A stretch of DNA of 64,000 nt. Source: Clostridium sp. AM34-11AC (GTDB taxonomy: Bacteria > Bacillota > Clostridia > Lachnospirales > Lachnospiraceae). Below are positions 1 through 64,000 of this stretch, piece after piece. The notes beneath the pieces were generated by a model. That model searched no databases and had not been told where the DNA came from. It saw nothing but the letters and a program-made list of their open reading frames with translations. The stretch spans positions 63,289 through 127,288 of the forward strand of contig NZ_QWGL01000006.1 in assembly GCF_003435375.1 (NCBI RefSeq), given 5' to 3'. The number at the start of each line of letters is the position of its first letter. Position 1 is the stretch's first letter. The position numbers and the translations under genes are program-made.

Positions 1-400
1 AAAATGTCACAAGCGTCACGCCCGGCATGTTCGTCAGAAGTCCGTCGATATCCCGGTAGTCCCGGTCCTTCACAACGCCTTTTCCGAGATCATCCGCGGA
101 GACGACTCGGATATTTGTCGTGTGGGTCTGCCAGGTTAAGACCATTTTTTCCCGGTCTACACCGAGAGCCGCCGCCATCCTGCTGTAATTCTCCAGCACA
201 TGTTCCCGGTTATCACCGCGGGTAAAGGAAAAATTCATGGTCGAATACCAGCCCTCGCTGACACCGCCCATTCTCGTGGAGAACGCGTGAGTAACGATTC
301 CCGTGGCATCAAGTACCGGAAATGTCAGATATGTGACACCGCTCTTTGTCACTTCTCTCATATGATCCGCCGCATCTGTTTTTCTGATCCACTGATTCAT
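1..400 (-). CDS. pgeF: PgeF/YfiH (YlmD) family multicopper-oxidase-like protein, 3' part cut by the window edge
   Basis: About 133 N-terminal residues are present; the gene runs off the left edge. The start ATG at 400 follows an AAAGGGG ribosome binding site. The translation contains the family pattern THAFSTRMGGVS near residue 40, then MNFSFTRGD and a stretch ending VTLVTF just before the edge, where the family's metal-binding DCVP segment would follow. Members are laccase-like proteins with purine nucleoside phosphorylase activity and a role in peptidoglycan precursor editing. It is the last visible gene of the lepB-ylqF-rnhB-yraN series, 51 bp after yraN. The identification rests on these N-terminal motifs only. 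Confidence 0.82.
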   Translation of the reverse strand, partial: MNQWIRKTDAADHMREVTKSGVTYLTFPVLDATGIVTHAFSTRMGGVSEGWYSTMNFSFTRGDNREHVLENYSRMAAALGVDREKMVLTWQTHTTNIRVVSADDLGKGVVKDRDYRDIDGLLTNMPGVTLVTF

Positions 401-451
401 AAATTTTCCCCTTTCCGAGATATCTCATGCAAAAAACATAAGACTATTTCA

Positions 452-805
452 TTAAAAAGCATTTCTGATATATGTGATCTCTTCCCCATCGATCCCCGCC
501 GCATCAAACCGGCACGGAGTCTCCTCCGGAAGGTGATGGGAAAACAGATAATACACCGCCGCGTTCCGGATCCGCATGGTCTTTCTGTGATCGATAGCTT
601 CCAGCGAAAAGCCAGCCGAACCGCTGGCACGGAATTTCACCTCGATAAACACGAAATATTTTCCGTCCTTCGCGATAATGTCAATCTCGCCCTGCTTGCA
701 GCGGTAATTCCTCTCCAGGATCACAAATCCGCTCTGTTTTAAAAAGGCAGCGATCTTTTCCTCATAGATGCTGCCTTTTGCCCGATTGTTCTTTGTCACA
801 CTCAT
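452..805 (-). CDS. yraN: YraN family (UPF0102) putative endonuclease-like protein
   Basis: A 117-residue protein of the usual YraN length. It carries the nuclease-fold signature GEIDIIAKDG followed by FIEVKFR (about residues 39-60), that is the E..D...ExK pattern of Holliday-junction-resolvase-like folds. The family's exact cellular substrate is not established. It commonly sits directly downstream of rnhB, as here. The start is uncertain: the ATG at 805 is directly preceded by GGGGG, while a GTG two codons later would be better spaced from it. Confidence 0.85.
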   Translation of the reverse strand: MSVTKNNRAKGSIYEEKIAAFLKQSGFVILERNYRCKQGEIDIIAKDGKYFVFIEVKFRASGSAGFSLEAIDHRKTMRIRNAAVYYLFSHHLPEETPCRFDAAGIDGEEITYIRNAF

Positions 806-901
806 CCCCCGATTTACGACAATGCAGTCATACAGCTCATCTCCTGCAGCCGCATAAACATTTTTATTCTCTCTTTACACCTGATCCTCGAGCCTGCCAA
901 T

Positions 902-1546
902 TTATACGAATTTGGTAATAAACGTCCGTCTGTGGATCGGTGTCAGACCAAACTCCTTGAGCGCCGTGATATGCGCCGGAGTTCCGTATCCTTTATGCTT
1001 CGCGAAACCATACTCCGGATAATCTTTATCGTACTCCTCCATCATATGGTCCCTGGTCACCTTTGCGAGGATGCTGGCTGCCGCGATAGAAACGCTCTTC
1101 GCGTCGCCCTTGATGATCGGCACCTGGGGAATCGCAACGCCCGGGATCGTCACCGCGTCGTTTAAGAGGACCTGCGGCACCGGATCGAGCTTCGAGATGG
1201 CCTGTCGCATCGCCTCGTAGGTTGCCTGCAAGATGTTGATCTCATCGATCCGCTCCGGACCCACGATCCCCACCGACCAGGCGATGGCTTTCTCCTTGAT
1301 CTCCAGGAATAGTTCCTCCCGTCGGCTCTCAGAGAGCTTCTTTGAGTCATTCAGATAAAGGATCCGGCAATCCTTCGGCAGAATCGCCGCGCCAGCTGCT
1401 ACAGGGCCCGCAAGAGGTCCACGGCCTGCCTCATCGATTCCGCAGATGAACGCGCAATCCTCATACTGTCTTTCGAATTCCCGCATAAGAGAGAGACGTT
1501 CCAGTTCCTTCTCCAGTTTTTCTCCCGTCAGCACCCGTCTTGCCAT
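902..1546 (-). CDS. rnhB: Ribonuclease HII
   Basis: Cleaves RNA in RNA-DNA hybrids and removes single ribonucleotides from DNA. The active-site motif GIDEAGRGPLAGPV starts near residue 36, with catalytic D38 and E39; a further acidic site lies in LNDAV, and ASILAKVTRD is the conserved helix near the C-terminus. At 214 residues it matches the family's compact form. An AAGGAG lies upstream of the ATG at 1546. It follows ylqF by 138 bp and precedes yraN, the standard clostridial order. Confidence 0.96.
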   Translation of the reverse strand: MARRVLTGEKLEKELERLSLMREFERQYEDCAFICGIDEAGRGPLAGPVAAGAAILPKDCRILYLNDSKKLSESRREELFLEIKEKAIAWSVGIVGPERIDEINILQATYEAMRQAISKLDPVPQVLLNDAVTIPGVAIPQVPIIKGDAKSVSIAAASILAKVTRDHMMEEYDKDYPEYGFAKHKGYGTPAHITALKEFGLTPIHRRTFITKFV

Positions 1547-1684
1547 ATTCTGCCCAGCTCCTTATCTTCACATAATTTCTCTGCCTGTATGCACAGATTT
1601 TCTCCCTTTAATTTCATCAAAACAGTCATCATCTGAGTGTTTCCGGGAAATATCTGCATACCTCTGTATTTTCAGAGTTCTATA

Positions 1685-2548
1685 CTATTCCGCTTCTTCT
1701 TTCTTTTCCGGCATCTCCAGCGTAATCCTTCCGAGCTTTCCGCCCCGGAATTCATCGAGCAGCAGTCTCGCTGCCTTCGTGAGATCATTCACTCCGCCTT
1801 TCGTCAGGCATGCACGGGCTGTCGCGATTTCATCGAGAAGCTCATACGGTTTCTTTCCGTCCTCCTCGATTCCATAACGCTCCTTTAAAAGTCCCGGAGT
1901 GATATTCCTAAGATAATCCGCAAGCTCTGATGCCAGCTCATCTTTTTCCAAGATCTCGTCGTTGATAGAACCCAGAAACGCCAGTAAAAGTCCCACTCTC
2001 TGGTCCTCAAATTTCGGCCATAAGATACCTGGGGTATCAAGAAGCTCCACCTGCTTATTTAAGCGGATCCACTGGTTTCCTTTTGTAACGCCAGGCTTAT
2101 TTCCGGTCTTCGCAGCCGCCTTTCCGGCAAAGCTGTTGATAAAGGTGGATTTTCCTACATTTGGGATCCCCACCACCATGGCGCGTACCGGGCGGTTTAA
2201 GATTCCGCGTCTTCTGTCGCGCTCGATCTTCTCCTTGCATGCCTCCTGGATCAGGGCATTCAACTGCTTTAAGGTTGCCTTCGCCCTCGCGTCGATCTTC
2301 ATGACCTGGAAGCCCTGACTCTCAAAGTAGGCGATCCACGCCGCGTTTGCCTTCTCGGAAGCGAGGTCTGCTTTGTTTAAAAGGATCACCCGGCCTTTTC
2401 CCGCCGCGAGACTGTCAATATCCGGATTACGGCTGGCTAACGGTGCTCGCGCGTCCACAAGCTCGATCACGAGGTCTACAAGCTTCACATCCTCTTTCAT
2501 GGCGCGTTTTGCCTTTGTCATATGGCCTGGATACCACTGTATATTCAT
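1685..2548 (-). CDS. ylqF: Ribosome biogenesis GTPase YlqF/RbgA
   Basis: A 287-residue GTPase needed for late 50S subunit assembly. The G motifs are circularly permuted as in the family: LLNKAD (G4, near residue 56) comes before GIPNVGKSTFIN (G1/P-loop, near 127) and DTPGILWPK (G3, near 172). The N-terminus MNIQWYPGHMTKAKR is the family hallmark. The RBS is GGAG nine bases before the ATG. It lies 24 bp after lepB and is very probably co-transcribed with it. Confidence 0.96.
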   Translation of the reverse strand: MNIQWYPGHMTKAKRAMKEDVKLVDLVIELVDARAPLASRNPDIDSLAAGKGRVILLNKADLASEKANAAWIAYFESQGFQVMKIDARAKATLKQLNALIQEACKEKIERDRRRGILNRPVRAMVVGIPNVGKSTFINSFAGKAAAKTGNKPGVTKGNQWIRLNKQVELLDTPGILWPKFEDQRVGLLLAFLGSINDEILEKDELASELADYLRNITPGLLKERYGIEEDGKKPYELLDEIATARACLTKGGVNDLTKAARLLLDEFRGGKLGRITLEMPEKKEEAE

Positions 2549-2572
2549 AGTAATTGTCTCCGTCCTTTCCTG

Positions 2573-3118
2573 CTACCGGACGAAACCAAGTCTGGAAAAT
2601 GGCTGAAACCGCAGCCAGACGCGTCCGATGAGATTTTCCCGTTTTATATTTCCAATGCCGGAAAACCGGCTGTCTTCACTTGATTCCCGGTTGTCTCCCA
2701 GGAGAAAATATTCATCCTCCCCAAGCTCCACCGGATATTCGGCTGCCCCGGCGATCGTGGCCTCACCAAGACCGTCCTGCGCCTTTAAGAGTTCCCCATT
2801 GATATAGATGGACCCGTTTTTGATCTGGACCGTTTCCCCCGGAAGTCCGATGATCCGCTTGATTCCAGGCTGCTGCCCTTCCCGCTCAAACACAACGACA
2901 TCAAGCCGGTTCGGTTTCCCGATATCGTAGGACAGGCGGTTCATCAATACCACATCTCCGGATTCCAGCACGGGCTTCATGGAACTTCCATTCATCTCAA
3001 TCCTGCTTCCAAAACAAAACACAAGATAACACGCAAGGGCAACCATGACTGCGCAGTCGACCGCCCATTCCGTGAGCCAGTGAAGTCTGTTCGATTCCTT
3101 TTCCTCAAAAAATTCCAT
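2573..3118 (-). CDS. lepB: Signal peptidase I
   Basis: A membrane-anchored serine protease that removes signal peptides from exported proteins. A single transmembrane segment spans about residues 18-37. The Ser/Lys dyad lies in NGSSMKPVLESGD (S46) and IKRIIGLPGE (K87), and the conserved box GDNRESSEDSR is near the C-terminus. At 181 residues it is typical for Firmicutes. The RBS GAGAGGGGG lies upstream of the ATG. A strongly structured leader precedes it (3140-3177). Confidence 0.95.
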   Translation of the reverse strand: MEFFEEKESNRLHWLTEWAVDCAVMVALACYLVFCFGSRIEMNGSSMKPVLESGDVVLMNRLSYDIGKPNRLDVVVFEREGQQPGIKRIIGLPGETVQIKNGSIYINGELLKAQDGLGEATIAGAAEYPVELGEDEYFLLGDNRESSEDSRFSGIGNIKRENLIGRVWLRFQPFSRLGFVR

Positions 3119-3139
3119 GGCGAGGCCCCCTCTCTGAAA

Positions 3140-3177
3140 GGCAATTGTTCCGTGACTAAGTCACTCCCACAATTGCC
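3140..3177 (-). promoter_or_regulatory. Nested perfect hairpin in the lepB leader
   Basis: The outer arms GGCAATTGT and ACAATTGCC (9 bp) enclose an inner stem GTGAC-TTA-GTCAC. The structure ends about 20 bases before the lepB start codon and just before its RBS. There is no run of T after it, so it is not a simple terminator. An mRNA-level or protein-binding control site for lepB is possible; the function is unknown. Confidence 0.55.
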
Positions 3178-3229
3178 GCCAAAATTCGTAATCCGGGCTA
3201 TCGCCCTGCTTACTTATATCGGCTTGGCT

Positions 3230-3291
3230 GTCAAATGTCTGCCCATCCTTGCGCGCAAGTACGCAGTCTGGTCATCCGCTTAACAACACTT
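3230..3291 (+). repeat. 62-bp dispersed repeat, copy 1
   Basis: This stretch matches the reverse complement of 12569-12630 at about 45 of 62 positions, most differences being transitions. The shared core is TCCTTGCGyGCArGyACGCAG, containing a small palindrome (CTTGCGCGCAAG in this copy). It lies in the 378-bp gap between lepB and rplS. No coding potential is seen and the function is unknown. Confidence 0.6.
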
Positions 3292-3302
3292 TCATATAAA
3301 AA

Positions 3303-3439
3303 GAATGTGCCTTGGCACATTCTCGCGCCTCGCGCGGTCGCTTGCGACAATCTACATCTTCGCACGAGTGCGCATCCTTGGCACGTTAGTGCCTTTTAAT
3401 GTAACAGGGAATTCCTCGGAATTTCCTGTTACATTAAAA
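3303..3439. repeat. Run of consecutive palindromes between rplS and lepB
   Basis: Inverted repeats follow one another here: GAATGTGCC/GGCACATTC (3303-3322), GTCGC/GCGAC (3337-3348), CGCAC/GTGCG (3361-3372), GGCAC/GTGCC (3379-3392), and a 46-bp imperfect palindrome with arms TTTTAATGTAACAGG and CCTGTTACATTAAAA (3394-3439). Together with the items at 3140 and 3230 they fill most of the 378-bp gap 3119-3496, which has no gene. The last palindrome abuts the rplS terminator. Confidence 0.6.
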
Positions 3440-3468
3440 ACAAAGGGACAATTTTCATTGCCCCTTTG
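3435..3468 (-). terminator. rplS intrinsic terminator
   Basis: Read on the minus strand, a stem CAAAGGGGCAAT / ATTGTCCCTTTG with a short GAAA loop is followed at once by TTTTT. It lies 28 bp after the rplS stop codon. Confidence 0.85.
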
Positions 3469-3496
3469 ATCTACTGACTCTCTGTACAGTTATGAA

Positions 3497-3844
3497 TTAT
3501 TTTACTAATTCTTTAACCTTTGCTGCCTTACCTACTCTTGTTCTTAAGTAGTAAAGTTTTGCACGACGAACTTTACCTCTTCTAACAACCTCAACGTTCT
3601 CAACAGACGGGGAATGAAGCGGCCATGTCTTCTCAACGCCGATACCGTTGGAGTTCTTTCTTACTGTGAAAGTCTCTCTAACGCCGCCGTTCTGTCTCTT
3701 GATAACTGTACCCTCGAAAACCTGGATTCTCTCACGGTTTCCCTCTTTGATCTTAGCGGATACTCTTACAGTGTCACCTACGTTGAAGCTCGGTACAGAC
3801 TCTTTTAACTGTGCAGCTTCGATGTTCTTGATAATGTCGTTCAT
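3497..3844 (-). CDS. rplS: 50S ribosomal protein L19
   Basis: A 115-residue ribosomal protein at the 30S-50S interface. The sequence [14 protein letters not shown]...[12 protein letters not shown] and the C-terminal RRAKLYYLR are diagnostic. An upstream in-frame start exists at 3889, but the ATG at 3844 has a consensus AAGGAGG eight bases upstream and gives the family's normal length, so it was chosen. It has its own promoter (3976-4004) and terminator (3435-3468), so it is largely uncoupled from trmD. Confidence 0.96.
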
Positions 3845-3969
3845 TGATATGAACCTCCTTAAAGTATTCGATGTTCTTACCCGCATCATCTTTTCCTGCG
3901 GCAGCGGACCATCTCTTATGATTTAAGCCTCCGTATCGACAGGATTTCCCCGTCTTTCGGATACCACAG
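3845..3969 (-). promoter_or_regulatory. rplS 5' leader, possible autoregulatory RNA
   Basis: The predicted transcript starts near 3969 and has a leader of about 125 nt. It can form a 5' hairpin (GTATC...GATAC with inner GAC/GTC, 3933-3964) and a second hairpin (CCGCA/TGCGG, 3881-3901) before the RBS. L19 leaders that bind L19 are known in Firmicutes; whether this one belongs to that family needs a covariance-model search. Confidence 0.4.
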
Positions 3970-3975
3970 TTTTGT

Positions 3976-4004
3976 ATTTTACCATACCGTCAGCCAAAAT
4001 GCAA
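3976..4004 (-). promoter_or_regulatory. Housekeeping promoter of rplS
   Basis: On the minus strand: -35 TTGCAT, 17-bp spacer, -10 TAAAAT. It lies 22 bp downstream of the inserted palindromic element at 4034-4188. Confidence 0.65.
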
Positions 4005-4033
4005 GCGGTTTTCTCAAAAATCGCACAATATTT

Positions 4034-4188
4034 GTTACAGTTCAGCCATGCGCTGGTTTGAATGAGAAAGTGTGTTGCAAGCTTGCTTGCATAAGCACTT
4101 TTTCATCCAAATCAGCATATGGTGGAACCACCAAGCTTCTTGTTTTCATGAATATGAAAACAAGAAGATGTAATGGCTGAACTGTAAC
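4034..4188. mobile_element. 155-bp palindromic MITE-like element (type C) with 8-bp target duplication
   Basis: The ends are perfect 15-bp inverted repeats, GTTACAGTTCAGCCA (4034-4048) and its complement (4174-4188). CAATATTT occurs directly on both sides (4026-4033 and 4189-4196), as expected for an 8-bp target duplication. Inside are two hairpin domains: an imperfect long stem 4049-4117 tipped by GCAAGC-TT-GCTTGC, and a perfect 14-bp stem 4136-4167 with loop GAAT. No ORF or transposase is present. It fills the space after trmD, for which no other terminator is seen, and with the rplS leader accounts for the gap 3845-4234. Design and ends resemble the elements at 27451 and 33819. Confidence 0.75.
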
Positions 4189-4234
4189 CAATATTTGTGG
4201 AGCAAAAGTCTCATTTTTCCAGCTGCTGCACGGA

Positions 4235-5041
4235 TCAGACGGTCTCTTCCCCGTCATGTTCCGCCGCTGCTTTCTCTTTATTTTTGACCTTCTGGGCGTT
4301 CTCCAATTCCTGCTGTCTCAACAGTTCGTCGAGAAATTTCTGCTCCTTCTTCGACAGGACCGCATCCTCAAGAAGCTCCGGCCGGTTCTTTAACGTGCGG
4401 ATAATGGACTGTTCCCTGCGCCATTTCTCCACGTTCGCGTGGTGGCCGGAAAGCAGGATATCCGGCACCTTTTTGCCCATGAATACTTCCGGACGGGTAT
4501 ACTGGGGATACTCCAGAAGATTATCATGGAACGTCTCAAACTCCGCGGACACGTTATTGTTCAGCACTCCCGGCACAAGTCTTGAGATGCAGTCGATCAT
4601 CATCATCGCCGGCAGTTCACCTCCCGTAAGGACATAATCTCCTGCGGAGAGATAATCTGTAGCGATCATCTCGAGGACACGCTCATCCACGCCTTCATAA
4701 TGGCCGCAGAGGAACACCAGATCTTCCTCCTTCGCGAGATCTTCCGCGATGCCCTGGTTGAAGGTCTGACCCTGCGGTGTCATATAGATCACACGTGGTT
4801 TCTTTCCGATCTTCTCCACAAGGGCCTCGTAAGCGCGGTAAATCGGCTCTGCCTGCATGACCATCCCGGCTCCTCCTCCGTATGGATAATCATCCACCTT
4901 GCCGTGGCGCTCCAGCGTATAATCACGGATGTTCACTGCCTCAAATGATACGATTCCCTTTGCAGCCGCGCGGCCGAGAATGCTCGTCTCCAGACCGTTC
5001 ATGATCATTTCCGGGAACAGGGTAAGTACATGAAAGTTCAT
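4235..5041 (-). CDS. trmD: tRNA (guanosine(37)-N1)-methyltransferase
   Basis: Methylates G37 of tRNAs, preventing +1 frameshifting. The N-terminus MNFHVLTLFPEMI, then YPYGGGAGMVMQ, LCGHYEGVDERV and DYVLTGGELPAM (the SAM-binding trefoil knot, about residues 85-150) identify TrmD. It has 268 residues, slightly long because of a charged C-terminal tail rich in K and E. The RBS is GGGAGG. It starts 11 bp after rimM in the conserved rpsP-khpA-rimM-trmD operon. Confidence 0.97.
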   Translation of the reverse strand: MNFHVLTLFPEMIMNGLETSILGRAAAKGIVSFEAVNIRDYTLERHGKVDDYPYGGGAGMVMQAEPIYRAYEALVEKIGKKPRVIYMTPQGQTFNQGIAEDLAKEEDLVFLCGHYEGVDERVLEMIATDYLSAGDYVLTGGELPAMMMIDCISRLVPGVLNNNVSAEFETFHDNLLEYPQYTRPEVFMGKKVPDILLSGHHANVEKWRREQSIIRTLKNRPELLEDAVLSKKEQKFLDELLRQQELENAQKVKNKEKAAAEHDGEETV

Positions 5042-5052
5042 TGATACCTCCC

Positions 5053-5568
5053 CTACAGATCGAGAAGTCCCGGGAGAACATGAACAAGCATTTCTTCCTT
5101 GTCGAGATCCACGTCTAGGATGCAGTCACGGATCGCCGGGAGAAGAAGCTCTTTTCCCTCCGGTGTCTTCACGCAGTACACATCATTCGCTCCGGTCTCC
5201 ATGACATCCGTCAAAGTTCCAAGTGTCTCTCCCTCGTCTGTGACAACGTTAAGTCCGATGAGGTCTGTGATAAAGAACTCATCCTCCTCCAGCGGGATCG
5301 CCTGATCTCTTGTAATAAGAAGATCCTTCTGACGCCAGCCTTCCACCTCATTCATGGTATCCACGCCATCAAATTTCAGGATGACCATATTTTTAAAGAA
5401 TTTCACCTGACGAATCTTTAACTCCCGTGTCTCTCCTCTTCCGAGATCCAGAATCACTTTATCTAATTTTTTAAAGCGCATCACATCATCTGTGGTCGGA
5501 TAGACCTTCACCTCGCCGCGCACGCCGTGCGGGGAGGTAATGACGCCTACGCGAAGATATTTTTCCAT
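5053..5568 (-). CDS. rimM: 16S rRNA processing protein RimM
   Basis: A 30S assembly factor that binds S19. The N-terminal barrel begins LRVGVITSPHGVRGEVKV and the C-terminal PRC barrel contains DLIGLNVVTDEGE and ANDVYCVKTPEGKELLLPA. Its 171 residues are the normal length. The RBS AAGGAG precedes the ATG at 5568. It lies between khpA and trmD. Confidence 0.96.
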   Translation of the reverse strand: MEKYLRVGVITSPHGVRGEVKVYPTTDDVMRFKKLDKVILDLGRGETRELKIRQVKFFKNMVILKFDGVDTMNEVEGWRQKDLLITRDQAIPLEEDEFFITDLIGLNVVTDEGETLGTLTDVMETGANDVYCVKTPEGKELLLPAIRDCILDVDLDKEEMLVHVLPGLLDL

Positions 5569-5633
5569 ATTGTCTCCTTAATGACAGAAAGGGGACTGCA
5601 GCCGGGAAAAATCCTGTCCACAGTCCCTCACGA

Positions 5634-5861
5634 TTACTGAATTTCAACAATCACTTTCTTATCCATCTTGGAAGAAGCCGCCTTCACAACGGAGCGGATG
5701 GCTTTCGCGATCCTTCCCTGCTTTCCGATCACCTTTCCCATATCGGTCGGGGCAACCTTGAGCTCAATGACGATCTCTTCTTCTTTTTCAGATTCCGTAA
5801 CAACGACTTCATCTGGATTATCAACCAGCGCTTTGGCGATAACTTCTACCAATTCCTTCAT
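5634..5861 (-). CDS. khpA: KH-domain RNA-binding protein KhpA (YlqC)
   Basis: A 75-residue protein with one KH domain; the GxxG-type loop is GKVIGKQGRIAKAIR. KhpA binds RNA, often with KhpB, and affects cell division and envelope gene expression in Firmicutes. The ATG at 5861 was chosen because GAGGTG lies six bases upstream; a GTG at 5870 overlaps that RBS. It follows rpsP by 14 bp. Confidence 0.92.
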   Translation of the reverse strand: MKELVEVIAKALVDNPDEVVVTESEKEEEIVIELKVAPTDMGKVIGKQGRIAKAIRSVVKAASSKMDKKVIVEIQ

Positions 5862-5875
5862 TGAATCCACCTCGA

Positions 5876-6118
5876 TTACTGGATACCGGCTGCCTTTAAG
5901 AGCTTAGCAACAGTCTCAGTCGGCTGAGCGCCTGTTCCTAACCACTTCTTAGCTGCTTCCTCGTCGAATTTGATGGTGCTCGGCTCTGTGTTCGGATCGT
6001 AGTATCCAACCTCTTCGATGAAGCGACCGTCTCTCGGGGAGCGGGAATCTGCAACGATAATTCTATAGAAAGGAGCCTTCTTCTGACCCATTCTTCTTAA
6101 TCTCATCTTAACTGCCAT
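5876..6118 (-). CDS. rpsP: 30S ribosomal protein S16
   Basis: An 80-residue ribosomal protein beginning [20 protein letters not shown], with the typical [14 protein letters not shown] and GYYDP blocks. The ATG at 6118 has AAGGAGGTGA upstream; a longer reading from 6157 would swallow that site and was rejected. It lies between ffh and khpA. Confidence 0.97.
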
Positions 6119-6195
6119 GACAATTTCACCTCCTTGGTTTTTTCGTTTATCAGCCATGCGGGAATCGCATTTGCCTTCTTATCATAATGCGGTAC

Positions 6196-7560
6196 TTAGA
6201 ATGGTAATTTCATCTTTCCAAGCATCCCGCCCAGTCCGCCAAGCCCTTTCCGCTTGCCGCCTCCCATCATTCCGGGAAGCTGCTTCATAAGCTTTTTCGA
6301 CTGTTCAAACTGTTTGACGATCCGGTTCACCTCGGCAATATCTACGCCGGCTCCCTTTGCGATCCTCTGCTTTCGCGACGGATTTAAGAGTAACGGATTC
6401 GCCCGCTCCTCCTTCGTCATGGAGAGAATGATCGCCTCCACTTTATCCATGGATCTCTCGTCTATTTCAACATTTCCCTTCATCTGAGACATTCCCGGCA
6501 TCATGTTTAAGATGCTGCTCATGCCGCCCATCTTTTTGATCTGGCGCATCTGATCCAGGAAATCGTTAAAATCAAATTCTGCTTTGCGAAGTTTCTGGCT
6601 CATTTCTTTCGCCTTCTCTTCGCTCACCTCAAACTCGGCTTTCTCGATCAGGGAAAGGATATCACCCATTCCAAGGATTCTCGAAGCCATACGGTCCGGA
6701 TAAAACTGTTCCAGATCGGAGAGCTTCTCGCCCATACCGACGTAGAGGATCGGTTTTCCCGTTACGGCACGGATCGATAACGCCGCACCGCCTCGCGTAT
6801 CACCATCAAGCTTTGTTAAGATCACGCCGTCGACACCGATCTTATCATTGAAGCTTCCGGCTACATTTACTGCATCCTGACCGGTCATCGCATCGACAAC
6901 GAGGATCGTCTGGTCGACTTCAACGGCTTCCTTGATATTGACGAGCTCATCCATCATGGACTCGTCGATCTGAAGACGTCCTGCCGTATCGAGGAATACG
7001 AGATTCATGCCTTCTTTTCTGGCATGTTCCACAGCGGCTTTCGCGATATTCACCGGATTCTGGTTATCACCCATCGTGAAGACCGGAACTCCGACTTTCT
7101 CACCGTTTACCTGTAACTGTTTGATCGCAGCAGGACGGTAAACGTCGCAGGCCGCAAGGAGCGGCTTTCTGCCCTTCGCCTTAAACTTTCCGGCAAGCTT
7201 TGCCGTAGTCGTTGTCTTACCTGCACCCTGAAGTCCGATCATCATGATCACGGTGATCTCATTCTGGGGCTTTAAGGCAATCTCTGTGGTCTCGGAACCC
7301 ATAAGCTTTACGAGCTCCTCATTTACGATTTTTATTACCATCTGTCCCGGAGTCAGGCTCTCTAAGACATCCTGTCCGATTGCACGCTCCTGTACAGAAC
7401 TGATAAACTGTTTAACAACTTTAAAACTTACATCGGCTTCCAGGAGAGCCATCTTGACTTCCTTCAGGGCAGCTTTTACATCTGCCTCTGTCAGTCTTCC
7501 TTTGCCTCTTAAGTTTTTAAAGACATTCTGTAATTTATCGGCTAAACTTTCAAATGCCAT
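6196..7560 (-). CDS. ffh: Signal recognition particle protein Ffh
   Basis: The SRP GTPase that, with 4.5S RNA, targets nascent membrane proteins to the membrane. The N domain is residues 1-90; G domain motifs are GLQGAGKTTTTAKLA (near 108), DTAGR and TKLDGDTRGGAAL; the methionine-rich M domain is residues 300-450 (MRQIKKMGGMSSILNMMPGM, then a GMMGGGKRK tail). It has 454 residues. It starts 18 bp after ylxM and has a GGGAG RBS. Confidence 0.98.
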   Translation of the reverse strand: MAFESLADKLQNVFKNLRGKGRLTEADVKAALKEVKMALLEADVSFKVVKQFISSVQERAIGQDVLESLTPGQMVIKIVNEELVKLMGSETTEIALKPQNEITVIMMIGLQGAGKTTTTAKLAGKFKAKGRKPLLAACDVYRPAAIKQLQVNGEKVGVPVFTMGDNQNPVNIAKAAVEHARKEGMNLVFLDTAGRLQIDESMMDELVNIKEAVEVDQTILVVDAMTGQDAVNVAGSFNDKIGVDGVILTKLDGDTRGGAALSIRAVTGKPILYVGMGEKLSDLEQFYPDRMASRILGMGDILSLIEKAEFEVSEEKAKEMSQKLRKAEFDFNDFLDQMRQIKKMGGMSSILNMMPGMSQMKGNVEIDERSMDKVEAIILSMTKEERANPLLLNPSRKQRIAKGAGVDIAEVNRIVKQFEQSKKLMKQLPGMMGGGKRKGLGGLGGMLGKMKLPF

Positions 7561-7578
7561 GAAAACTCTCCCTCTGGC

Positions 7579-7920
7579 TTACAGCTTCCCAATCTCCTCG
7601 GAAATTGCTTCGATCCTGTCGATCAGGGATCGGTCGCCGTCCTTTTTATATTGGCCAGCCAGTTCCTTAATCTCTTCTACCATTTTCTTTGTCTGGTTGA
7701 ATTTCTCGACAAGCTTCAGTTTTTCCTCGTATCCGGAAAGAATCTTGTCACAGCGCTTCACCAAGTCATGCACGCCCTGTCTGCTGATTCCCTGTTCTTC
7801 GGCGATCTCGCTGAGGGACATGTCATTAAATACCACATCTTCATATACACGCCGCTGGTGCTCCGTTAAGAGCTCTCCATAGAAATCATACAGAAGACCC
7901 TGTGCTACAATTTTTTCCAT
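7579..7920 (-). CDS. ylxM: YlxM family (UPF0122) DNA-binding-like protein
   Basis: A 113-residue protein with a sigma-70 region-4-like helix-turn-helix: [20 protein letters not shown] then [19 protein letters not shown]. It is almost always cotranscribed with ffh and is thought to be an accessory of the SRP system. The RBS AAGGTGA precedes the ATG. The promoter at 7938-7966 lies so close that the 5' leader is only about 10-12 nt. Confidence 0.93.
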
Positions 7921-7937
7921 ATCAGGTCACCTTCGAT

Positions 7938-7966
7938 ATCATACTATAAACGGAGATGGTTGTCAA
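7938..7966 (-). promoter_or_regulatory. Housekeeping promoter of the ylxM-ffh-rpsP operon
   Basis: -35 TTGACA, 17-bp spacer, -10 TATGAT on the minus strand. The start codon of ylxM is 18 bases after the -10 box. Confidence 0.8.
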
Positions 7967-8081
7967 GTGTTTTTGCTTGACGTTTTATTTATTTTTAATT
8001 TTTCTTTTCAGACACCTGGCAATATATGTCCTCTGATCTGGAAATATCCCGTTAAACCGGGCTTTTCATTTTTCCATAAAA

Positions 8082-8113
8082 CATAAACACCCGCCGTCAG
8101 GCAGGTGTTTATG
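8082..8113 (-). terminator. Terminator of the P-loop protein gene
   Basis: Stem CATAAACACCTGCC / GGCGGGTGTTTATG with a four-base loop, followed on the minus strand by TTTTATGG. It lies 29 bp after the stop codon of the gene at 8142-8561. Confidence 0.7.
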
Positions 8114-8141
8114 TACTCTTATATAGGAAGGAGCGATTATT

Positions 8142-8561
8142 TTATAAAGCTACCAGTACCATATCTTTTGCAGATTCCGGAAGTTCTTCACCATCCATGG
8201 ATACGCTTAATACAAAGTTTACATGGTATTTTGCACTGATCTGATCCAGTTCTGCGAGAGTTGCAGTGATATCTTCTCCCTCAAGACCAGCGAGCTTCAA
8301 GAAGCTGTCGAGATACATAGCCTCGAGGTCGTGATCCTGGGAAATAATTCCGCAGATGAAACCGATAAAGCCTTCAGCCGTACTTACAGAGAACTCCGCT
8401 ACGTTGATTAAGCGGATCTTATTGTTAAGCTCGTACATATGTTTCGAGCTCTTATCAAGGTAAACGATTGAACCTTTTGCCTCTTTCACAGCTGTGTTAG
8501 CCATATCAAGTAAATATTTAGTTTTTCCTTTTCCCTTCCGTCCTGCGATGATCTGAACCAT
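8142..8561 (-). CDS. Small P-loop (PilT-like) ATPase-related protein of unknown function
   Basis: A 139-residue protein with a Walker A-like motif GRKGKGKTK at residues 7-15 and LDMANTAVKEAKGSIVYLD as a possible strand-helix-strand core. It is far smaller than real ATPases of the PilT or KaiC type, and no clear Walker B is seen (candidate: ATLAELDQIS). It stands alone with its own promoter (8621-8649), consensus AAGGAGG RBS and terminator, so it is a well expressed single-gene unit. Similar short proteins occur in Lachnospiraceae, but I know of no demonstrated function. Confidence 0.75.
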   Translation of the reverse strand: MVQIIAGRKGKGKTKYLLDMANTAVKEAKGSIVYLDKSSKHMYELNNKIRLINVAEFSVSTAEGFIGFICGIISQDHDLEAMYLDSFLKLAGLEGEDITATLAELDQISAKYHVNFVLSVSMDGEELPESAKDMVLVAL

Positions 8562-8620
8562 AATGCACTCCTCCTTGGATTTTATATATTTTGTATAAAA
8601 AATCTCTTGTTTGTAAATTT

Positions 8621-8649
8621 ATTATAGACTATTTGCTGAAAATTTGCAA
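8621..8649 (-). promoter_or_regulatory. Housekeeping promoter of the P-loop protein gene
   Basis: -35 TTGCAA, 17-bp spacer, -10 TATAAT on the minus strand, 60 bases upstream of the start codon at 8561. Confidence 0.75.
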
Positions 8650-8747
8650 CCATTATTTCTAAATTTCGAAATAATTTCATACAAAAGCAGAATGTACTTC
8701 CAACACCTGCAGAATCTGCCGCCGACAGTTCTTTACGGATGCCGGGA

Positions 8748-8802
8748 GCAAAAAACAGGACACGAAAGCCTCCGAATCCCCCGAAAACTTTCATATCCTG
8801 TT
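8748..8802 (-). terminator. Terminator of the min/rodA/carboxypeptidase operon
   Basis: Read on the minus strand, AACAGGATATGAAAG and CTTTCGTGTCCTGTT form a 15-bp stem with two mismatches, followed by TTTTTTGCT. It lies 29 bp after the stop codon at 8832. Confidence 0.8.
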
Positions 8803-8831
8803 CATTCACGCTTTTTTCTTCCTGTTTTCCG

Positions 8832-9800
8832 CTATCGGTCGATCTTCTCAATGATCGTCGACATATCCGAATAGAGGGCATCGCGGCTGTCCGCGTGCAT
8901 TACAACGGATGCGTACTCTTTTCCGTCCGCGTCCCTCTCCCCCATGATCAGGCAGTAGCCCGCCGCCTGGGTGGTTCCGGTCTTTCCGCCGAATACGGAG
9001 AGGCCCTCCGGCATCTCTTTCTTTCCGAGCATATAGTAGTTGCTGACACTCCAGGATGCGGTCTTGTCCGATCCGTCCGCCCCTTTATAGGTCCCCGTGT
9101 ATGTCTTCGTCCCGATAATATCCCGGAACTTCTCATACTTTAACGCCTCATGGAACATCAAATAGAGATCATAGGCGGTCATATAGTGATCCGCATTCGT
9201 CAGACCGTTGGCATTCGCAAAATGCGTCCCTGTTGCACCGATCTGTACAGCCTCTTCATTCATCATCTTCACAAAGCCCTCGATGGATCCGCCCATGTGG
9301 ACCGCGATAGCATTCGCCGCGTCGTTTCCAGATGGGATCAGAAGGCCGTAAAGAAGCTGCTCCAGTGTCAGCTTGTCTCCGGGAACGACTCCCGCCATGG
9401 AGGAACCGATCTCCGTGATCACCGACTCCTGGGGAACCGTCACCACATCATCAAGATTCCCATATTTTAAAGCAATAAGTGCCGTCATGACCTTTGTCGT
9501 GCTGGCAGGGTTTCTCCGTTCAAAGACATCCTGTGCGAAAACAGCATTTCCGCCGTCTAACGGAAACACTCCGGCAGACTCCGCTGTGAGCGTCTCATCC
9601 ATGCTCGTTTCATCTGTCACTACCGCCAGATCTGCCGCAAATCCATCCGCCGTCCTTCCGCTTCCGGAGGCGGCAAACGTCCCGATCCTCTGATCCAGGG
9701 CGTAGGAGCTTCCTGCACCTGCGGACTTCGCGCAGCCAGACGCGCCAAGAACCAGGCAGAGTCCCACGATTCCCGGGATCCATCTTATCTTCTTTCCCAT
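8832..9800 (-). CDS. D-alanyl-D-alanine carboxypeptidase (DacA-like PBP, S11 family), predicted lipoprotein
   Basis: Trims the terminal D-Ala of peptidoglycan stem peptides outside the cell. The three serine-acyltransferase motifs are STTK (S100), SGN (157-159) and KTGTT (273-277). The N-terminal hydrophobic segment ends ASGC (C23), a lipobox-like site, so lipid anchoring is likely. It ends at 322 residues and appears to lack the C-terminal amphipathic anchor domain of DacA. Its ATG overlaps the mgsA stop (TAATG), indicating translational coupling. Co-location with rodA, PBP2 and min genes fits a wall function. Confidence 0.9.
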   Translation of the reverse strand: MGKKIRWIPGIVGLCLVLGASGCAKSAGAGSSYALDQRIGTFAASGSGRTADGFAADLAVVTDETSMDETLTAESAGVFPLDGGNAVFAQDVFERRNPASTTKVMTALIALKYGNLDDVVTVPQESVITEIGSSMAGVVPGDKLTLEQLLYGLLIPSGNDAANAIAVHMGGSIEGFVKMMNEEAVQIGATGTHFANANGLTNADHYMTAYDLYLMFHEALKYEKFRDIIGTKTYTGTYKGADGSDKTASWSVSNYYMLGKKEMPEGLSVFGGKTGTTQAAGYCLIMGERDADGKEYASVVMHADSRDALYSDMSTIIEKIDR

Positions 9801-10195
9801 TACTTATACATCTCGCGCCATTCCAGATCGCCGCGGTCCAAGGCCTTGATCAGAAGTTCCGCCGTAGCGAGGTTTGTCGCTAACGGGACATTGTGGATAT
9901 CGCAGAGTCTCACAGCCTTGTTGACATCCGGCTCATGGGACTTCGGGGACAGCGGATCTCTTAAGAAAATCACGAGATCCATATCGTTGTTCTCGATCTG
10001 TGCTCCCATCTGCTGCTCTCCGCCAAGATGCCCCGGCAGAAATTTATGGATATTTAAGTTTGTGACTTCCTCGATGAGTTTGCCGGTGGTTCCGGTCGCA
10101 TAGAGGTTATGTTTACTTAAGATTCCCTTGTACGCAATACAGAAGTTCTGCATCAGTTTCTTTTTGGAATCATGAGCGATCAGTCCAACATTCAT
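9800..10195 (-). CDS. mgsA: Methylglyoxal synthase
   Basis: Converts dihydroxyacetone phosphate to methylglyoxal and phosphate, a glycolytic bypass under phosphate limitation. GTTG (residues 36-39), GHLGGEQQMGAQI and IFLRDPLSPKSHEPD are the phosphate-binding and catalytic blocks. It has 131 residues, the short Firmicute form. The RBS is AGGAGG. It is the metabolic odd gene in a cell-shape operon (rodA before it, carboxypeptidase after it), an arrangement common in Clostridia. Confidence 0.95.
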   Translation of the reverse strand: MNVGLIAHDSKKKLMQNFCIAYKGILSKHNLYATGTTGKLIEEVTNLNIHKFLPGHLGGEQQMGAQIENNDMDLVIFLRDPLSPKSHEPDVNKAVRLCDIHNVPLATNLATAELLIKALDRGDLEWREMYK

Positions 10196-10206
10196 AACAA
10201 TACCTC

Positions 10207-11337
10207 CTAGAATTCTAGTTTATTTTGCTGCAGTCCGACGTTTAAGAGAACGCCGATGCCGATATAAAGACTTACCAGAGAACTTACACCATAACTGATA
10301 AACGGAAGCGGAAGCCCGGTGTTCGGGAAAATTCCGGTGGCAACCGCAATGTTTGTAAATGCCTGGAATCCAACGAGAGCAGCTATTCCCGTACAGAGAA
10401 GCTTTCCAGTCAGGTCTCTCGTTCTCCCTGCCATTCGCAGGCATTCAAATACAAAGAGAAGATACAGGACCAGCACAAGCATGCAGCCCACAAAGCCCAT
10501 CTCCTCGCCGATCACGGCGAAAATAAAATCGGTGTGTTCCTCCGATAAGAAATTTCCGTTCTTTACGGAAATGGCCGTTTCATTGAGCAGGCCCTTTCCA
10601 TACAGCATTCCCGATCCGATGGCCATCTTTGAGTTATCCTGCTGGACATTCAGGTCCGCGTATTTTCCAGGATTGACGAAGGCAAGGATTCGGTTTACCT
10701 GGTATCCTGTCAGAAACGGCACAGCGCCCCGCTCGGCGAGAAATACCGTGAGGGCCAGCCCCGGGATCACGACGGCGGCAGCGCCGACGATCCATTTGTA
10801 GCTGAGTCCCGCGACAAAGATCAGGCATACGATGATAAACATGATAACGATACTCGTGGACAGATCCGGCTGCTTCATAATTAGAAGCAGCGGAACAGCA
10901 GCAAACGCTCCGACGATGATCAACGTGCGGAGATTATTGATCTTCTCCTGATTTCGCTGCAGAAACCAGGAGAAGAAAATGATCAGACCGATCTTAACAA
11001 ATTCCGACGGCTGGAAACGTCCGATAACAGGAAGCGTGATCCAGCGTCTCGCACCGGTTCCGGCTCCTCCGAACTGTCCCGCAACGATGATCGCGAGAAG
11101 GATCACCACACATCCAAGGTAGATCACGCCGGTGCAGCGCATCAGTTTGTGGTAATCTGTCAGAGCCAGGAAGAGCATGATCACCAGTCCGCCGAAAAGG
11201 CCGATCAACTGGCGGTTGATATAGCTTCTGTCTCCGTTTACCGCGCTGTTGATCACGAGAAGCCCGATGGCGTTTAATGCCAGGGCATAGAACAGCAGGC
11301 GGAAATTGAAGTTTTTAAAATTGTATTCTGAAAACAT
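10207..11337 (-). CDS. rodA: RodA, SEDS-family peptidoglycan glycosyltransferase
   Basis: A 376-residue polytopic membrane protein with about ten transmembrane segments. The SEDS signatures are RRWITLPVIGRFQPSEFVKI, the large loop before EEHTDFIFAVIGEEMGF, and the C-terminal GLPLPFISYGVSS. RodA polymerises glycan strands with a class B PBP; PBP2 is encoded in the same operon at 13411. The RBS AGGGGAC precedes the ATG; minE ends 3 bp upstream. FtsW or SpoVE are alternatives, but the context favours RodA. Confidence 0.92.
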   Translation of the reverse strand: MFSEYNFKNFNFRLLFYALALNAIGLLVINSAVNGDRSYINRQLIGLFGGLVIMLFLALTDYHKLMRCTGVIYLGCVVILLAIIVAGQFGGAGTGARRWITLPVIGRFQPSEFVKIGLIIFFSWFLQRNQEKINNLRTLIIVGAFAAVPLLLIMKQPDLSTSIVIMFIIVCLIFVAGLSYKWIVGAAAVVIPGLALTVFLAERGAVPFLTGYQVNRILAFVNPGKYADLNVQQDNSKMAIGSGMLYGKGLLNETAISVKNGNFLSEEHTDFIFAVIGEEMGFVGCMLVLVLYLLFVFECLRMAGRTRDLTGKLLCTGIAALVGFQAFTNIAVATGIFPNTGLPLPFISYGVSSLVSLYIGIGVLLNVGLQQNKLEF

Positions 11338-11340
11338 GTA

Positions 11341-11625
11341 TTAAAATGTCCCCTTAACTAGCAGTTCACGAACCGGGATGCTGGCGTACAGGACAGGGAG
11401 CTTCTCTCCCACCCTTTTGTGGTCCATATGGATCACCTTGACCTCCAGCTGCTCCGGATCGATCATCATATATCTTGATATGACTTTTATCATGTCGTTT
11501 TTTAACATCTCGAGGATCTCCGGCGTACATCCGGCCCGGTCTGCGATCAGCAGAAATTCAAGCCGTTTTTTTGCTATGTTTCCGGAATTTCTTCCTGTCA
11601 GGATATGGAATAGCCTCTTCTTCAT
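11341..11625 (-). CDS. minE: Cell division topological specificity factor MinE
   Basis: 94 residues. The anti-MinCD region is SGNIAKKRLEFLLIADRAGC, and the C-terminal dimerisation domain follows (ISRYMMIDPEQLEVKVI). MinE stimulates MinD ATPase and positions the division site. Its ATG directly follows the minD stop codon, with no clear RBS of its own, so translation is probably coupled. Confidence 0.94.
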   Translation of the reverse strand: MKKRLFHILTGRNSGNIAKKRLEFLLIADRAGCTPEILEMLKNDMIKVISRYMMIDPEQLEVKVIHMDHKRVGEKLPVLYASIPVRELLVKGTF

Positions 11626-12417
11626 TTATGCCCGTTTTAAGAGACCGCTAAACATATGGAAGAATCCTTTATTTTTCTCAAGCCCCATAAGCGGCACCTC
11701 CTGACCAAGTATCCGCTTACAGATATTAAGATAAGCCTGTCCGGCAAAGGAATTCATTCCCACCAGAGGTTCCCCCTGGTTCGTGGAGATCACGATCTCC
11801 TCATCGTCCGGGATCGCGCCGAGGATTGGGATTCCGAGAATATCCGTCACGTCCTCCATTGACATCATATCCCCGCGCCGGACCATATCCATCCGGATCC
11901 GGTTTACGATGAGATCCATCTTTGAGATCTCCTCTGCTTCCAGAAGACCGATGATCCGGTCAGCGTCACGAATTGCTGACACCTCGGGAGTCGTCACCAC
12001 AAAGGCACGGTCCGCTCCGGCGATGGCATTCTTAAATCCCTGCTCGATTCCGGCAGGACAGTCTAACAGTACATAATCAAACTCTTCTCTCAGGTCATCC
12101 ACCAGCTTTCGCATCTGGCCGGGAGTCACGGAAGACTTGTCCCTGGTCTGGGCGGACGGAAGTAAAAACAGGTTTGGATATCTTTTGTCTTTTATCAGTG
12201 CCTGCTTCAGACGGCAGTTTCCCTCCACGACGTCCACAAGGTTGTAGACGATGCGGTTCTCCAGTCCCATCACCACGTCGAGGTTTCTCAGACCGATATC
12301 TGTATCGATCAGAATTACTTTTTCCCCAAGCATGGCAAGTCCTGTACCGACATTCGCTGAGGTCGTCGTCTTGCCAACACCCCCTTTTCCGGATGTAACA
12401 ACAATGACTTCACTCAT
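11626..12417 (-). CDS. minD: Septum site-determining ATPase MinD
   Basis: A deviant Walker A SGKGGVGKTT sits at residues 9-18, with DTDIGLRNLD and LLDCPAGIEQG as switch regions. The C-terminus FFHMFSGLLKRA is an amphipathic membrane-targeting helix. It has 263 residues. MinD recruits MinC to the membrane and is cycled by MinE. The RBS is AGGAGG. A 213-bp gap separates it from minC, so a second promoter inside the min cluster is likely (12552-12580). Confidence 0.97.
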   Translation of the reverse strand: MSEVIVVTSGKGGVGKTTTSANVGTGLAMLGEKVILIDTDIGLRNLDVVMGLENRIVYNLVDVVEGNCRLKQALIKDKRYPNLFLLPSAQTRDKSSVTPGQMRKLVDDLREEFDYVLLDCPAGIEQGFKNAIAGADRAFVVTTPEVSAIRDADRIIGLLEAEEISKMDLIVNRIRMDMVRRGDMMSMEDVTDILGIPILGAIPDDEEIVISTNQGEPLVGMNSFAGQAYLNICKRILGQEVPLMGLEKNKGFFHMFSGLLKRA

Positions 12418-12551
12418 AAGAATATCCTCCTGTATTCAGTTGTAATGTACCGCAGCGGTTCTATTATCTGAGAATGGCGCTGCCTGGACATAAATCCACA
12501 AAATATATTTTACATGAAAAAAGCAAAAAATTCCAGTAAAAAATAGAGTTT

Positions 12552-12580
12552 ATAAAAAATTTACAGTTAAAGGTTGTCAA
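12552..12580 (-). promoter_or_regulatory. Candidate promoter of minD-minE
   Basis: A perfect -35 TTGACA (12575-12580) is followed after 17 bp by TTTTAT, a weak -10. The TTGACA lies inside the 62-bp repeat; the other copy at 3230 has TTAACA there. Confidence 0.4.
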
Positions 12581-12630
12581 GCAACTAAACGGACTGCGTG
12601 CCTGCACGCAAGGACGGTTAGGCATTTGGC
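12569..12630 (-). repeat. 62-bp dispersed repeat, copy 2 (inverted relative to copy 1)
   Basis: The reverse complement matches 3230-3291 at about 45 of 62 positions. It begins directly after the minC stop codon and contains the palindrome TGCGTGC-CT-GCACGCA. No coding potential is seen. Confidence 0.6.
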
Positions 12631-13296
12631 TTAAATAAAATTCAGTGCGCTCAGAAAGCTCTTCTTGATCGGCTCCTCTACAACTTTCCCGTTTTCAGAC
12701 AGGATCATCATCGGCCCCCGTCCCAGGTGACGTCCGTTCCCGGCTTTTTTCAGGGAAAGCCCGGCGATCCGCACAGACATCGGTGCCATCTCGAAGGCGA
12801 CGATCACCGCGTCCTCATTCCCGCAGATACCTGCGTAAGCCGCTCCGCGGAGCGCCCCTAAGACGACGATATTTCCTTTCGCGCTGACCTTCGCTCCCTT
12901 TTCCACGTCACCGATCACGACGATACTGGCTTCCGATTCCAGTTCATCCCCGTCCCGGAGATTTCCCTTGTAAAACTGTCCCGTGAGGGACGACAGCTCC
13001 ATCAACCTCTCGTTCAGCGCTTTCTCACACTTCTTTGTCCTGTTTCCGTCCGTGTCGAGAAGACACAGCACCTCGATATCAGAATTATCCGTGATAGTCT
13101 GAACGACGCGGTACTCCTCCTCCGGTGTCAGATCCCGTCCTTCCAGTGTCAGTGTCATCTGGGCAGCTCCCCAGAATTTCGCCGTCGCCTTGAATTTCTT
13201 TGCGATTGCCTGAAGAACCTCATCAAAATCCAGGTCTTTCTCCAGATAGACCGTCATTCCCGCTTTATTTCCCTTGATTACGACAGCATCTTTCAT
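12631..13296 (-). CDS. minC: Septum site-determining protein MinC
   Basis: A 221-residue FtsZ inhibitor. The N-terminal domain is residues 1-100. The C-terminal beta-solenoid starts near 103 (FYKGNLRDGDELESEASIVV then GDVEKGAKVSAKGNIVVLG, with IRIAG-type repeats). The RBS is GGGGG before the ATG. It lies between PBP2 and minD in the shape/division cluster. Confidence 0.94.
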   Translation of the reverse strand: MKDAVVIKGNKAGMTVYLEKDLDFDEVLQAIAKKFKATAKFWGAAQMTLTLEGRDLTPEEEYRVVQTITDNSDIEVLCLLDTDGNRTKKCEKALNERLMELSSLTGQFYKGNLRDGDELESEASIVVIGDVEKGAKVSAKGNIVVLGALRGAAYAGICGNEDAVIVAFEMAPMSVRIAGLSLKKAGNGRHLGRGPMMILSENGKVVEEPIKKSFLSALNFI

Positions 13297-13359
13297 CTTG
13301 AAATCCCCCTTTATGTAACTTCGGCAGGTAAACCAGACCGCCGGTCCGTCAACGCCTTA

Positions 13360-13383
13360 CAGCCCGGCAGATTCGCCGGGCTG
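13360..13383. other. GC-rich stem-loop between PBP2 and minC
   Basis: CAGCCCGGC and GCCGGGCTG form a perfect 9-bp stem with a six-base loop. The T run lies on the plus-strand side, so it is not a classic terminator for the leftward operon; RNA processing or partial attenuation is possible. Confidence 0.45.
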
Positions 13384-13410
13384 CAGCTTTTTGTTTGTGC
13401 AGTGCGTGGA

Positions 13411-16290
13411 TTAGTCTCCGATCTCTACGTTCGAAGAGTTCAACGCACTGTTATTCAGAATGTAATTCAGGTCTGTATATCCGTAGTAGAAACGATATAT
13501 ATTTTTCGCGGCCGTCGCCGCGTTGGATGACGAATACCCATAGGGAATATTTACCGTCACCGCGATTTCGGGATTCTGGTACGGTGCAAAGGAAACGAAG
13601 AACGCATGGTTGATGCGGTGTCCGTTTTTGATCTCCTCGGCGGTACCTGTCTTGCCGGCGATATCCACCTCAAGATCGCTGAAGATCTTTCTCGCGGAGC
13701 CGTCGGAGATAACCCGGCGCATACCGGTGTGGACCGCGTTCCATGTGGAATCCTTCACATCGATGACAGAGCGGACCTCCGGAGTGAAATCTTCTAAGAG
13801 ATTTCCCTGAGAATCTGTCATCTTATCGAGAAGACTCAGTTTGAAGACTGTTCCCTTGTTGGCCACAGCCGTGATATATCTGGAAAGCTGGACGTTAGAG
13901 TAAGAGTTCTTACCCTGTCCGATGGAGGACGCCTCCGGCTTCTCCGTTGTCATCTGCGGCTCTCTCTCAGCGATCTCGATTCCAGATGTCTCATCCAGAC
14001 CGAACAGTGACGCGTATTTCCGGATCTTCTCGATACCGAGCTCCGGTGAATAGTTGCCGTTCTCGTCCATGGAGAGACGGTGTCCCATCTCGGAGAAGAA
14101 CACGTTGCAGGAGTTCTGGATACCGTGGACCACATCGAGAGGTCCATGCTGTCCCGGATAGATCCAACATCTCAACGCCGGTGAGATCTCCTTATAGATG
14201 CCGGTACAGTTCACCGTGTCGTTTAATCCGATGACTCCCTCCTCCAAAGCCGCTACCGCGATGATCGGTTTGAAGGTGGAACCCGGCGCTTTCTGTGCCT
14301 GAGTGGCATTGTTGAAGAGTGGCAGGGACTGGTCATTATTTAACTTATTGTAATACTCCGCATCCACAGTTCCGGAGAACTTGTTATTGTCGTAGCTCGG
14401 GTATGTCACCAGCGCCCGCACCTCACCGGTGTGGACGTCCGTGATGACCGCGCTGGCAGAACACGGATCCAGAGCCAGCTGGGCCGGTGTGATCTCGATA
14501 TCGGAGATCTTCTTTCTGATAAACTGGAACGCGTACTCGTCTCCTCCCGCCTCCAGCATCCGGACTTCATTCTCGTCGTATGCCAGGATATTCTGGTCAT
14601 AGAGGGCGAGGCAGAGTTCCTTTCCGGATACGGTGCCGTTGTTTACGAGATACCGGAAGATCTTCTTTGTGAAGGCCGCATCGTTCTGCAGGTCATCCAG
14701 CACATAATCCACGATGGTCCGGTAAATGCTGTCCGCGTCGGAATATCTGGACTCGATCTTTAACTTTGTCGTGTCGATCCAGCTCTCAGCGATTCCATCG
14801 TACAGGTAATCCCTGAGGCTGATGGAATCGTCTTTCCATGCCTTGTAGGTGTCGGACTCCTGGTCGATCTTATCCGTCTTGATGATCTGACGTTCGGAAA
14901 GCAGCGTGTAGATATACTGCATATAGGCAAACATATCTTCCGGCAGGTCCACCATCTTTCTTGCGGATCCGTCCGTGAGCTCGCTCCTGATCTGAGCCAG
15001 GATCTGCTCTCTCGACTGACTGTATTTCGCGTAAATATTTTTCTCTGTCTGGGATGCCTCCGGCGCGGAGAACGCAGAAAGATCCAGAACATTGTTGTTG
15101 ATCAGCTGATAGTAAACATCCTTCACCGGAATCGGGATATTCGCCGCTTTCTTGTAATCGTTGTCATCCAGGTCACGGTTTACAAGCTTGTCCGTGATGA
15201 TACCGGCGAGCTGCTGTTCCAGAATATGGTACACACCGATCTGAAGATCACGGTCCAACGTCAGGTAGATGTCATGTCCGGCCTCCGGCTCCGTCCTCTT
15301 AACAACCTCCAGGATCCGTCCCATACTGTCCACATACATGGTCTGGGAACCTTTCTTGCCCTGAAGTTCCGTCTCCATGGACGCTTCAATTCCGGTCTTA
15401 CCCACAAGGTCTGTCAGCTCGTAATCCGGGTTCGTCTCCCGCAGTTTTCCGAGCTCATCATCCCAGACTTTTCCGATATAGCCGATGATCGGCGCAAAAT
15501 ATACACTATCATTGTATACACGGATCGTAGATTCCTCGATTTCTGCACCCTTTAAGTTTCCGGAGTTTTCCAGGATATCCGTCATGGTCTCCTTGCTGAC
15601 ATCGGAGGCGATCGTCGTGGACTCATATTTCCGGTATGCAGTGAGTCCCATCGTGTAGCGGATGTTGATGATCCCGAGAGCTTCCTCGTCGGTGAACTCG
15701 ATAGGAGCTCCGTTGTCATCCTTCAGCTGGTCAAGACCGTAGTACTTCACCCTGTCGTCAAAGACTTCCCTCGCCGTCACATCGGAAGGATATTTTCCTT
15801 CCGCGTCATCCAGCTCGTCCGTCTTTTTTAATCCGTAGTAATCGCTCAGGAAACGTCTTCTTGCCGTCTCACTGGTTGTCGTGAAGATCATCTCGCCGGA
15901 GGAATCATATCCAATGGAAAAATCACCTTCCACGCTCTCGCCATGGCGGTTCAAAATCCGGACAAGCTCTAAAAGCATCCGGTTTCTGTCATTGGATCTC
16001 TTGTAATCTCCGTTATCCTGAAGCGTCACATTGTACGACAGTTTATTATATGCAAGAACATTCCCGTTTCTGTCATAAATATTTCCACGGGTACCGGTAA
16101 GACTGATCTTTTTCTCCGTCTTTGCCATATAGTTTTCCTGGAACTGCTCTCCCTCAATGATCTGCAGCTTGAACAGGCGCATGCCCAGGATCGCATAAAG
16201 GCCCACAAATACCACCGACAGGATCACAAGTCTTGACGACAGCAGCTTTTTCAAAAACTCTTTCAGGATCTCAGAAAAATCGTTAAACAA
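13411..16290 (-). CDS. mrdA: Penicillin-binding protein 2 (class B, elongation transpeptidase) with a large insertion
   Basis: A 959-residue class B PBP. A transmembrane anchor lies near residues 17-37. The pedestal domain carries GTRGNIYDRNGNVLAYN. Transpeptidase motifs are GSTFK (near 670), SCN (near 727) and GKTGTAEE (near 882). Between HILEQQLAGI (about 361) and LDPCSASAVITDVHTGEV (about 608) lies a helix-rich insertion of roughly 245 residues absent from ordinary PBP2. The start is a TTG with AAGGAG 11 bases upstream, overlapping the end of mreD by 8 bp; no ATG lies before the membrane segment. Partner of RodA in side-wall synthesis. Confidence 0.92.
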   Translation of the reverse strand: MFNDFSEILKEFLKKLLSSRLVILSVVFVGLYAILGMRLFKLQIIEGEQFQENYMAKTEKKISLTGTRGNIYDRNGNVLAYNKLSYNVTLQDNGDYKRSNDRNRMLLELVRILNRHGESVEGDFSIGYDSSGEMIFTTTSETARRRFLSDYYGLKKTDELDDAEGKYPSDVTAREVFDDRVKYYGLDQLKDDNGAPIEFTDEEALGIINIRYTMGLTAYRKYESTTIASDVSKETMTDILENSGNLKGAEIEESTIRVYNDSVYFAPIIGYIGKVWDDELGKLRETNPDYELTDLVGKTGIEASMETELQGKKGSQTMYVDSMGRILEVVKRTEPEAGHDIYLTLDRDLQIGVYHILEQQLAGIITDKLVNRDLDDNDYKKAANIPIPVKDVYYQLINNNVLDLSAFSAPEASQTEKNIYAKYSQSREQILAQIRSELTDGSARKMVDLPEDMFAYMQYIYTLLSERQIIKTDKIDQESDTYKAWKDDSISLRDYLYDGIAESWIDTTKLKIESRYSDADSIYRTIVDYVLDDLQNDAAFTKKIFRYLVNNGTVSGKELCLALYDQNILAYDENEVRMLEAGGDEYAFQFIRKKISDIEITPAQLALDPCSASAVITDVHTGEVRALVTYPSYDNNKFSGTVDAEYYNKLNNDQSLPLFNNATQAQKAPGSTFKPIIAVAALEEGVIGLNDTVNCTGIYKEISPALRCWIYPGQHGPLDVVHGIQNSCNVFFSEMGHRLSMDENGNYSPELGIEKIRKYASLFGLDETSGIEIAEREPQMTTEKPEASSIGQGKNSYSNVQLSRYITAVANKGTVFKLSLLDKMTDSQGNLLEDFTPEVRSVIDVKDSTWNAVHTGMRRVISDGSARKIFSDLEVDIAGKTGTAEEIKNGHRINHAFFVSFAPYQNPEIAVTVNIPYGYSSSNAATAAKNIYRFYYGYTDLNYILNNSALNSSNVEIGD

Positions 16291-16813
16291 TCGTTGTGTC
16301 TCTCCTTTTTTCCATCTCTTCCAGTTTGCGGCTGATATACAGGAACAGCCGGTACAGGATCAGTGTTGTCACAACGGTGAAGATCGTCTCCGGCAGGATA
16401 ATATTGATAAAATAATAACCGAAATTCAATCTTCCCCGCACCAGGAAGCCGAATACATAAAGATAGAAATTATAAAATACTTCGTTCAGCGCCGAAAGCA
16501 CCAGCGGCAGCGTAATATAGTCCTCATAATAGTATTTTGTACAGATTCCGTTTACATAGCCCATCCAGATAAAGACAAGCGTATGGAACCCCAAAGGACC
16601 TCCGGATGACAGATCCATCAAAAGTCCTACGATCAGACCGTAGCCCATCCCCCATGCGCTTCCCCTGATAAATCCAAAGGAGAACACCAGGATCACCATG
16701 AGGTTTGGGTATACCGCCAGGAACGGCAGCAGCGGAAAAATACACGTCTGCACGATAAATGCCAGAATCACCAGAACAAAGTTTACGATGATCCGTTTCA
16801 TATTGCTATTCAT
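16283..16813 (-). CDS. mreD: Rod shape-determining protein MreD
   Basis: About 176 residues with five or six transmembrane segments. MKRIIVNFVLVILAFIVQ at the start and LMDLSSGGPLGFHTL in the middle are family-like. The ATG at 16813 has GGAG five bases upstream and overlaps the mreC stop (ATGAATAG); the longer start at 16831 is less likely. It belongs to the membrane complex that couples the cytoskeleton to wall synthesis. Confidence 0.9.
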   Translation of the reverse strand: MNSNMKRIIVNFVLVILAFIVQTCIFPLLPFLAVYPNLMVILVFSFGFIRGSAWGMGYGLIVGLLMDLSSGGPLGFHTLVFIWMGYVNGICTKYYYEDYITLPLVLSALNEVFYNFYLYVFGFLVRGRLNFGYYFINIILPETIFTVVTTLILYRLFLYISRKLEEMEKRRDTTIV

Positions 16814-17651
16814 TGATCTCCGGCCCCGCATCCTTTAAGTCTGTGATCACCAGGACCTCCTGAAGTCTGTCGAACCTCGCGGCAGGAATCAGGTATCCCG
16901 ATTTTGTCAGGTTGTCATTGTAGTCTACCGTGATGTCCGTGGCATATCCCACTAGGATTCCCGGCAGGAACTTTCCGCTGATATTAGAGGTGACGATCAT
17001 GTCGCCGTCCTTGATATCATCGTCCTTTTCCATGTAAGAAAGCTTTAAGCGGCCCTCTTTAAAGAGCTGCAGATCACCTGCCACGATGCAGGAGTCCCCG
17101 GACTGCTGTGCCATGGCACTCACACGGCTGGAATCATCAATGATGGAGCGGACCGTGGCGTAGTTCGCGCCCACGTCTGTGACGATGCCAACAAGACCGC
17201 CGCCTGCGATGACATTCATGTCCTCCTTGATTCCGTCATCAGACCCTTTGTCGATGCGAAATACGGAAAACCAGGAGCCGGAGTCCTTTGCGATGATCCG
17301 GGCACCGATCTTATGGTACTGCATGTACTCCTGATCCAGCTCGTAGAGGCTTCTTAAACGCTCTAACTCAAACTGTTCGGAGCGGAGTCTCGTGTTCTCT
17401 TCCGTCAGTTCATCCACTCTCGTCTTTAAGGTCTCATTCTCCGCCAGTGCCGTCTTAAGCTTTCCGACACTGCTCAGTTCATTGTAGAGGCCGCCGCCAA
17501 CCCGGTTCACGCCGGACTGGATCGGCACCAGCACATAGCCTACCGCGGTTCTCAGCGGGTTTAAGATGCTTCCCTTGATGGTCGTGATTCCGATCATGCA
17601 GACGCAGAGAAGCGACAGTCCAAATAGAAAATATTTCGTATTGTTTTTCAT
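16806..17651 (-). CDS. mreC: Rod shape-determining protein MreC
   Basis: 281 residues: one N-terminal transmembrane segment (about 8-27), a coiled coil (about 65-105), then the beta-barrel region with DKGSDDGIKEDMNVIAGGGLVGIV and VTSNISGKFLPGILVG. Its ATG overlaps the radC stop (ATGA). It is a periplasm-side scaffold for the elongation machinery. MreB, normally encoded directly upstream, is not here. Confidence 0.94.
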   Translation of the reverse strand: MKNNTKYFLFGLSLLCVCMIGITTIKGSILNPLRTAVGYVLVPIQSGVNRVGGGLYNELSSVGKLKTALAENETLKTRVDELTEENTRLRSEQFELERLRSLYELDQEYMQYHKIGARIIAKDSGSWFSVFRIDKGSDDGIKEDMNVIAGGGLVGIVTDVGANYATVRSIIDDSSRVSAMAQQSGDSCIVAGDLQLFKEGRLKLSYMEKDDDIKDGDMIVTSNISGKFLPGILVGYATDITVDYNDNLTKSGYLIPAARFDRLQEVLVITDLKDAGPEINE

Positions 17652-18355
17652 GTTTCAAAAATTCCCCGTTCTCTAAGGCTCACATAGGAATTATCTCCGA
17701 TAATGATATGGTCTAAAAGCGGGACTCCCATAAGACTCCCTGCTTCCCGGACCCGTTCTGTGAAGAGGCAGTCTTCCCGGCTGGGTGCCGGGTCCCCGCT
17801 GGGATGGTTGTGGAGCAGGATGATCCCGCAGGCCCTGAAGCGCAGCGCCTCGATATAGATCTCCCGCGGTGTCGCGCAGGATGCGTTCACCGTTCCCCTG
17901 GAGACTGTGATGTCCCTCAACAGAATATTTTTCGTGTTCAGGAGCAGAAGCTTTAAGTTCTCCTGCTCTAAATGGCGCATTTCCTCCATATAAAAAGCCG
18001 CCACTTTCGACGGTGCGTCAAAGACGATGGTCTTCTCCGATGCCGCCGCCTTCCAGATTCTGGCGGAGAGTTCTCCGATACAGGCAAGCTGGATCGCCTT
18101 CACCTCACCGACACCGCGGATCTCCTTATAGTCTTCCACTGTTCCATGGAGAAGTCCTGCGAGTCCCGGCGGATTTCCGGCATTTAAGATCTCCTCCGCC
18201 ATGTCCCGCACCGGGATATTTTTCGTCCCGGAGCGCAGGATCACGGAGAGAAGCTCCGCGTCCGAGAGGGATACCGGACCTTTCTCCAGCACCTTCTCAT
18301 AGGGGCGTTCTGAGATCGGAAGCCCCTTCATTGTCTTTCCATTTTTCTTTTCCAT
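17648..18355 (-). CDS. radC: RadC family (JAB/MPN domain) protein
   Basis: About 235 residues. An N-terminal helix-hairpin-helix region (LSDAELLSVILRSGT, IRGVGEVKAIQL) precedes a C-terminal JAB metalloprotease-like domain with HNHPSGDPAPSRED. Despite the name a DNA repair role is doubtful. The ATG at 18355 has AAAGGCGG upstream; a GTG at 18391 lacks a well-placed RBS. It is the usual neighbour of mre genes. Confidence 0.93.
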   Translation of the reverse strand: MEKKNGKTMKGLPISERPYEKVLEKGPVSLSDAELLSVILRSGTKNIPVRDMAEEILNAGNPPGLAGLLHGTVEDYKEIRGVGEVKAIQLACIGELSARIWKAAASEKTIVFDAPSKVAAFYMEEMRHLEQENLKLLLLNTKNILLRDITVSRGTVNASCATPREIYIEALRFRACGIILLHNHPSGDPAPSREDCLFTERVREAGSLMGVPLLDHIIIGDNSYVSLRERGIFET

Positions 18356-18414
18356 ACTGACATTCCGCCTTTCCTGTCTCTCCAAGTACACGATACGGCA
18401 GATGTCCCCTTTTC

Positions 18415-18666
18415 CTACAGAAAATGGTAAATTAAAATTGCAATGATCACGCCGATGATGCTCGCCATCGTGATCCGGATGCTGAGTCCGAACGTGATCA
18501 CGAGGATCCCGAGGTTAAGGATCAGTGGATCGTTAAGACCAAAGGATTCTCCAAAATTCAACCAGGAAAGTCCCGGCACCTTCGCTGTCATCTCCCCGAT
18601 AAAGCCTCCCAAAACGATTCCGGAAAGCAGAAGGAGAAGCAGCGCCCAGGAACTTTTACTCTTCAT
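18415..18666 (-). CDS. DUF4321 small membrane protein
   Basis: 83 residues with an N-terminal hydrophobic segment (about 7-27) and a C-terminal one (about 48-82) joined by VPGLSWLNFGESFGLNDP. This arrangement is that of DUF4321 proteins, which often precede radC and mre genes in Clostridia. Function unknown. It lies 60 bp upstream of radC. Confidence 0.8.
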   Translation of the reverse strand: MKSKSSWALLLLLLSGIVLGGFIGEMTAKVPGLSWLNFGESFGLNDPLILNLGILVITFGLSIRITMASIIGVIIAILIYHFL

Positions 18667-18797
18667 ACTGTTTCATTCCTCTCGATCGCTGGAACTGCGC
18701 ATGATCGTCAGTCCCGGCGGCTGTTTGTTTCGCCTATGCAGGAAATTTTAGCATATTTCACGCCCAAAAACAATGAGTTAAGAAAAAGTTCACACTC

Positions 18798-20078
18798 TTA
18801 CAGTGTCACGATCCCTGCATCCACTAACTTCTGAAGGGACATTAAGATACCGAGCTTCGCATGATACCATGTGAGTCCGCCCTGGAAGTATACCGCGTAC
18901 GGCGGCTTGATCGGACCGTCTGCGGAAAGTTCGATTGAGGACCCCTGAACGAACGCTCCTGCTGCCATGATGACATCAGAATCGTATCCCGGCATCGCCC
19001 ACGGCTCCGGAGTCACGAAGCTGTCCACCGGCGCTGCCGCCTGGATGCCCTCGCAGAACTTGATGACGCCTTCCGGTGTTCCGAAGGTGATGGCCTGGAT
19101 GATATCGTGACGACTCTCAGTGCCGTTCGGAACGACGCCGAAGCCCAGCTTCTCGTACACGTTTGCTGCGAAAATCGCGCCCTTTAACGCACCAGCAACA
19201 ACGGTCGGAGACAGGAAAAGTCCCTGGTAGAGAGACTGGCTGACACCGAGGCTGGCACCAACCTCTTTTCCGAGACCCGGAGCTGTCAGGCGGTATGCCG
19301 CCCGCTCCACGCAGTCCCTGCGTCCGACGATATAGCCGCCGATCGGGGCAAGTCCGCCGCCCGGGTTCTTAATTAAGGAACCGACGATCATGTCCGCTCC
19401 CACATCTGTCGGCTCCATCTCCTCCACGAACTCGCCGTAGCAGTTATCTACCATGCAGATCACATCCGGCTTGATAGACTTGATAAAGGAGATCAGCTCG
19501 CCGATACGCTTTACGGATAAGGTTGGTCTTGTGGCATATCCCTTGGAGCGCTGGATCTCGATGAGTTTTGTTCGCTCATTGATAGCTTTTTTGATGTTCT
19601 CAAAGTCGAAATCACCGTTCGGAAGAAGATCCACCTGGCTGTAGGTAATGCCGAACTCCTTTAAGGAACCGACAGAATCACGGATTCCGATGACTTCCTC
19701 TAAAGTATCGTACGGTTTTCCTACTGGGGAAAGGATCTCATCGCCCGGGCGGAGATTTCCGGAAAGAGCAATGGTAAGCGCATGGGTTCCGGAGATCAGC
19801 TGTGGGCGGACAAGGGCGTCCTCGCCGTGGAATGCCTTCGCATAGACTTCCTCCAACGTGTCACGTCCAAGGTCATTGTAGCCGTATCCCGTAGTTCCGG
19901 CGAAATGGATATCGCTGACTCTCGCCTCCTGCATGGCTTTAATGACCTTTAACTGATTGTATTCTGCTGTCTTATCGATGGCCTCGAAACGGTCGTGCAG
20001 GCTTTTCTCGATCTCTCTTCCATAATTTAAAACCTTCTCAGAGATTCCAAGCTCTCCGTACATCTTTATAAGTTCCAT
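18798..20078 (-). CDS. PLP-dependent methionine gamma-lyase / aluminium resistance family protein (YnbB-like)
   Basis: A 426-residue fold-type I aminotransferase-like protein. IHFAGTTGYGYNDLGRDTLE, LISGTHALTIALSGNLRPGD and GSLIKNPGGGLAPIGGYIVG (with the likely PLP lysine in LIKNPGG) are family blocks. The family is annotated aluminium resistance or methionine gamma-lyase; the true substrate is unclear. The ATG at 20078 has AAAGGAG upstream and overlaps the end of miaA by 13 bp. In B. subtilis ynbB also lies close to miaA. Confidence 0.88.
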   Translation of the reverse strand: MELIKMYGELGISEKVLNYGREIEKSLHDRFEAIDKTAEYNQLKVIKAMQEARVSDIHFAGTTGYGYNDLGRDTLEEVYAKAFHGEDALVRPQLISGTHALTIALSGNLRPGDEILSPVGKPYDTLEEVIGIRDSVGSLKEFGITYSQVDLLPNGDFDFENIKKAINERTKLIEIQRSKGYATRPTLSVKRIGELISFIKSIKPDVICMVDNCYGEFVEEMEPTDVGADMIVGSLIKNPGGGLAPIGGYIVGRRDCVERAAYRLTAPGLGKEVGASLGVSQSLYQGLFLSPTVVAGALKGAIFAANVYEKLGFGVVPNGTESRHDIIQAITFGTPEGVIKFCEGIQAAAPVDSFVTPEPWAMPGYDSDVIMAAGAFVQGSSIELSADGPIKPPYAVYFQGGLTWYHAKLGILMSLQKLVDAGIVTL

Positions 20079-21043
20079 GATTTCTCCTTTTTTCTAACTG
20101 CCATAATGTTTCTTTCGCGCAGATCCTCAAGCATCCACATGAGGATCTTTTCCCTATCAAAATCAAAGTTTCCCTGATCCACCCAGGTAACTTCTTTTTC
20201 TCTCTTAAACCAGGTGAGCTGGCGCTTCGCGAAGTGTCTGGTGTCGCGCTTAATGATGTAGACCGCCTCATCTAAGGAGATCGTTCCATCCAGGGCATCC
20301 AGGATCTCTTTGTATCCAAGCCCCTGCATGGACACCATATCTCTCGTGCAGCCCATCTCCTTCAACTTTTCCACTTCCGCCAGCAGGCCGTTCTTCATCA
20401 TGAGATCCACCCGCAGGTCGATCCTCTGATACAGGCGTTCGCGATCCATGTTCAGTACATAGTAAGCGAAGTTGTATGGCGATTCTTTCTGCCGCTCCGC
20501 CTCGTTATGTTCGGATATCTTTGTCCCGGTTTTCTTGTAAAACTCCAGGGCGCGGATTACACGCTTCACGTTGTTCTCGTGGATCGCCTCTGCGGACTCC
20601 GGGTCCACTTCCTTTAACATATCGTGAAGGTAAGACGCGCCTTTTTCTGCCGCCAGGCACTCCAATTCTTCCCTGTATCCCGTATCACTGTCATTTTCCG
20701 TAAAATCGATATCGTTCACCAGTGCCTGGATATAAAAGCCGGTGCCTCCAGCGATGATCGGGATATGTCCGGCGGCGTAGATCTCCTCCATGGCCTGCTT
20801 TGCGAGTCTCTGGAAAACGACCACGTTAAATTCATCCCACGGATCCAGAACATCGATCAGGTGATGTCTGACACCGTCCATCTCCTCCTTCGTCACCTTT
20901 GCGGAACCGATATCCATGTGGCGGTACACCTGCATGGAATCGGCACTGATGATCTCGCCGCCGACCTTTTTCGCGAGTTCCACCGACAGGGCGGTCTTTC
21001 CGGACGCCGTCGGCCCGGTGATTATGATCAAAGGCTTTTTCAT
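20066..21043 (-). CDS. miaA: tRNA dimethylallyltransferase
   Basis: Adds a dimethylallyl group to A37 of tRNAs reading UNN codons; MiaB (25890) then methylthiolates it, so both steps are in one operon. The P-loop GPTASGKTALS is near residue 10; SADSMQVYRHMDIGSAK and the IAGGTGFYIQALV block follow. 325 residues. It overlaps the mutL stop by one base (TAATG). Confidence 0.96.
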   Translation of the reverse strand: MKKPLIIITGPTASGKTALSVELAKKVGGEIISADSMQVYRHMDIGSAKVTKEEMDGVRHHLIDVLDPWDEFNVVVFQRLAKQAMEEIYAAGHIPIIAGGTGFYIQALVNDIDFTENDSDTGYREELECLAAEKGASYLHDMLKEVDPESAEAIHENNVKRVIRALEFYKKTGTKISEHNEAERQKESPYNFAYYVLNMDRERLYQRIDLRVDLMMKNGLLAEVEKLKEMGCTRDMVSMQGLGYKEILDALDGTISLDEAVYIIKRDTRHFAKRQLTWFKREKEVTWVDQGNFDFDREKILMWMLEDLRERNIMAVRKKEKSWNL

Positions 21044-23067
21044 TATATGATCCTCTTGAATTTCTTTTCCATCTCATATTTGCTGATCGCGACGATCGTC
21101 GGTCTTCCGTGCGGGCAGTTATATGGATTCTCCAGTTTTAACAGTTCATCGATGAGCTTATCCGCTTCGGCGAAGGACAGCTCGTTGTTTCCCTTTACCG
21201 CCGCCTTGCAGGACATGGTGGCGATCCGGTCGTAGATGGACTCCACATTCTTTCCCATACTCTCATCGGAGAGTCCGTCGATGAGTTCCATCAGAAGGTC
21301 CTTTTTCGCCAGGGAGAACAGATTGTCCGGCACCGCCCGCACCGCGTACTCGTTTCCGCCGAAAGGCTCGATCTCGAAGCCGATGTCCGTAAACACCTTC
21401 ATGTGGCGTTTTAAGAGATCCGCCTCCTGTAAGGAAAGTGTCAGGATGATCGGCGGGCTCACGAGCTGGGAGGTGTATTCCCTCGTCTTTAGGGACGCGA
21501 AGTTCTTCTCGAAGAGGACCTTCTCGTGGGCGGCATGCTGGTCAATAATGTAGAGACTGCCGTCGTACTCCACAAGCCAGTAAGTCTCGAAGACCTGGCC
21601 GATCAGACGGTGGCGCTTTCTCGCGGTTTCCGAGAGAAGGCGGTTGTCGAACATTTCCATCTGCTTAGGAAGCGCTTCCTTCTCTGCCAGAGGTGCTTCT
21701 TTCTCAGCCGGGACCGCTTTCTTCGCAGCCAAAGCCGCACCTGTCGTCTCCGGAGCTTTCTCTTCCAAAGCCGCAGGCATCGCTGCCGCTCCTGTCTCGT
21801 TTGGCTGCTGTGCCTGTGCGCGTTCCGGCGGCAGTTCCCTTGTCAGCGGTTTCGGCGGCAGGATCCATTCGCTCTTCTGCTTCTTCTCCCCGTAGGCCGG
21901 TCGTTCCTCGCGGATGCCCATGGCTTCCATGCGCCGGTGCTCAAAAGGTTCCGGACCGCGGGCGTTCTTTACGGGCTCACTCATCCCGCTTCCCGGGATC
22001 GGATTTCCCGCCGCGGCAGTCTCTTTTTTCTCAAGCTCGCGCTCTTCCCGCTCCGACATGAGGCTCACGTTCGGAATCAATTCTTTCCCGGAAAGGGCGT
22101 CCACCACCGCCTGGCAGATCACCCGGTACATGTTCTCGCCGTCCTTGAAGCGAAGCTCCATCTTTGACGGATGTACGTTCACATCGATAAACTCCGGCTC
22201 CACGGTGAGGTGCAGCAGCGTGAAGGGATATTTGTGCTGCATCATATAGCTCTTGTACCCGTCCTCGATGGCCTTGGACACGAGTCCGCTCTTAATGTAC
22301 CGCCCGTTGATGAAATAATTCTCAAAATTTCTGTTTCCCCGGGCGATCACCGGCTTTCCGATAAATCCGGAGATCTTCACGATTCCGTTTGACACCTCCA
22401 CCGGGAGAAGGTTTGCCGCGATCTCCCGCCCGTAGACGGTGTAGATAATGTCTTTCAGGTTGTGATTCCCCGAGGTGTGGAGACGGCTCTGGTTATTCAC
22501 GATAAGCCGGATGGAGATCTCTGGGTGGGACAGGGCGATCTTTTCCACGAGATCTGTCACGTGTGCCCCTTCCGTGGTCTCCGTCTTCAAAAATTTCCGT
22601 CTGGCAGGTGTGTTGAAAAAGAGGTTCCTGGAGATAAATGTGGTTCCGTCCGGCGCGCCGATCTCCTCAAGGCCTTTCTCCTCGCCGCCTTCGATCCTGT
22701 ATCTGGATCCCGTGAGGCTGCCAGAGGTCTTTGTGATCAGTTCCACCTGAGAGACGGCCGCGATACTGGAAAGTGCCTCGCCACGGAATCCAAGGGAAGA
22801 GACCGTGAGCAGATCTTCCGCTGTCCGGATCTTACTGGTGGAGTGGCGAAGAAACGCTAACGGAAGCTCTTCCTTCTTGATCCCGCATCCATTGTCCGTG
22901 ATCCGGATAAACCCGATACCGCCCTGACGGATCTCCACGGTGATCGCCGTGGAACCGGCATCAATGGCGTTTTCCATTAACTCTTTCACCACGGAAGCAG
23001 GCCGCTCCACAACCTCTCCCGCAGCGATCTGGTTGATCGTACTCTGATCCAGCACCTGAATCGGCAT
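21043..23067 (-). CDS. mutL: DNA mismatch repair protein MutL
   Basis: 674 residues. The GHKL ATPase N-terminus has INQIAAGEVVERPASVVKEL, DNGCGI and TSKI...GFRGEAL. A low-complexity Ala/Glu/Lys linker spans about residues 360-475. The C-terminal domain has DQHAAHEKVLFE, SCKAAVKG and CPHGRPT, the metal-site motifs of the endonuclease type of MutL. It follows mutS after 97 bp. Confidence 0.97.
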   Translation of the reverse strand: MPIQVLDQSTINQIAAGEVVERPASVVKELMENAIDAGSTAITVEIRQGGIGFIRITDNGCGIKKEELPLAFLRHSTSKIRTAEDLLTVSSLGFRGEALSSIAAVSQVELITKTSGSLTGSRYRIEGGEEKGLEEIGAPDGTTFISRNLFFNTPARRKFLKTETTEGAHVTDLVEKIALSHPEISIRLIVNNQSRLHTSGNHNLKDIIYTVYGREIAANLLPVEVSNGIVKISGFIGKPVIARGNRNFENYFINGRYIKSGLVSKAIEDGYKSYMMQHKYPFTLLHLTVEPEFIDVNVHPSKMELRFKDGENMYRVICQAVVDALSGKELIPNVSLMSEREERELEKKETAAAGNPIPGSGMSEPVKNARGPEPFEHRRMEAMGIREERPAYGEKKQKSEWILPPKPLTRELPPERAQAQQPNETGAAAMPAALEEKAPETTGAALAAKKAVPAEKEAPLAEKEALPKQMEMFDNRLLSETARKRHRLIGQVFETYWLVEYDGSLYIIDQHAAHEKVLFEKNFASLKTREYTSQLVSPPIILTLSLQEADLLKRHMKVFTDIGFEIEPFGGNEYAVRAVPDNLFSLAKKDLLMELIDGLSDESMGKNVESIYDRIATMSCKAAVKGNNELSFAEADKLIDELLKLENPYNCPHGRPTIVAISKYEMEKKFKRII

Positions 23068-23164
23068 AGTCTCTCTCCCTCTCTTTCATATTTTACCCTC
23101 GCCGGTATTTGTCTTTCATGCCGTTTCATGCGAAAACCCGCACCCACAAGGTTTTTTCGTATCA

Positions 23165-25846
23165 TTACTGCCAGCGGTTCTTAAGCTTCGTCTGCAGTCT
23201 GTACAGCGTATTCAACGCATCGATCGGGGTCATGCTGGAAAGCTCCAGATCCCCGAGTTCCTTTATGATATCGTCGTCCTTCACCGTGTCAAAGATGGAC
23301 ATCTGGTTGAGATCCACCTCGTCCGGCTTCGCCACCGCCTTGTGCTGCGGGGACGCACTCATCTGGGCGATCTCCTTTGCCTGGGCCGTGATGTCGGCGC
23401 TGGCAAGCTCCTCCACGAGTTCCTTCGCACGGGCGATGACCGGCTCCGGTACTCCCGCAAGCTTCGCTACCTGGATTCCGTAACTCTTGTCTGCTCCGCC
23501 CTTTACAATCTTTCTGAGGAACACGATATCGTCCCCCTGTTCCTTAACGGCGATACAGTAGTTGTTAACTCCGCTTATAGTTCCCTCAAGTTCCGTGAGC
23601 TCATGGTAATGAGTCGCAAACAATGTCTTCGCGCCGAGGATCTTCGGGTTGCTGATGTGCTCGATGACCGCCCAGGCAATGGACAGGCCATCGAAGGTAC
23701 TCGTACCTCGGCCGATCTCATCGAGGACAAGAAGACTGTTCTTTGTGGCGTTTCTCAGGATATTCGCCACCTCTGTCATCTCAACCATAAACGTACTCTG
23801 GCCGGAAGCCAGGTCATCGGAGGCGCCGACTCTCGTAAAGATCCTGTCGCAGATTCCAATGTTAGCCTCGTCTGCCGGGACAAAGCTTCCGATCTGTGCC
23901 ATGAGGACGATGAGGGCTGTCTGTCTCATATAGGTGGACTTACCGGCCATGTTCGGTCCCGTGATGACGGAGATCCTGTTCTTTCCATTGTCCAGATATG
24001 TATCGTTTGCGACAAACAGACTGTCCTTGATCATCTTCTCAACCACCGGATGGCGTCCGTTCTTGATGTTGATAACGCCTTTTTCGTTGATCTTCGGCTT
24101 CACATAGTTATTTCTCATGGACACCGTGGACAGGGATGTGAACACGTCAATGCCCGCAATAGCCTTCGCGGTACTCTGGATCCGCAGGACTTCCGCCGCG
24201 ATCTGATCACGCACGTCGCAGAACAGGTCATACTCTAAGGTGTAGAGGCGGTCCTCCGCGCCCATGATGATGTCTTCCAGCTCTTTCAGGCGGTCTGTGG
24301 TGTACCGCTCTGCGTTTGTCAGCGTCTGTTTACGGATAAAGTACTCCGGAACTAAGTCCTTGAAGGAGTTCGTCACCTCAAAATAGTAGCCGAACACCTT
24401 GTTGTACTTGATCTTCAGATTTTTAATCCCTGTCTTTTCCTTCTCCTCCGTCTCAAGATCCGCCAGCCATGCCTTCCCCTCAGTCTTCGCCTTCCGGTAC
24501 TTGTCGGCTTCCTCGCTGTATCCGTCCTTGATGATGTTTCCCTCGCGGACCGTGATCGGCGGCTCGTCGACAATGGAGCGGTCGATCAGCTCATAGAGGT
24601 CCCGGAGCGGGTCCAGGTCCTCATTCATCTTTTTTAAGAGCTCGCAGGAGAATTCTCCGAGAATATCTTTGATATACGGCAGCATCTCCAGGGAATTCTT
24701 AAAGGAGAGAAGGTCTCTCGGGTTCGCTGTCTTGTAACTGATGCGGCCCATGAGGCGTTCCAGGTCGTAGACGGAATTTAAGTATTCCCGGATCTCCTCC
24801 CTGGAAATATAGTTCATGTTCAGTTCCTCGATGGCCTGCTGACGGCGCTCGATCTCCTCTTTATCGATCAGCGGCTGTTCAATAAAAGAACGGAGAAGTC
24901 TCGCTCCCATGGCCGTCTTTGTCTTATCGAGAACCCAGAGCAGGGATCCGCGCTTCTGCTTTTCCCTTAAGGTCTCAACTAACTCCAGATTTCGTCTCGT
25001 GGAGGTGTCGATCATCATGAACTGACCTGTCGTATACGGTGTGATCTTCGTCAGATGGGACAGGTCATTCTTCTGCGTCTCATAGAGGTACTGAAGAACA
25101 GCACCGGAGGCGATCATTCCGTTCTCGTAGTCGCCCAGGCCCAGTCCTTCCAGACTCATCACATGGAAGTGCTCTTTTAAGATCTTTCTGCAGTCATCGT
25201 CCGAGAAAAACCTGTTTTCCAGGGCGGTCACGGCAAAATGATACCGTTCTTTTAACTCATCCATGTCCAGCCCGGACATAAAGAGTGCCTCGTTGCACAC
25301 GAGCTCCGACGGTGTGAACTTATTGATCTCATCAAGCAGTGCCCGCTCGCTCGTCACTTCTGTAACAAAAAAATCTCCGGTCGTAATGTCGACCGTCGCA
25401 ATTCCGTAATTGTTTCCGGTATACACAACCGCCATCAGGTAGTTGTTCTTTGTCTCATCCAGGGCCTGGGAGCTCGTGATGGTTCCCGGTGTCACAACGC
25501 GGATGACTTCGCGCTTTACGAGGCCCTTTGCGAGCTTCGGGTCCTCCATCTGCTCCGCGATAGCGACCTTATAGCCTTTCTGGACAAGTCTCGTGAGATA
25601 ACCTTCCACCGCGTGGAATGGCACACCGCACATCGGTGCCCGCTCTTCCAGGCCGCAGTCCTTTCCCGTCAGTGTCAGTTCCAGTTCTCTTGAAACCGTC
25701 TTGGCATCCTCAAAAAACATCTCGTAGAAATCACCCAACCGGTAAAAAAGGATACAGTCCGGATACTGTTTTTTTGTTTCGAGATAATGTGTCATCATTG
25801 GTGAAATCTGTCCCACGTCTTTTCTCCTATTCCTTAACATGCCCAC
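23165..25846 (-). CDS. mutS: DNA mismatch repair protein MutS
   Basis: 893 residues. The mismatch-recognition domain contains FYRLGDFYEMFFEDA (the F-x-E wedge). The ATPase has GPNMAGKSTYMRQ (near 625), the signature region, and DEIGRGTSTFDG, then ATHYHEL. The C-terminal tail carries a helix for tetramerisation. Standard MutS1 and cotranscribed with mutL. A small GC-rich hairpin lies in the 43-bp gap to miaB. Confidence 0.98.
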   Translation of the reverse strand: MGMLRNRRKDVGQISPMMTHYLETKKQYPDCILFYRLGDFYEMFFEDAKTVSRELELTLTGKDCGLEERAPMCGVPFHAVEGYLTRLVQKGYKVAIAEQMEDPKLAKGLVKREVIRVVTPGTITSSQALDETKNNYLMAVVYTGNNYGIATVDITTGDFFVTEVTSERALLDEINKFTPSELVCNEALFMSGLDMDELKERYHFAVTALENRFFSDDDCRKILKEHFHVMSLEGLGLGDYENGMIASGAVLQYLYETQKNDLSHLTKITPYTTGQFMMIDTSTRRNLELVETLREKQKRGSLLWVLDKTKTAMGARLLRSFIEQPLIDKEEIERRQQAIEELNMNYISREEIREYLNSVYDLERLMGRISYKTANPRDLLSFKNSLEMLPYIKDILGEFSCELLKKMNEDLDPLRDLYELIDRSIVDEPPITVREGNIIKDGYSEEADKYRKAKTEGKAWLADLETEEKEKTGIKNLKIKYNKVFGYYFEVTNSFKDLVPEYFIRKQTLTNAERYTTDRLKELEDIIMGAEDRLYTLEYDLFCDVRDQIAAEVLRIQSTAKAIAGIDVFTSLSTVSMRNNYVKPKINEKGVINIKNGRHPVVEKMIKDSLFVANDTYLDNGKNRISVITGPNMAGKSTYMRQTALIVLMAQIGSFVPADEANIGICDRIFTRVGASDDLASGQSTFMVEMTEVANILRNATKNSLLVLDEIGRGTSTFDGLSIAWAVIEHISNPKILGAKTLFATHYHELTELEGTISGVNNYCIAVKEQGDDIVFLRKIVKGGADKSYGIQVAKLAGVPEPVIARAKELVEELASADITAQAKEIAQMSASPQHKAVAKPDEVDLNQMSIFDTVKDDDIIKELGDLELSSMTPIDALNTLYRLQTKLKNRWQ

Positions 25847-25889
25847 AGCGCCCGAAGCACTCGGCTCCGGGCGTCACATGTGTTTCATC

Positions 25890-27320
25890 TTATTTTACAA
25901 GAGATCCCATATAGTAGAATCCCTTTGCCTCGTCTAAGGAGACATCAACGATCTTTCCGATCAGAGATGCGTCTCCAGCGAAATGTACGACTGTGTTGTT
26001 GGAAAGTCTTCCTGTCACAAAGCCTGCCTCGTGAGTATCGATCTCCTCCACAAGGACTTTTTGTACTGTTCCCTCGTGGCGCTTTACGACCTCAGCCGCG
26101 ATGTCCTGGACCTCCTTAAGCAGGCGGTCGAAACGGTTCTTTACCACGTCCTCCGGAACCTGGTTTGGCATAGCAGCCGCCGGTGTTCCGGTACGTTTGG
26201 AGTAGATGAAGGTGAAAGCACTGTCGTAACGCACTTTTCTCACCACATCCATGGTCTCCTCGAAGTCCTCCTCTGTCTCTCCCGGGAATCCCACGATGAT
26301 ATCGGTGGTCAGGGAAATATCCGGCATCGCCGCACGGAGCTTCTCCACCAGGGCGAGGTACTGTTCCTTCGAGTATTTGCGGTTCATTCTCTTCAAGATC
26401 TCGCTGCTGCCGGACTGAAGCGGCAGATGTAAATGGCTGCAGATCTTTTTGGAGTTCTTCATGGTCCCGATGAGCTCATCGGAGAGATCCTTCGGGTGGG
26501 AGGTCATGAAACGGATCCGCTCAAGACCTTCGATCTTTTCCACTCTTCTCAGGAGTTCCGCAAATGTGATCGGATTTTCCAGATTCTTTCCGTAGGAGTT
26601 GACGTTCTGTCCCAGAAGCATGACTTCCACGACACCGTCAGCCACCAGTCCCTCGATCTCCTTAATAATATCTTCCGGCTCCCTGCTTCTCTCGCGTCCG
26701 CGCACATACGGCACGATGCAGTAGCTGCAGAAGTTATTGCAGCCGAACATGATGTTGACACCAGATTTGAACGGATACTTTCTCTCGATCGGGAGTTCCT
26801 CCACGATCTCGTTTGTTCCTTCCCATACATCGACCACCATCTTCTTCTCCATGAAGCGCTCGTAGAGCAGCTCCGCAAGCTTGAAGATATTGTGGGTTCC
26901 GAAGATCAGATCCACATGGCGGTAGCTCTTCTTGATCTTTGCGACTACCTCCGGCTCCTGCATCATGCAGCCGCAGAGGGCGATCATCATATCCGGGTTC
27001 TTTCTCTTTACACCGCTTAAATATCCAAGGCGGCCATAAACCTTTAAGTTCGCGTTCTCACGAACGGTGCATGTATTGTAGAGGACGAAATCTGAATTCT
27101 CATCGGTTCCCTCCTCATAACCGGCTTCCTTTAAGATTCCAAGGAGTTTTTCGGAGTCTCTGGCATTCATCTGGCACCCGAAGGTGTTGATAAAACAGGT
27201 GAGCGGACGGCCTTTTTTCGCGCTCTCCGCCTCCACGAGCTTCTTCACCTGTTCCATAAAGTACTGCTGTCTCGCAGGTTCCTCTGTCGGGGCACCTGCG
27301 ATAATATTTTTATCTGTCAT
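25890..27320 (-). CDS. miaB: tRNA-2-methylthio-N6-dimethylallyladenosine synthase MiaB
   Basis: A radical SAM methylthiotransferase acting after MiaA on A37. The N-terminal UPF0004 domain begins CFINTFGCQMNARDSE; the SAM cluster is in FGCNNFCSYCIVPYVRG; a C-terminal TRAM domain follows (to VDVSLDEAKGFYYMG). 476 residues from the ATG at 27320, which has GGAG nine bases upstream; longer starts lack an RBS. First gene of miaB-mutS-mutL-miaA-ynbB. Confidence 0.96.
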   Translation of the reverse strand: MTDKNIIAGAPTEEPARQQYFMEQVKKLVEAESAKKGRPLTCFINTFGCQMNARDSEKLLGILKEAGYEEGTDENSDFVLYNTCTVRENANLKVYGRLGYLSGVKRKNPDMMIALCGCMMQEPEVVAKIKKSYRHVDLIFGTHNIFKLAELLYERFMEKKMVVDVWEGTNEIVEELPIERKYPFKSGVNIMFGCNNFCSYCIVPYVRGRERSREPEDIIKEIEGLVADGVVEVMLLGQNVNSYGKNLENPITFAELLRRVEKIEGLERIRFMTSHPKDLSDELIGTMKNSKKICSHLHLPLQSGSSEILKRMNRKYSKEQYLALVEKLRAAMPDISLTTDIIVGFPGETEEDFEETMDVVRKVRYDSAFTFIYSKRTGTPAAAMPNQVPEDVVKNRFDRLLKEVQDIAAEVVKRHEGTVQKVLVEEIDTHEAGFVTGRLSNNTVVHFAGDASLIGKIVDVSLDEAKGFYYMGSLVK

Positions 27321-27409
27321 TCTGATATTTCTCCAACTATTTTTATAAACCTTTATGTTCAGCCGTTCTCTTTTTGGCATAAACGTCCCTGGCTGAACTG
27401 TCCCGAATG

Positions 27410-27438
27410 ATTATACCCAAGATTCCCCGAAAATGCAA
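27410..27438 (-). promoter_or_regulatory. Housekeeping promoter of the miaB-mutS-mutL-miaA operon
   Basis: -35 TTGCAT, 17-bp spacer, -10 TATAAT on the minus strand. The leader (about 85 nt) carries an inverted repeat GTTCAGCC/GGCTGAAC (27358-27398). The palindromic element at 27451 lies 12 bp upstream of the -35. Promoter, leader and element account for most of the gap 27321-27654. Confidence 0.8.
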
Positions 27439-27450
27439 CCTTGTTGTTTT

Positions 27451-27583
27451 GTAGCTATTCAGTACCTTCATAGTTACGTGCAAAAATCCATTCCAGATCA
27501 GCTTCGCTGATGGGATTTTTGCCTTCCAGCCTATGTTTTCTTACGGTCAGCGCAGCAAGTGCGCAGACCTACTGAACAGTTAC
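27451..27583. mobile_element. 133-bp palindromic MITE-like element (copy B) with perfect 8-bp target duplication
   Basis: The ends are GTAGCTATTCAGTA and TACTGAACAGTTAC (imperfect 14-bp inverted repeats). GTTGTTTT occurs directly on both sides (27443-27450 and 27584-27591). Internal hairpins are GCAAAAATCC...GGATTTTTGC enclosing ATCAGC-TTC-GCTGAT, and GGTC-GCGCA...TGCGC-GACC. The whole folds as a cloverleaf. It is about 80% identical to 33819-33951. It lies between the end of proA, which has no other visible terminator, and the miaB promoter. Confidence 0.85.
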
Positions 27584-27654
27584 GTTGTTTTTTACTTCTC
27601 CGCCCATGACCAACGTCAGCGGAAATCCGCCGGAATGCTTTACAGCCTGTATTT

Positions 27655-28896
27655 CTATTTGCGGATCTGTCCATCCCCGTAAATAATATACTTCGTGGAT
27701 GTCAGCGCCAGAAGTCCCATCGGTCCTCTCGCATGGAGCTTCTGGGTGCTGATACCGATCTCAGCGCCGAAGCCGAACTCAAATCCGTCAGTAAATCTCG
27801 TGGAGGCATTGACATAAACTGCCGCCGCATCCACCTCATTTAAGAATTTCTGGGCGTTCTCGTAGTCCTTTGTCACGATGGCCTCGGAATGCCCCGTATT
27901 GTACCGGTTGATATGGGCGATAGCCTCATCCACGGAGTCCACGATCTTGCAGGAAAGAATATAATCCAGGTACTCTTTTCCCCAGTCTTCCTCTGTGGCC
28001 GCCGTAAATTCCGGCACGATGGAGCGGGCACCCTCGTCAGCGCGTATCTCCACGTTTTTCTCATCGAGACGCTTTTTCATCAGCGGCAGGAATTCCTTTG
28101 CGATCTTTCTATGTACCAAGGTGGATTCGCAGGCGTTGCAGACACCGATCCTCTGGGTCTTCGCATTAAAGATGATATCTAACGCCATATCGAAATCCGC
28201 GCTCTCATCCACATAGATATGACAGTTTCCGGTACCCGTCTCGATCACCGGAACCGTGCTGTTCTCCACAACGGTACGGATCAGACCTGCCCCGCCTCTC
28301 GGGATCAGGACATCGAGATATCCGTTCATCCGCATGAACTCTCTCGCGGTCTCATGGCTTGTGTCCTCAATCAGGGAGATGGCATCCTCCGGGATTCCTT
28401 CCTTCTTTAAACCATTCCTGATCGCTGTGACGATGGCTTTGTTGGATTCCAGCGCGTCGCTGCCGCCGCGAAGGATCACAGCATTTCCCGTCTTAAAGCA
28501 GAGCGCAAAAGCATCTGCCGTAACGTTCGGTCTCGCCTCGTAGATGATTCCGATAACACCGAAGGGCACCCGTTTCTGCCCGATCAGGAGTCCGTTCGGG
28601 CGCCTCTTCATGGAGATCACCTCTCCCACCGGATCCTCGAGACCTACGACCTGGCGCATGCCCTCCACGATTCCCTCGATCCGCTTGTGGTTCAGCTCCA
28701 GGCGGTCCACAAGTCCCGGAGCCATTCCTCTTTCTTTCGCTTTTGCGACATCCGCCGCGTTGGCTTTTAAGATCTCATCCTCTTCATCCAAGATCTCCTG
28801 GGCCGCAGCCAGAAGTCCCGCGTTCTTTAAGTCTGTCCCCATTTTTCCGAGGATATAGGAAGTTTCTTTTGCTTTCTGTCCGATTTCTATTAACAT
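27655..28896 (-). CDS. proA: Glutamate-5-semialdehyde dehydrogenase (gamma-glutamyl phosphate reductase)
   Basis: Second step of proline synthesis: NADPH-dependent reduction of glutamyl-5-phosphate. 413 residues. [46 protein letters not shown] (catalytic Cys) and [20 protein letters not shown] are family blocks. RBS GGGAGG. Last gene of the proB-DUF896-cycloligase-proA unit. Confidence 0.97.
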
Positions 28897-28981
28897 GACT
28901 GTTTCCTCCCTGATTTATGAGCCTGATCATGCAATGTATCATACGGTATTTTCGGTCCAAAAAATATCAGTCTGTATATTG

Positions 28982-29617
28982 TTACTTAATGCTGCACCGG
29001 ATCACCCGTTTTTCTGTCACGATCATATCCACGCTCTTGTCATACGGCTCCGCCGGGAGCTCATGAAGGATCTGGAACTCGTATGCCAGGGCAATGGTCT
29101 TATGACCGGGATGCGTCTCCAGATACCGGTCATAATATCCGCCGCCTTTTCCAAGGCGGACGCCGTTTTCCGTAAATCCCATGCCTGGCACCAGGATCGG
29201 TGCTGTCGGAAAAATATACCTGGATTTCTGATGAAATTCCTGGTCCATCTTTTCCGAAGCTATTTCCGAATGGTACTCCTCTGCGCTCCGGCATCCGTTC
29301 TTAGGCTCCATAATGTGAAACGCGCCCTCAGTGAGATCATCCTCTGAGTCAGTCACGAAAAACTCCATCGTCTCACCCATGACTCTTGGAAGGCAGACAA
29401 TGCATTTTTTCTTCCAAAGCTCTTTTAAGATCTCCGCAGTCCCAGTCTCCCAGTTTAAAGACGCATATCCGTAAACTGCCCCGGCATCAGTGACCGCGGG
29501 AAGAGTCAGGACCCGCTCCGCGATCTGGCGGTCCAGGATCTCTTTTTCTTCTTCCGGCAGTAACCTTAACTGGCCTCGTATTTCTTTTCTAAGATCAGCT
29601 TTCTGTTTTTCCAACAT
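28982..29617 (-). CDS. 5-formyltetrahydrofolate cyclo-ligase
   Basis: Converts 5-formyl-THF to 5,10-methenyl-THF using ATP. The C-terminal signature GMGFTENGVRLGKGGGYYDRYL is near residues 148-170. About 211 residues from the ATG at 29617; a TTG at 29635 is possible but has no RBS. It overlaps the DUF896 gene by 23 bp. It separates proB from proA, as does DUF896. Confidence 0.92.
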   Translation of the reverse strand: MLEKQKADLRKEIRGQLRLLPEEEKEILDRQIAERVLTLPAVTDAGAVYGYASLNWETGTAEILKELWKKKCIVCLPRVMGETMEFFVTDSEDDLTEGAFHIMEPKNGCRSAEEYHSEIASEKMDQEFHQKSRYIFPTAPILVPGMGFTENGVRLGKGGGYYDRYLETHPGHKTIALAYEFQILHELPAEPYDKSVDMIVTEKRVIRCSIK

Positions 29618-29822
29618 TTCCGTATTTCTTTCCAAGATCTGTCACGGAGCCATCCTTCTCAACGATGGAGATATTGTTTAAATGGCCTCTGAGGCTCGCC
29701 TTGATATCGGCAACATACTGTTTTCTCAAAGCTGCCTGTTCCTCTTTTTCCGCGTCCGTAAGTCCTACGGCCTGGGATTTATGGTAAAGCTCATTGATTC
29801 TGTCGATCTGTTCCTGTTTCAT
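29595..29822 (-). CDS. DUF896 (YnzC-like) small protein
   Basis: A 75-residue protein of two helices: MKQEQIDRINELYHKSQAVG, then LTDAEKEEQAALRKQYVADI, followed by a conserved SLRGHLNNI. This is the DUF896 pattern; YnzC of B. subtilis is a member, with no firm function. It lies 42 bp after proB and its 3' end overlaps the cycloligase. Confidence 0.9.
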   Translation of the reverse strand: MKQEQIDRINELYHKSQAVGLTDAEKEEQAALRKQYVADIKASLRGHLNNISIVEKDGSVTDLGKKYGNVGKTES

Positions 29823-29864
29823 ATTTGTTTCTCTTGTCCTCTCAGTTTCTTTTCAGAGCCCATA

Positions 29865-30710
29865 TTACGCGTGAATGCTCTGGATATAATCCAACAGCGC
29901 AAATTCACTGCTCTTATTCGCTTTAAAGAGCGTTCCGATCTCCTCGCCCTTTAAGATCCGCCACATAACTTCCAGATCGTCCGCGTTGGCGATCACCATG
30001 TCGGCTCCGCTCTCCGTCGCGATCTTTGCCGCATGGAGCTTCGTCGCCATTCCACCGGTTCCCACGTCACTTCCTGTGGTTCCCTTACCCATAGCCATAA
30101 ATTCATCGGTAAGATCATCCACCTGGCTGATGAACTTCGCGTCCGGGTTTTTCTTCGGATCGTCGGTGTAGAGGCCGTCGATATCGGAGAGAAGGAATAG
30201 CAGGTCGCCTTCCACGAGGGCTGCAACGATGGCAGACAGTCTGTCGTTATCACCGAATTTAATTTCATATGTAGATACGGTATCGTTCTCATTTACGATC
30301 GGCACCGTTCCGAGCTTTAAAAGTTCATTGAACGTGTTCTTCGCGTTCGTGCGGGAGGTATCATCCAGGATCGTCGCCTTTGTGATCAGGATCTGTGCCG
30401 CAGTCTGGTTGTACTCGGAGAAAAGCTTCTGGTACACCATCATGAGACGTGCCTGGCCCACAGCTGCGTATGCCTGTTTCTCGGCAACCGTCTCCGGTTT
30501 CTTTCCGCCGAGAGTCTGGCGTCCTGTGGCGATGGCACCGGAGGAAACAAGGATCACTTCTTTTCCCATGCCTCTCATGTCACTGATGATGCGGACAAGC
30601 TTCTCGATCTTTGCAAGGTTCAGATCGCCTGTCTCCGCGTGTGTCAGTGAAGAAGATCCGATCTTGATCACGATTCTCTTTTTATCTTTTAATAATTCTC
30701 TCTCTGTCAT
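29865..30710 (-). CDS. proB: Glutamate 5-kinase, PUA-less form
   Basis: First step of proline synthesis. The amino-acid kinase domain has IVIKIGSSSLT, LVSSGAIATGRQTLG, FGDNDRLSAIVA and LSDIDGLYTDDP. At 281 residues it ends directly after the kinase domain and lacks the C-terminal PUA domain of the E. coli enzyme (367 residues). Such short forms occur in many Firmicutes. RBS AAGGAG. Upstream is a small hairpin CAGTGC/GCACTG (30739-30758); no clear promoter was found. Confidence 0.95.
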   Translation of the reverse strand: MTERELLKDKKRIVIKIGSSSLTHAETGDLNLAKIEKLVRIISDMRGMGKEVILVSSGAIATGRQTLGGKKPETVAEKQAYAAVGQARLMMVYQKLFSEYNQTAAQILITKATILDDTSRTNAKNTFNELLKLGTVPIVNENDTVSTYEIKFGDNDRLSAIVAALVEGDLLFLLSDIDGLYTDDPKKNPDAKFISQVDDLTDEFMAMGKGTTGSDVGTGGMATKLHAAKIATESGADMVIANADDLEVMWRILKGEEIGTLFKANKSSEFALLDYIQSIHA

Positions 30711-30776
30711 ATGAAAAGTCTCCTTTCAGCGGAATCCTCAGTGCTATTTAACGCACTGCTGACTGTTTACGTTTGA

Positions 30777-32384
30777 CTACTCAGCCGCCGCATATCGCTT
30801 TATGATCTCTTCCGCAACCTTCAAGCCGTCCATGGCCGCCGATGTGATCCCCCCGGCGTACCCGGCTCCCTCGCCGCATGGATAAAGCCCTTTCAAACTG
30901 CTCTGAAGGCTCTCATCGCGGCAGATCCTGAGCGGTGATGACGTACGGCTCTCAATTCCCGCAAGGACAGCGTCGGCACGGTCAAACCCTTTGATCCGTC
31001 TTCCAAACTGTTCCATTCCTTCCAGAAACGCTCCGTTTAAGGTCTCTGGCATCAGCTCCCGCAAGTTTGCGAAGGAGAAACCTCCGCAAAATACAGGATC
31101 TACGTCTCCCAGGGCCACCGTCGGTCGGTTCGCGGCGAAATCGCCGTAGAGCTGGATCGGGATCTTTCCTCCGCCGAGGGCGAACGCACGCTCTTCCAGG
31201 CTTCTCTGGAACGCGATGCCGCCCAAAGGTCCTGCTTCCGGGAAATCCGCCGGGGTGATGGCCACGATCAGGGCACTGTTCGCGATACCGCTGTCTCTCT
31301 TAAAATTGCTCATTCCATTGACAGCGAGATGTCCCTTTTCTGAGGACGCGTTCACCACCATTCCGCCCGGGCACATGCAGAATGAATACACACCGCGGCC
31401 ACTGGTGGTCTTTGCCGTCACTTTATAGGGCGCCGCTCCGAGCTTTCCGGCGTCCTCCATTCCATACTGGTTCTTATTGATCTGCGCCTGGGGGTGCTGG
31501 ATCCGGAGTCCCACCGCGAACGGCTTCGGTTCCATAAAGACCTTCATCCGATCAAGCTCCGCGAACAGGTCTCTCGCACTGTGTCCTACGGACAGGATCA
31601 CATGATCGGTCTCAATCACAGCGCCATCTGCAGTCATCACGCCGGTGACTCTTCCATTCTCTTCCAGAATTTTCGTGACTTCCGTCCGGAAATGCACCTC
31701 TCCGCCGCCGGCGATGATCCGGTTTCTTATATTTTTAACCACACCCCGCAGCACATCTGTTCCGATATGTGGGGCATGGTCGTAAAGGATCGAAGGATCG
31801 GCTCCCATCTCCACAAACGTGGAGAGAACTTTCCCGTTTCTTCCCGAGGGATCCTTTACCAGTGTATTTAACTTTCCGTCGGAGAATGTTCCGGCTCCGC
31901 CCTCTCCGAACTGAACGTTGGATCGGATATCCAGGGCCTCATCCCCGTTCTTCCAGAAATCTTCTACTCTTTTCGTCCTCTCCTCCACGGCATCTCCCTG
32001 CTCCAAAAGGATCGGAGCGCAGCCGTTCTCGGAGAGTGCCAGGGCCGCGAACATTCCGGCAGGACCGGCGCCGATGATCACCGGGCGCTTTTTCATTTCC
32101 GCAGTTCCGTGCTCCGGGTACGCATATGGACGGGAGCCTTCGGCCCGGATGTTCTGGTTCGCCGCCTTTTTTATGACAGTACCTTCTCTTTTACTGTTCG
32201 CGAGCATCACATCTACAATATAGCTGAATAACAGCTGCGGCTTCTTTCTCGCGTCGATGGATCTATGGACGATCCTGATCTCCCCGATCGCCGATTCATC
32301 GACTTTTAGAAGCTTTGCCGCCTTTTTCTTTATGGCCTCTTCCCCGTGGTCCACGGGAAGTGTGAGCTGATTGATCCGGATCAT
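30777..32384 (-). CDS. FAD-dependent oxidoreductase (NAD(P)/FAD dehydrogenase-like, uncharacterised)
   Basis: About 535 residues. A small N-terminal domain (to about 95) precedes the FAD-binding motif VIIGAGPAGMFAALALSENG. Further blocks are FGEGGAGTFSDGKLNT and the C-terminal YPCGEGAGYAGGITSAAMDG. This large clostridial family lacks a firmly known substrate. The ATG at 32384 follows AGGAAAGGA and begins the domain typical of the family (MIRINQLTLPVDH). The first 89 bp overlap the C-terminal coding of the gene upstream in another frame. Confidence 0.85.
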   Translation of the reverse strand: MIRINQLTLPVDHGEEAIKKKAAKLLKVDESAIGEIRIVHRSIDARKKPQLLFSYIVDVMLANSKREGTVIKKAANQNIRAEGSRPYAYPEHGTAEMKKRPVIIGAGPAGMFAALALSENGCAPILLEQGDAVEERTKRVEDFWKNGDEALDIRSNVQFGEGGAGTFSDGKLNTLVKDPSGRNGKVLSTFVEMGADPSILYDHAPHIGTDVLRGVVKNIRNRIIAGGGEVHFRTEVTKILEENGRVTGVMTADGAVIETDHVILSVGHSARDLFAELDRMKVFMEPKPFAVGLRIQHPQAQINKNQYGMEDAGKLGAAPYKVTAKTTSGRGVYSFCMCPGGMVVNASSEKGHLAVNGMSNFKRDSGIANSALIVAITPADFPEAGPLGGIAFQRSLEERAFALGGGKIPIQLYGDFAANRPTVALGDVDPVFCGGFSFANLRELMPETLNGAFLEGMEQFGRRIKGFDRADAVLAGIESRTSSPLRICRDESLQSSLKGLYPCGEGAGYAGGITSAAMDGLKVAEEIIKRYAAAE

Positions 32385-33732
32385 ATGTATGTTTTTTCCT
32401 TTCCTGTTTTCCCTGGGTCCTGTTTCCCTCCGCACCGGAAAACGTCATCGTTTTTCCTGCTGCACGGCTGTTTCTTAAATACCCGGGAACGATTCCTGCT
32501 GCCACATGGCATCCGGCTGCGTACCCGGAGGACCATGCCCACTGTAAATTATATCCGCCGCAGATTCCATCTACATCCAGGAGCTCCCCGACTATATAAA
32601 GGCCGGGAACACGTTTCGACTGCATGGTCTCCGCTTCTATCTCTGCCGTGTCGACACCACCGGTGCAGATCTGGGCCTGTTCAAAGGGATTTGTCTCCTT
32701 CACCGGGATCTTAAATTCCCGGATCGTGGCACCCAGACGTTCCAGCTCCTCCGATGTCAGAAGACCCGCTTTTTTGTCCGTCTGGATCTTCGCCGCCTTC
32801 AAAAGCACCGACGCTAATTTCTTATTAAGAATACCGCTTAAAAAGTCCTCCGCCGTTTCCCCGGAAAGGACTTCCCGCTGTTCTCTCAAGAGATACCGGA
32901 CCTTCGTCTCATCAAGATCCGGCAGAAAGTTTAAAGATGCCAGAACTTTCTTTTTCTGGTCCAGCAGTTTTGCGGCGTACCGGCTCACCTGAAATACCGG
33001 AATGCCGGAGATTCCGTAGTCTGTAATCTGCAGTTCCCCGCGGTCCTTTGCTGCCGTCTTTCCATCCGCCGTCTGGATGCTCACAAGGGCATCCACCCGG
33101 ACACCGGACGCTTTTGGGAGAAGATCTCCCTCACAGCGGAGCTGTACGAGCGCCGGGAGAGGCTTTATGATCCGGTGTCCGAACTGCTTCGCCAGCTCAT
33201 AGCCGCTGCCGTCGGATCCGGTAGCCTTTGCTGCCTTCGATCCACAGGCGAGGATCAGGAAATCCCCTGTGAAGGTTCCCAGATTCGTTGTGACCTCAAA
33301 GTGTTCTTTTTTTCTTCCCGCCTTTTCCACTTCGCACCCGGTGACGATCTTAACGCCGGCTCTTTTCGCACCCCTTAAAAGTGCATCCAGAACCGTCTGC
33401 GCCTGACCGGACATAGGGTAGACATATCCGCCGCGGTCCATGGTCAGGACTCCGAGATTCCGAAAGAACGCGACTGCTGCCTTCGGCGGGAAATTTCGGA
33501 TCGCAGTCCCCCAAAAGCCCTTTTCATCGCTCCGGTAGAAGGACGGATCCATATAGAGGTTCGTCAGGTTGCATTTTCCGTTTCCTGTGGACAGGATCTT
33601 CTTTCCCGGACGGGCCGTGTGCTCGATTACTGTAACAGCCGCGCCCTGCTCTGCCGCCGTGATCGCAGCCATAAGTCCCGATGCGCCGCCGCCGATAATG
33701 ATTCCTTTCCGTCCTCTAAAGTTCTCCGTCAT
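32296..33732 (-). CDS. HI0933/BaiN-like FAD-binding oxidoreductase with an unusual C-terminal tail
   Basis: 478 residues. The FAD motif IIIGGGASGLMAAITAAEQG is at the N-terminus, followed by GKKILSTGNGKCNLTN; the C-terminal FAD block is VDGICGGYNLQWAWSSGYAAG. Relatives include BaiN and aminoacetone oxidase-like flavoproteins, usually about 410-420 residues. Here some 60 extra, Arg/Lys/Gly-rich residues follow, the last 29 overlapping the next gene. This suggests loss of the original stop codon. RBS GGGAG. Substrate unknown. Confidence 0.85.
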   Translation of the reverse strand: MTENFRGRKGIIIGGGASGLMAAITAAEQGAAVTVIEHTARPGKKILSTGNGKCNLTNLYMDPSFYRSDEKGFWGTAIRNFPPKAAVAFFRNLGVLTMDRGGYVYPMSGQAQTVLDALLRGAKRAGVKIVTGCEVEKAGRKKEHFEVTTNLGTFTGDFLILACGSKAAKATGSDGSGYELAKQFGHRIIKPLPALVQLRCEGDLLPKASGVRVDALVSIQTADGKTAAKDRGELQITDYGISGIPVFQVSRYAAKLLDQKKKVLASLNFLPDLDETKVRYLLREQREVLSGETAEDFLSGILNKKLASVLLKAAKIQTDKKAGLLTSEELERLGATIREFKIPVKETNPFEQAQICTGGVDTAEIEAETMQSKRVPGLYIVGELLDVDGICGGYNLQWAWSSGYAAGCHVAAGIVPGYLRNSRAAGKTMTFSGAEGNRTQGKQERKKHTYDPDQSAHTSRGPRGRGHKEKGGKASKSR

Positions 33733-33818
33733 TCTTTTTCTCCCTGTCTCCGGTTTTTCCTGTGATCTGAGACCGATTTCCAGACTTTAAGTCTTCTACC
33801 CCAGTATCAAACAATTTC

Positions 33819-33951
33819 GTAACTGTTCAGTACCCTCACAGTTACGTGCAAAATCCATCCCAGCTCGGCTTCGCCGATAGGATTTTTGCTTTCCGCCGCC
33901 AAGTTTTCTCACGGTCAGCGCAGCAAATGCGCAGACCTGCCAGGCAATTAC
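33819..33951. mobile_element. 133-bp palindromic MITE-like element (copy A) with near-perfect 8-bp target duplication
   Basis: Same length and about 80% identity to 27451-27583. Ends are GTAACTGTTCAG and a decayed CCAGGCAATTAC. ACAATTTC (33811-33818) and ACAATTTT (33952-33959) flank it. The internal hairpins GCAAAATCC...GGATTTTTGC with CTCGGC-TTC-GCCGAT, and GGTC-GCGCA...TGCGC-GACC are kept by compensating changes. It fills much of the gap 33733-34063; nothing else was recognised there. Confidence 0.82.
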
Positions 33952-34063
33952 ACAATTTTTATACTAGTATATCGACCTGACGCAAAAATTTCAAGTAGTA
34001 ACTGTCCCGCATCTTACCCATTTCAGGCAAAAAGTACCTCAAATTGACTTTCCGGGCGGAATT

Positions 34064-34474
34064 TTAACTGCTGTAAGACTCTAGGTAACTGAAAATTTCA
34101 GCCATTGTCGGAAACCAGATCCCCGTCATCAGCCGCTCCTGCTCCTCCGCCGGGAATTCCGCCAGGGGCATATGGGTGAAGAGGTCTGTGGTCTCCTGTC
34201 CTTTATCATAAACGATGAGATAACCTTCCTCCGCCACAAGGAAATACCGTTCCTCATCCTCCGCCACGGTCTGATTTTCAACCTGCTCCATATTCAAGAC
34301 CACATGGATCTCCTCTTTTGTCTCCTTCGCAAATACCGGTTCCTCCACAGATTCCTGCATCTGTACCTCTTCCGCCCTCTGGGCTTCCTCCCCGACCGTC
34401 ATGAGAAACAATGTGATCAAGCTCGCGGATGTCAGTAAGAAAAAGAAAAGAAAGCAGGATACATACTTTTTCAT
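34064..34474 (-). CDS. Membrane-anchored protein with a BofC C-terminal-like region
   Basis: 136 residues. An N-terminal membrane segment (about 5-27) could be an uncleaved signal anchor. A Glu/Gln-rich acidic linker (about 29-75) leads to YFLVAEEGYLIVYDKGQ and a C-terminus ending YLESYSS. The last 60 residues resemble the BofC C-terminal fold (a checkpoint factor of spore coat/cortex development); this is pattern resemblance only. RBS AAAGGAGG. It follows the spoVB-like gene by 122 bp, which also hints at a spore role. Confidence 0.6.
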   Translation of the reverse strand: MKKYVSCFLFFFLLTSASLITLFLMTVGEEAQRAEEVQMQESVEEPVFAKETKEEIHVVLNMEQVENQTVAEDEERYFLVAEEGYLIVYDKGQETTDLFTHMPLAEFPAEEQERLMTGIWFPTMAEIFSYLESYSS

Positions 34475-34596
34475 AGGAATATTCCTCCTTTGAAAGTATT
34501 ATCTGCTTTCTTTTCTATTTTTAAACACATAAAAACCAAATTTTTGTCCATGCACTGACAGTCAGCTGTCCCGGTTTATTTCTGTACTTTCCGCCT

Positions 34597-36261
34597 CTAC
34601 ATCAGATGCAGTTTTCTGAACACTCTCAGGAGCTTCGTTCCGCCCGGCATCGTCTTTAACTCTGCCGCGGACAATGCCCCAAGCTTAATAAGCAGCACGC
34701 CATAAACAACTACTGCGATCATCATCGCAAACAACGTAGAAATCGCGTTGCTCTTCACCGCGAGATGCGCGAGCTGGTAGGAACCGAAGGTGAAGATTCC
34801 CATCACCGCGGAGGCGATCACCGGAATGATCACCGTTTTCTTCATCTCCTGCCGGTAGCCGAGAAGCTTCCGGATTGATCTCGCGTTCATCAAGACCATG
34901 AAGAGCGCGAACAGGATATTCGAGAATACCATGCTGTAGATTCCCATGTGGAATCCGAGAGCCATGATCTCCAGGGCGATCAGGTGAAGCACCAGGGAGA
35001 TCACCGCGTGGAAGATCGGAAGGCGCATTTTATCGATGCCCTGAAGGATCGCGTTTGTGACCGTGGACACGGAGTAGAATACCACCGCAAGGGAACCGTA
35101 AATCGTCATCCGGATCGCCAGGGAATTATCCCCGGAGAACAAAAGGTTGTTTACCGGTCCCGCAAGCACCGTGAGTCCCACCGTAGACGGGATCGCAACG
35201 ATACAGGAGAACCGGATCGCGGATGCCACGCGCTCTCTCACAAGTTTCTTATCTCCCATAGCCACCGCCCTTGATACGGACGGGATCAGAGAGGAAGAAA
35301 GGGCATTTGAGATCGCCATCGGCACGTTGATCAGCAGATGGTATTTTCCTGTATACACACCCCAAATGGAGGCAAACTCATCCCCCTGTCCGAGAGTCTT
35401 AAAATTGTACGCGAGGATCCCGTTGTCCAGCACACTGTTTAAGTTGTAGATCGCGGAGCTCAAGATGACCGGGACTACCGTGAAGAACAGGACTCTTGTG
35501 ATGTCCCCATAGCTCTCCAGAACCTCCGTCTGGTCTCTTCTGATCCGGCGCTTTCTCATCTTCGCGCAGGCTGCAAATAAAAACAGCAGAAAGATCAATG
35601 CGGTAAATGCGCCCGCACCTGTACCGATGGTACCGCCTGCAGCGCCCCAGGCGTTGGAATATCCGTCTCCCGTCTGATTCTTTAACACTTCTGTCTTTAA
35701 CGCCTCGTTAAAGAGGAAGCTTCCCGCCGCAACGCTGACGATGGCGTTTACGATCTGCTCAAAGACCTGGGAAAAGGCGGTGGGCACCATAGTGCCCTGT
35801 CCCTGGAAATATCCGCGGAACACGCCGAGATAGGCCATGATCCATACCGTCGGGGCTAATGTCCTTAGCGCGAATGCCGCATAGGGCATAAAAAATACGT
35901 CTTTCGCGAAGAAATCAGCACCGAACCAGATCACCGCAGCCGCAAAGGCACCCACGATGGTGGCATAACAGAGCGCCGCGCGTAAGATTCTCGCTGCGTT
36001 CCGGTACTGCTTTCCCGCAAGTCTCGCGGAAACCATTTTCGACACAGCGAGCGGCAGGCTGTAGGATGAGAGAAGCAGTGCAATATTGTATACATTAAAT
36101 GCTGTTCCGTAATATCCCATTCCTTCATCGCCGATGATGTTGATCATCGGAATACGGTAAGCGATTCCGATGATCCTCACGACGATGGATGCCACTGCAA
36201 GGATACTTCCCTGGACGACGAAATTGGATTCCTTCCTCTTTTTCTGTCTGTTACTTTCCAT
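34597..36261 (-). CDS. Polysaccharide/lipid flippase of the MOP superfamily (SpoVB-like)
   Basis: 554 residues with about 14 transmembrane segments. The N-terminus FVVQGSILAVASIVVRIIG, then YRIPMINIIGDEGMGYYGTA, is typical of SpoVB/MurJ-like flippases of Clostridia. SpoVB is needed for spore cortex synthesis; a vegetative lipid II or polysaccharide flippase is the alternative. Its start overlaps the DUF3048 gene by 11 bp and lacks a good RBS, suggesting coupling. Confidence 0.85.
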   Translation of the reverse strand: MESNRQKKRKESNFVVQGSILAVASIVVRIIGIAYRIPMINIIGDEGMGYYGTAFNVYNIALLLSSYSLPLAVSKMVSARLAGKQYRNAARILRAALCYATIVGAFAAAVIWFGADFFAKDVFFMPYAAFALRTLAPTVWIMAYLGVFRGYFQGQGTMVPTAFSQVFEQIVNAIVSVAAGSFLFNEALKTEVLKNQTGDGYSNAWGAAGGTIGTGAGAFTALIFLLFLFAACAKMRKRRIRRDQTEVLESYGDITRVLFFTVVPVILSSAIYNLNSVLDNGILAYNFKTLGQGDEFASIWGVYTGKYHLLINVPMAISNALSSSLIPSVSRAVAMGDKKLVRERVASAIRFSCIVAIPSTVGLTVLAGPVNNLLFSGDNSLAIRMTIYGSLAVVFYSVSTVTNAILQGIDKMRLPIFHAVISLVLHLIALEIMALGFHMGIYSMVFSNILFALFMVLMNARSIRKLLGYRQEMKKTVIIPVIASAVMGIFTFGSYQLAHLAVKSNAISTLFAMMIAVVVYGVLLIKLGALSAAELKTMPGGTKLLRVFRKLHLM

Positions 36262-37381
36262 AAATCTCAGCTTTACTGTACCTGTCCGCCCCTACAATGC
36301 AGATCCAGGTCTTTCCTTTGTTAAGCATAACTTCCTTTCCTTCAGAGTCATAGTAGCGGGTCGGTCCGAAGTCCCCGTCCTTCTTCCAGGACACAGGAAC
36401 GCACTTTCCGCCTGTAAACACATAACCCGCACCGCCCTTGTGAACGTTGATATTGAGGTAATCGGTGCTGGCGTAATGTCCCCACTCCACGTACTGGAAG
36501 ATCACGTTCCTGACAGCGATCTGGCCGCCGTCTCCGTTGTGCTTTCCGCCGTACTGGAACCGGTAATATTTTCCGTCTCCCTCATTGTACTCAAACCACG
36601 GATTATTCATCGTGTAGGACGGGTAGAACTTGTACGCGTCCTTCGCGTCGGATTCCGCCGGGACATACGCATTCTTCGAGAACTGGAAATGTCCCGTGTA
36701 GGTATCGCTGTAGGAAGTGCGGTAGCCCAGCTGGCCGATGGTCTTATTTAATTTCGCGCCGCTTGTATAGGCATTATGCGGCGCCTTCTTGTCCTTTGTG
36801 CGGTAGAACGCGTTTCCGCCTGTGCCATCGACACCGTTGATGTTGTCCACACTTTTCAGATACGGAACTGCGAAGGTGCTCTGTCCGTAGTGGGCATAGA
36901 TCGCATCGTACTCTCTTGCGAAATATGTATAATAGGTACGGCAGCTTCTGACGGAACCGATCCGCTCGATATCATCATAGTCCTCGAAGATCGCCATGTA
37001 GCGGTTCATATCGCCCTCCACCGGCGCCTCGTAGACAACATCTGCCCGGTTGATGCCGTACTGGGGCAGAGATGCTTTATCATTGCTCATCATGACCGCA
37101 ACAGGGCGTCTGTTAGCTTTCGCCACATCCACCATCTCACCGGTCAGGTAACTCTGGATCTTTCCGTCGACCTCTTTGCGCTCTTCCGGGCCTTCCGGCT
37201 CCGTCTCCGCCTCCGTCGTCGGTTCTGTCTCAAGAACGATGGTCTTCGTCTCTTCCGGCATCACTGTAGGCGCCTCCGTTGTCACAGCTGCTTCTTCAGC
37301 CTTCTTTCCGCACCCGGAAAGAGCTGCCGCAGCCATCATGATTCCAATACCAATAATAAATGCTCTGCCCCGTCTTCTCAT
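36251..37381 (-). CDS. DUF3048 domain lipoprotein (YerB-like)
   Basis: 376 residues. The signal peptide ends LSGCGKK (lipobox, C24), followed by a Glu/Thr-rich linker to about residue 65. The DUF3048 region has RPVAVMMSNDKASLPQYGIN, RIGSVRSCRTYY and YDAIYAHYGQS. B. subtilis YerB belongs to the family; function is poorly known, probably extracellular. GGAGGGG lies nine bases before the ATG, which overlaps the ybeY stop (ATGA). Confidence 0.9.
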   Translation of the reverse strand: MRRRGRAFIIGIGIMMAAAALSGCGKKAEEAAVTTEAPTVMPEETKTIVLETEPTTEAETEPEGPEERKEVDGKIQSYLTGEMVDVAKANRRPVAVMMSNDKASLPQYGINRADVVYEAPVEGDMNRYMAIFEDYDDIERIGSVRSCRTYYTYFAREYDAIYAHYGQSTFAVPYLKSVDNINGVDGTGGNAFYRTKDKKAPHNAYTSGAKLNKTIGQLGYRTSYSDTYTGHFQFSKNAYVPAESDAKDAYKFYPSYTMNNPWFEYNEGDGKYYRFQYGGKHNGDGGQIAVRNVIFQYVEWGHYASTDYLNINVHKGGAGYVFTGGKCVPVSWKKDGDFGPTRYYDSEGKEVMLNKGKTWICIVGADRYSKAEIYGK

Positions 37382-37875
37382 CTCCTGTAACCCCTCCGTT
37401 CCAGAATTTCTCTCTGCATGTCCTCCATCTGGATCCGCTCATCATCCTCCATATGGTCGTAGCCGGATAAATGAAGCATGCTGTGCGCAACTAAGAATGC
37501 CAGCTCTCTCGTCTGGGAGTGGCCGTACTTCTCTGCCTGCTCTTTCACCTTGTCCACGGAAATTACGATATCCCCCATAAGTAACTCCCCTGTGTCAGGG
37601 TCAAAGTATTCCTCCGGTGTTTCTTCAAGATGGGAAAAGTCACCCGGTGTCTCAAAATCGCACATCGGGAACGACAGAACGTCTGTCGGGTTGTCGATCC
37701 CGCGCATATCAAGATTGATCTGGTGAATCCCGGCATTATCCGTAAGGAGGACATTCACCTCCGCGTCATACGGGCATTCTACATAATCCAGGGATTCCTC
37801 GATCACGTTTTTAATGATCTCTTCGTACGGAAGATCCAGTTTTTCCTCCGCTTCGTACTCCACTGTCACTGTCAT
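37378..37875 (-). CDS. ybeY: Endoribonuclease YbeY (16S rRNA maturation)
   Basis: 165 residues. The zinc-binding motif HSMLHLSGYDH lies near residue 125, preceded by DVLSFPM. YbeY processes the 16S 3' end and supports 70S quality control. Its start overlaps the phoH stop by 4 bp (ATGA). The yqfC-yqfD-phoH-ybeY order is conserved in Firmicutes. Confidence 0.96.
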   Translation of the reverse strand: MTVTVEYEAEEKLDLPYEEIIKNVIEESLDYVECPYDAEVNVLLTDNAGIHQINLDMRGIDNPTDVLSFPMCDFETPGDFSHLEETPEEYFDPDTGELLMGDIVISVDKVKEQAEKYGHSQTRELAFLVAHSMLHLSGYDHMEDDERIQMEDMQREILERRGYRR

Positions 37876-38894
37876 CTCTGTTCCCGTCCTTCCCGGCCGC
37901 TTTTTCCATGTTCCGTGTAAGATCTTCTCTCCGGTTTCTCACGGCCTTCATATTCATCATATGCCTTTACGATCTTCTGGACAAGCGGATGTCTTACCAC
38001 GTCCTCGTTGGAGAACCGGCAGATTCCGATATCGTCGATATTCTTCAGTACCTTAAGCGCCACGTCGAGGCCGGATACCTGGCCTGCAGGCAGATCCTTC
38101 TGGGACTGGTCGCCGGTGATGATGACCTTGGAACCGAAACCGATCCTTGTAAGGAACATCTTCATCTGTGCCTGGGTCGTATTCTGGGCCTCATCCAGGA
38201 TAATAAAGGCGTTATCTAAGGTACGTCCGCGCATGTAGGCGAGAGGCGCCACCTCGATCAGGCCTTTCTCTGAATTGTGAAGATAGCTGTCCGCGCCCAT
38301 GATCTGGTAGAGGGCGTCGTAAAGTGGGCGCAGGTACGGATCGATCTTGCTCTGAAGGTCGCCCGGAAGGAAGCCTAATTTCTCTCCCGCCTCGATGGCC
38401 GGACGTGTCAGGATGATCCTGCCCACCTCTCCATTCTTAAAGGCCTGGATTGCCATGGACATGCCAAGATACGTTTTTCCGGTTCCCGCAGGTCCCACGC
38501 CGAACACGATCATCTTTTTCCGGATCAGATCGATATACTGCTTCTGTCCAAGAGTCTTCGGTTTTACCGGTTTTCCATTTATGGTGTGACAGATGATATC
38601 GCGGTCCAGGGAAAGCATTTCCGTGTCCTTATCCTCAAAGGAAAGAGCCAGGGCGTAATCCACATTCTGCTCCCCGATCTCTTCGCCCCGCTTCGAGAGT
38701 TCCAGAAGCGTTGAAAATACGCTCTTCGCGCGCTTTACCGCATGATCTGGTCCGATGACCTTGATCTCCCCGTCCCGCGCCACCATGGATACGTGAAGCG
38801 TCCGCTCGATTTTTTTCAGATAACTGTCAAACTGTCCGCAGACCTTCCGCTCATGTTCTGCCGGAATGTCTATGATTGTCTCAATGATGCTCAT
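37872..38894 (-). CDS. phoH: PhoH family ATPase
   Basis: 340 residues. The Walker A block FGVGPAGTGKTYLGMSMA is near residue 130, Walker B is FIILDEAQNT, and TGDQSQKDLP is a conserved sensor segment. The N-terminal KH-like region precedes it. A cytoplasmic ATPase often linked to ybeY and RNA metabolism. Overlaps yqfD by 14 bp. Confidence 0.95.
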   Translation of the reverse strand: MSIIETIIDIPAEHERKVCGQFDSYLKKIERTLHVSMVARDGEIKVIGPDHAVKRAKSVFSTLLELSKRGEEIGEQNVDYALALSFEDKDTEMLSLDRDIICHTINGKPVKPKTLGQKQYIDLIRKKMIVFGVGPAGTGKTYLGMSMAIQAFKNGEVGRIILTRPAIEAGEKLGFLPGDLQSKIDPYLRPLYDALYQIMGADSYLHNSEKGLIEVAPLAYMRGRTLDNAFIILDEAQNTTQAQMKMFLTRIGFGSKVIITGDQSQKDLPAGQVSGLDVALKVLKNIDDIGICRFSNEDVVRHPLVQKIVKAYDEYEGREKPERRSYTEHGKSGREGREQR

Positions 38895-40206
38895 CTACTG
38901 TCTGAATCTCCTCCTGATCTTCCGGCATGGGGGATTCTTTCGCGATGTCCTCCACCACCGTCAGTGTTCCATGAATCTTCCAGTGTGATTCACTTCTCTC
39001 TATTTTAACATCACTACCAAGGATTTGTATACCTTTTTCGGTGAGATTTTGCATATATTCGTTCAAATACCGGTCAGCAGAATCCGAAACTTCTGATTTT
39101 GTGAGGACTTTTTCGTAGGGAATATATTCCCTGGCAGCAAGGATCCCGCCGTAGACCGGAAGGTAAAAATTTTTCGAAAATCTGAGCTGGGATTCTTCCA
39201 TGAAAAGTTCCCAGCTGCTTTCTTTTTTTAGGTCCGGCATCAGGAAACAGAATTCCGTATCCAGGAATTTAAAGAACACGCCCTTGCGTTTCTTTCCTGT
39301 TCCCGCGCGGATCTCCTCCACAACCGGGATCTTCCATGTAACCGTTCTCGTTGTTTCTGCGTAGACTTCCGCATCCGCATGGACTAAGTTTGTCTTCACA
39401 AGTGTCTCGGAATCATCGTAGATCGGAAGCTTCCCCGAGACCAGGACATCCCCGGTTTTCACCTCGTCCCCGGCTTTCACCCTGACAATCCCGTTCCGGA
39501 CGATGATCTTTGTCACGGTGCCATCTGATCCTGCTGTGAGCTCACAGGGCGCATCTGATCCGGTCTCCGCCTTCAGGATCCCGTCATTTTCCCGCACATG
39601 GACTGTAAGCCTTGTGCCGGTCAGTTCTGCGGATACCCAGCCGATCTCCGGGAACGCGTTCCGGATCTGTTTTTCCAGATCCCCACAGGAAATCTCTTTT
39701 TTTCTCATCCCACACTGCACCGGAATCGTGTCCATGAAATGCAGCAGCATCTCATCCGTAAAACGATGATTTCCATCAAAGGAAATGTCCCACACATAAA
39801 AAGATGAAAGATAGATCAGCAGAAAAAAGGCTGCCAGACCTCCGGCCCAGAGACTTCTGCGGCGGCCCAGGATCAGCCAGAATGGAAAACCGTGCTTTTC
39901 CGTGATCCGCAGACGGACATCTGTTTTCCGGGCGATCGGCTTCAGACGTTTAAAGTTTCTCGGTGATATCTCGAAGCAGACAGTTTTCCCCTGTTTCTTG
40001 TCCTCTTTTTCCAATTCTTTCTTTTCAACATGGTTATCATATCGATCATGCCGATTGCCGTCATATTCCGCAGCAGGGATCTCTTTTGTCTCGATTTTTT
40101 CGATCACGATCCCTCTCTGCGCCGCGATATTAAAAAAGCGCTCCATCCCTCTCCCATCGATCCGGACTTTCACGCTTCCCTCCCACAATTTTTCAAATCT
40201 ATTCAA
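38881..40206 (-). CDS. yqfD: Sporulation protein YqfD
   Basis: 441 residues: a cytoplasmic N-terminus, one membrane segment (about 120-140), then the extracellular region with FDGNHRFTDEMLLHF and ELTGTRLTVHVRE. YqfD is in the mother-cell (sigma-E) regulon and needed for spore formation. The start is a TTG at 40206, with GGAGGTG seven bases upstream, overlapping the yqfC stop (TTTGAATAG). Confidence 0.93.
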   Translation of the reverse strand: MNRFEKLWEGSVKVRIDGRGMERFFNIAAQRGIVIEKIETKEIPAAEYDGNRHDRYDNHVEKKELEKEDKKQGKTVCFEISPRNFKRLKPIARKTDVRLRITEKHGFPFWLILGRRRSLWAGGLAAFFLLIYLSSFYVWDISFDGNHRFTDEMLLHFMDTIPVQCGMRKKEISCGDLEKQIRNAFPEIGWVSAELTGTRLTVHVRENDGILKAETGSDAPCELTAGSDGTVTKIIVRNGIVRVKAGDEVKTGDVLVSGKLPIYDDSETLVKTNLVHADAEVYAETTRTVTWKIPVVEEIRAGTGKKRKGVFFKFLDTEFCFLMPDLKKESSWELFMEESQLRFSKNFYLPVYGGILAAREYIPYEKVLTKSEVSDSADRYLNEYMQNLTEKGIQILGSDVKIERSESHWKIHGTLTVVEDIAKESPMPEDQEEIQTVDEHH

Positions 40207-40471
40207 ACCGGATCACCTCCAGGCGGCCGGATATTTTCATCTCATCTTTATCGTAATAGCAGATCTTTAACTTTTTCCCGGAGACAGAAAGAATATAGTG
40301 CCTGCACTGGATCCGGATCTCTGAATCCGTGTATACAAGAATGCTCCTGTAATTTTCAATATGTACCGCCCGTGTCCCGATGAGCGTCAAAAGCGTCTCC
40401 CCGCCCAATGCGTCCGCAAACACCCCGGCGGAGTCCGTCCGGGTAACATCATCGTTTTTCTGCCCTCTCAT
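40199..40471 (-). CDS. yqfC: Sporulation protein YqfC
   Basis: 90 residues. GETLLTLIGTRAVHIENYRS and the C-terminal KKLKICYYDKDEMKISGRLE match YqfC, the usual partner of YqfD. The RBS GGAG precedes the ATG. No promoter could be defined with confidence in the 190 bp upstream, which also holds the tctA terminator. Confidence 0.92.
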   Translation of the reverse strand: MRGQKNDDVTRTDSAGVFADALGGETLLTLIGTRAVHIENYRSILVYTDSEIRIQCRHYILSVSGKKLKICYYDKDEMKISGRLEVIRFE

Positions 40472-40596
40472 GTCTTACTCCGCCGAATTATGCCTTGCAA
40501 AATCTTATGCGCCATGTCTTTCCATTATTCTTTCCTGCCTTCTGTCAACCGGCATCCTTTCGCCATATACAGGAAATTCCTCAAAATTTTCTATTA

Positions 40597-40645
40597 CAAA
40601 AGCCGCCCCTCTCCCCGGCATAAAACCGGAGAGCAGACGCGGCTT
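40597..40645 (-). terminator. Terminator of tctCBA operon 1
   Basis: On the minus strand a long GC-rich stem starts AAGCCGC..CTCTCCGG and closes CCGGGGAGAG..GGCGGCTT, followed by TTTG. It lies 15 bp after the tctA stop. Confidence 0.8.
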
Positions 40646-40660
40646 AAAAATTCACAATTT

Positions 40661-42133
40661 TTAATTTGTTTTCTTCTTTAACTGTCCGCGGATCGCACCA
40701 AACAGTGTGAACGCGATCAGGGCAAGAAAGAACCAGCAGATCGGGGTGTTGAAGAATACGACCGGGTTACCACTGGACTTTAACAGTGCGGTACGGAAGT
40801 TCTTCTCAGCCATCGGTCCTAAGATCAGGCCGAGGATCGCCGGGCTTGTCGGGATCTTCACTTTACCCATAAGCCAGCCGATCACGCCTGCAATTAACAT
40901 CGTTCCTACATCGTAGAAGTTGCTTCTCATCGCGTAGCTTCCTACGACGCAGAGGATGAAAATGACCGGTGTAAGGATCGTCTTCGGAACGCTTAATACC
41001 TTTGTGAAAAGGCGGATGCAGGAGAATCCGAGGAGTACCATGATGGTGTTTGCCACAAACATTCCAAGGAAGATCGTGTAAACGAGGACCTTGTTTGTCT
41101 TAAAGAGCATCGGTCCCGGGGTAAGACCCTGGATCGTCAACGCACCGATCATGATGGCTGCTACGGCATCACCCGGAACACCGAGTGTCAGCATCGGGAT
41201 CATGGCACCACCGGTTACACCGTTGTTACCACCCTCAGAAGCAGCTACTGCCTCCGGGCTTCCTTTACCGAACTGTTCCGGATGTTTGGACATGCCGCGG
41301 GCAGTGTTGTATCCAACGAAGGATCCGATATCGGCACCGGCACCAGGGATGATACCGATCATGGTTCCGATGAGGCCCGTAACCGGAGCAACACGAAGGA
41401 TCGTCTTCACATCCTCCTTTGTCGGAAGAAGTCTTGTTACGCTCGCATCGATCTCATCCGTGCTGTAGATATCCTCAATGGTCTCGAAAGCCTGGCTCAT
41501 CGCGAACAGACCGATCATAACCGGAATGTACTGGATACCGGAGAGAAGGTTTGCGTTGTCTGTGAAACGGATGTAGCTTGTTACGCTGTCGATACCGACA
41601 GTAGCTGTTAAGATTCCTAAGAATCCGCAGATCAAGCCCTTTGCCATGTTCTCGCCGGAGATGTTGGCAATGATACAGAGTCCGAATACCGCGAGTAAGA
41701 AGAACTCAGCAGAGCTGAACTTTAATGCAAGCTTCGCAAGCTGCGGGCTGATGAGCCATAAGCAGAGAACGCTGACAACACCGCCCACATAACTGGAAAG
41801 TGTTGCGATACCGAGTGCACGTCCTGCCTCACCGCGCTTGGAGAACTGATATCCATCAATAGCGGTTGCAGCAGAGGCCGGTGTACCCGGTGTATGTAAA
41901 AGGATCGCGGAAATAGATCCGCCATAGATTGCTCCCACGTAAATTCCAAGTAACATGAGGATACCTGCTGTGGCATCCATACCGAATGTAAGCGGCAGAA
42001 GAAGGGCTACACCCATAGTTGCGGTAAGTCCCGGCAGTGCTCCGATACAGATTCCGGCTGCTACACCTGCGATCATGTAGAACAGTACCATGGGGCTGAA
42101 CGCGCTCTGAAATACTTCTAAAAAGAAACTCAT
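40661..42133 (-). CDS. tctA: Tripartite tricarboxylate transporter, large permease TctA (operon 1)
   Basis: 490 residues with 11-12 transmembrane segments. The family signature GALPGLTATMGVALLLPLTFG is at residues 31-51 and a second, PGAGADIGSF, in the middle. It is the main membrane subunit of a secondary carboxylate importer using an extracellular TctC receptor. The ATG at 42133 follows AAGGGG; a longer start at 42184 was rejected. The protein differs from the copy at 44053 at about 15 of 490 positions. Substrate is not deducible from sequence; see dgoK and the aldolase. Confidence 0.95.
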   Translation of the reverse strand: MSFFLEVFQSAFSPMVLFYMIAGVAAGICIGALPGLTATMGVALLLPLTFGMDATAGILMLLGIYVGAIYGGSISAILLHTPGTPASAATAIDGYQFSKRGEAGRALGIATLSSYVGGVVSVLCLWLISPQLAKLALKFSSAEFFLLAVFGLCIIANISGENMAKGLICGFLGILTATVGIDSVTSYIRFTDNANLLSGIQYIPVMIGLFAMSQAFETIEDIYSTDEIDASVTRLLPTKEDVKTILRVAPVTGLIGTMIGIIPGAGADIGSFVGYNTARGMSKHPEQFGKGSPEAVAASEGGNNGVTGGAMIPMLTLGVPGDAVAAIMIGALTIQGLTPGPMLFKTNKVLVYTIFLGMFVANTIMVLLGFSCIRLFTKVLSVPKTILTPVIFILCVVGSYAMRSNFYDVGTMLIAGVIGWLMGKVKIPTSPAILGLILGPMAEKNFRTALLKSSGNPVVFFNTPICWFFLALIAFTLFGAIRGQLKKKTN

Positions 42134-42149
42134 TCTGCTACCCCTTTCT

Positions 42150-42614
42150 TTAAATGCTGAACATACCGAAGTCGATCGGCACATTCAGGAAGTTCTTGAA
42201 AATAAAGTAAATTGCCAGGACCACGATCACGGAGATCAGTGCGTTTTTCCAGAAAGCGCCTTTATGAAACCACTGGCAGAACGCGAACAGCATGATCACT
42301 GACGGAATGATAAATCCAAGTGTAGATAATACCAGCATGTATACAAGCAGGATCGCCATGGAAATGTATACACGTTTTGTACCCGGTGTCCACATCGGAA
42401 GCTCCGGGAACTGGTCTTTCTTCATCATCAAGGTAACGACGATAAGGCCTACGGAGCAGATCAGAAGAAGGGCTGCGATGATCCCCGGCCAGAGTCCCGG
42501 ACCCGGAACGCCTGTACCGTAAGCTTCTGCTCTCGGGTAGCCAAGACAGGTAACGATCACATAAACAGCTAAAGCTGCGCAGATCAGACCTGCGATAATA
42601 TTTCCTTTTCTCAT
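42150..42614 (-). CDS. tctB: Tripartite tricarboxylate transporter, small permease TctB (operon 1)
   Basis: 154 residues with four predicted transmembrane segments and the TctB pattern (GLICAALAVYVIVTC; GPGLWPGIIAALLLICSVGL). The ATG at 42614 follows GGAG. It lies 16 bp before tctA. It is the small membrane subunit that pairs with TctA. Confidence 0.93.
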   Translation of the reverse strand: MRKGNIIAGLICAALAVYVIVTCLGYPRAEAYGTGVPGPGLWPGIIAALLLICSVGLIVVTLMMKKDQFPELPMWTPGTKRVYISMAILLVYMLVLSTLGFIIPSVIMLFAFCQWFHKGAFWKNALISVIVVLAIYFIFKNFLNVPIDFGMFSI

Positions 42615-42680
42615 ATTGAAACTCCATTCTAAAACAACTGTCTCGCAGAGGTCTCCCTGGGGAAAGCCCTCACAGACAAA

Positions 42681-42709
42681 ACCGGGGAGTGGGTTTCCCA
42701 CTCCCCGGT
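42681..42709 (-). other. Perfect 13-bp hairpin between tctC and tctB (operon 1)
   Basis: ACCGGGGAGTGGG and its complement are separated by three bases, and on the minus strand TTTGT follows. Placed right after tctC, it may partly terminate transcription or protect the tctC mRNA, giving more receptor than permease. Confidence 0.75.
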
Positions 42710-42722
42710 GAGCCGGTTTACA

Positions 42723-43790
42723 TTACTGTACTTTCAGACCAAGATCTGTAACCAGAGCTGTGTATGTCTCAAGGTCAGATTTGATACGCTCCTCGAATGT
42801 AGCGCCGTCAAGAACGTCGATCACGTTGTTGGACTTGTTCATGAAGTCAACGAACGCGTCAGACTGTGCTGCCTGAGAGAAGATCTCATAGAGCTGGTCA
42901 ACAACCTCATCCGGAGTATCCTTCGGAACACCAAGACCTCTCCATGTACCAAGAACTACATTGTAACCAGCTTCCTGGCATGTCGGAACGTCCGGAATGG
43001 AATCAAGACGTTTGTCGTTCATAACTGCAAGAACCTTTAAGTCGCCGGACTCAACGTAGTTAGCAACCTCAGCGTAGGAAACTGCTACTGCGTCGATGTG
43101 CTCACCAAGAAGGTCTGTGATCGCACCTGCTGCTCCATCGTAAGCAACGTGTTTGAACTGAGCGCCTGTCTCTTTTGCAAGACCTGCTGCTGCAAGGTGC
43201 CAGATCGCGCCGTTACCGGAGTTACCCATGGAAACCTCGTTCTCTTTTGCGTAGTTGATGAAGTCTTCGATCGTGTTGAAACGATCATCCTTCGCGTTTA
43301 CTGTGATAGCTGCGCATGCGCTGTTTACCATCATGATCGGTTTAAACATGGAATATGTAAGACCAGCGTTTGTTCCCATAGCCTCAAGAGTTGCAAGCTC
43401 TACTGTGATCATGGTAACGGTTGTGCCATCAGCCTTAGCGTTTGCGCCAGCAAGCATACCGGTTGCTCCGCCGCCGCCGGAACGGTTCTCTACGGAGATG
43501 TTTTTGAAGGAACCCTTCGCTGCGTCTGCTAAAGCACGCATAACTGTATCGGTACCGCCGCCTGCATCGTAAGGAACGATACATGTAACTGTTTTATCCT
43601 TCCATGCGGATGTGTCAACGCCAGAAGCTGCTGCCTCTGTAGCTGCTCCCTCAGCTGCTGCAGTTGTCTCTGTTTTTGCTGCCTCTGTAGCTGCTGCAGT
43701 TGTCTCTGTTTTGCTGGAGCTGCTTCCGCAAGCTGTCAGGGAGAGAGCCATAGCTGCTGCCATTGCGAGCGATACTACTCTTTTTCTCAT
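42723..43790 (-). CDS. tctC: Tripartite tricarboxylate transporter substrate-binding lipoprotein TctC (operon 1)
   Basis: 355 residues. The signal peptide ends LTACG (lipobox, C21). A Thr/Ala/Glu-rich linker (about 22-65), encoded by near-repeated DNA units, leads to the BUG receptor fold: IVPYDAGGGTDTVMRALAD, NRSGGGGATGMLAGANA and GNSGNGAIWHLAA. It binds the carboxylate outside the cell and delivers it to TctAB. RBS AAAGGAG; strong promoter at 43868-43896. Confidence 0.94.
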   Translation of the reverse strand: MRKRVVSLAMAAAMALSLTACGSSSSKTETTAAATEAAKTETTAAAEGAATEAAASGVDTSAWKDKTVTCIVPYDAGGGTDTVMRALADAAKGSFKNISVENRSGGGGATGMLAGANAKADGTTVTMITVELATLEAMGTNAGLTYSMFKPIMMVNSACAAITVNAKDDRFNTIEDFINYAKENEVSMGNSGNGAIWHLAAAGLAKETGAQFKHVAYDGAAGAITDLLGEHIDAVAVSYAEVANYVESGDLKVLAVMNDKRLDSIPDVPTCQEAGYNVVLGTWRGLGVPKDTPDEVVDQLYEIFSQAAQSDAFVDFMNKSNNVIDVLDGATFEERIKSDLETYTALVTDLGLKVQ

Positions 43791-43867
43791 AAAACCTACT
43801 CCTTTTCTCTTTCCTAATACTTTCTTAACGATTTTTTAGGTTTCTTTATGAAATTTTCACACGACAT

Positions 43868-43896
43868 ATTGTAGACGTTTGTGAACAACTTGTCAA
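43868..43896 (-). promoter_or_regulatory. Strong housekeeping promoter of tctCBA operon 1
   Basis: Consensus -35 TTGACA, 17-bp spacer, -10 TACAAT on the minus strand, 78 bases before tctC. Confidence 0.82.
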
Positions 43897-43917
43897 TGGT
43901 TTTATGGAAAGTCTTCA

Positions 43918-43932
43918 CAAAAGATACTTTTG
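43918..43932. promoter_or_regulatory. Candidate operator of operon 1
   Basis: The perfect 6-3-6 palindrome CAAAAG-ATA-CTTTTG lies 21 bp upstream of the -35 box. It may be a regulator site; no regulator gene is in the window. Confidence 0.4.
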
Positions 43933-43971
43933 ATTTCCTATGGTTTTTCATAATTTTTGTAGGTTTTTACC

Positions 43972-44021
43972 AAAAAAGACACCCTGACCGTTGGAAATTA
44001 ATTTAAAACCCGGTCAGGGTG
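43972..44021 (-). terminator. Terminator of tctCBA operon 2
   Basis: CACCCTGACCG and CGGTCAGGGTG form a perfect 11-bp stem with a 20-base loop, followed on the minus strand by TCTTTTTT. It lies 31 bp after the second tctA. Confidence 0.85.
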
Positions 44022-44052
44022 CCCTGAATTTTTATGTATTTTTTCTTAACAG

Positions 44053-45525
44053 CTATTCCGCTTTTTTCTTTAACTGTCCGCGGATCGCGCCAAAGAGGGT
44101 GAATGCGATCAGGGCCAGAAAGAACCAGCAGATCGGGGTATTGAAGAATACACCCACATTCCCGCTGGACTTTAAGAGCGCGGTGCGGAAGTTCTTCTCA
44201 GCCATCGGGCCTAAGATCAGGCCGAGAATCGCCGGGCTTGTCGGGATCTTTACTTTACCCATGAGCCAGCCGATCACGCCTGCAATCAACATCGTTCCTA
44301 CATCGTAGAAGTTGCTCCTCATCGCATAGCTTCCCACGACGCAGAGGATAAAGATGACCGGTGTGAGGATCGTCTTCGGAACGCTAAGTACCTTTGTGAA
44401 AAGGCGGATACAGGAGAATCCGAGGAGCACCATGATGGTGTTTGCCACGAACATTCCAAGAAAGATCGTGTAAACGAGAACCTTGTTGGTCTTAAAGAGC
44501 ATCGGTCCCGGGGTAAGACCCTGGATCGTTAACGCGCCGATCATGATAGCTGCTACAGCATCACCCGGAACACCGAGTGTCAGCATCGGAATCATGGCAC
44601 CACCGGTTACACCGTTGTTGCCGCCCTCAGAAGCAGCTACGGCCTCCGGGCTTCCTTTTCCGAACAGTTCCGGATGTTTGGACATGCCGCGGGCGGTGTT
44701 GTATCCAACGAAGGATCCGATATCGGCACCTGCACCGGGGATGATACCGATGATGGTTCCGATGAGACCGGTAACCGGAGCGACCCGGAACATGGTCTTC
44801 ATATCTTCTTTTGTCGGGAGAAGTCTTGTCACCGTCGCATCGATCTCGTCGGTGCTGTAGATATCCTCGATGGTCTCGAAGGCCTGGCTCATCGCGAAGA
44901 GGCCGATCATGACCGGAATGTACTGGATACCGGAGAGAAGGTTCGCGTTGTCTGTAAAACGAATGTAGCTTGTTACGCTGTCGATACCAACGGTAGCTGT
45001 TAAGATTCCTAAGAATCCGCAGATCAGGCCCTTTGCCATGTTCTCACCGGAGATGTTGGCGATGATACAAAGGCCGAATACCGCAAGTAAAAAGAACTCA
45101 GCCGAGCTGAACTTTAACGCAAGCTTCGCGAGCTGCGGGCTGATGAGCCACAGGCAGAGACAGCTCACAACACCGCCGATATAGCTGGAAAGTGTGGCGA
45201 TACCGAGCGCACGCCCCGCCTCACCGCGTTTGGAGAACTGATATCCGTCAATAGCTGTGGCCGCGGATGCCGGTGTACCAGGCGTATGAAGGAGGATCGC
45301 AGAGATAGATCCACCGTAGATCGCGCCGACATAAATCCCAAGCAACATTAAGATACCGGATGTAGCATCCATACCAAAGGTAAGCGGAAGAAGAAGTGCT
45401 ACACCCATTGTTGCGGTCAGTCCCGGAAGTGCTCCGATGCAGATACCCGCCGCAACCCCCGCGAACATGTAGAATAAGACCATCGGGCTGAACGCTGACT
45501 GTACAACTTCAAGAAAGAAACTCAT
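44053..45525 (-). CDS. tctA: Tripartite tricarboxylate transporter, large permease TctA (operon 2)
   Basis: 490 residues, about 97% identical at protein level to the copy at 40661. Differences cluster at the very N-terminus, in the cytoplasmic loop near residues 225-245, and near the C-terminus (SGNVGVFF against SGNPVVFF). Many third codon positions differ. The RBS AGGAGG overlaps the tctB stop. Confidence 0.95.
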   Translation of the reverse strand: MSFFLEVVQSAFSPMVLFYMFAGVAAGICIGALPGLTATMGVALLLPLTFGMDATSGILMLLGIYVGAIYGGSISAILLHTPGTPASAATAIDGYQFSKRGEAGRALGIATLSSYIGGVVSCLCLWLISPQLAKLALKFSSAEFFLLAVFGLCIIANISGENMAKGLICGFLGILTATVGIDSVTSYIRFTDNANLLSGIQYIPVMIGLFAMSQAFETIEDIYSTDEIDATVTRLLPTKEDMKTMFRVAPVTGLIGTIIGIIPGAGADIGSFVGYNTARGMSKHPELFGKGSPEAVAASEGGNNGVTGGAMIPMLTLGVPGDAVAAIMIGALTIQGLTPGPMLFKTNKVLVYTIFLGMFVANTIMVLLGFSCIRLFTKVLSVPKTILTPVIFILCVVGSYAMRSNFYDVGTMLIAGVIGWLMGKVKIPTSPAILGLILGPMAEKNFRTALLKSSGNVGVFFNTPICWFFLALIAFTLFGAIRGQLKKKAE

Positions 45526-45537
45526 ATCTCAGCCCTC

Positions 45538-46002
45538 CTATATGCTGAACATACCGAAATCGATCGGCACGTTCAGGAAATTTTTGAATACATAGTAGAT
45601 CACAAGGATCACCGCGATGGAGATCACCGCATTTTTCCAGACGGCCCCTCTGTGGAACCACTGGCAGAACGCAAACAGCATGATCACAGACGGGATGATG
45701 AATCCAACCGTGGACAACACCAACATGTAAACCAGCAGGATCGCCATGGAAATGTACACACGCTTTGTTCCCGGTGTCCACATCGGAAGCTCCGGGAGAT
45801 CTTCTTTTTTCATCATCAGGGTTCCGGCGATCAGACCGACCGAGCAGATGAGGAGAAGCGCCGCGATGATGCCCGGCCAGAGTCCCGGACCCGGAACACC
45901 TGTACCGTAAGCTTCCGCCCTCGGATAACTGAGACATGTCACGATGACATAGAGGGCAACTGCCGCACAGACAATGCCCGCAATAATATTTCCTTTTCTC
46001 AT
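45538..46002 (-). CDS. tctB: Tripartite tricarboxylate transporter, small permease TctB (operon 2)
   Basis: 154 residues, the same length as the operon 1 copy and highly similar, most changes being conservative. Four predicted membrane segments. The ATG at 46002 follows GAGG. It lies 12 bp before tctA. Confidence 0.93.
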   Translation of the reverse strand: MRKGNIIAGIVCAAVALYVIVTCLSYPRAEAYGTGVPGPGLWPGIIAALLLICSVGLIAGTLMMKKEDLPELPMWTPGTKRVYISMAILLVYMLVLSTVGFIIPSVIMLFAFCQWFHRGAVWKNAVISIAVILVIYYVFKNFLNVPIDFGMFSI

Positions 46003-46080
46003 AGCTGAGACCTCGATTCTTCATAATATCGTTTTCTGCCGGGCACCCGGAAATTGCTTCCTCCGGCATAGCCTCCAGAT

Positions 46081-46107
46081 GGGAACCACGGCTGATACCG
46101 CGGTCCC
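46081..46107 (-). other. Imperfect hairpin between tctC and tctB (operon 2)
   Basis: GGGACCGCGG and CCGTGGTTCCC pair with one bulge and one mismatch across a six-base loop. It occupies the same place as the perfect hairpin of operon 1 but has another sequence and no T run. Confidence 0.45.
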
Positions 46108-46117
46108 CTTTTGATAT

Positions 46118-47176
46118 TTACTGAATCTTTAATCCGAGATCAGTTACAAGAGTCTTATAAGTTTCAAGGTCAGCAATGATTCTGTCCTCAAAACTCGGTC
46201 CATCCATGATATCGATCACATTGTTGGACTTGTTCATGAAATCAACGAACGCGTCTGACTGTGCCGCGTCAGAGAAGATATGATAGAGCTGATCTACCAC
46301 TTCATCCGGTGTGCCTGCCGGAACGCCGAGACCTCTCCAGGTACCGAGAACTACATTGTAACCGGCTTCTTTACATGTCGGAACATCCGGGATCGTGTCA
46401 AGACGCTTATCATTCATAACTGCAAGAACCTTTAAATCGCCGGATTCAACATAGTTTGCAACCTCTGCGTAGGAAACCGCTACCGCATCGATATGCTCAC
46501 CGAGAAGGTCTGTGATCGCACCTGCTGCTCCGTCGTAAGCGACATGTTTGAACTTCGCCCCTGTCTCTTTTGCAAGGCCAGCTGCCGCAAGATGCCAGAT
46601 CGCGCCGTTACCGGAATTGCCCATGGAGACCTCGTTCTCCTTCGCGTAGTTGATGAAATCCTCGATGGTGTTGAAACGGTCGTCCTTCGCGTTTACCGTG
46701 ATGGCAGAGCATGCGCTGTTTACCATCATGATCGGCTTAAACATGGAATATGTAAGTCCTGCGTTTGTCCCCATTGCCTCAAGTGTCGCGAGCTCTACCG
46801 TGATCATGGTAACGGTAGTTCCGTCTGCCGTGGCATTGGCACCCGCGAGCATACCTGTCGCTCCGCCGCCGCCGGAACGGTTTTCAACGGAAATATTCTT
46901 GAAGGAGCCCTTTGCGGCGTCTGCTAAGGCACGCATAACTGTATCGGTACCGCCGCCTGCATCGTAAGGAACGATACATGTAACCGTCTTATTCTTCCAG
47001 TCGGATACATCCACGCCGGAACCGTCAGCCTCTTTGCTCTCTGTATTTGCATTTTCAGCAGCTTTCGTCTCCTCGACAGCTGCCGTTGTCTCTGTTGTGG
47101 TAGAATTACCGCTGCATGCGGTGAGGGATGCCGCCATTGCTGCGGCGAGGGCCAAGCTTAATACTCGTTTTTTCAT
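46118..47176 (-). CDS. tctC: Tripartite tricarboxylate transporter substrate-binding lipoprotein TctC (operon 2)
   Basis: 352 residues. Lipobox LTACS (C21). The linker (about 22-60) differs clearly from that of operon 1, while the binding domain is nearly identical, including YDAGGGTDTVMRAL and GNSGNGAIWH. This suggests the same or very similar ligand. RBS AAAGGAGAG; promoter at 47260-47288. Confidence 0.94.
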   Translation of the reverse strand: MKKRVLSLALAAAMAASLTACSGNSTTTETTAAVEETKAAENANTESKEADGSGVDVSDWKNKTVTCIVPYDAGGGTDTVMRALADAAKGSFKNISVENRSGGGGATGMLAGANATADGTTVTMITVELATLEAMGTNAGLTYSMFKPIMMVNSACSAITVNAKDDRFNTIEDFINYAKENEVSMGNSGNGAIWHLAAAGLAKETGAKFKHVAYDGAAGAITDLLGEHIDAVAVSYAEVANYVESGDLKVLAVMNDKRLDTIPDVPTCKEAGYNVVLGTWRGLGVPAGTPDEVVDQLYHIFSDAAQSDAFVDFMNKSNNVIDIMDGPSFEDRIIADLETYKTLVTDLGLKIQ

Positions 47177-47259
47177 AACAAGTCTCTCCTTTTTAGATAT
47201 TTTCTTCTGAATCTCTTCCCATTGTTTTCAGAAAGTTTAGAGATTCTTTATACATATCT

Positions 47260-47288
47260 ATTTTAGGAAAACCAGCCCTTGCCGTCAA
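47260..47288 (-). promoter_or_regulatory. Housekeeping promoter of tctCBA operon 2
   Basis: -35 TTGACG, 17-bp spacer, -10 TAAAAT on the minus strand, 84 bases before tctC. Confidence 0.72.
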
Positions 47289-47326
47289 GCTGTCAGGCGC
47301 TTAGAACGTGTTAAGTTGTGTGATAG

Positions 47327-47341
47327 ATCAATAAAATTGAT
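47327..47341. promoter_or_regulatory. Candidate operator of operon 2
   Basis: The perfect 6-3-6 palindrome ATCAAT-AAA-ATTGAT lies 38 bp upstream of the -35 box. Its sequence differs from the palindrome of operon 1. Confidence 0.35.
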
Positions 47342-47368
47342 GTGAATTCTATCTGAGTTTTCGTAATT

Positions 47369-48379
47369 TTACTTATTTTTTTCTGTCAGAGATACAATAT
47401 GCAGGGCTCCTTTGGCAGATGTAGGAACGGAGTCCTTCGGGATGAATTCCGTCACATGCCTGAAGAAATTCTCCTTAGCGAAGAGGTCCATGAGAGCTTC
47501 TCTCAGGGGATTCTTCCCGTAGATCACAACCGTTGTATCAGCATCGCATTTTAACGCGCTACTGTTCTTTACGGCCTCCATATCGTTCTGTAAGACAGCG
47601 CCGAGAACATAGCTTGCGATCTTCGTCTTATCCGGCTCCGCGAAGGTATTTAAGATCCTTGCAGAGAAACATGCGCGGCCGATTCCCGTCTTCCTGGCAG
47701 TCTCGTATCCCGCGAGAACATACTCTTTCGCATAAGTCTCCTCAGAAGCGAAGGAATGTCCAACCGCATCCGCGATCAGGGTATCGTTTGTGATAACGGA
47801 GAGGAGCTCTCCCGTGATCGTTGTGAGGCAGCCAGTGATCTTTCCGTCGCGGTCCACGGAGACAAACTTCGTGTGGGAACCAGGAAGAACGAGAAGATAC
47901 GGTTGTCCCTTTGGAAGGCTCTCGATCACAGCAACGGTCTCAACCTCCTCGCCGCGCATCATATCCATCGACTCGAAGGTCGTAAGATCCAGCTTTCCGT
48001 CGCGGTTTTTCACTCCCGGGATAAAGAGGATCGGGAGCGGGCATACATCCTCGATAAGAACACTCTTTGCCGCCTTCGCAAGGTCCTCTGCAGATACCGG
48101 GGCAACCACGTGAGGGATCTCTGTGAGTCCCACGTTGGAGGTGATCATTCCGGACGCAGCGACCTGCTTTACATCGTCATATGTAATATCAGCCTGCTTT
48201 AAGACATCCTCAAGACAGCCCTTGATTGCTGCCTTTAAGCGGTTATTATTACCGTCGATAGCGGTGATGCGGACACCGATCTCGGATTTTGCGGATGCCA
48301 CTGCCTCATATTTCTCATTAAACAGGTACACACGGGTATTCGTTGTTCCTGTGTCGATCGTGATCGTATAGTTTTTCAT
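47369..48379 (-). CDS. dgoK: 2-dehydro-3-deoxygalactonokinase
   Basis: 336 residues of the DgoK family (ASKHA fold). The phosphate-1 loop is TIDTGTTNTRVYLFN at the N-terminus; LLVLPGSHTKFV and FASEETYAKEYVLAGYETA are later blocks. It phosphorylates 2-keto-3-deoxygalactonate, in the De Ley-Doudoroff route for galactonate. It lies 23 bp after the aldolase gene, forming a two-gene unit. RBS AGGAG. Confidence 0.88.
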   Translation of the reverse strand: MKNYTITIDTGTTNTRVYLFNEKYEAVASAKSEIGVRITAIDGNNNRLKAAIKGCLEDVLKQADITYDDVKQVAASGMITSNVGLTEIPHVVAPVSAEDLAKAAKSVLIEDVCPLPILFIPGVKNRDGKLDLTTFESMDMMRGEEVETVAVIESLPKGQPYLLVLPGSHTKFVSVDRDGKITGCLTTITGELLSVITNDTLIADAVGHSFASEETYAKEYVLAGYETARKTGIGRACFSARILNTFAEPDKTKIASYVLGAVLQNDMEAVKNSSALKCDADTTVVIYGKNPLREALMDLFAKENFFRHVTEFIPKDSVPTSAKGALHIVSLTEKNK

Positions 48380-48402
48380 TTTATGACTGCTCTCCTGTTG
48401 TT

Positions 48403-49053
48403 TTAGTTCTCTGCTGCTTTTACATAAACCTCAGCCAAGGCCTTCAACTCATCGTATCTGCCCTCTTCGATCATCTTCTTGTTTGTAAGGCTGGAACCGA
48501 TTCCAAGACCGATAAAGCCAGCTTTTAAGAAGTCTGGAAGGTTCTTGTCATCCACACCGCCAACTGCGATCATCGGAACGTTGTTGATTGGTGCCATGAC
48601 AGCCTTACAGTAAGAAAGACCAAGATTTCCTGCCGGGAAAAGTTTTACAACAGATGCGCCGCAACGGTAAGCGTCAGCGATTTCAGACGGAGTCATAGCG
48701 CCCGGAATTGACTCAAGACCGCATGCTACAGTCTCTTTAATTACAGTCTCGTCCACATTCGGAGCAAGTGCGAAGGATGCGCCTGCCTCTTTCGCCGCAC
48801 GAACTTCCTCCACAGACATCACGGTTCCGGCTCCGATCACCATCTTGTCCCCCAGCGCCTCGCGGACCGCGCGGATAGCATTCGGAGTATCAATGAGCTT
48901 TGTCTCGGATTTCTGGTTAAAAGTGATCTCTAAAAGGCGGATCCCACCATCATATAATGCCTTTGCAACATCAACGATCTTTTCAGACGGTACACCTCTT
49001 AAGATCGCAATAATTTTATGTTCCCTGATCAGACTTTCAATTTTCTTTTCCAT
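48403..49053 (-). CDS. 2-dehydro-3-deoxy-6-phosphogalactonate/gluconate aldolase
   Basis: 216 residues of the class I KDPG/KDPGal aldolase family. IIAILRGVPSEK at the start, VIGAGTVMSVEEVRAAKEAG, and VVKLFPAGNLG with the Schiff-base Lys. It splits the phosphorylated keto-deoxy acid into pyruvate and glyceraldehyde-3-phosphate. KDPG and KDPGal specificity cannot be told apart by eye; pairing with dgoK favours KDPGal (dgoA). The ATG at 49053 follows AAGGAG. Confidence 0.9.
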   Translation of the reverse strand: MEKKIESLIREHKIIAILRGVPSEKIVDVAKALYDGGIRLLEITFNQKSETKLIDTPNAIRAVREALGDKMVIGAGTVMSVEEVRAAKEAGASFALAPNVDETVIKETVACGLESIPGAMTPSEIADAYRCGASVVKLFPAGNLGLSYCKAVMAPINNVPMIAVGGVDDKNLPDFLKAGFIGLGIGSSLTNKKMIEEGRYDELKALAEVYVKAAEN

Positions 49054-49190
49054 ATTTGTTTGTCTCCTTCCTCTGATGCACTTGATGCTTGTCTGCACGC
49101 ATATCCATTTTCATATACTGCTGACAATGCTTCCCGCAGACTGCCGCCTTTTTTGCAGCTATATCCGCCTCTCTTTCCATAGTATAGTAC

Positions 49191-49219
49191 GTCTCTTTTT
49201 ATCCCGCAACCGTATTTTG
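49191..49219 (-). promoter_or_regulatory. Candidate promoter of the aldolase-dgoK unit
   Basis: -35 TTGCGG, 17-bp spacer, -10 TATACT on the minus strand, 137 bases before the aldolase start. Together with the rpsU terminator this is all that is recognised in 49054-49336. Confidence 0.55.
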
Positions 49220-49288
49220 TCCCCTGCTCCGTATCGGTTTTATCACCACAACCCTTAATTTTGGAACTTCGGTGAGATCTCTCGTATT

Positions 49289-49326
49289 AAAAAAGAAAAA
49301 GGAGCCGTCCCCAAAGGAACAGCCCC
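49289..49326 (-). terminator. rpsU terminator
   Basis: On the minus strand GGGGCTGTTCC and GGGACGGCTCC pair (with G-U pairs) around TTTG, followed by TTTTTCTTTTTT. Confidence 0.85.
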
Positions 49327-49336
49327 TGTACGCTTA

Positions 49337-49513
49337 TTAGTTGTACTTGCGCTTTCTTGCCGCTTCAGACTTCTTTTTACGTCTTACGCTCGGCTTCTCA
49401 TAATGCTCTCTTTTACGAATCTCCTGCTGAATACCTGCCTTTGCGCAGTTTCTTTTGAATCTGCGTAAAGCGCTGTCCAGGCTTTCGTTATCTTTAACGA
49501 TTACGTTTGACAT
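49337..49513 (-). CDS. rpsU: 30S ribosomal protein S21
   Basis: 58 residues, beginning [20 protein letters not shown] and ending in a very basic stretch ([15 protein letters not shown]). This is the normal S21 length and pattern. GGAGGGAGG lies upstream of the ATG. It is a single-gene unit with its own promoter (49590-49617) and terminator. Confidence 0.96.
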
Positions 49514-49589
49514 AGCTCACACCTAACCTCCCTCCAGTTGTGTAATTGTGCATAATACAACTGTTTGGGTATTTTTTAGCACTGGTATG

Positions 49590-49617
49590 ATTATATCATA
49601 AATTACACATTCGTCAA
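49590..49617 (-). promoter_or_regulatory. Housekeeping promoter of rpsU
   Basis: -35 TTGACG, 16-bp spacer, -10 TATAAT on the minus strand; leader of about 70 nt. Confidence 0.75.
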
Positions 49618-49660
49618 CCTATTTTTACTAGAAAAATGCATTTTTTTCAAATTTATTTTT

Positions 49661-49691
49661 GATGCCGGGCAACCTTGCACAGCCCGGCATC
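49661..49691. other. Strong stem-loop downstream of alaS
   Basis: GATGCCGGGC and GCCCGGCATC form a perfect 10-bp stem with an 11-base loop. It directly follows the T run of the alaS terminator and is itself not followed by T's on either strand. It may block 3' degradation. Confidence 0.6.
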
Positions 49692-49712
49692 AAAAAGGCT
49701 TGAAACAGCCTT
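49691..49712 (-). terminator. alaS terminator
   Basis: On the minus strand AAGGCT-GTTTCA-AGCCTT runs into TTTTTG, 11 bp after the alaS stop codon. Confidence 0.7.
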
Positions 49713-49722
49713 CATTCTTAAC

Positions 49723-52377
49723 TTATTTTACCTGCTCAGAAACGACTTCCGCAACCTTTATGAGTGCGTCCGCAACGCCTTCCGGATTCTTACCGCCGGC
49801 CTGCGCCATGTTCGGACGTCCGCCGCCGCCGCCACCTACAAGACCTGCGATGGCCTTGATGAGGTTACCTGCGTGAGCGCCCTTCTTCTGGGCTTCGTCT
49901 GTCACAGCAGCCATAAGATTTACCTTGCCGTCAAGAACGGATGCGATCACAACAACGCCTTCTCCGATCTTCTCCTTTAACTGGTCGCCTAAGTTTCTTA
50001 AGCCGTTCATGTCAACGCCGTCTGCGCGGACTGCGAGGACTTTCACGCCCTTCACTTCCTGAACCTGATCCATTACATCGCCCATTGCCTCTTTGGCAAG
50101 CTTGCTCTTTAACTTCTCGTTCTCGGAGTGGAGTGTCTTGATCTCCTCCATCATGGACTCGATCTTTGTCTTTAAATCAGCCGGAGTGGACTTTGCTGCA
50201 GCTGCTACCGCATGAAGCTCCTGCTCTACATTCTCATAGTGATGGATCAGACCATCAGAGGTGAGTGCCTCGATACGTCTTACACCTGCTGCTACACCAG
50301 CCTCGGAAAGGATCTTGAAGCAGCTGATCTCGGAGGTATTCTTAACGTGGGTACCGCCGCAGAGCTCTGTGGAGAAGTCTCCCATTCTTACGACACGGAC
50401 CTTATCGCCGTATTTCTCTCCAAAGAGCGCCATCGCGCCTGTCTTCTTTGCGTCCTCCAGACTCATAACATCTGTAACAACCGGAAGTGCCGCGCGGATC
50501 TCTTTATTTACAATATTCTCAACTTCCTTGATCTCATCCTGGCTCATTGCAGAGAAGTGAGTGAAGTCGAAACGAAGTCTGTCTCTTGTTACAAGGGAAC
50601 CAGCCTGCTCAACGTGTGTGCCGAGTACGGTTCTTAATGCCTTGTGGAGAAGGTGGGTCGCACTGTGGTTTCTTCCGATCAGGGAACGGTTCTCCTCATC
50701 TACCTTAAGAGTTACTGTCTCACCTGTCTGGAACATACCGCTTACCATATGTCCGATATGACCGATCTTTCCGCCCTGAAGATGGATCGTATCTTCTACC
50801 TCGAACTTGCCGTTCGCACTCTCGATCACGCCGCGGTCACCGACCTGACCGCCCATGGTTCCGTAGAATGGAGTCTCAGAGGTGATAACGCATGCTTTCT
50901 CACCGTCTGTCACCGCGTCTGCGATCTCATCCTCGCCCTCTTCATCAGCGGCAAGTCTTACGAGGGCTGTCACCTTGGACTCATCCTCAAGCTTGTCATA
51001 TCCTGTGAAAGCGGATGTTAAGGATGCGTCGAGTTTCTGGTAGATATCGTCGCGTCCCATGTAGTTTGTGGTCTTTCTGGCACTTCTTGCAGTCTCTCTC
51101 TGAACCTGCATTGCCTTGTGGAAACCTTCTTCATCGACAGTGAGTCCCTTATCGTCGAGGATCTCCTTTGTTAAGTCGATCGGGAATCCGTAAGTATCGT
51201 AGAGCTTGAACGCATCCTCACCGGCAAGGACCTTTGTTCCCTTTGCTTCCATATCTTTTTCAAGATCAGCAAGGATCTCAAGACCTTTGTCGATGGTGTT
51301 GGCAAAACGCTCTTCCTCCTGGTCGATCACGCGGAGGATCATATCTTTCTTCTCCTCTAACTCCGGATAACCGTCCTTGGAGAGATCGATAACGACCTGT
51401 GCAAGCTTTGTCATGAAGCTTCCCTCGATGCCGAGGATACGTCCGTGACGTACTGCTCTTCTTAAAAGTCTGCGGAATACATAACCTCTGCCCTCGTTGG
51501 ACGGCATGATTCCGTCAGATGCCATAAATGTGCAGCTCTTTACGTGGTCAGCGATAATACGGAGAGAAACGTCCTTCTTGTCGTCCTCCTCATATCTGCA
51601 GTGTGCAAGAGCGCCCACCTCGTCCATCAGGGCACGGTTTGTATCTACATCGAAAAGGGATGCCACATCCTGGCAGACAACAGCCAGTCTCTCGAGTCCC
51701 ATACCTGTATCGATGTTCTTCTGGATCAGATCGGTGTAATTTCCGTGTCCGTCATTGTTGAACTGGGAGAATACGACATTCCATACTTCCATGAAACGGT
51801 CTCCCTCGCCACCCATAACGTCCTCCGGGCCTGTACCATACTTCTCTCCGCGGTCATAGTAGATCTCAGAGCACGGGCCGCACGGACCTGCACCATGCTC
51901 CCAGAAGTTGTCTTCTTTGCCAAAACGGTAGATTCTCTCTTTCGGGATTCCGATCTCCTCGTTCCAGATGCGGAAAGCCTCATCATCGTCAAGGTAAACG
52001 GACGGATAGAGACGGTCTGCCGGGATTCCTACGCATTCGGTCAGGAACTCCCATGCCCAGTGGATCGCTTCTGTCTTGAAGTAATCGCCGAAGGAGAAGT
52101 TTCCCAACATTTCGAAGAATGTGCCGTGGCGGGCTGTCTTACCGATATTTTCGATATCGCCGGTACGGATACATTTCTGGCATGTGGTGACTCTGCGCCT
52201 CGGTGGGATCTCCTGGCCTGTGAAGTACGGCTTTAACGGTGCCATACCGGAGTTGATCAAAAGTAAGCTGTTATCGTTGTGCGGAACGAGGGAGAAACTC
52301 TTCATCGCAAGATGTTCCTTGCTCTCGAAGAATTCAAGGAACATTCTCCTCAGTTCGTTTACACCATATTTCTGCAT
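49723..52377 (-). CDS. alaS: Alanine-tRNA ligase
   Basis: 884 residues. The class II core has the start MQKYGVNELRRMFLEFFESK, LINSGMAPLKPYFTG, and GRGYVFRRLLRRAVRHGR. The editing domain has GRNHSATHLLHKALR and CGGTHVKNTSEI, and the C-terminal C-Ala region has a glycine run (VGGGGGGRPNMAQAGG). RBS AGGAGG. It starts 15 bp after a 40-codon ORF and shares its promoter. Confidence 0.98.
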   Translation of the reverse strand: MQKYGVNELRRMFLEFFESKEHLAMKSFSLVPHNDNSLLLINSGMAPLKPYFTGQEIPPRRRVTTCQKCIRTGDIENIGKTARHGTFFEMLGNFSFGDYFKTEAIHWAWEFLTECVGIPADRLYPSVYLDDDEAFRIWNEEIGIPKERIYRFGKEDNFWEHGAGPCGPCSEIYYDRGEKYGTGPEDVMGGEGDRFMEVWNVVFSQFNNDGHGNYTDLIQKNIDTGMGLERLAVVCQDVASLFDVDTNRALMDEVGALAHCRYEEDDKKDVSLRIIADHVKSCTFMASDGIMPSNEGRGYVFRRLLRRAVRHGRILGIEGSFMTKLAQVVIDLSKDGYPELEEKKDMILRVIDQEEERFANTIDKGLEILADLEKDMEAKGTKVLAGEDAFKLYDTYGFPIDLTKEILDDKGLTVDEEGFHKAMQVQRETARSARKTTNYMGRDDIYQKLDASLTSAFTGYDKLEDESKVTALVRLAADEEGEDEIADAVTDGEKACVITSETPFYGTMGGQVGDRGVIESANGKFEVEDTIHLQGGKIGHIGHMVSGMFQTGETVTLKVDEENRSLIGRNHSATHLLHKALRTVLGTHVEQAGSLVTRDRLRFDFTHFSAMSQDEIKEVENIVNKEIRAALPVVTDVMSLEDAKKTGAMALFGEKYGDKVRVVRMGDFSTELCGGTHVKNTSEISCFKILSEAGVAAGVRRIEALTSDGLIHHYENVEQELHAVAAAAKSTPADLKTKIESMMEEIKTLHSENEKLKSKLAKEAMGDVMDQVQEVKGVKVLAVRADGVDMNGLRNLGDQLKEKIGEGVVVIASVLDGKVNLMAAVTDEAQKKGAHAGNLIKAIAGLVGGGGGGRPNMAQAGGKNPEGVADALIKVAEVVSEQVK

Positions 52378-52392
52378 GGTACTGCCTCCTGG

Positions 52393-52515
52393 TTACTGTT
52401 GTGTACTTTTTTTATCTCTGAATTTCTTACCCAGAACGATACCCGCCAGGGCAACTGCGGCCAGAATCACAGCCTCTAAAGCTGTTGAAATACATGATGC
52501 GAAAAATGCGGACAT
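52393..52515 (-). CDS. 40-residue single-span membrane mini-protein upstream of alaS
   Basis: A short ORF starting at an ATG with consensus AAGGAGG nine bases upstream. The product has a hydrophobic helix (about residues 10-29, TALEAVILAAVALAGIVLGK) followed by a basic tail KKFRDKKSTQQ, so N-out/C-in insertion is likely. It ends 15 bp before alaS and lies on the same predicted transcript. I do not recognise a family; function unknown. It could also be a translated leader controlling alaS. Confidence 0.6.
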   Translation of the reverse strand: MSAFFASCISTALEAVILAAVALAGIVLGKKFRDKKSTQQ

Positions 52516-52605
52516 AAAAACGCCTCCTTCTCCGGCTGTCTAAAATTCAGACGCCTGTGTTTAAAATGACACATTTGTACAGTTTCTATTTATATTATTT
52601 TTTCG

Positions 52606-52649
52606 GGATCTGCCCATAAAGCCGGTGCGCCGGTCTTCTGCGCAGATTC
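52606..52649 (-). promoter_or_regulatory. Structured leader of the mini-protein/alaS transcript
   Basis: An outer stem ATCTGC/GCAGAT encloses CCGG-TGCG-CCGG. A second hairpin (GGC-GTCT...AGAC-GCC, 52534-52555) abuts the RBS of the mini-protein. The T-box consensus was not found. With the promoter at 52661 and the stem-loop at 52772 this accounts for the gap 52516-52820. Confidence 0.4.
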
Positions 52650-52660
52650 TCATAACTTAT

Positions 52661-52689
52661 ACTATAATCGTTTCTCGTTCTGTTGGCAA
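52661..52689 (-). promoter_or_regulatory. Housekeeping promoter of the mini-protein/alaS transcript
   Basis: -35 TTGCCA, 17-bp spacer, -10 TATAGT on the minus strand, about 140 bases before the mini-protein start. Confidence 0.65.
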
Positions 52690-52771
52690 GATGTTTTTTC
52701 TGTTCCGTGGCATTCTGGTGGACCTTTTCTGCCGTCAAACGGCTTTTCTGTCACTTCTTCATAAGTGAAAC

Positions 52772-52808
52772 CGGCGCATCTGAATTTTTTAGTGATTCAA
52801 ATGCGCCG
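52772..52808 (-). terminator. Stem-loop after the DUF1311 gene, probable terminator
   Basis: GGCGCATTTGAAT and ATTCAGATGCGCC form a 13-bp stem with one mismatch; the loop contains a T/A run but no T run follows. A smaller hairpin TCACTT/AAGTGA lies next to it (52751-52768). Confidence 0.5.
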
Positions 52809-52820
52809 ATGTGTCGTCTT

Positions 52821-53744
52821 TTATTTTTTCTCAGGCTCCAGGTAATCCCCATAATTTTCCAGCAGTTCATAGCATCGGTCCATCGTCACGCTCGCTGATG
52901 TGCGGACATACTCGATGCTCTGGGATGGTGTGCTGTTTGACTTCGCACTGGCTTTATCCGCCGCCAGGTCGCGCTTTCGAATCCACTCCACTTCTTCCCG
53001 GCGGAGCGCTTCCGCTGCACTCTCGTCCATCTCTTTATGGATGCTTGAATAGATCAGGTTCAGCTCGCGGTCCCAGAGATTTCTCACATATTCCGCCGTC
53101 GCATACCGGGAGGTCTGACTCATCGTCTGATCATCCTGGTACTTTTCCGCCTCAGTTCTAACCGCCTCAAGGCGCTCCTCCAGATCAGAACGTGTGTATT
53201 CGATCACAAGTTTTGCTTCCCCTGCATTTTCCGATGCTGTGCTGTCCGGTTCCAGCGGGGACTTGACCGTCTCTTCCACCGGTATCCCTGCCGCCTCGTC
53301 TGTGCCTCCGCTCACCGCCAGCTGATCATTATCCGCCAGTGACAGGTCGCTGACCTCCGCATCGGGAGCTTCTGCCGCTGCGTTTTCTTTCGTCGCAGAT
53401 TCTTTCATCCTTGTTTCAGTATCAGAAGCTTCTCCCCCATCTTCCGGTCCCCGGCTGCCTTTTGCATCCGCGTGGTACAGGGCGATCCCGTTATCGGCAG
53501 GGCCGCACGCCGGAGCTGGCGCATTCTGGGCTGCCGGGGTATTTTCTGCCACCTTCATCCGATTCTCTGTCATATAGGGATTCCCGGAATTTCCCGCATC
53601 CGGTTGCATGGCATCCGCCTCGAAACCGACGACAGCCGCGGTATTCACCCCATGGGAAGAAACAAATTTTTCCATTTCCCATGTGGCGGATACCCCGGCC
53701 ATCAGGATTCCAATAATTATCAACCATATTCTGCGTCTGCTCAT
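52821..53744 (-). CDS. Membrane-anchored DUF1311 (LprI-like) protein
   Basis: 307 residues. An N-terminal membrane segment (about 6-22) is followed by a long acidic, low-complexity region (to about 185) and a C-terminal domain with LWDRELNLIYSSIHKEM, EEVEWIRKRDLAAD and SASVTMDRCYELLENYG. That pattern (LN..Y, W...RD, T..R...L) is DUF1311, the lysozyme-inhibitor LprI type fold. The family's Cys pairs are missing. It is probably extracytoplasmic; function unproven. SpoIIIAH was considered and not supported. Confidence 0.7.
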   Translation of the reverse strand: MSRRRIWLIIIGILMAGVSATWEMEKFVSSHGVNTAAVVGFEADAMQPDAGNSGNPYMTENRMKVAENTPAAQNAPAPACGPADNGIALYHADAKGSRGPEDGGEASDTETRMKESATKENAAAEAPDAEVSDLSLADNDQLAVSGGTDEAAGIPVEETVKSPLEPDSTASENAGEAKLVIEYTRSDLEERLEAVRTEAEKYQDDQTMSQTSRYATAEYVRNLWDRELNLIYSSIHKEMDESAAEALRREEVEWIRKRDLAADKASAKSNSTPSQSIEYVRTSASVTMDRCYELLENYGDYLEPEKK

Positions 53745-53786
53745 ATGTGCCCTCTCGATTTTTCAGGTAACTTTTGTTCTACTAAA

Positions 53787-53815
53787 AAGATACCATATCG
53801 TGAGATCTTTGTGAA
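53787..53815 (-). promoter_or_regulatory. Candidate promoter of the DUF1311 gene
   Basis: -35 TTCACA, 17-bp spacer, -10 TATCTT on the minus strand, 43 bases before the start. Confidence 0.45.
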
Positions 53816-53876
53816 CAAAAAACGCAAATTAGTAATACATTGTAAGACTTTTGTAAAAAACAGCGCAACTGCCTTT

Positions 53877-54356
53877 TTAGTTACTAAGCCCCGTATCCAC
53901 CAACAGATCCCCACCATCCGCAGCGCTGGTGGCCAGGCGGTCACAGCGCTCGTTTCCGGGATGGCCGTCATGGCCCTTGACCCAGTGAAACGTCACTTTA
54001 TGCGGGTTCATCGCGACGAGCAGCCGTTTCCAGAGGTCCGAATTTTTTACCGGTCCCGTCTTAGGGCGGACCCAGTTATGCTTAACCCAGCCGTCGATCC
54101 ATTTCTGGTTGAAAGCGTCCACGAGATATTTCGAATCGGAATAAAGGTCTACCTCACAGGACCGGTTTAACGCTTCAAGTCCCACGATCGCTGCCATAAG
54201 TTCCATCCGGTTATTGGTTGTCCGCACATATCCCGCGGACAATTCCTTTTCGTGGAGAGTCCCATTTTTATCAATAAACTGGAGCACCGCTCCGTATCCG
54301 CCCGGCCCGTCCGGATTTCCGCGGGCCGCTCCGTCCGTATAAAGTGTTACTTTCAT
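53877..54356 (-). CDS. rnhA: Ribonuclease HI
   Basis: 159 residues with the catalytic D-E-D-D set: [17 protein letters not shown] (first Asp), [15 protein letters not shown] (Glu), [12 protein letters not shown] (Asp) and [12 protein letters not shown] (last Asp). It cleaves RNA in RNA-DNA hybrids and complements RNase HII at 902. It ends with a short tail after the last motif. Confidence 0.96.
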
Positions 54357-54426
54357 GTCTATTTTGTAATTCCTCTCAGATGTCTTATTTTATATGATTC
54401 CGGAATTCAGACGGCTCAAGCCGCAG

Positions 54427-56028
54427 TTACAGATCCCACTTCTCGCAGAGCGCGTTGACCTCTGCCGTAAATTTCTTGATATCCTTGTTCGCGCAGTCGC
54501 GGTTCTTCTGGATGATCCGCATCAGGCGCTCGCCTGCAGCCACAAGAAGAGCAAAGATGGACTTATTCTCCTTCTGTCTCGCTGTCTCCTTCTGGATTGG
54601 AATACCGACGGTCTGTTTGAGCCACGCACCCGCGGCAAGGTCAAACTCTGATCCCGAGAACGGTGCGTCCGCCACAAGATCGTAGTCCGAGCGCAGGAGG
54701 TTCGCGAACTTCGTGCATACGAGATCGTCTCCGTGTACCATAAACACACGGTCCGGTTTCTTCTTAAAGGCGTTGATCCAGGTGAGAAGTCCTTCCCTGT
54801 CCGCATGACCGGAAAGTCCGTCCAGGCACACGATCTCCGCTTCTACATCGATGGTCTCACCGAATAGTTTTACGACTTCCGCCCCCTCAATGAGGCTCCT
54901 TCCCAGAGTTCCGACAGCCTGGTATCCGGCGAACACGATCGTACACTCCTGTCTCCAGAGATTATGTTTTAAGTGGTGGCGGATTCGTCCGGCATCACAC
55001 ATACCCGCCGCGGAGATAATGACCTTCGGCTCGGAGTCGAAGTTGATCGCCTTGGAATCGTCGCTGCTGACGGAAAGATTTAATCCCGGGAATGCGATCG
55101 GGTTGATTCCCCTGTTCACAAGATCCATCGCCTCCTCGTCAAAGCACTCGGAAATGTTCTTATTGAACACATGGGTCGCCTCGACGGCCAGCGGGCTGTC
55201 CACATAGACCGGGAATCCGTCATGTCCGGTGACAAGGCCCTCTTCCTTGATCTTACGGATAAAGTAGAGGATCTCCTGGGTCCTGCCCACTGCAAAGGCC
55301 GGGATCACAACGTTTCCGTGACGGTCCAGGGTTCTCTGGATGATCTTCGCGAACTCCTCGATATGCTCGTGGGTCCGGTCGTGGGAACGGTCACCGTAGG
55401 TACACTCCATTACCACATAGTCGGCCTCATCCGTGTACTGCGGATCCTTGATCAGAGGTTTGTTCTTGTTTCCGATATCACCAGAGAAAACAATCTTCTT
55501 CTGTACGCCGTCCTCATCGATCCAGACTTCAATGGACGCGGATCCAAGCAGGTGACCCACATCCGTAAACCGTACTTTCAATCCGTCGCAGATCGTCAGG
55601 ATATCACCATAATGGCATGGCACGAAATGCTTTAAAACGCCTTCCGCATCGTTTACCGTGTAGAGCGCCTGAACCTCCGGGTTTCCGGCACGTCTTGCCT
55701 TTCTGTTCTTCCACTCAGCCTCCATTTCCTGAATGTGGGCACTGTCTTTCAACATAATGTTGCAGAGATCGCAGGTGGCCTGTGTGGCGAATATCTGCCC
55801 CTTAAAGCCCTTCGCATAGATCAGTGGAAGCAGGCCTGTGTGATCGATGTGGGCGTGGGTGATAAAGATGTAGTCCACATCGGAGAACGGGATCGGAAGC
55901 TCCGCGTTCTCATAGACGTTTCCGCCCTGTTCCATACCGTAATCAACAAGAATGTTCTTTCCCGCCGCATTCAGATAATGACAGCTTCCAGTCACTTCAT
56001 GATCTGCACCGATAAATGTCAGTTTCAT
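54427..56028 (-). CDS. Metallo-beta-lactamase fold RNA-processing hydrolase (beta-CASP family)
   Basis: 533 residues. Zinc motifs are THAHIDHTGLLPLIY (near 56) and VGHLLGSASIEVW; the beta-CASP part has PAFAVGRTQEILYFI, and the RMMBL C-terminus has LSGHADREGLLTWI and VFMVHGD. It is related to RNA endonucleases/exonucleases of the CPSF73 type; the bacterial target is not known. RBS AAGGAGG. A long leader (about 225 nt) is predicted from the promoter at 56260. A 50-60 residue basic extension follows the RMMBL motif. Confidence 0.9.
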   Translation of the reverse strand: MKLTFIGADHEVTGSCHYLNAAGKNILVDYGMEQGGNVYENAELPIPFSDVDYIFITHAHIDHTGLLPLIYAKGFKGQIFATQATCDLCNIMLKDSAHIQEMEAEWKNRKARRAGNPEVQALYTVNDAEGVLKHFVPCHYGDILTICDGLKVRFTDVGHLLGSASIEVWIDEDGVQKKIVFSGDIGNKNKPLIKDPQYTDEADYVVMECTYGDRSHDRTHEHIEEFAKIIQRTLDRHGNVVIPAFAVGRTQEILYFIRKIKEEGLVTGHDGFPVYVDSPLAVEATHVFNKNISECFDEEAMDLVNRGINPIAFPGLNLSVSSDDSKAINFDSEPKVIISAAGMCDAGRIRHHLKHNLWRQECTIVFAGYQAVGTLGRSLIEGAEVVKLFGETIDVEAEIVCLDGLSGHADREGLLTWINAFKKKPDRVFMVHGDDLVCTKFANLLRSDYDLVADAPFSGSEFDLAAGAWLKQTVGIPIQKETARQKENKSIFALLVAAGERLMRIIQKNRDCANKDIKKFTAEVNALCEKWDL

Positions 56029-56259
56029 GGAACTCCTCCTTTCGCGGCGAAATCTGGAAACTCATGCAAACATCCTATTCCTGTGGTCGATATACAGAAA
56101 TATCCATTTTTCCCAACCGTGCAGTGTCCGCAACCCTTTTCACGTTCACCGCGGATTTTATCCTTCAGGTTTCTGCCGCAAATACTGTAATTTCAGCATC
56201 GTTTTGCAAAATTCGATGAAAATCTTCATGTTTGCAAATCAGCTGTATTATTTGCATCT

Positions 56260-56288
56260 ATTATAGCAAATTTCAGATAATTATGCAA
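56260..56288 (-). promoter_or_regulatory. Promoter of the beta-CASP hydrolase, overlapping the 3' end of spoIVA
   Basis: -35 TTGCAT (inside the last spoIVA codons), 17-bp spacer, -10 TATAAT. The region 56204-56290 holds several TTTGCAAA/ATTTGCAT-like repeats. Confidence 0.7.
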
Positions 56289-57745
56289 ATCATTCCGCCA
56301 TTACTGTCATTAATAATTTTCTGCAGCGTATCCTGAAGTTTCATCTGACAGTCCTCCGTCATCTGGGCGATCTTCGCCTGCATGCCGTCCTCAACAATCT
56401 GTTCCACGGACTTTCCGAAGATATTCGTATCCCAGACACCTTCCTCCGTCGCTTCCCCGTCCTTTATGTACGCGATCAAGTCCTTCGCCTGCTGCTCGTT
56501 CCCAACGATCGGCGCGATCTCCGTCTCGATCCTGGCCTTTATGAGATTGATGGAGGGTGCCTGGGCATGGATCTTCACACCGTACTTGCTGCCATGACGG
56601 ATCAGCTCCGGCTCATCTAAGGAGATCTCCGTCTTATCCGGCAGGACGATTCCGTAGCCCTTCTGGCGCACCTCCACCAGGGCGTTTCTCACCTTCTCAT
56701 ACTCTTCCTTCATCCCGGCAGATTCCTTTAAGATTTTAAACAGGCTGTACTCATCCCGCACCGGCAGGCCGGAAATATCGCTTAAGACCTCAAAGTATGC
56801 CGCCTCATCCATCAAGACCCGGATTGTCACCCGGCCGCTCGCAAGATCCAGCTCATCCGCGATCAGTTTTTTCACTGCCTGATCTGTTTCCGGCACAGCC
56901 TCCTTCGGCACGTCCTTCATCTGGACGGATGTCTTCAGGAGTTTTCCCGCCTCCATGATCAAACCTGCCTTTAACGCATGATCATCCGGCAGGATCTCCA
57001 CCCATTTCGGGATCTCAAAGTCGAGCTCTGTCACCGGGAACTCCAGGAGCACGGTGCCCAATATCTCCTCGATGTCTTCTCGCTTTAGCTGTTCACAGTT
57101 TGCCGCCCGTACCGGGACCCCGTACTGGTTTTCCATCTTTAACGCCAGGGCTTTCGTCTCCGCCGCATAGGGTCTTGTAGAGTTTAACAGGATCAGGAAC
57201 GGTTTTCCGATCTCCTTCAACTCCGAGATCGTCTGCTCCTCCGCCTCCTTAAAATCATCCCTGGAGAGTTCCCCGAAGCTGCCATCGCAGGCCACAACGA
57301 TCCCGATGGTGGAATGGTCCCGGATCACCTTTCTCGTCCCAATTTCCGCCGCCTGGGTGAACGGGATCTCATAATCGTACCAGGGCGTCTTCACGAGACG
57401 TTCCTCCCCGTTTTCCGTATGTCCCGCAGCACCTTCCACCATAAAACCCACACAGTCGATGAGCCGCACCTTCGCCCGGATCCCCTCCGCAAGCTCCAGC
57501 TCCGCCGCCTCCTTCGGGATAAACTTCGGCTCCGTGGTCATGATCGTCTTCCCCGCAGCACTCTGGGGAAGCTCATCCCTGGTCTGGGCCTTTTTCTGTC
57601 CGTCCGGGAGGTTCGGGAGCACGAGAAGCTCCATAAACCGTTTGATAAATGTGGATTTTCCGGTGCGCACAGGTCCCACAACGCCCACATAGATCTCTCC
57701 GCCCGTCCTCGCCTCGATATCCTTGTATACATGGAAATGATCCAT
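56273..57745 (-). CDS. spoIVA: Stage IV sporulation protein A (spore coat assembly ATPase)
   Basis: 490 residues. The Walker A GPVRTGKST is at residues 24-32, DCVGFMVEGAAGH and TTEPKFIP follow, and the conserved C-terminus ends GGMICIII. SpoIVA polymerises on the forespore surface and anchors the coat. The RBS GAGGGGG precedes the ATG, and a sigma-E-type promoter lies at 57774-57803. Order gpsA-spoIVA is as in B. subtilis. Confidence 0.98.
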   Translation of the reverse strand: MDHFHVYKDIEARTGGEIYVGVVGPVRTGKSTFIKRFMELLVLPNLPDGQKKAQTRDELPQSAAGKTIMTTEPKFIPKEAAELELAEGIRAKVRLIDCVGFMVEGAAGHTENGEERLVKTPWYDYEIPFTQAAEIGTRKVIRDHSTIGIVVACDGSFGELSRDDFKEAEEQTISELKEIGKPFLILLNSTRPYAAETKALALKMENQYGVPVRAANCEQLKREDIEEILGTVLLEFPVTELDFEIPKWVEILPDDHALKAGLIMEAGKLLKTSVQMKDVPKEAVPETDQAVKKLIADELDLASGRVTIRVLMDEAAYFEVLSDISGLPVRDEYSLFKILKESAGMKEEYEKVRNALVEVRQKGYGIVLPDKTEISLDEPELIRHGSKYGVKIHAQAPSINLIKARIETEIAPIVGNEQQAKDLIAYIKDGEATEEGVWDTNIFGKSVEQIVEDGMQAKIAQMTEDCQMKLQDTLQKIINDSNGGMICIII

Positions 57746-57773
57746 AAAAATACCCCCTCACATATACTGTTGC

Positions 57774-57803
57774 AGTGTATGCACGAGGGGGACATTTTAT
57801 GCC
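57774..57803 (-). promoter_or_regulatory. Sigma-E-type (mother-cell) promoter of spoIVA
   Basis: -35 GGCATAAA, 14-bp spacer, -10 CATACACT on the minus strand. This fits the sigma-E consensus (ATA core in the -35, CATACA in the -10) and spacing. The start codon lies 28 bases after the -10. Confidence 0.72.
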
Positions 57804-57869
57804 GACAGAGCCTTTTCTTACGCCGCAGTACGGCAAAGTGCAGGCCGCTGCAAGATTATGTTCTGGTTT

Positions 57870-58877
57870 CTATTCCCACGGAAGATCGCTGTGCTCGATG
57901 CGCTTGTCGCGGAGCATCAGGTCGGCCACCGCCTCTTTTGCAGGTTTTCCTTCAAACAGAACCTGGTTTACCTCTTCAACGATCGGCATGGAAACATTGT
58001 ATTTCTTTGCGAGGGCTCTCGCAGCCTTCGCGGAATAAACGCCTTCTACCACCATCTGGACTTCCTTCATTGCCTCTTCCATCGTGTATCCTTTTCCGAT
58101 GAGGATACCGGCACGGCGGTTTCTGCTGTGCATGCTGGCACATGTCACGATCAGGTCACCGATTCCGGAAAGTCCGGTATAGGTCTGGTATTTTCCACCC
58201 ATGGCGATGCCAAGTCTCGCGATCTCCGCCATACCGCGGGTGATGAGGGCTGCTTTCGCGTTGTCCCCGTAACCCAGGCCATCAGCGATTCCCGCTGCCA
58301 GGGCAACAACGTTCTTTAACGCGGCGCCTGTCTCGATCCCCAGGACATCCGGGCTCGTGTATACGCGGAACACCGGGCTGATAAATGTGGACTGGACGTA
58401 CTCTGCAACGTTCTTCTTGCGGGATCCCGCAACGCAGAGCGTCGGAAGTCCGCGGCTTACCTCCTCCGCGTGGCTCGGTCCGGAAAGAACAGCTGTCTCC
58501 GCCATCGGAAGTTCTTCCTTTATGATCTGGGTCATTGTATCGAGAGTATTCTCCTCGATTCCCTTTGCCACATCCACAATGAGCTGTCCCTCTTTACAGA
58601 ACGGCTTCATCTTCTGCGCCGTGCTGCGGACAAATACGGACGGAACCGCCATCACGAGAAGGTTCTTATCCTTCATCGCTTCCTCAAGGTCAGCGGTATA
58701 GATGATTCCCTCCGGCAACGTCACTCCCGGAAGATTCTTGTGAGTCCTGGTCTTTGCCATCTCCTCGATCTCCGCCGGGATCGCGGACCACAGTGTGACC
58801 TCATGTCCATTGTTTCTTAACAGCACCGCAATCGCGGTTCCCCATGTACCGGAACCGATAATACCAATTTTTTCCAT
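57870..58877 (-). CDS. gpsA: Glycerol-3-phosphate dehydrogenase [NAD(P)+]
   Basis: 335 residues. The Rossmann motif GSGTWGTAIA is at residues 8-17, then GPSHAEEV, ALKNVVALAAGIADGLGYGDN and ARLGIAMGG. It makes sn-glycerol-3-phosphate for phospholipids, the substrate of PlsY encoded directly upstream. RBS GGAG. Confidence 0.97.
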   Translation of the reverse strand: MEKIGIIGSGTWGTAIAVLLRNNGHEVTLWSAIPAEIEEMAKTRTHKNLPGVTLPEGIIYTADLEEAMKDKNLLVMAVPSVFVRSTAQKMKPFCKEGQLIVDVAKGIEENTLDTMTQIIKEELPMAETAVLSGPSHAEEVSRGLPTLCVAGSRKKNVAEYVQSTFISPVFRVYTSPDVLGIETGAALKNVVALAAGIADGLGYGDNAKAALITRGMAEIARLGIAMGGKYQTYTGLSGIGDLIVTCASMHSRNRRAGILIGKGYTMEEAMKEVQMVVEGVYSAKAARALAKKYNVSMPIVEEVNQVLFEGKPAKEAVADLMLRDKRIEHSDLPWE

Positions 58878-58948
58878 GTTCAGGAACTCCTTTTCTCTTT
58901 AATCTCACTGCCCTGTACTGACTGATATTTTCGTGCTTAAGCGCTTAT

Positions 58949-59584
58949 TCAGTTTTTCTTTCCGCCCCAGAGCTTGTTCTCTGTGCCGGATAAAAGTCTT
59001 TTTATGTTCGTCTTGTGTCTCCAGATCGCCATCGCCATCAGGACGAAGGCAACGGCATAAAACTCCATGAGATGATCCGCAGAGACGGTAAATGTTCCAT
59101 GCGCCCCGTAGACCAGTATCTGGATAAAGAATGAGATCACCACCAGAATAGAACCAAGGGAGACATATCTTGTAATGATGACAGCTCCAAGGAACAGTGC
59201 TGCACAGACAAGTGTCACGCGCCAGTCCATGGACACGAGAATGCCTGCCATGGAAGCGATTCCCTTTCCGCCCTTGAAGTTTAAGTAACACGGAAAGTTA
59301 TGACCGAGGACAACGCCGAGACCTGCGTAGAGCACATAGAGGTCTGTGTCCGGGCTTCCCTTAAAGATGATCCGCGCCGCAAGACAGGCGAACACCGTCT
59401 TTAAAAAATCTCCCGCGAACACGATGAGCCCCGCTTTTTTTCCCATGACCCGGAGCGCATTTGTCGTTCCGGAGTTTCCGCTTCCGTAGTTTCTGATATC
59501 GATATGGTTCATCTTACCGTAAAGATATCCTGTCTGGAATAATCCAAACACATAACCCATAACAAGACAAATCACTCTGCCCAT
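58949..59584 (-). CDS. plsY: Acyl-phosphate:glycerol-3-phosphate acyltransferase
   Basis: 211 residues with about five membrane segments. Family motifs are GSGNSGTTNALRVMG, GHNFPCYLNFKGGKGIAS and a third cytoplasmic block near the C-terminus. It makes lysophosphatidic acid from acyl-phosphate and glycerol-3-phosphate. It starts 3 bp after der and precedes gpsA, so substrate supply and use are linked in one operon. Confidence 0.95.
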   Translation of the reverse strand: MGRVICLVMGYVFGLFQTGYLYGKMNHIDIRNYGSGNSGTTNALRVMGKKAGLIVFAGDFLKTVFACLAARIIFKGSPDTDLYVLYAGLGVVLGHNFPCYLNFKGGKGIASMAGILVSMDWRVTLVCAALFLGAVIITRYVSLGSILVVISFFIQILVYGAHGTFTVSADHLMEFYAVAFVLMAMAIWRHKTNIKRLLSGTENKLWGGKKN

Positions 59585-59587
59585 TGC

Positions 59588-60913
59588 TTAATCCTTCTCC
59601 TTCCTCTCGCGGATGATGAATTTTAAGGATGTTCCGCGGAAGCCGAAGGCCTCACGGATCTTGTTCTCTAAGTATCTCGTGTAGGAGAAATGCATTAACT
59701 CCTTATCGTTTACGAAGATAACAAAGGTCGGCGGTTTTACCGCAACCTGGGTCACATAGTAGATCTTTAAGCGTTTGCCCTTGTCGGACGGCGGCTGCTG
59801 CATAGCGACAGCTTCTGTCACGATCTCGTTCAATACACCGGTAGCCACGCGGAGCGTCTGGTTCTCGCGGACCATATCGATGAGCTCGAAGAGCTTTTCC
59901 ATTCTCTGTCCGGTCAGGGCGGACACGAAGATATACTCCGCATACGGCATGTAGGACAGGGTCTCTTTTAATTTTCTTGTGTACTCATAGATCGTCTTGT
60001 CGTTCTTCTCGATGGCATCCCACTTGTTGACAACGACGATCACGCCTTTTCCGCGGTCATGGGCGATACCGGCGATCTTTGCGTCCTGCTCAGTGATTCC
60101 CTCAACGGCATCGATGACCATGAGGACCACATCAGCGCGCTCCACCGCTGTCACAGTACGGATAATACTGTAGCGCTCGATATCCTCTTTGATCTTGCTC
60201 TTTCTTCTTAATCCCGCGGTATCGATAAAGATATATTCAGTGCCGTTTCGCACGATCTCTGTATCGACAGCGTCTCTTGTGGTTCCGGCGATGTTGGATA
60301 CGATCACACGGTTTTCACCGAGAAGCTTATTGATAATAGAGGATTTTCCGACGTTCGGTTTTCCCACGATGGCGATTCTCGGACGGTCATCCTCGCTGTC
60401 GTCATACTGGTCCTCACGGAAATACTTGACTACCTCATCGAGAAGCTCGCCAAGGCCAAGTCTTGAAGCCGCGGATACCGGGACCGGGTCTCCGATTCCC
60501 AGGTTATAGAATTCGTATACATCGTTTCCGAACTTCGCCATGCTGTCCACCTTATTGACCGCAAGAACGACCGGTTTCTTGGACTTTCTTAACATATCCG
60601 CAACCTTGGAGTCCGCGTCGACGAGACCCTGGCGCACATCCACGATAAAGATGATGACGTCCGCGGTATCGATGGCGATCTGAGCCTGCTCACGCATCTG
60701 CGCAAGAATGATATCCTTGGAATCCGGCTCGATTCCGCCTGTATCAATTAAGGTAAAGTTGTTGTTTAACCAGGTGCAGTCCGCATAGATACGGTCTCTT
60801 GTCACACCCGGAGTGTCTTTTACGATCGAGATCGTGCTGCCGGCAAGGACGTTGAAGAGTGTGGATTTTCCCACATTCGGTCTGCCGACGATCGCCACTA
60901 CTGGTTTACTCAT
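59588..60913 (-). CDS. der: Ribosome biogenesis GTPase Der (EngA)
   Basis: 441 residues with two tandem GTPase domains: [14 protein letters not shown] (from residue 10) with DTGGIE and NKVD, and [14 protein letters not shown] (near 185) with DTAGLRRK and NKWD. A C-terminal KH-like domain follows. It is needed for 50S assembly. RBS GAGG. Confidence 0.98.
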
Positions 60914-60928
60914 ATATTTTCCTCATTT

Positions 60929-62347
60929 CTATACTTCGCCGTCCCAATCAGGGATAACTTCCCCGTCCTCTGTGAGACCGGCATCTTTCATTGTAAGCTC
61001 ATATGCCCCGTGTTCCGCAGTCTGTTCTCTCGCCGCCTCCGGGTCAAGGATCGCGTCCACAAGGTCATATCCGCTTGATTTTACTATATTTATCGGAATC
61101 TGTAAAGCATCTTCCGCCTGGGTCTTTGTGATATCATCCAGGAAAACCTCCTCGCCGCTCTTAAACATAACGGCCGGAAGGATCAGCCTGTCGCCTAAAG
61201 GCTTATCCTTTAACTGGGCGATCAGATCCTGTCCTGTGATCAGTCCCGCCACCGTGATCTTTTCGCCGAAGAAATCATTCCGGATCGGGTAGATATGGAC
61301 CTTTCGTCCCGGATAGACTTTCATGATCTCCTTTACAAGCGTGTCCAGATACGGATACGGCAGACGTCCTGTGGCGATAGAGAGTTCTTCCTCTTTTCCG
61401 TCGTCCGTCTTCTCATCCAGGGCATCCATGACTTCCTCATGCAGTAGCCGCAGCATACCGACGCCGTTCTCCAGCTGGATATATCCGTCGTATCTTCCTT
61501 CCTCCGGCATCTCGCGCTCCGCCAGGATATACCACTCATCACTTGCATGGATAAAGTGGATCCCGTGGCGCTCGTAGTTGATCTTCTGCCATTTTTCGAT
61601 GAGGTCTATCACCTCGCAGGCATCTTCCTTTGTAAACGGTTCCAGCGGGTAAAGACCCTCACGATACTTCGAGAGACCAACCGGAACCACCGACACGCTC
61701 TGCATCACCGGCGCGTACTTTGAGAGCTGTTCGATGGTGTACGCCAACTCATTTCCATCATTGACGCCCCGGCAGAGAACGATCTGTCCGTTCATCTCCG
61801 TTCCCGCCTCGTAAAGACGGTCGATCTTCTTTAACGCCTCCCCCGCAAACCGGTTGTGGAGCATCTTACAGCGCAGCTCCGGGTTCATAGTCTGCACGGA
61901 GATATTGATCGGGGCCAGGTGGAAGCGGATGATCCGCTCGATATCCTTATCCTTCATATTTGTCAGGGTGATGTAGTTTCCCTGAAGGAACGAAAGTCTG
62001 GAGTCGTCGTCCTTAAAGTAGAGCGTCTCACGCATTCCCGGCGGCATCTGGTCGATAAAGCAGAAGATGCACTTATTGGAGCAGGACTTATAGTCACTCA
62101 TAAGTCCGTTTTCAAAGGTAAGTCCCAGATCCTCACCGCCGCTCTCGATCTCAAGTTCCCACTCTTCTCCGTTTGCCTTCCGCACGACCATCACGAAACT
62201 CTCGGCATCCGTCATATAGTCGTAGTCAAAGATATCTTCCAGCTCTTCCCCGTCTATGGTAAGCAGCACATCTCCCGGTTCCAGTTCCAGCTCTTCCGCG
62301 ATGGATCCGGGGGTAACTGCCATAATTTTATGTCCCTGATATTTCAC
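60929..62347 (-). CDS. DUF512 radical-SAM-like iron-sulfur protein with N-terminal PDZ
   Basis: 472 residues. A PDZ-like segment (about 8-40, PGSIAEELELEPGDVLLTID) precedes the cluster motif CSNKCIFCFIDQMPPGMR (C89, C93, C96) and the DUF512 region ending with LPAVMFKSGEEVFLDD. Conserved beside der in Clostridia; function unknown. The start is a GTG at 62347 with AGGAAGGA upstream. First gene of the DUF512-der-plsY-gpsA run. Confidence 0.92.
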   Translation of the reverse strand: MKYQGHKIMAVTPGSIAEELELEPGDVLLTIDGEELEDIFDYDYMTDAESFVMVVRKANGEEWELEIESGGEDLGLTFENGLMSDYKSCSNKCIFCFIDQMPPGMRETLYFKDDDSRLSFLQGNYITLTNMKDKDIERIIRFHLAPINISVQTMNPELRCKMLHNRFAGEALKKIDRLYEAGTEMNGQIVLCRGVNDGNELAYTIEQLSKYAPVMQSVSVVPVGLSKYREGLYPLEPFTKEDACEVIDLIEKWQKINYERHGIHFIHASDEWYILAEREMPEEGRYDGYIQLENGVGMLRLLHEEVMDALDEKTDDGKEEELSIATGRLPYPYLDTLVKEIMKVYPGRKVHIYPIRNDFFGEKITVAGLITGQDLIAQLKDKPLGDRLILPAVMFKSGEEVFLDDITKTQAEDALQIPINIVKSSGYDLVDAILDPEAAREQTAEHGAYELTMKDAGLTEDGEVIPDWDGEV

Positions 62348-62380
62348 TTCGTTTATCCTTCCTGCATGGTTCTAAACTTA

Positions 62381-62409
62381 ATCATACCAATCTTCCTCCG
62401 ATTTGTAAA
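62381..62409 (-). promoter_or_regulatory. Housekeeping promoter of the DUF512-der operon
   Basis: -35 TTTACA, 17-bp spacer, -10 TATGAT on the minus strand, 34 bases before the GTG. Confidence 0.68.
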
Positions 62410-62451
62410 GGAACGATATTCTTTTTTCCTTCGAATTTTCATGGGAAACTA

Positions 62452-62481
62452 TTGACGAAAAATGTCTGAAAATGGTATACT
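62452..62481 (+). promoter_or_regulatory. Housekeeping promoter of prs
   Basis: -35 TTGACG, 18-bp spacer, -10 TATACT on the plus strand. The leader is about 110 nt and has a small GTCCG/CGGAC hairpin (62546-62566). It is back to back with the der operon promoter. Confidence 0.7.
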
Positions 62482-62597
62482 CGGCGTGGAATGCCTGCAG
62501 GTTCCCGTATAAATAAGGAGATCCAGGCAAAAATATGATCTGACAGTCCGACCGCAGAGGCCGGACCGCAACACAAAAAATCGGAGGATTATCTGAC

Positions 62598-63785
62598 ATG
62601 TCTAATCAGTACGTTTTCAACGACCGTCTGCCGCTTGCACCGCTTAAGATCGCTGCTCTTGAGAGCTGCCGTGATCTTGCGCAGAAAGTCAATGACCACA
62701 TCGTAAACTTCCGCCGCAACGATGCGGAAGAATTACTTCGCCGCCAGGGAAATTTACAGTACCGTGGCTACGATGTTGACTCCTATCTTCTCGACTGCGC
62801 CTGCCCGCGTTTCGGAAGTGGTGAAGCAAAGGGGATCGTAAACGAATCTGTCCGCGGAACCGATATTTTCTGCATGGTCGATGTAACAAACCATTCTCTT
62901 ACCTACAAGATGTCCGGATATGTAAACCACATGTCCCCGGATGACCACTATCAGGATCTCAAGAGAATCATCGGCGCTACGGCATCCACCGCACACCGTA
63001 TCAACGTTATCATGCCGTTCCTTTACGAGAGCCGTCAGCACAAGCGTACTCACAGAGAGTCTTTAGACTGTGCAATGGCACTTGAAGAGTTAGTAAGCAT
63101 GGGCGTGTCCAACATCATCACATTTGATGCACATGACCCGCGCGTACAGAACGCGATCCCGTTATCCGGCCTCGACAACTTCATGCCGACCTACCAGTTC
63201 GTAAAAGCACTGTTTAAACATGACAATACCTTAAAGATCGATAAAGACCACTTAATGGTCATCAGCCCGGACGAAGGTGCAATGAGCCGTGCCGTATATC
63301 TCGCCAACAACCTCGGCGTTGATATGGGTATGTTCTACAAGAGAAGAGATTACTCCAAGGTCATCAACGGAAGAAACCCGATCGTTGCCCACGAGTTCCT
63401 CGGAAGCTCCGTTGAAGGAAAGACCGTTATCGTCGTTGACGACATGATCGCCTCCGGCGAGAGCATGCTCGATACCGCAAAAGAGTTAAAGGAGCGCAAG
63501 GCCGAGAAGGTCGTTGTATGCTGCACCTTCGGTCTCTTCACCGCAGGCTTCGAGAAATTCGATGAGTTCTACCAGAAGGGCTACATCGACAGTGTTGTCA
63601 CAACAAACTTAAACTACCGTTCCCCGGAACTCTTCACAAAGGAATGGTATGTGGAAGCTGATATGAGCAAGTACATCGCTGCCATCATCAACTCCTTAAA
63701 CCACGACGTTTCCATCGGAAACTCCCTGTCCCCGACAGACAAGATCCAGAAACTTATCAGAAAGTACAACGAGGGTCTTCTTTAA
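62598..63785 (+). CDS. prs: Ribose-phosphate pyrophosphokinase (long form)
   Basis: 395 residues, longer than the roughly 315 of common PRPP synthases. The PRPP-binding loop VIVVDDMIASGESM is near residue 283. FDAHDPRVQNAIPL and VISPDEGAMSRAVYLA are the metal and ribose-5-phosphate regions. This long form is usual in Lachnospiraceae. It supplies PRPP for nucleotides, His and Trp. GGAGG precedes the ATG. It is the only clear plus-strand gene. Confidence 0.94.
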   Translation: MSNQYVFNDRLPLAPLKIAALESCRDLAQKVNDHIVNFRRNDAEELLRRQGNLQYRGYDVDSYLLDCACPRFGSGEAKGIVNESVRGTDIFCMVDVTNHSLTYKMSGYVNHMSPDDHYQDLKRIIGATASTAHRINVIMPFLYESRQHKRTHRESLDCAMALEELVSMGVSNIITFDAHDPRVQNAIPLSGLDNFMPTYQFVKALFKHDNTLKIDKDHLMVISPDEGAMSRAVYLANNLGVDMGMFYKRRDYSKVINGRNPIVAHEFLGSSVEGKTVIVVDDMIASGESMLDTAKELKERKAEKVVVCCTFGLFTAGFEKFDEFYQKGYIDSVVTTNLNYRSPELFTKEWYVEADMSKYIAAIINSLNHDVSIGNSLSPTDKIQKLIRKYNEGLL

Positions 63786-63806
63786 TTTTAAATCTCAGAG
63801 AATATT

Positions 63807-63850
63807 TACGCCGCCCGGCTTTCCATTATGGATTCCAGGCGGTGTTTTTT
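63807..63850 (+). terminator. prs terminator
   Basis: CGCCGCC-GG and CC-GGCGGTG form a stem with a loop of about 16 bases, followed by TTTTTT, 22 bp after the prs stop. Confidence 0.85.
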
Positions 63851-63883
63851 CATATTCTACACATTTCAGGCGCAGAATCCCAT

Positions 63884-63928
63884 TAAAAAAACGGAAATTC
63901 CAACATTTCTGCAGGAATTCCCGTTTTT
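63884..63928 (-). terminator. Terminator of the gene entering from the right edge
   Basis: On the minus strand AAAAACGGGAATTCC and GGAATTTCCGTTTTT form a long stem followed by T's. It may also act on plus-strand readthrough from prs. Confidence 0.75.
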
Positions 63929-63943
63929 ATTTCTTACAGCATC

Positions 63944-64000
63944 TTAGTTTCCGTTCACACGTCTCACTTTATTGATGTCAAGCTTATCTGTCGCGGCGGA
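63944..64000 (-). CDS. C-terminal end of an unidentified protein, cut by the window edge
   Basis: Eighteen codons in frame with a TAA at 63944-63946, giving SAATDKLDINKVRRVNGN. The terminator 16 bp beyond supports a gene end here. Too short to name the protein. Confidence 0.4.
   Translation of the reverse strand, partial: SAATDKLDINKVRRVNGN

Follow-up and report, generated by a model that had tools for sequence, protein, structure and literature searches.

What is the 133-bp element that lies between a proA-like and a miaB-like gene, what moves it, and does the sequence between its two ends matter? The initial annotation of the DNA considered here (a stretch of 64,000 nucleotides from Clostridium sp. 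AM34-11AC, referred to throughout as the window) had described it as a non-autonomous mini-transposon (MITE) with a cloverleaf fold, mobilised by an IS66-like or other transposase that duplicates 8 bp of target. MITEs are generally regarded as two ends with decaying debris in between. The reading that we favour, and consider likely, is that of an IS66-mobilised MITE that carries a selected fold, probably as RNA, and is comparable to ERIC.

The element in the window and its flanks

The first copy of the element spans positions 27451–27583 (+ strand as aligned) and is 133 bp long. It scores 147.3 bits (E = 2.7e-30 in the window) against covariance model R1, which was built from 26 diverse copies, including both copies in the window. 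The copy is bounded by a target-site duplication, GTTGTTTT, at 27443–27450 and 27584–27591 (8/8 identical), and its ends, GTAGCTATTCAGTA and TACTGAACAGTTAC, match as inverted repeats at 12/14 positions. The left terminal inverted repeat (27451–27464, + strand) differs at a single base from the core motif GTWAC[AT][AG]TTCA[GC] that is common to IS66-family ends, and the right one (27570–27583) reads exactly GTAACTGTTCAGTA on the − strand. Coordinates, length, perfect duplication and imperfect 14-bp inverted ends are as the initial annotation gave them, and so is the location: a miaB-like ORF (25890–27380, − strand) lies downstream of the copy in the direction of transcription, and a proA-like ORF (27655–28896, − strand) lies upstream with its stop ~70 bp from the element, both names coming from a reading of the translations. 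An mRNA of these flanking genes would carry the reverse complement of the aligned strand. With 133 bp, the copy could hold at most 44 codons, and it contains no transposase gene.

The second copy of exactly 133 bp, which had also been claimed, is present at 33819–33951 (+ strand; 119.3 bits, E = 3.3e-24). It has a degenerate right end and a 7/8 duplication that had been missed, ACAATTTC at 33811–33818 and ACAATTTT at 33952–33959. The two copies are identical at 111 of 135 aligned columns. No third copy was found in the window, where the other model matches are copy 2 on the opposite strand (E = 0.22) and a match at 57725 (E = 0.8). Between 27430 and 27610, none of 4227 Rfam families matched the element at E up to 1. 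Elsewhere in the window, positions 3135–3294 (− strand) hold a catalogued RNA, Clostridiales-1 (RF01699, 99.7 bits).

A family of mobile elements in Lachnospiraceae

Further copies, which the initial annotation had proposed to look for, are abundant in relatives by pattern, profile and covariance-model searches. An exact-pattern scan of 84,980 species genomes returned at least 120 stretches; among the matches listed, the titles are nearly all Lachnospiraceae, with a few titled more loosely, and the copy-bearing organisms include Blautia parvula, Clostridium symbiosum, C. fessum, Coprococcus comes and many uncultured ones. The profile search gave 153 matches in 124 sources, 86 of them full-length with flanks. 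The covariance model detected the element in at least 58 of the 299 Lachnospiraceae genomes that were sampled, with strict filters and no more than 11 candidates scored in any genome, and in 2 of 299 genomes of a phylum-wide sample, both of which were already among the Lachnospiraceae ones. Two complete genomes, those of Blautia parvula and CE91-St56, have at least 52 and at least 54 matches, respectively (150 candidates scored in each). The right-hairpin pattern had no exact match in plasmids or in IMG/VR. A phage origin was considered because of three matching human-stool records that are labelled 'Bacteriophage sp.' and unannotated (MT837311, MT836459 and MT839789; loci L001–L003), and was rejected, as their ORFs, judged by reading, look like ordinary bacterial chromosome genes.

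Across the 86 full-length copies, the 8-bp duplication is perfect in 57 and matches at 7/8 or better in 75, compared with 0.08% perfect and 0.34% at 7/8 or better for control pairs of flanks taken from different copies. Duplication lengths of 4–7 and 9–12 bp gave no signal in the same 86 copies. Full copies are ~133 bp long, have inverted ends of the GTWAC[AT][AG]TTCA[GC] type and duplicate exactly 8 bp, and the element transposes with an 8-bp staggered insertion. An empty site, which the initial annotation had also suggested seeking, is documented to the base for one related copy: in Blautia parvula, the filled site reads ACAAAATA, 134 bp of element and ACAAAATA, and the sister Blautia G413 (84% identical there) has the same flanks around a single ACAAAATA. 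A second Blautia relative, G414, is also without the element at that site, its target having changed, and the empty-site search for two C. fessum copies returned one partial 38-bp match only. For the window's own site, the miaB–proA loci of 30 relatives contain no element (profile search, best E = 0.6); 13 of the 30 align to both gene ends, 9 of these with spacers of 85–487 bp, and the spacers are too diverged for a base-exact comparison. Short, without a transposase gene, bounded by terminal inverted repeats and a duplication of fixed length, dispersed in many copies and matched by an empty site, the elements are a family of MITEs of Lachnospiraceae.

Target sites (75 copies) are AT-rich, with C (49%) or T (33%) as the last base of the duplication. 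Orientation is callable from the duplication in 51 of the 75, as against a mean of 37.7 and a maximum of 51 over 200 trials with random orientation, a modest hint that the two ends may not be equivalent.

Element length is 129–138 bp across subfamilies, except in three lone copies (96, 143 and 149 bp) and in a ~182-bp group (L040, L095, L103, L045, L023 and L106), which has some 50 extra bases in the central hairpin. Internally deleted derivatives of 79, 77, 61, 50 and 40 bp keep 7/8 or 8/8 target repeats, and in C. fessum exact end pairs of the 61-bp form are present at four places, with repeats checked at two. Such derivatives suggest either that the full fold is dispensable for mobility or that hairpin slippage recurs. 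Two further arrangements were observed. In L131 of C. fessum (~2790–2820), a 15-bp left-end remnant lies between two CTAATTTC, an almost complete internal deletion with the target repeat kept. In L086 (454–868), three copies follow one another head to tail with nothing but the 8-bp target repeat CTTTTATC between them, an arrangement suggestive of insertion into the existing target repeat or of recombination there.

IS66-family transposases as candidate helpers

IS66 is described in PMC11946415 as producing 8-bp repeats and as having signature ends of 20–30 bp beginning 'GTAAGCG', the latter quoted there from a review. In agreement with the initial annotation, which had named an IS66-like transposase as one candidate, the 12-bp end core is also present in IS66-family (PF03050) elements of Lachnospiraceae, part of which show 8-bp duplications. 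PF03050 is present in 3/3 TnpC proteins tested. The genome of CE91-St56 contains a single-ORF IS66 element (507 aa, PF03050 E = 1.7e-17) with the ends GCAACAGTTCAGACGG and GTAACAGTTCAGACAG. This element, its right end offset by one base, is directly adjoined at L140 (2297–4304) by a 105-bp mini-element in tandem that has similar ends, the target repeat TAATTGGA being common to both. A second IS66 element in CE91-St56 (L141), judged by its ORFs, belongs to the three-gene type; its tnpC is divided between two frames, and one of its ends resembles GTAATTGTTCCATA.

In 21 loci fetched by TnpC protein search, the motif GTWAC[AT][AG]TTCA[GC], which was derived from the MITE subfamilies, occurs 25 times exactly versus 0 times reversed, a count that takes in the ends of the 105-bp mini-element and comes from a set in which L146 and L164 overlap; with up to one mismatch, the figures are 35 versus 1. 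Among seven IS66 elements with both ends located, two have 8/8 repeats (L147, 2358 bp, and L155, 1984 bp), one is offset by one base and four have none. Particular IS66 ends match particular MITE subfamilies over 13–18 bp from the tip (24 IS66 ends compared, many from partial or broken elements), which suggests that helper and mini-element ends diverged together. The initial annotation had further proposed to look for a full IS sharing the terminal 14–20 bp, and this was found in part: full-length IS66 elements have the same 12-bp core, with up to 18 bp shared with one copy, and none of those examined has GTAACTGTTCAGTA at both ends. Because of the end match, we infer with good support that single-ORF IS66-family transposases with the same ends likely cut and insert the element in trans.

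The element resembles the single-ORF (TnpC only) group of IS66 in its 12-bp core, its inverted ends and, in part of that group, the 8-bp duplication. Unlike IS66, it codes for nothing, being at 133 bp too short to encode a DDE_Tnp_IS66 transposase, and after 12–18 bp of shared end, of GTAAC/GTTAC rather than GTAAGCG type, it continues differently from the 20–30 bp signature. No IS66 sequence was found inside its ends in the comparisons made. Since the ends are off the published signature, we take the element, although probably mobilised by IS66, not to be a member of that family.

The distribution of candidate helpers is patchy. PF03050 is present in three of six copy-bearing genomes, in one of these as short fragments only, and was not found in the other three, and a search with one TnpC, run without a positive control, had no match in six copy-rich genomes. 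A different TnpC, that of the 507-aa CE91-St56 element, finds 18 of the 299 Lachnospiraceae genomes, itself included; the element is present in 4 of these 18 against ~3.5 expected, with no excess over chance. No transposase for the window's own subfamily was found in the searched genomes, and IS66 fragments in Blautia parvula have no matching ends. Our reading is that helpers may have been lost from copy-rich genomes. An end pair 2141 bp apart in C. fessum was considered as an autonomous partner and rejected, its ORFs not being transposase-like by reading and no 8-bp repeat being present.

Compensatory change in the body of the element

The subfamilies share a common plan, in which the left end and its inverted copy (hairpin 1) are followed by a bulged central hairpin (hairpin 2), a linker, a right hairpin (hairpin 3) and the right end. 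In copy 1, the left hairpin spans 27451–27477 (+ strand), where positions 27451–27458 of the left terminal repeat can pair with their inverted copy at 27470–27477, and 6/8 pairs change on both sides among the 26 diverse copies. The central hairpin (27480–27522, + strand) consists of an outer stem (27480–27489 with 27513–27522), a 7-nt bulge and an inner stem (27497–27502 with 27506–27511), with both-sided change among the same copies in 10/10 outer-stem and 4/6 inner-stem pairs. The linker (27523–27544, + strand), placed from the alignment, ends in TTTTCTTAC here and usually in TTTTCNTAC across the family, and the right hairpin (27545–27569, + strand) has the loop GCAAG and shows compensatory variants at loci whose retrieval did not depend on the pattern. 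Copy 1 with its flanks folds with z = −4.96 as DNA and −4.43 and −4.79 as RNA of the two strands, with 0/200 shuffles as good in each run.

Between subfamilies, the stems vary widely (GCAAAAATCC/GGATTTTTGC, GCATCCAGCCC/GGGCTGGATGC, GGTATTCGCCC/GGGCGAATACC), while bulge and loop bases are mostly kept. In the 26 diverse copies, 33 pairs are paired in 94.4% of 844 cells, and 20 of them have changed on both sides. Covariation is 0.246, compared with 0.086 for shuffled (0/500 as high) and at most 0.076 for slid versions, over which the structure is favoured by having been taken from one of the 26 sequences. By parsimony over 144 copies, 191 both-sided Watson–Crick replacements are counted versus 141 one-sided changes (60 A-C, 31 G-T and 50 other), in an alignment that was fitted to the model and so leans towards pairing, and with ties broken towards Watson–Crick pairs. 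Both-sided changes that preserve pairing make up 78/108 on internal branches and 113/233 on tips, a contrast indicating that copies decay after insertion and that spreading lineages tend to keep the fold. The right hairpin varies in both arms in model-fetched loci (GGTCTGTGCAGTAAATGCACAGACC, GGACTTTGCAGTAAATGCAAAGTCC, GGCCTCATCAGCAAATGATTCGGCC); its conservation in L004–L123 is partly circular, as an exact pattern taken from this hairpin had served to fetch these loci, and the circularity is looser for L166–L195, which were fetched by the model built from pattern-found copies.

With respect to the cloverleaf of the initial annotation, the two internal hairpins are present, and the ends-paired cloverleaf is one of two possible forms, the other being that with the left hairpin. 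Over eight positions in the 26 copies, the left end pairs equally well with its inner copy and with the right end (193/208 cells each); both-sided changes over these positions number 18 cells for the left hairpin versus 10 for paired ends, and whole-structure covariation is 0.218 for the cloverleaf versus 0.246 for the left-hairpin version. The two forms may alternate. Covariation shows that the body folds as hairpins conserved across subfamilies by compensatory change, a pattern to which DNA-level causes may have contributed.

Orientation to genes and the strand of the fold

Neighbouring genes were called with a mechanical ORF caller for 112 copies with distinct flanks, 9 of which lie inside an ORF of at least 100 aa and 85 of which are flanked on each side by a gene no more than 600 bp away. 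Where the neighbours are co-directional, 49 copies lie against the genes and 11 with them (p = 7.6e-7); in the 49, an mRNA would carry the reverse-complement strand. The bias is 40:11 with ORFs of at least 150 aa and weaker, at 34:12 (p = 0.0016), with ORFs of at least 200 aa. By subfamily (86-copy set), the ratio of against to with is 25:2 in A, 4:0 in B, 5:1 in C and 2:3 in D, so that the bias is absent in this last, Blautia, subfamily; both copies in the window follow the majority. Copies lie in AT-rich spacers, often just 3' of stop codons: stops facing the right end are close (median 16–19 bp over three ORF thresholds), for stops at the left end the medians are 20–76 bp, and gaps to start codons are longer (medians 57–91 bp). 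Replication was considered as the cause of the bias and is weak at most, with 25 copies with and 27 against the leading strand in Blautia parvula and 21 and 33 in CE91-St56, where origins were judged from 20 sampled stretches per genome. Target asymmetry was likewise rejected, since C or T predominates as the last base of the duplication whichever way the copies lie (24/30 against-gene and 5/6 with-gene copies).

One-sided changes favour pairs that would be G-U on the reverse complement (92 vs 37 cells; 60 vs 31 events, p = 0.003), and each class of transition leans this way (G>A 37 vs C>T 20; T>C 23 vs A>G 11). By stem, one-sided A-C and G-T events stand at 25:9 in the left, 25:9 in the central outer and 5:3 in the right stem, with the opposite tendency in the central inner stem (5:10). 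At unpaired sites, C>T exceeds G>A, the opposite of paired sites, and T>C exceeds A>G, as at paired sites. The right-loop pair is T..A in 76 cases, C..G in 41, C..A in 15, T..G in 0 and others in 11. Because the counted cells are not all independent, the strand is likely rather than proven. We infer, more weakly than the IS66 step, that the selected molecule may be RNA of the reverse-complement strand, and that the fold may work as RNA where the mRNAs of upstream genes end, comparable to the orientation-dependent effect reported for ERIC (PMC2229807). A simple scan found one terminator-like site in copy 1, which is not on the proposed RNA strand, and one per strand in copy 2; neither copy has stronger terminator-like matches on the strand proposed for the RNA.

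Comparison with known elements

Several folded repeats of other bacteria invite comparison. ERIC, an enterobacterial element of 127 bp, is intergenic and stably folded and is reported to affect upstream mRNA in an orientation-dependent way (PMC2229807, available part), and it is like our element in its similar size, location and stable fold. Whereas ERIC forms a stem-loop from its two ends and has TA termini (PMC2229807, same part), the element has several separate hairpins, 8-bp duplications and IS66-type ends and belongs to another phylum. The NEMIS/Correia elements of Neisseria (~107–155 bp) have repeats at their termini, stem-loops that are transcribed and have been suggested as sites for RNase III, and a size variant through a 50-bp internal sequence (from the same portion of PMC2229807). 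They thus resemble the element in size, terminal repeats and the existence of a size variant; their termini are TA, the portion of PMC2229807 at hand reports no IS66-type ends, and the element differs from them in the compensatory change of its internal fold across subfamilies. The CIR elements of Caulobacter and Brucella have an RNA fold that is conserved in phylogeny and in which a linker connects two arms, and in this they resemble the element; unlike it, they have no terminal inverted repeats and carry a methylation motif (PMC2229807, in the part available). QMITE2 of Coxiella burnetii is a MITE with terminal repeats, direct repeats of 7–9 bp, a strong predicted fold and shorter versions, all features with counterparts here, and one of its loci is weakly transcribed as a small RNA (PMC5896051, available part). 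It differs in its Coxiella host and in that the description in that part of PMC5896051 gives no evidence of compensatory change. Among the papers listed by literature searches, no title or abstract concerned the present family, although an unnamed entry may exist in the supplements of gut RNA surveys such as PMC8040213. With its IS66-type ends, selected multi-hairpin body and orientation bias, the element is a MITE variant that we have not seen described.

Mechanism and alternative explanations

In the mechanism that we propose, IS66-family single-ORF transposases would act in trans on the ends of the element, with 8 bp duplicated on insertion, and copies would settle in AT-rich spacers, often just behind stops. 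Those lying against the genes would be co-transcribed with the upstream gene, the transcript carrying the reverse-complement strand, and their hairpins would help to form the 3' end of the mRNA or direct its processing, whether as a terminator, a stability element or an RNase site, much as has been suggested for ERIC. Such a role would let many copies be tolerated or even used. To the full proposal of a mobile structured RNA, in which IS66 transposases would spread the fold to the 3' ends of genes, tens of them in each genome, across many Lachnospiraceae, and selection on the RNA would keep it, we give somewhat less than an even chance.

Inverted repeats can homogenise by template switching, and the element might be an ordinary IS66-type MITE with a functionless fold, its arms matched in this way during replication without selection. 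The frequency of both-sided changes on tips too (113/233) agrees with such an origin, as do the shortened copies of 79, 77, 61, 50 and 40 bp, whose joints resemble short repeats and suggest replication slippage at hairpins. Against it speak the conservation of bulge and loop bases while the stems turn over, the constancy of element length near 133 bp and the relatively higher share of both-sided changes on internal branches; moreover, neither the orientation bias nor the wobble asymmetry is predicted by template switching, which we consider a somewhat unlikely explanation. Those two asymmetries are equally unexpected if the fold is selected as DNA, where a cruciform or single strand would aid transposition, e.g., by presenting the ends or extra transposase binding sites. 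A role of this kind would suit the left hairpin, which holds a second, inverted transposase end, has more both-sided changes between its own arms (18 cells) than between left and right ends (10 cells, same positions) and, in some Blautia copies, has arms that match each other and not the right end; the relative excess of pairing-keeping changes on propagating lineages fits as well. However, the left arm pairs overall with its inner copy and with the right end equally often, and derivatives without the central or right hairpin keep their target repeats, among them the 61-bp form, which one genome has at four places (recurrent deletion in place being possible there). We regard selection at the DNA level as unlikely.

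As to the helper, a non-IS66 transposase with similar ends and 8-bp duplications would accord with the failure to detect IS66 in several copy-rich genomes and with an IS66–element co-occurrence that is not above chance. Yet it would leave aside the IS66 ends of Lachnospiraceae, which come in versions matching particular MITE subfamilies, some with 8-bp repeats; in searches that did not cover other families systematically, no other transposase with such ends turned up, and the 2141-bp C. fessum end pair holds no transposase-like ORF by reading. A helper from outside IS66 seems improbable, and an IS66-mobilised MITE with a selected fold remains our preferred reading.

Implications

What sets this family apart from debris between two ends is that nearly 200 inferred paired changes have kept its body, and not the ends alone, in shape in a bacterial family that is among the dominant ones of the gut, and that most subfamilies are oriented one way relative to genes. 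If the RNA does not matter, the element offers a clean case in which to measure how far template switching alone imitates RNA covariation, a mimicry that bears on covariation-based RNA discovery in repeats. If the RNA does matter, the 3' ends of mRNAs in these bacteria would be partly written by a transposon family, and, should the mobile structured RNA prove true, that family would supply ready-made, orientation-specific post-transcriptional control elements genome-wide.
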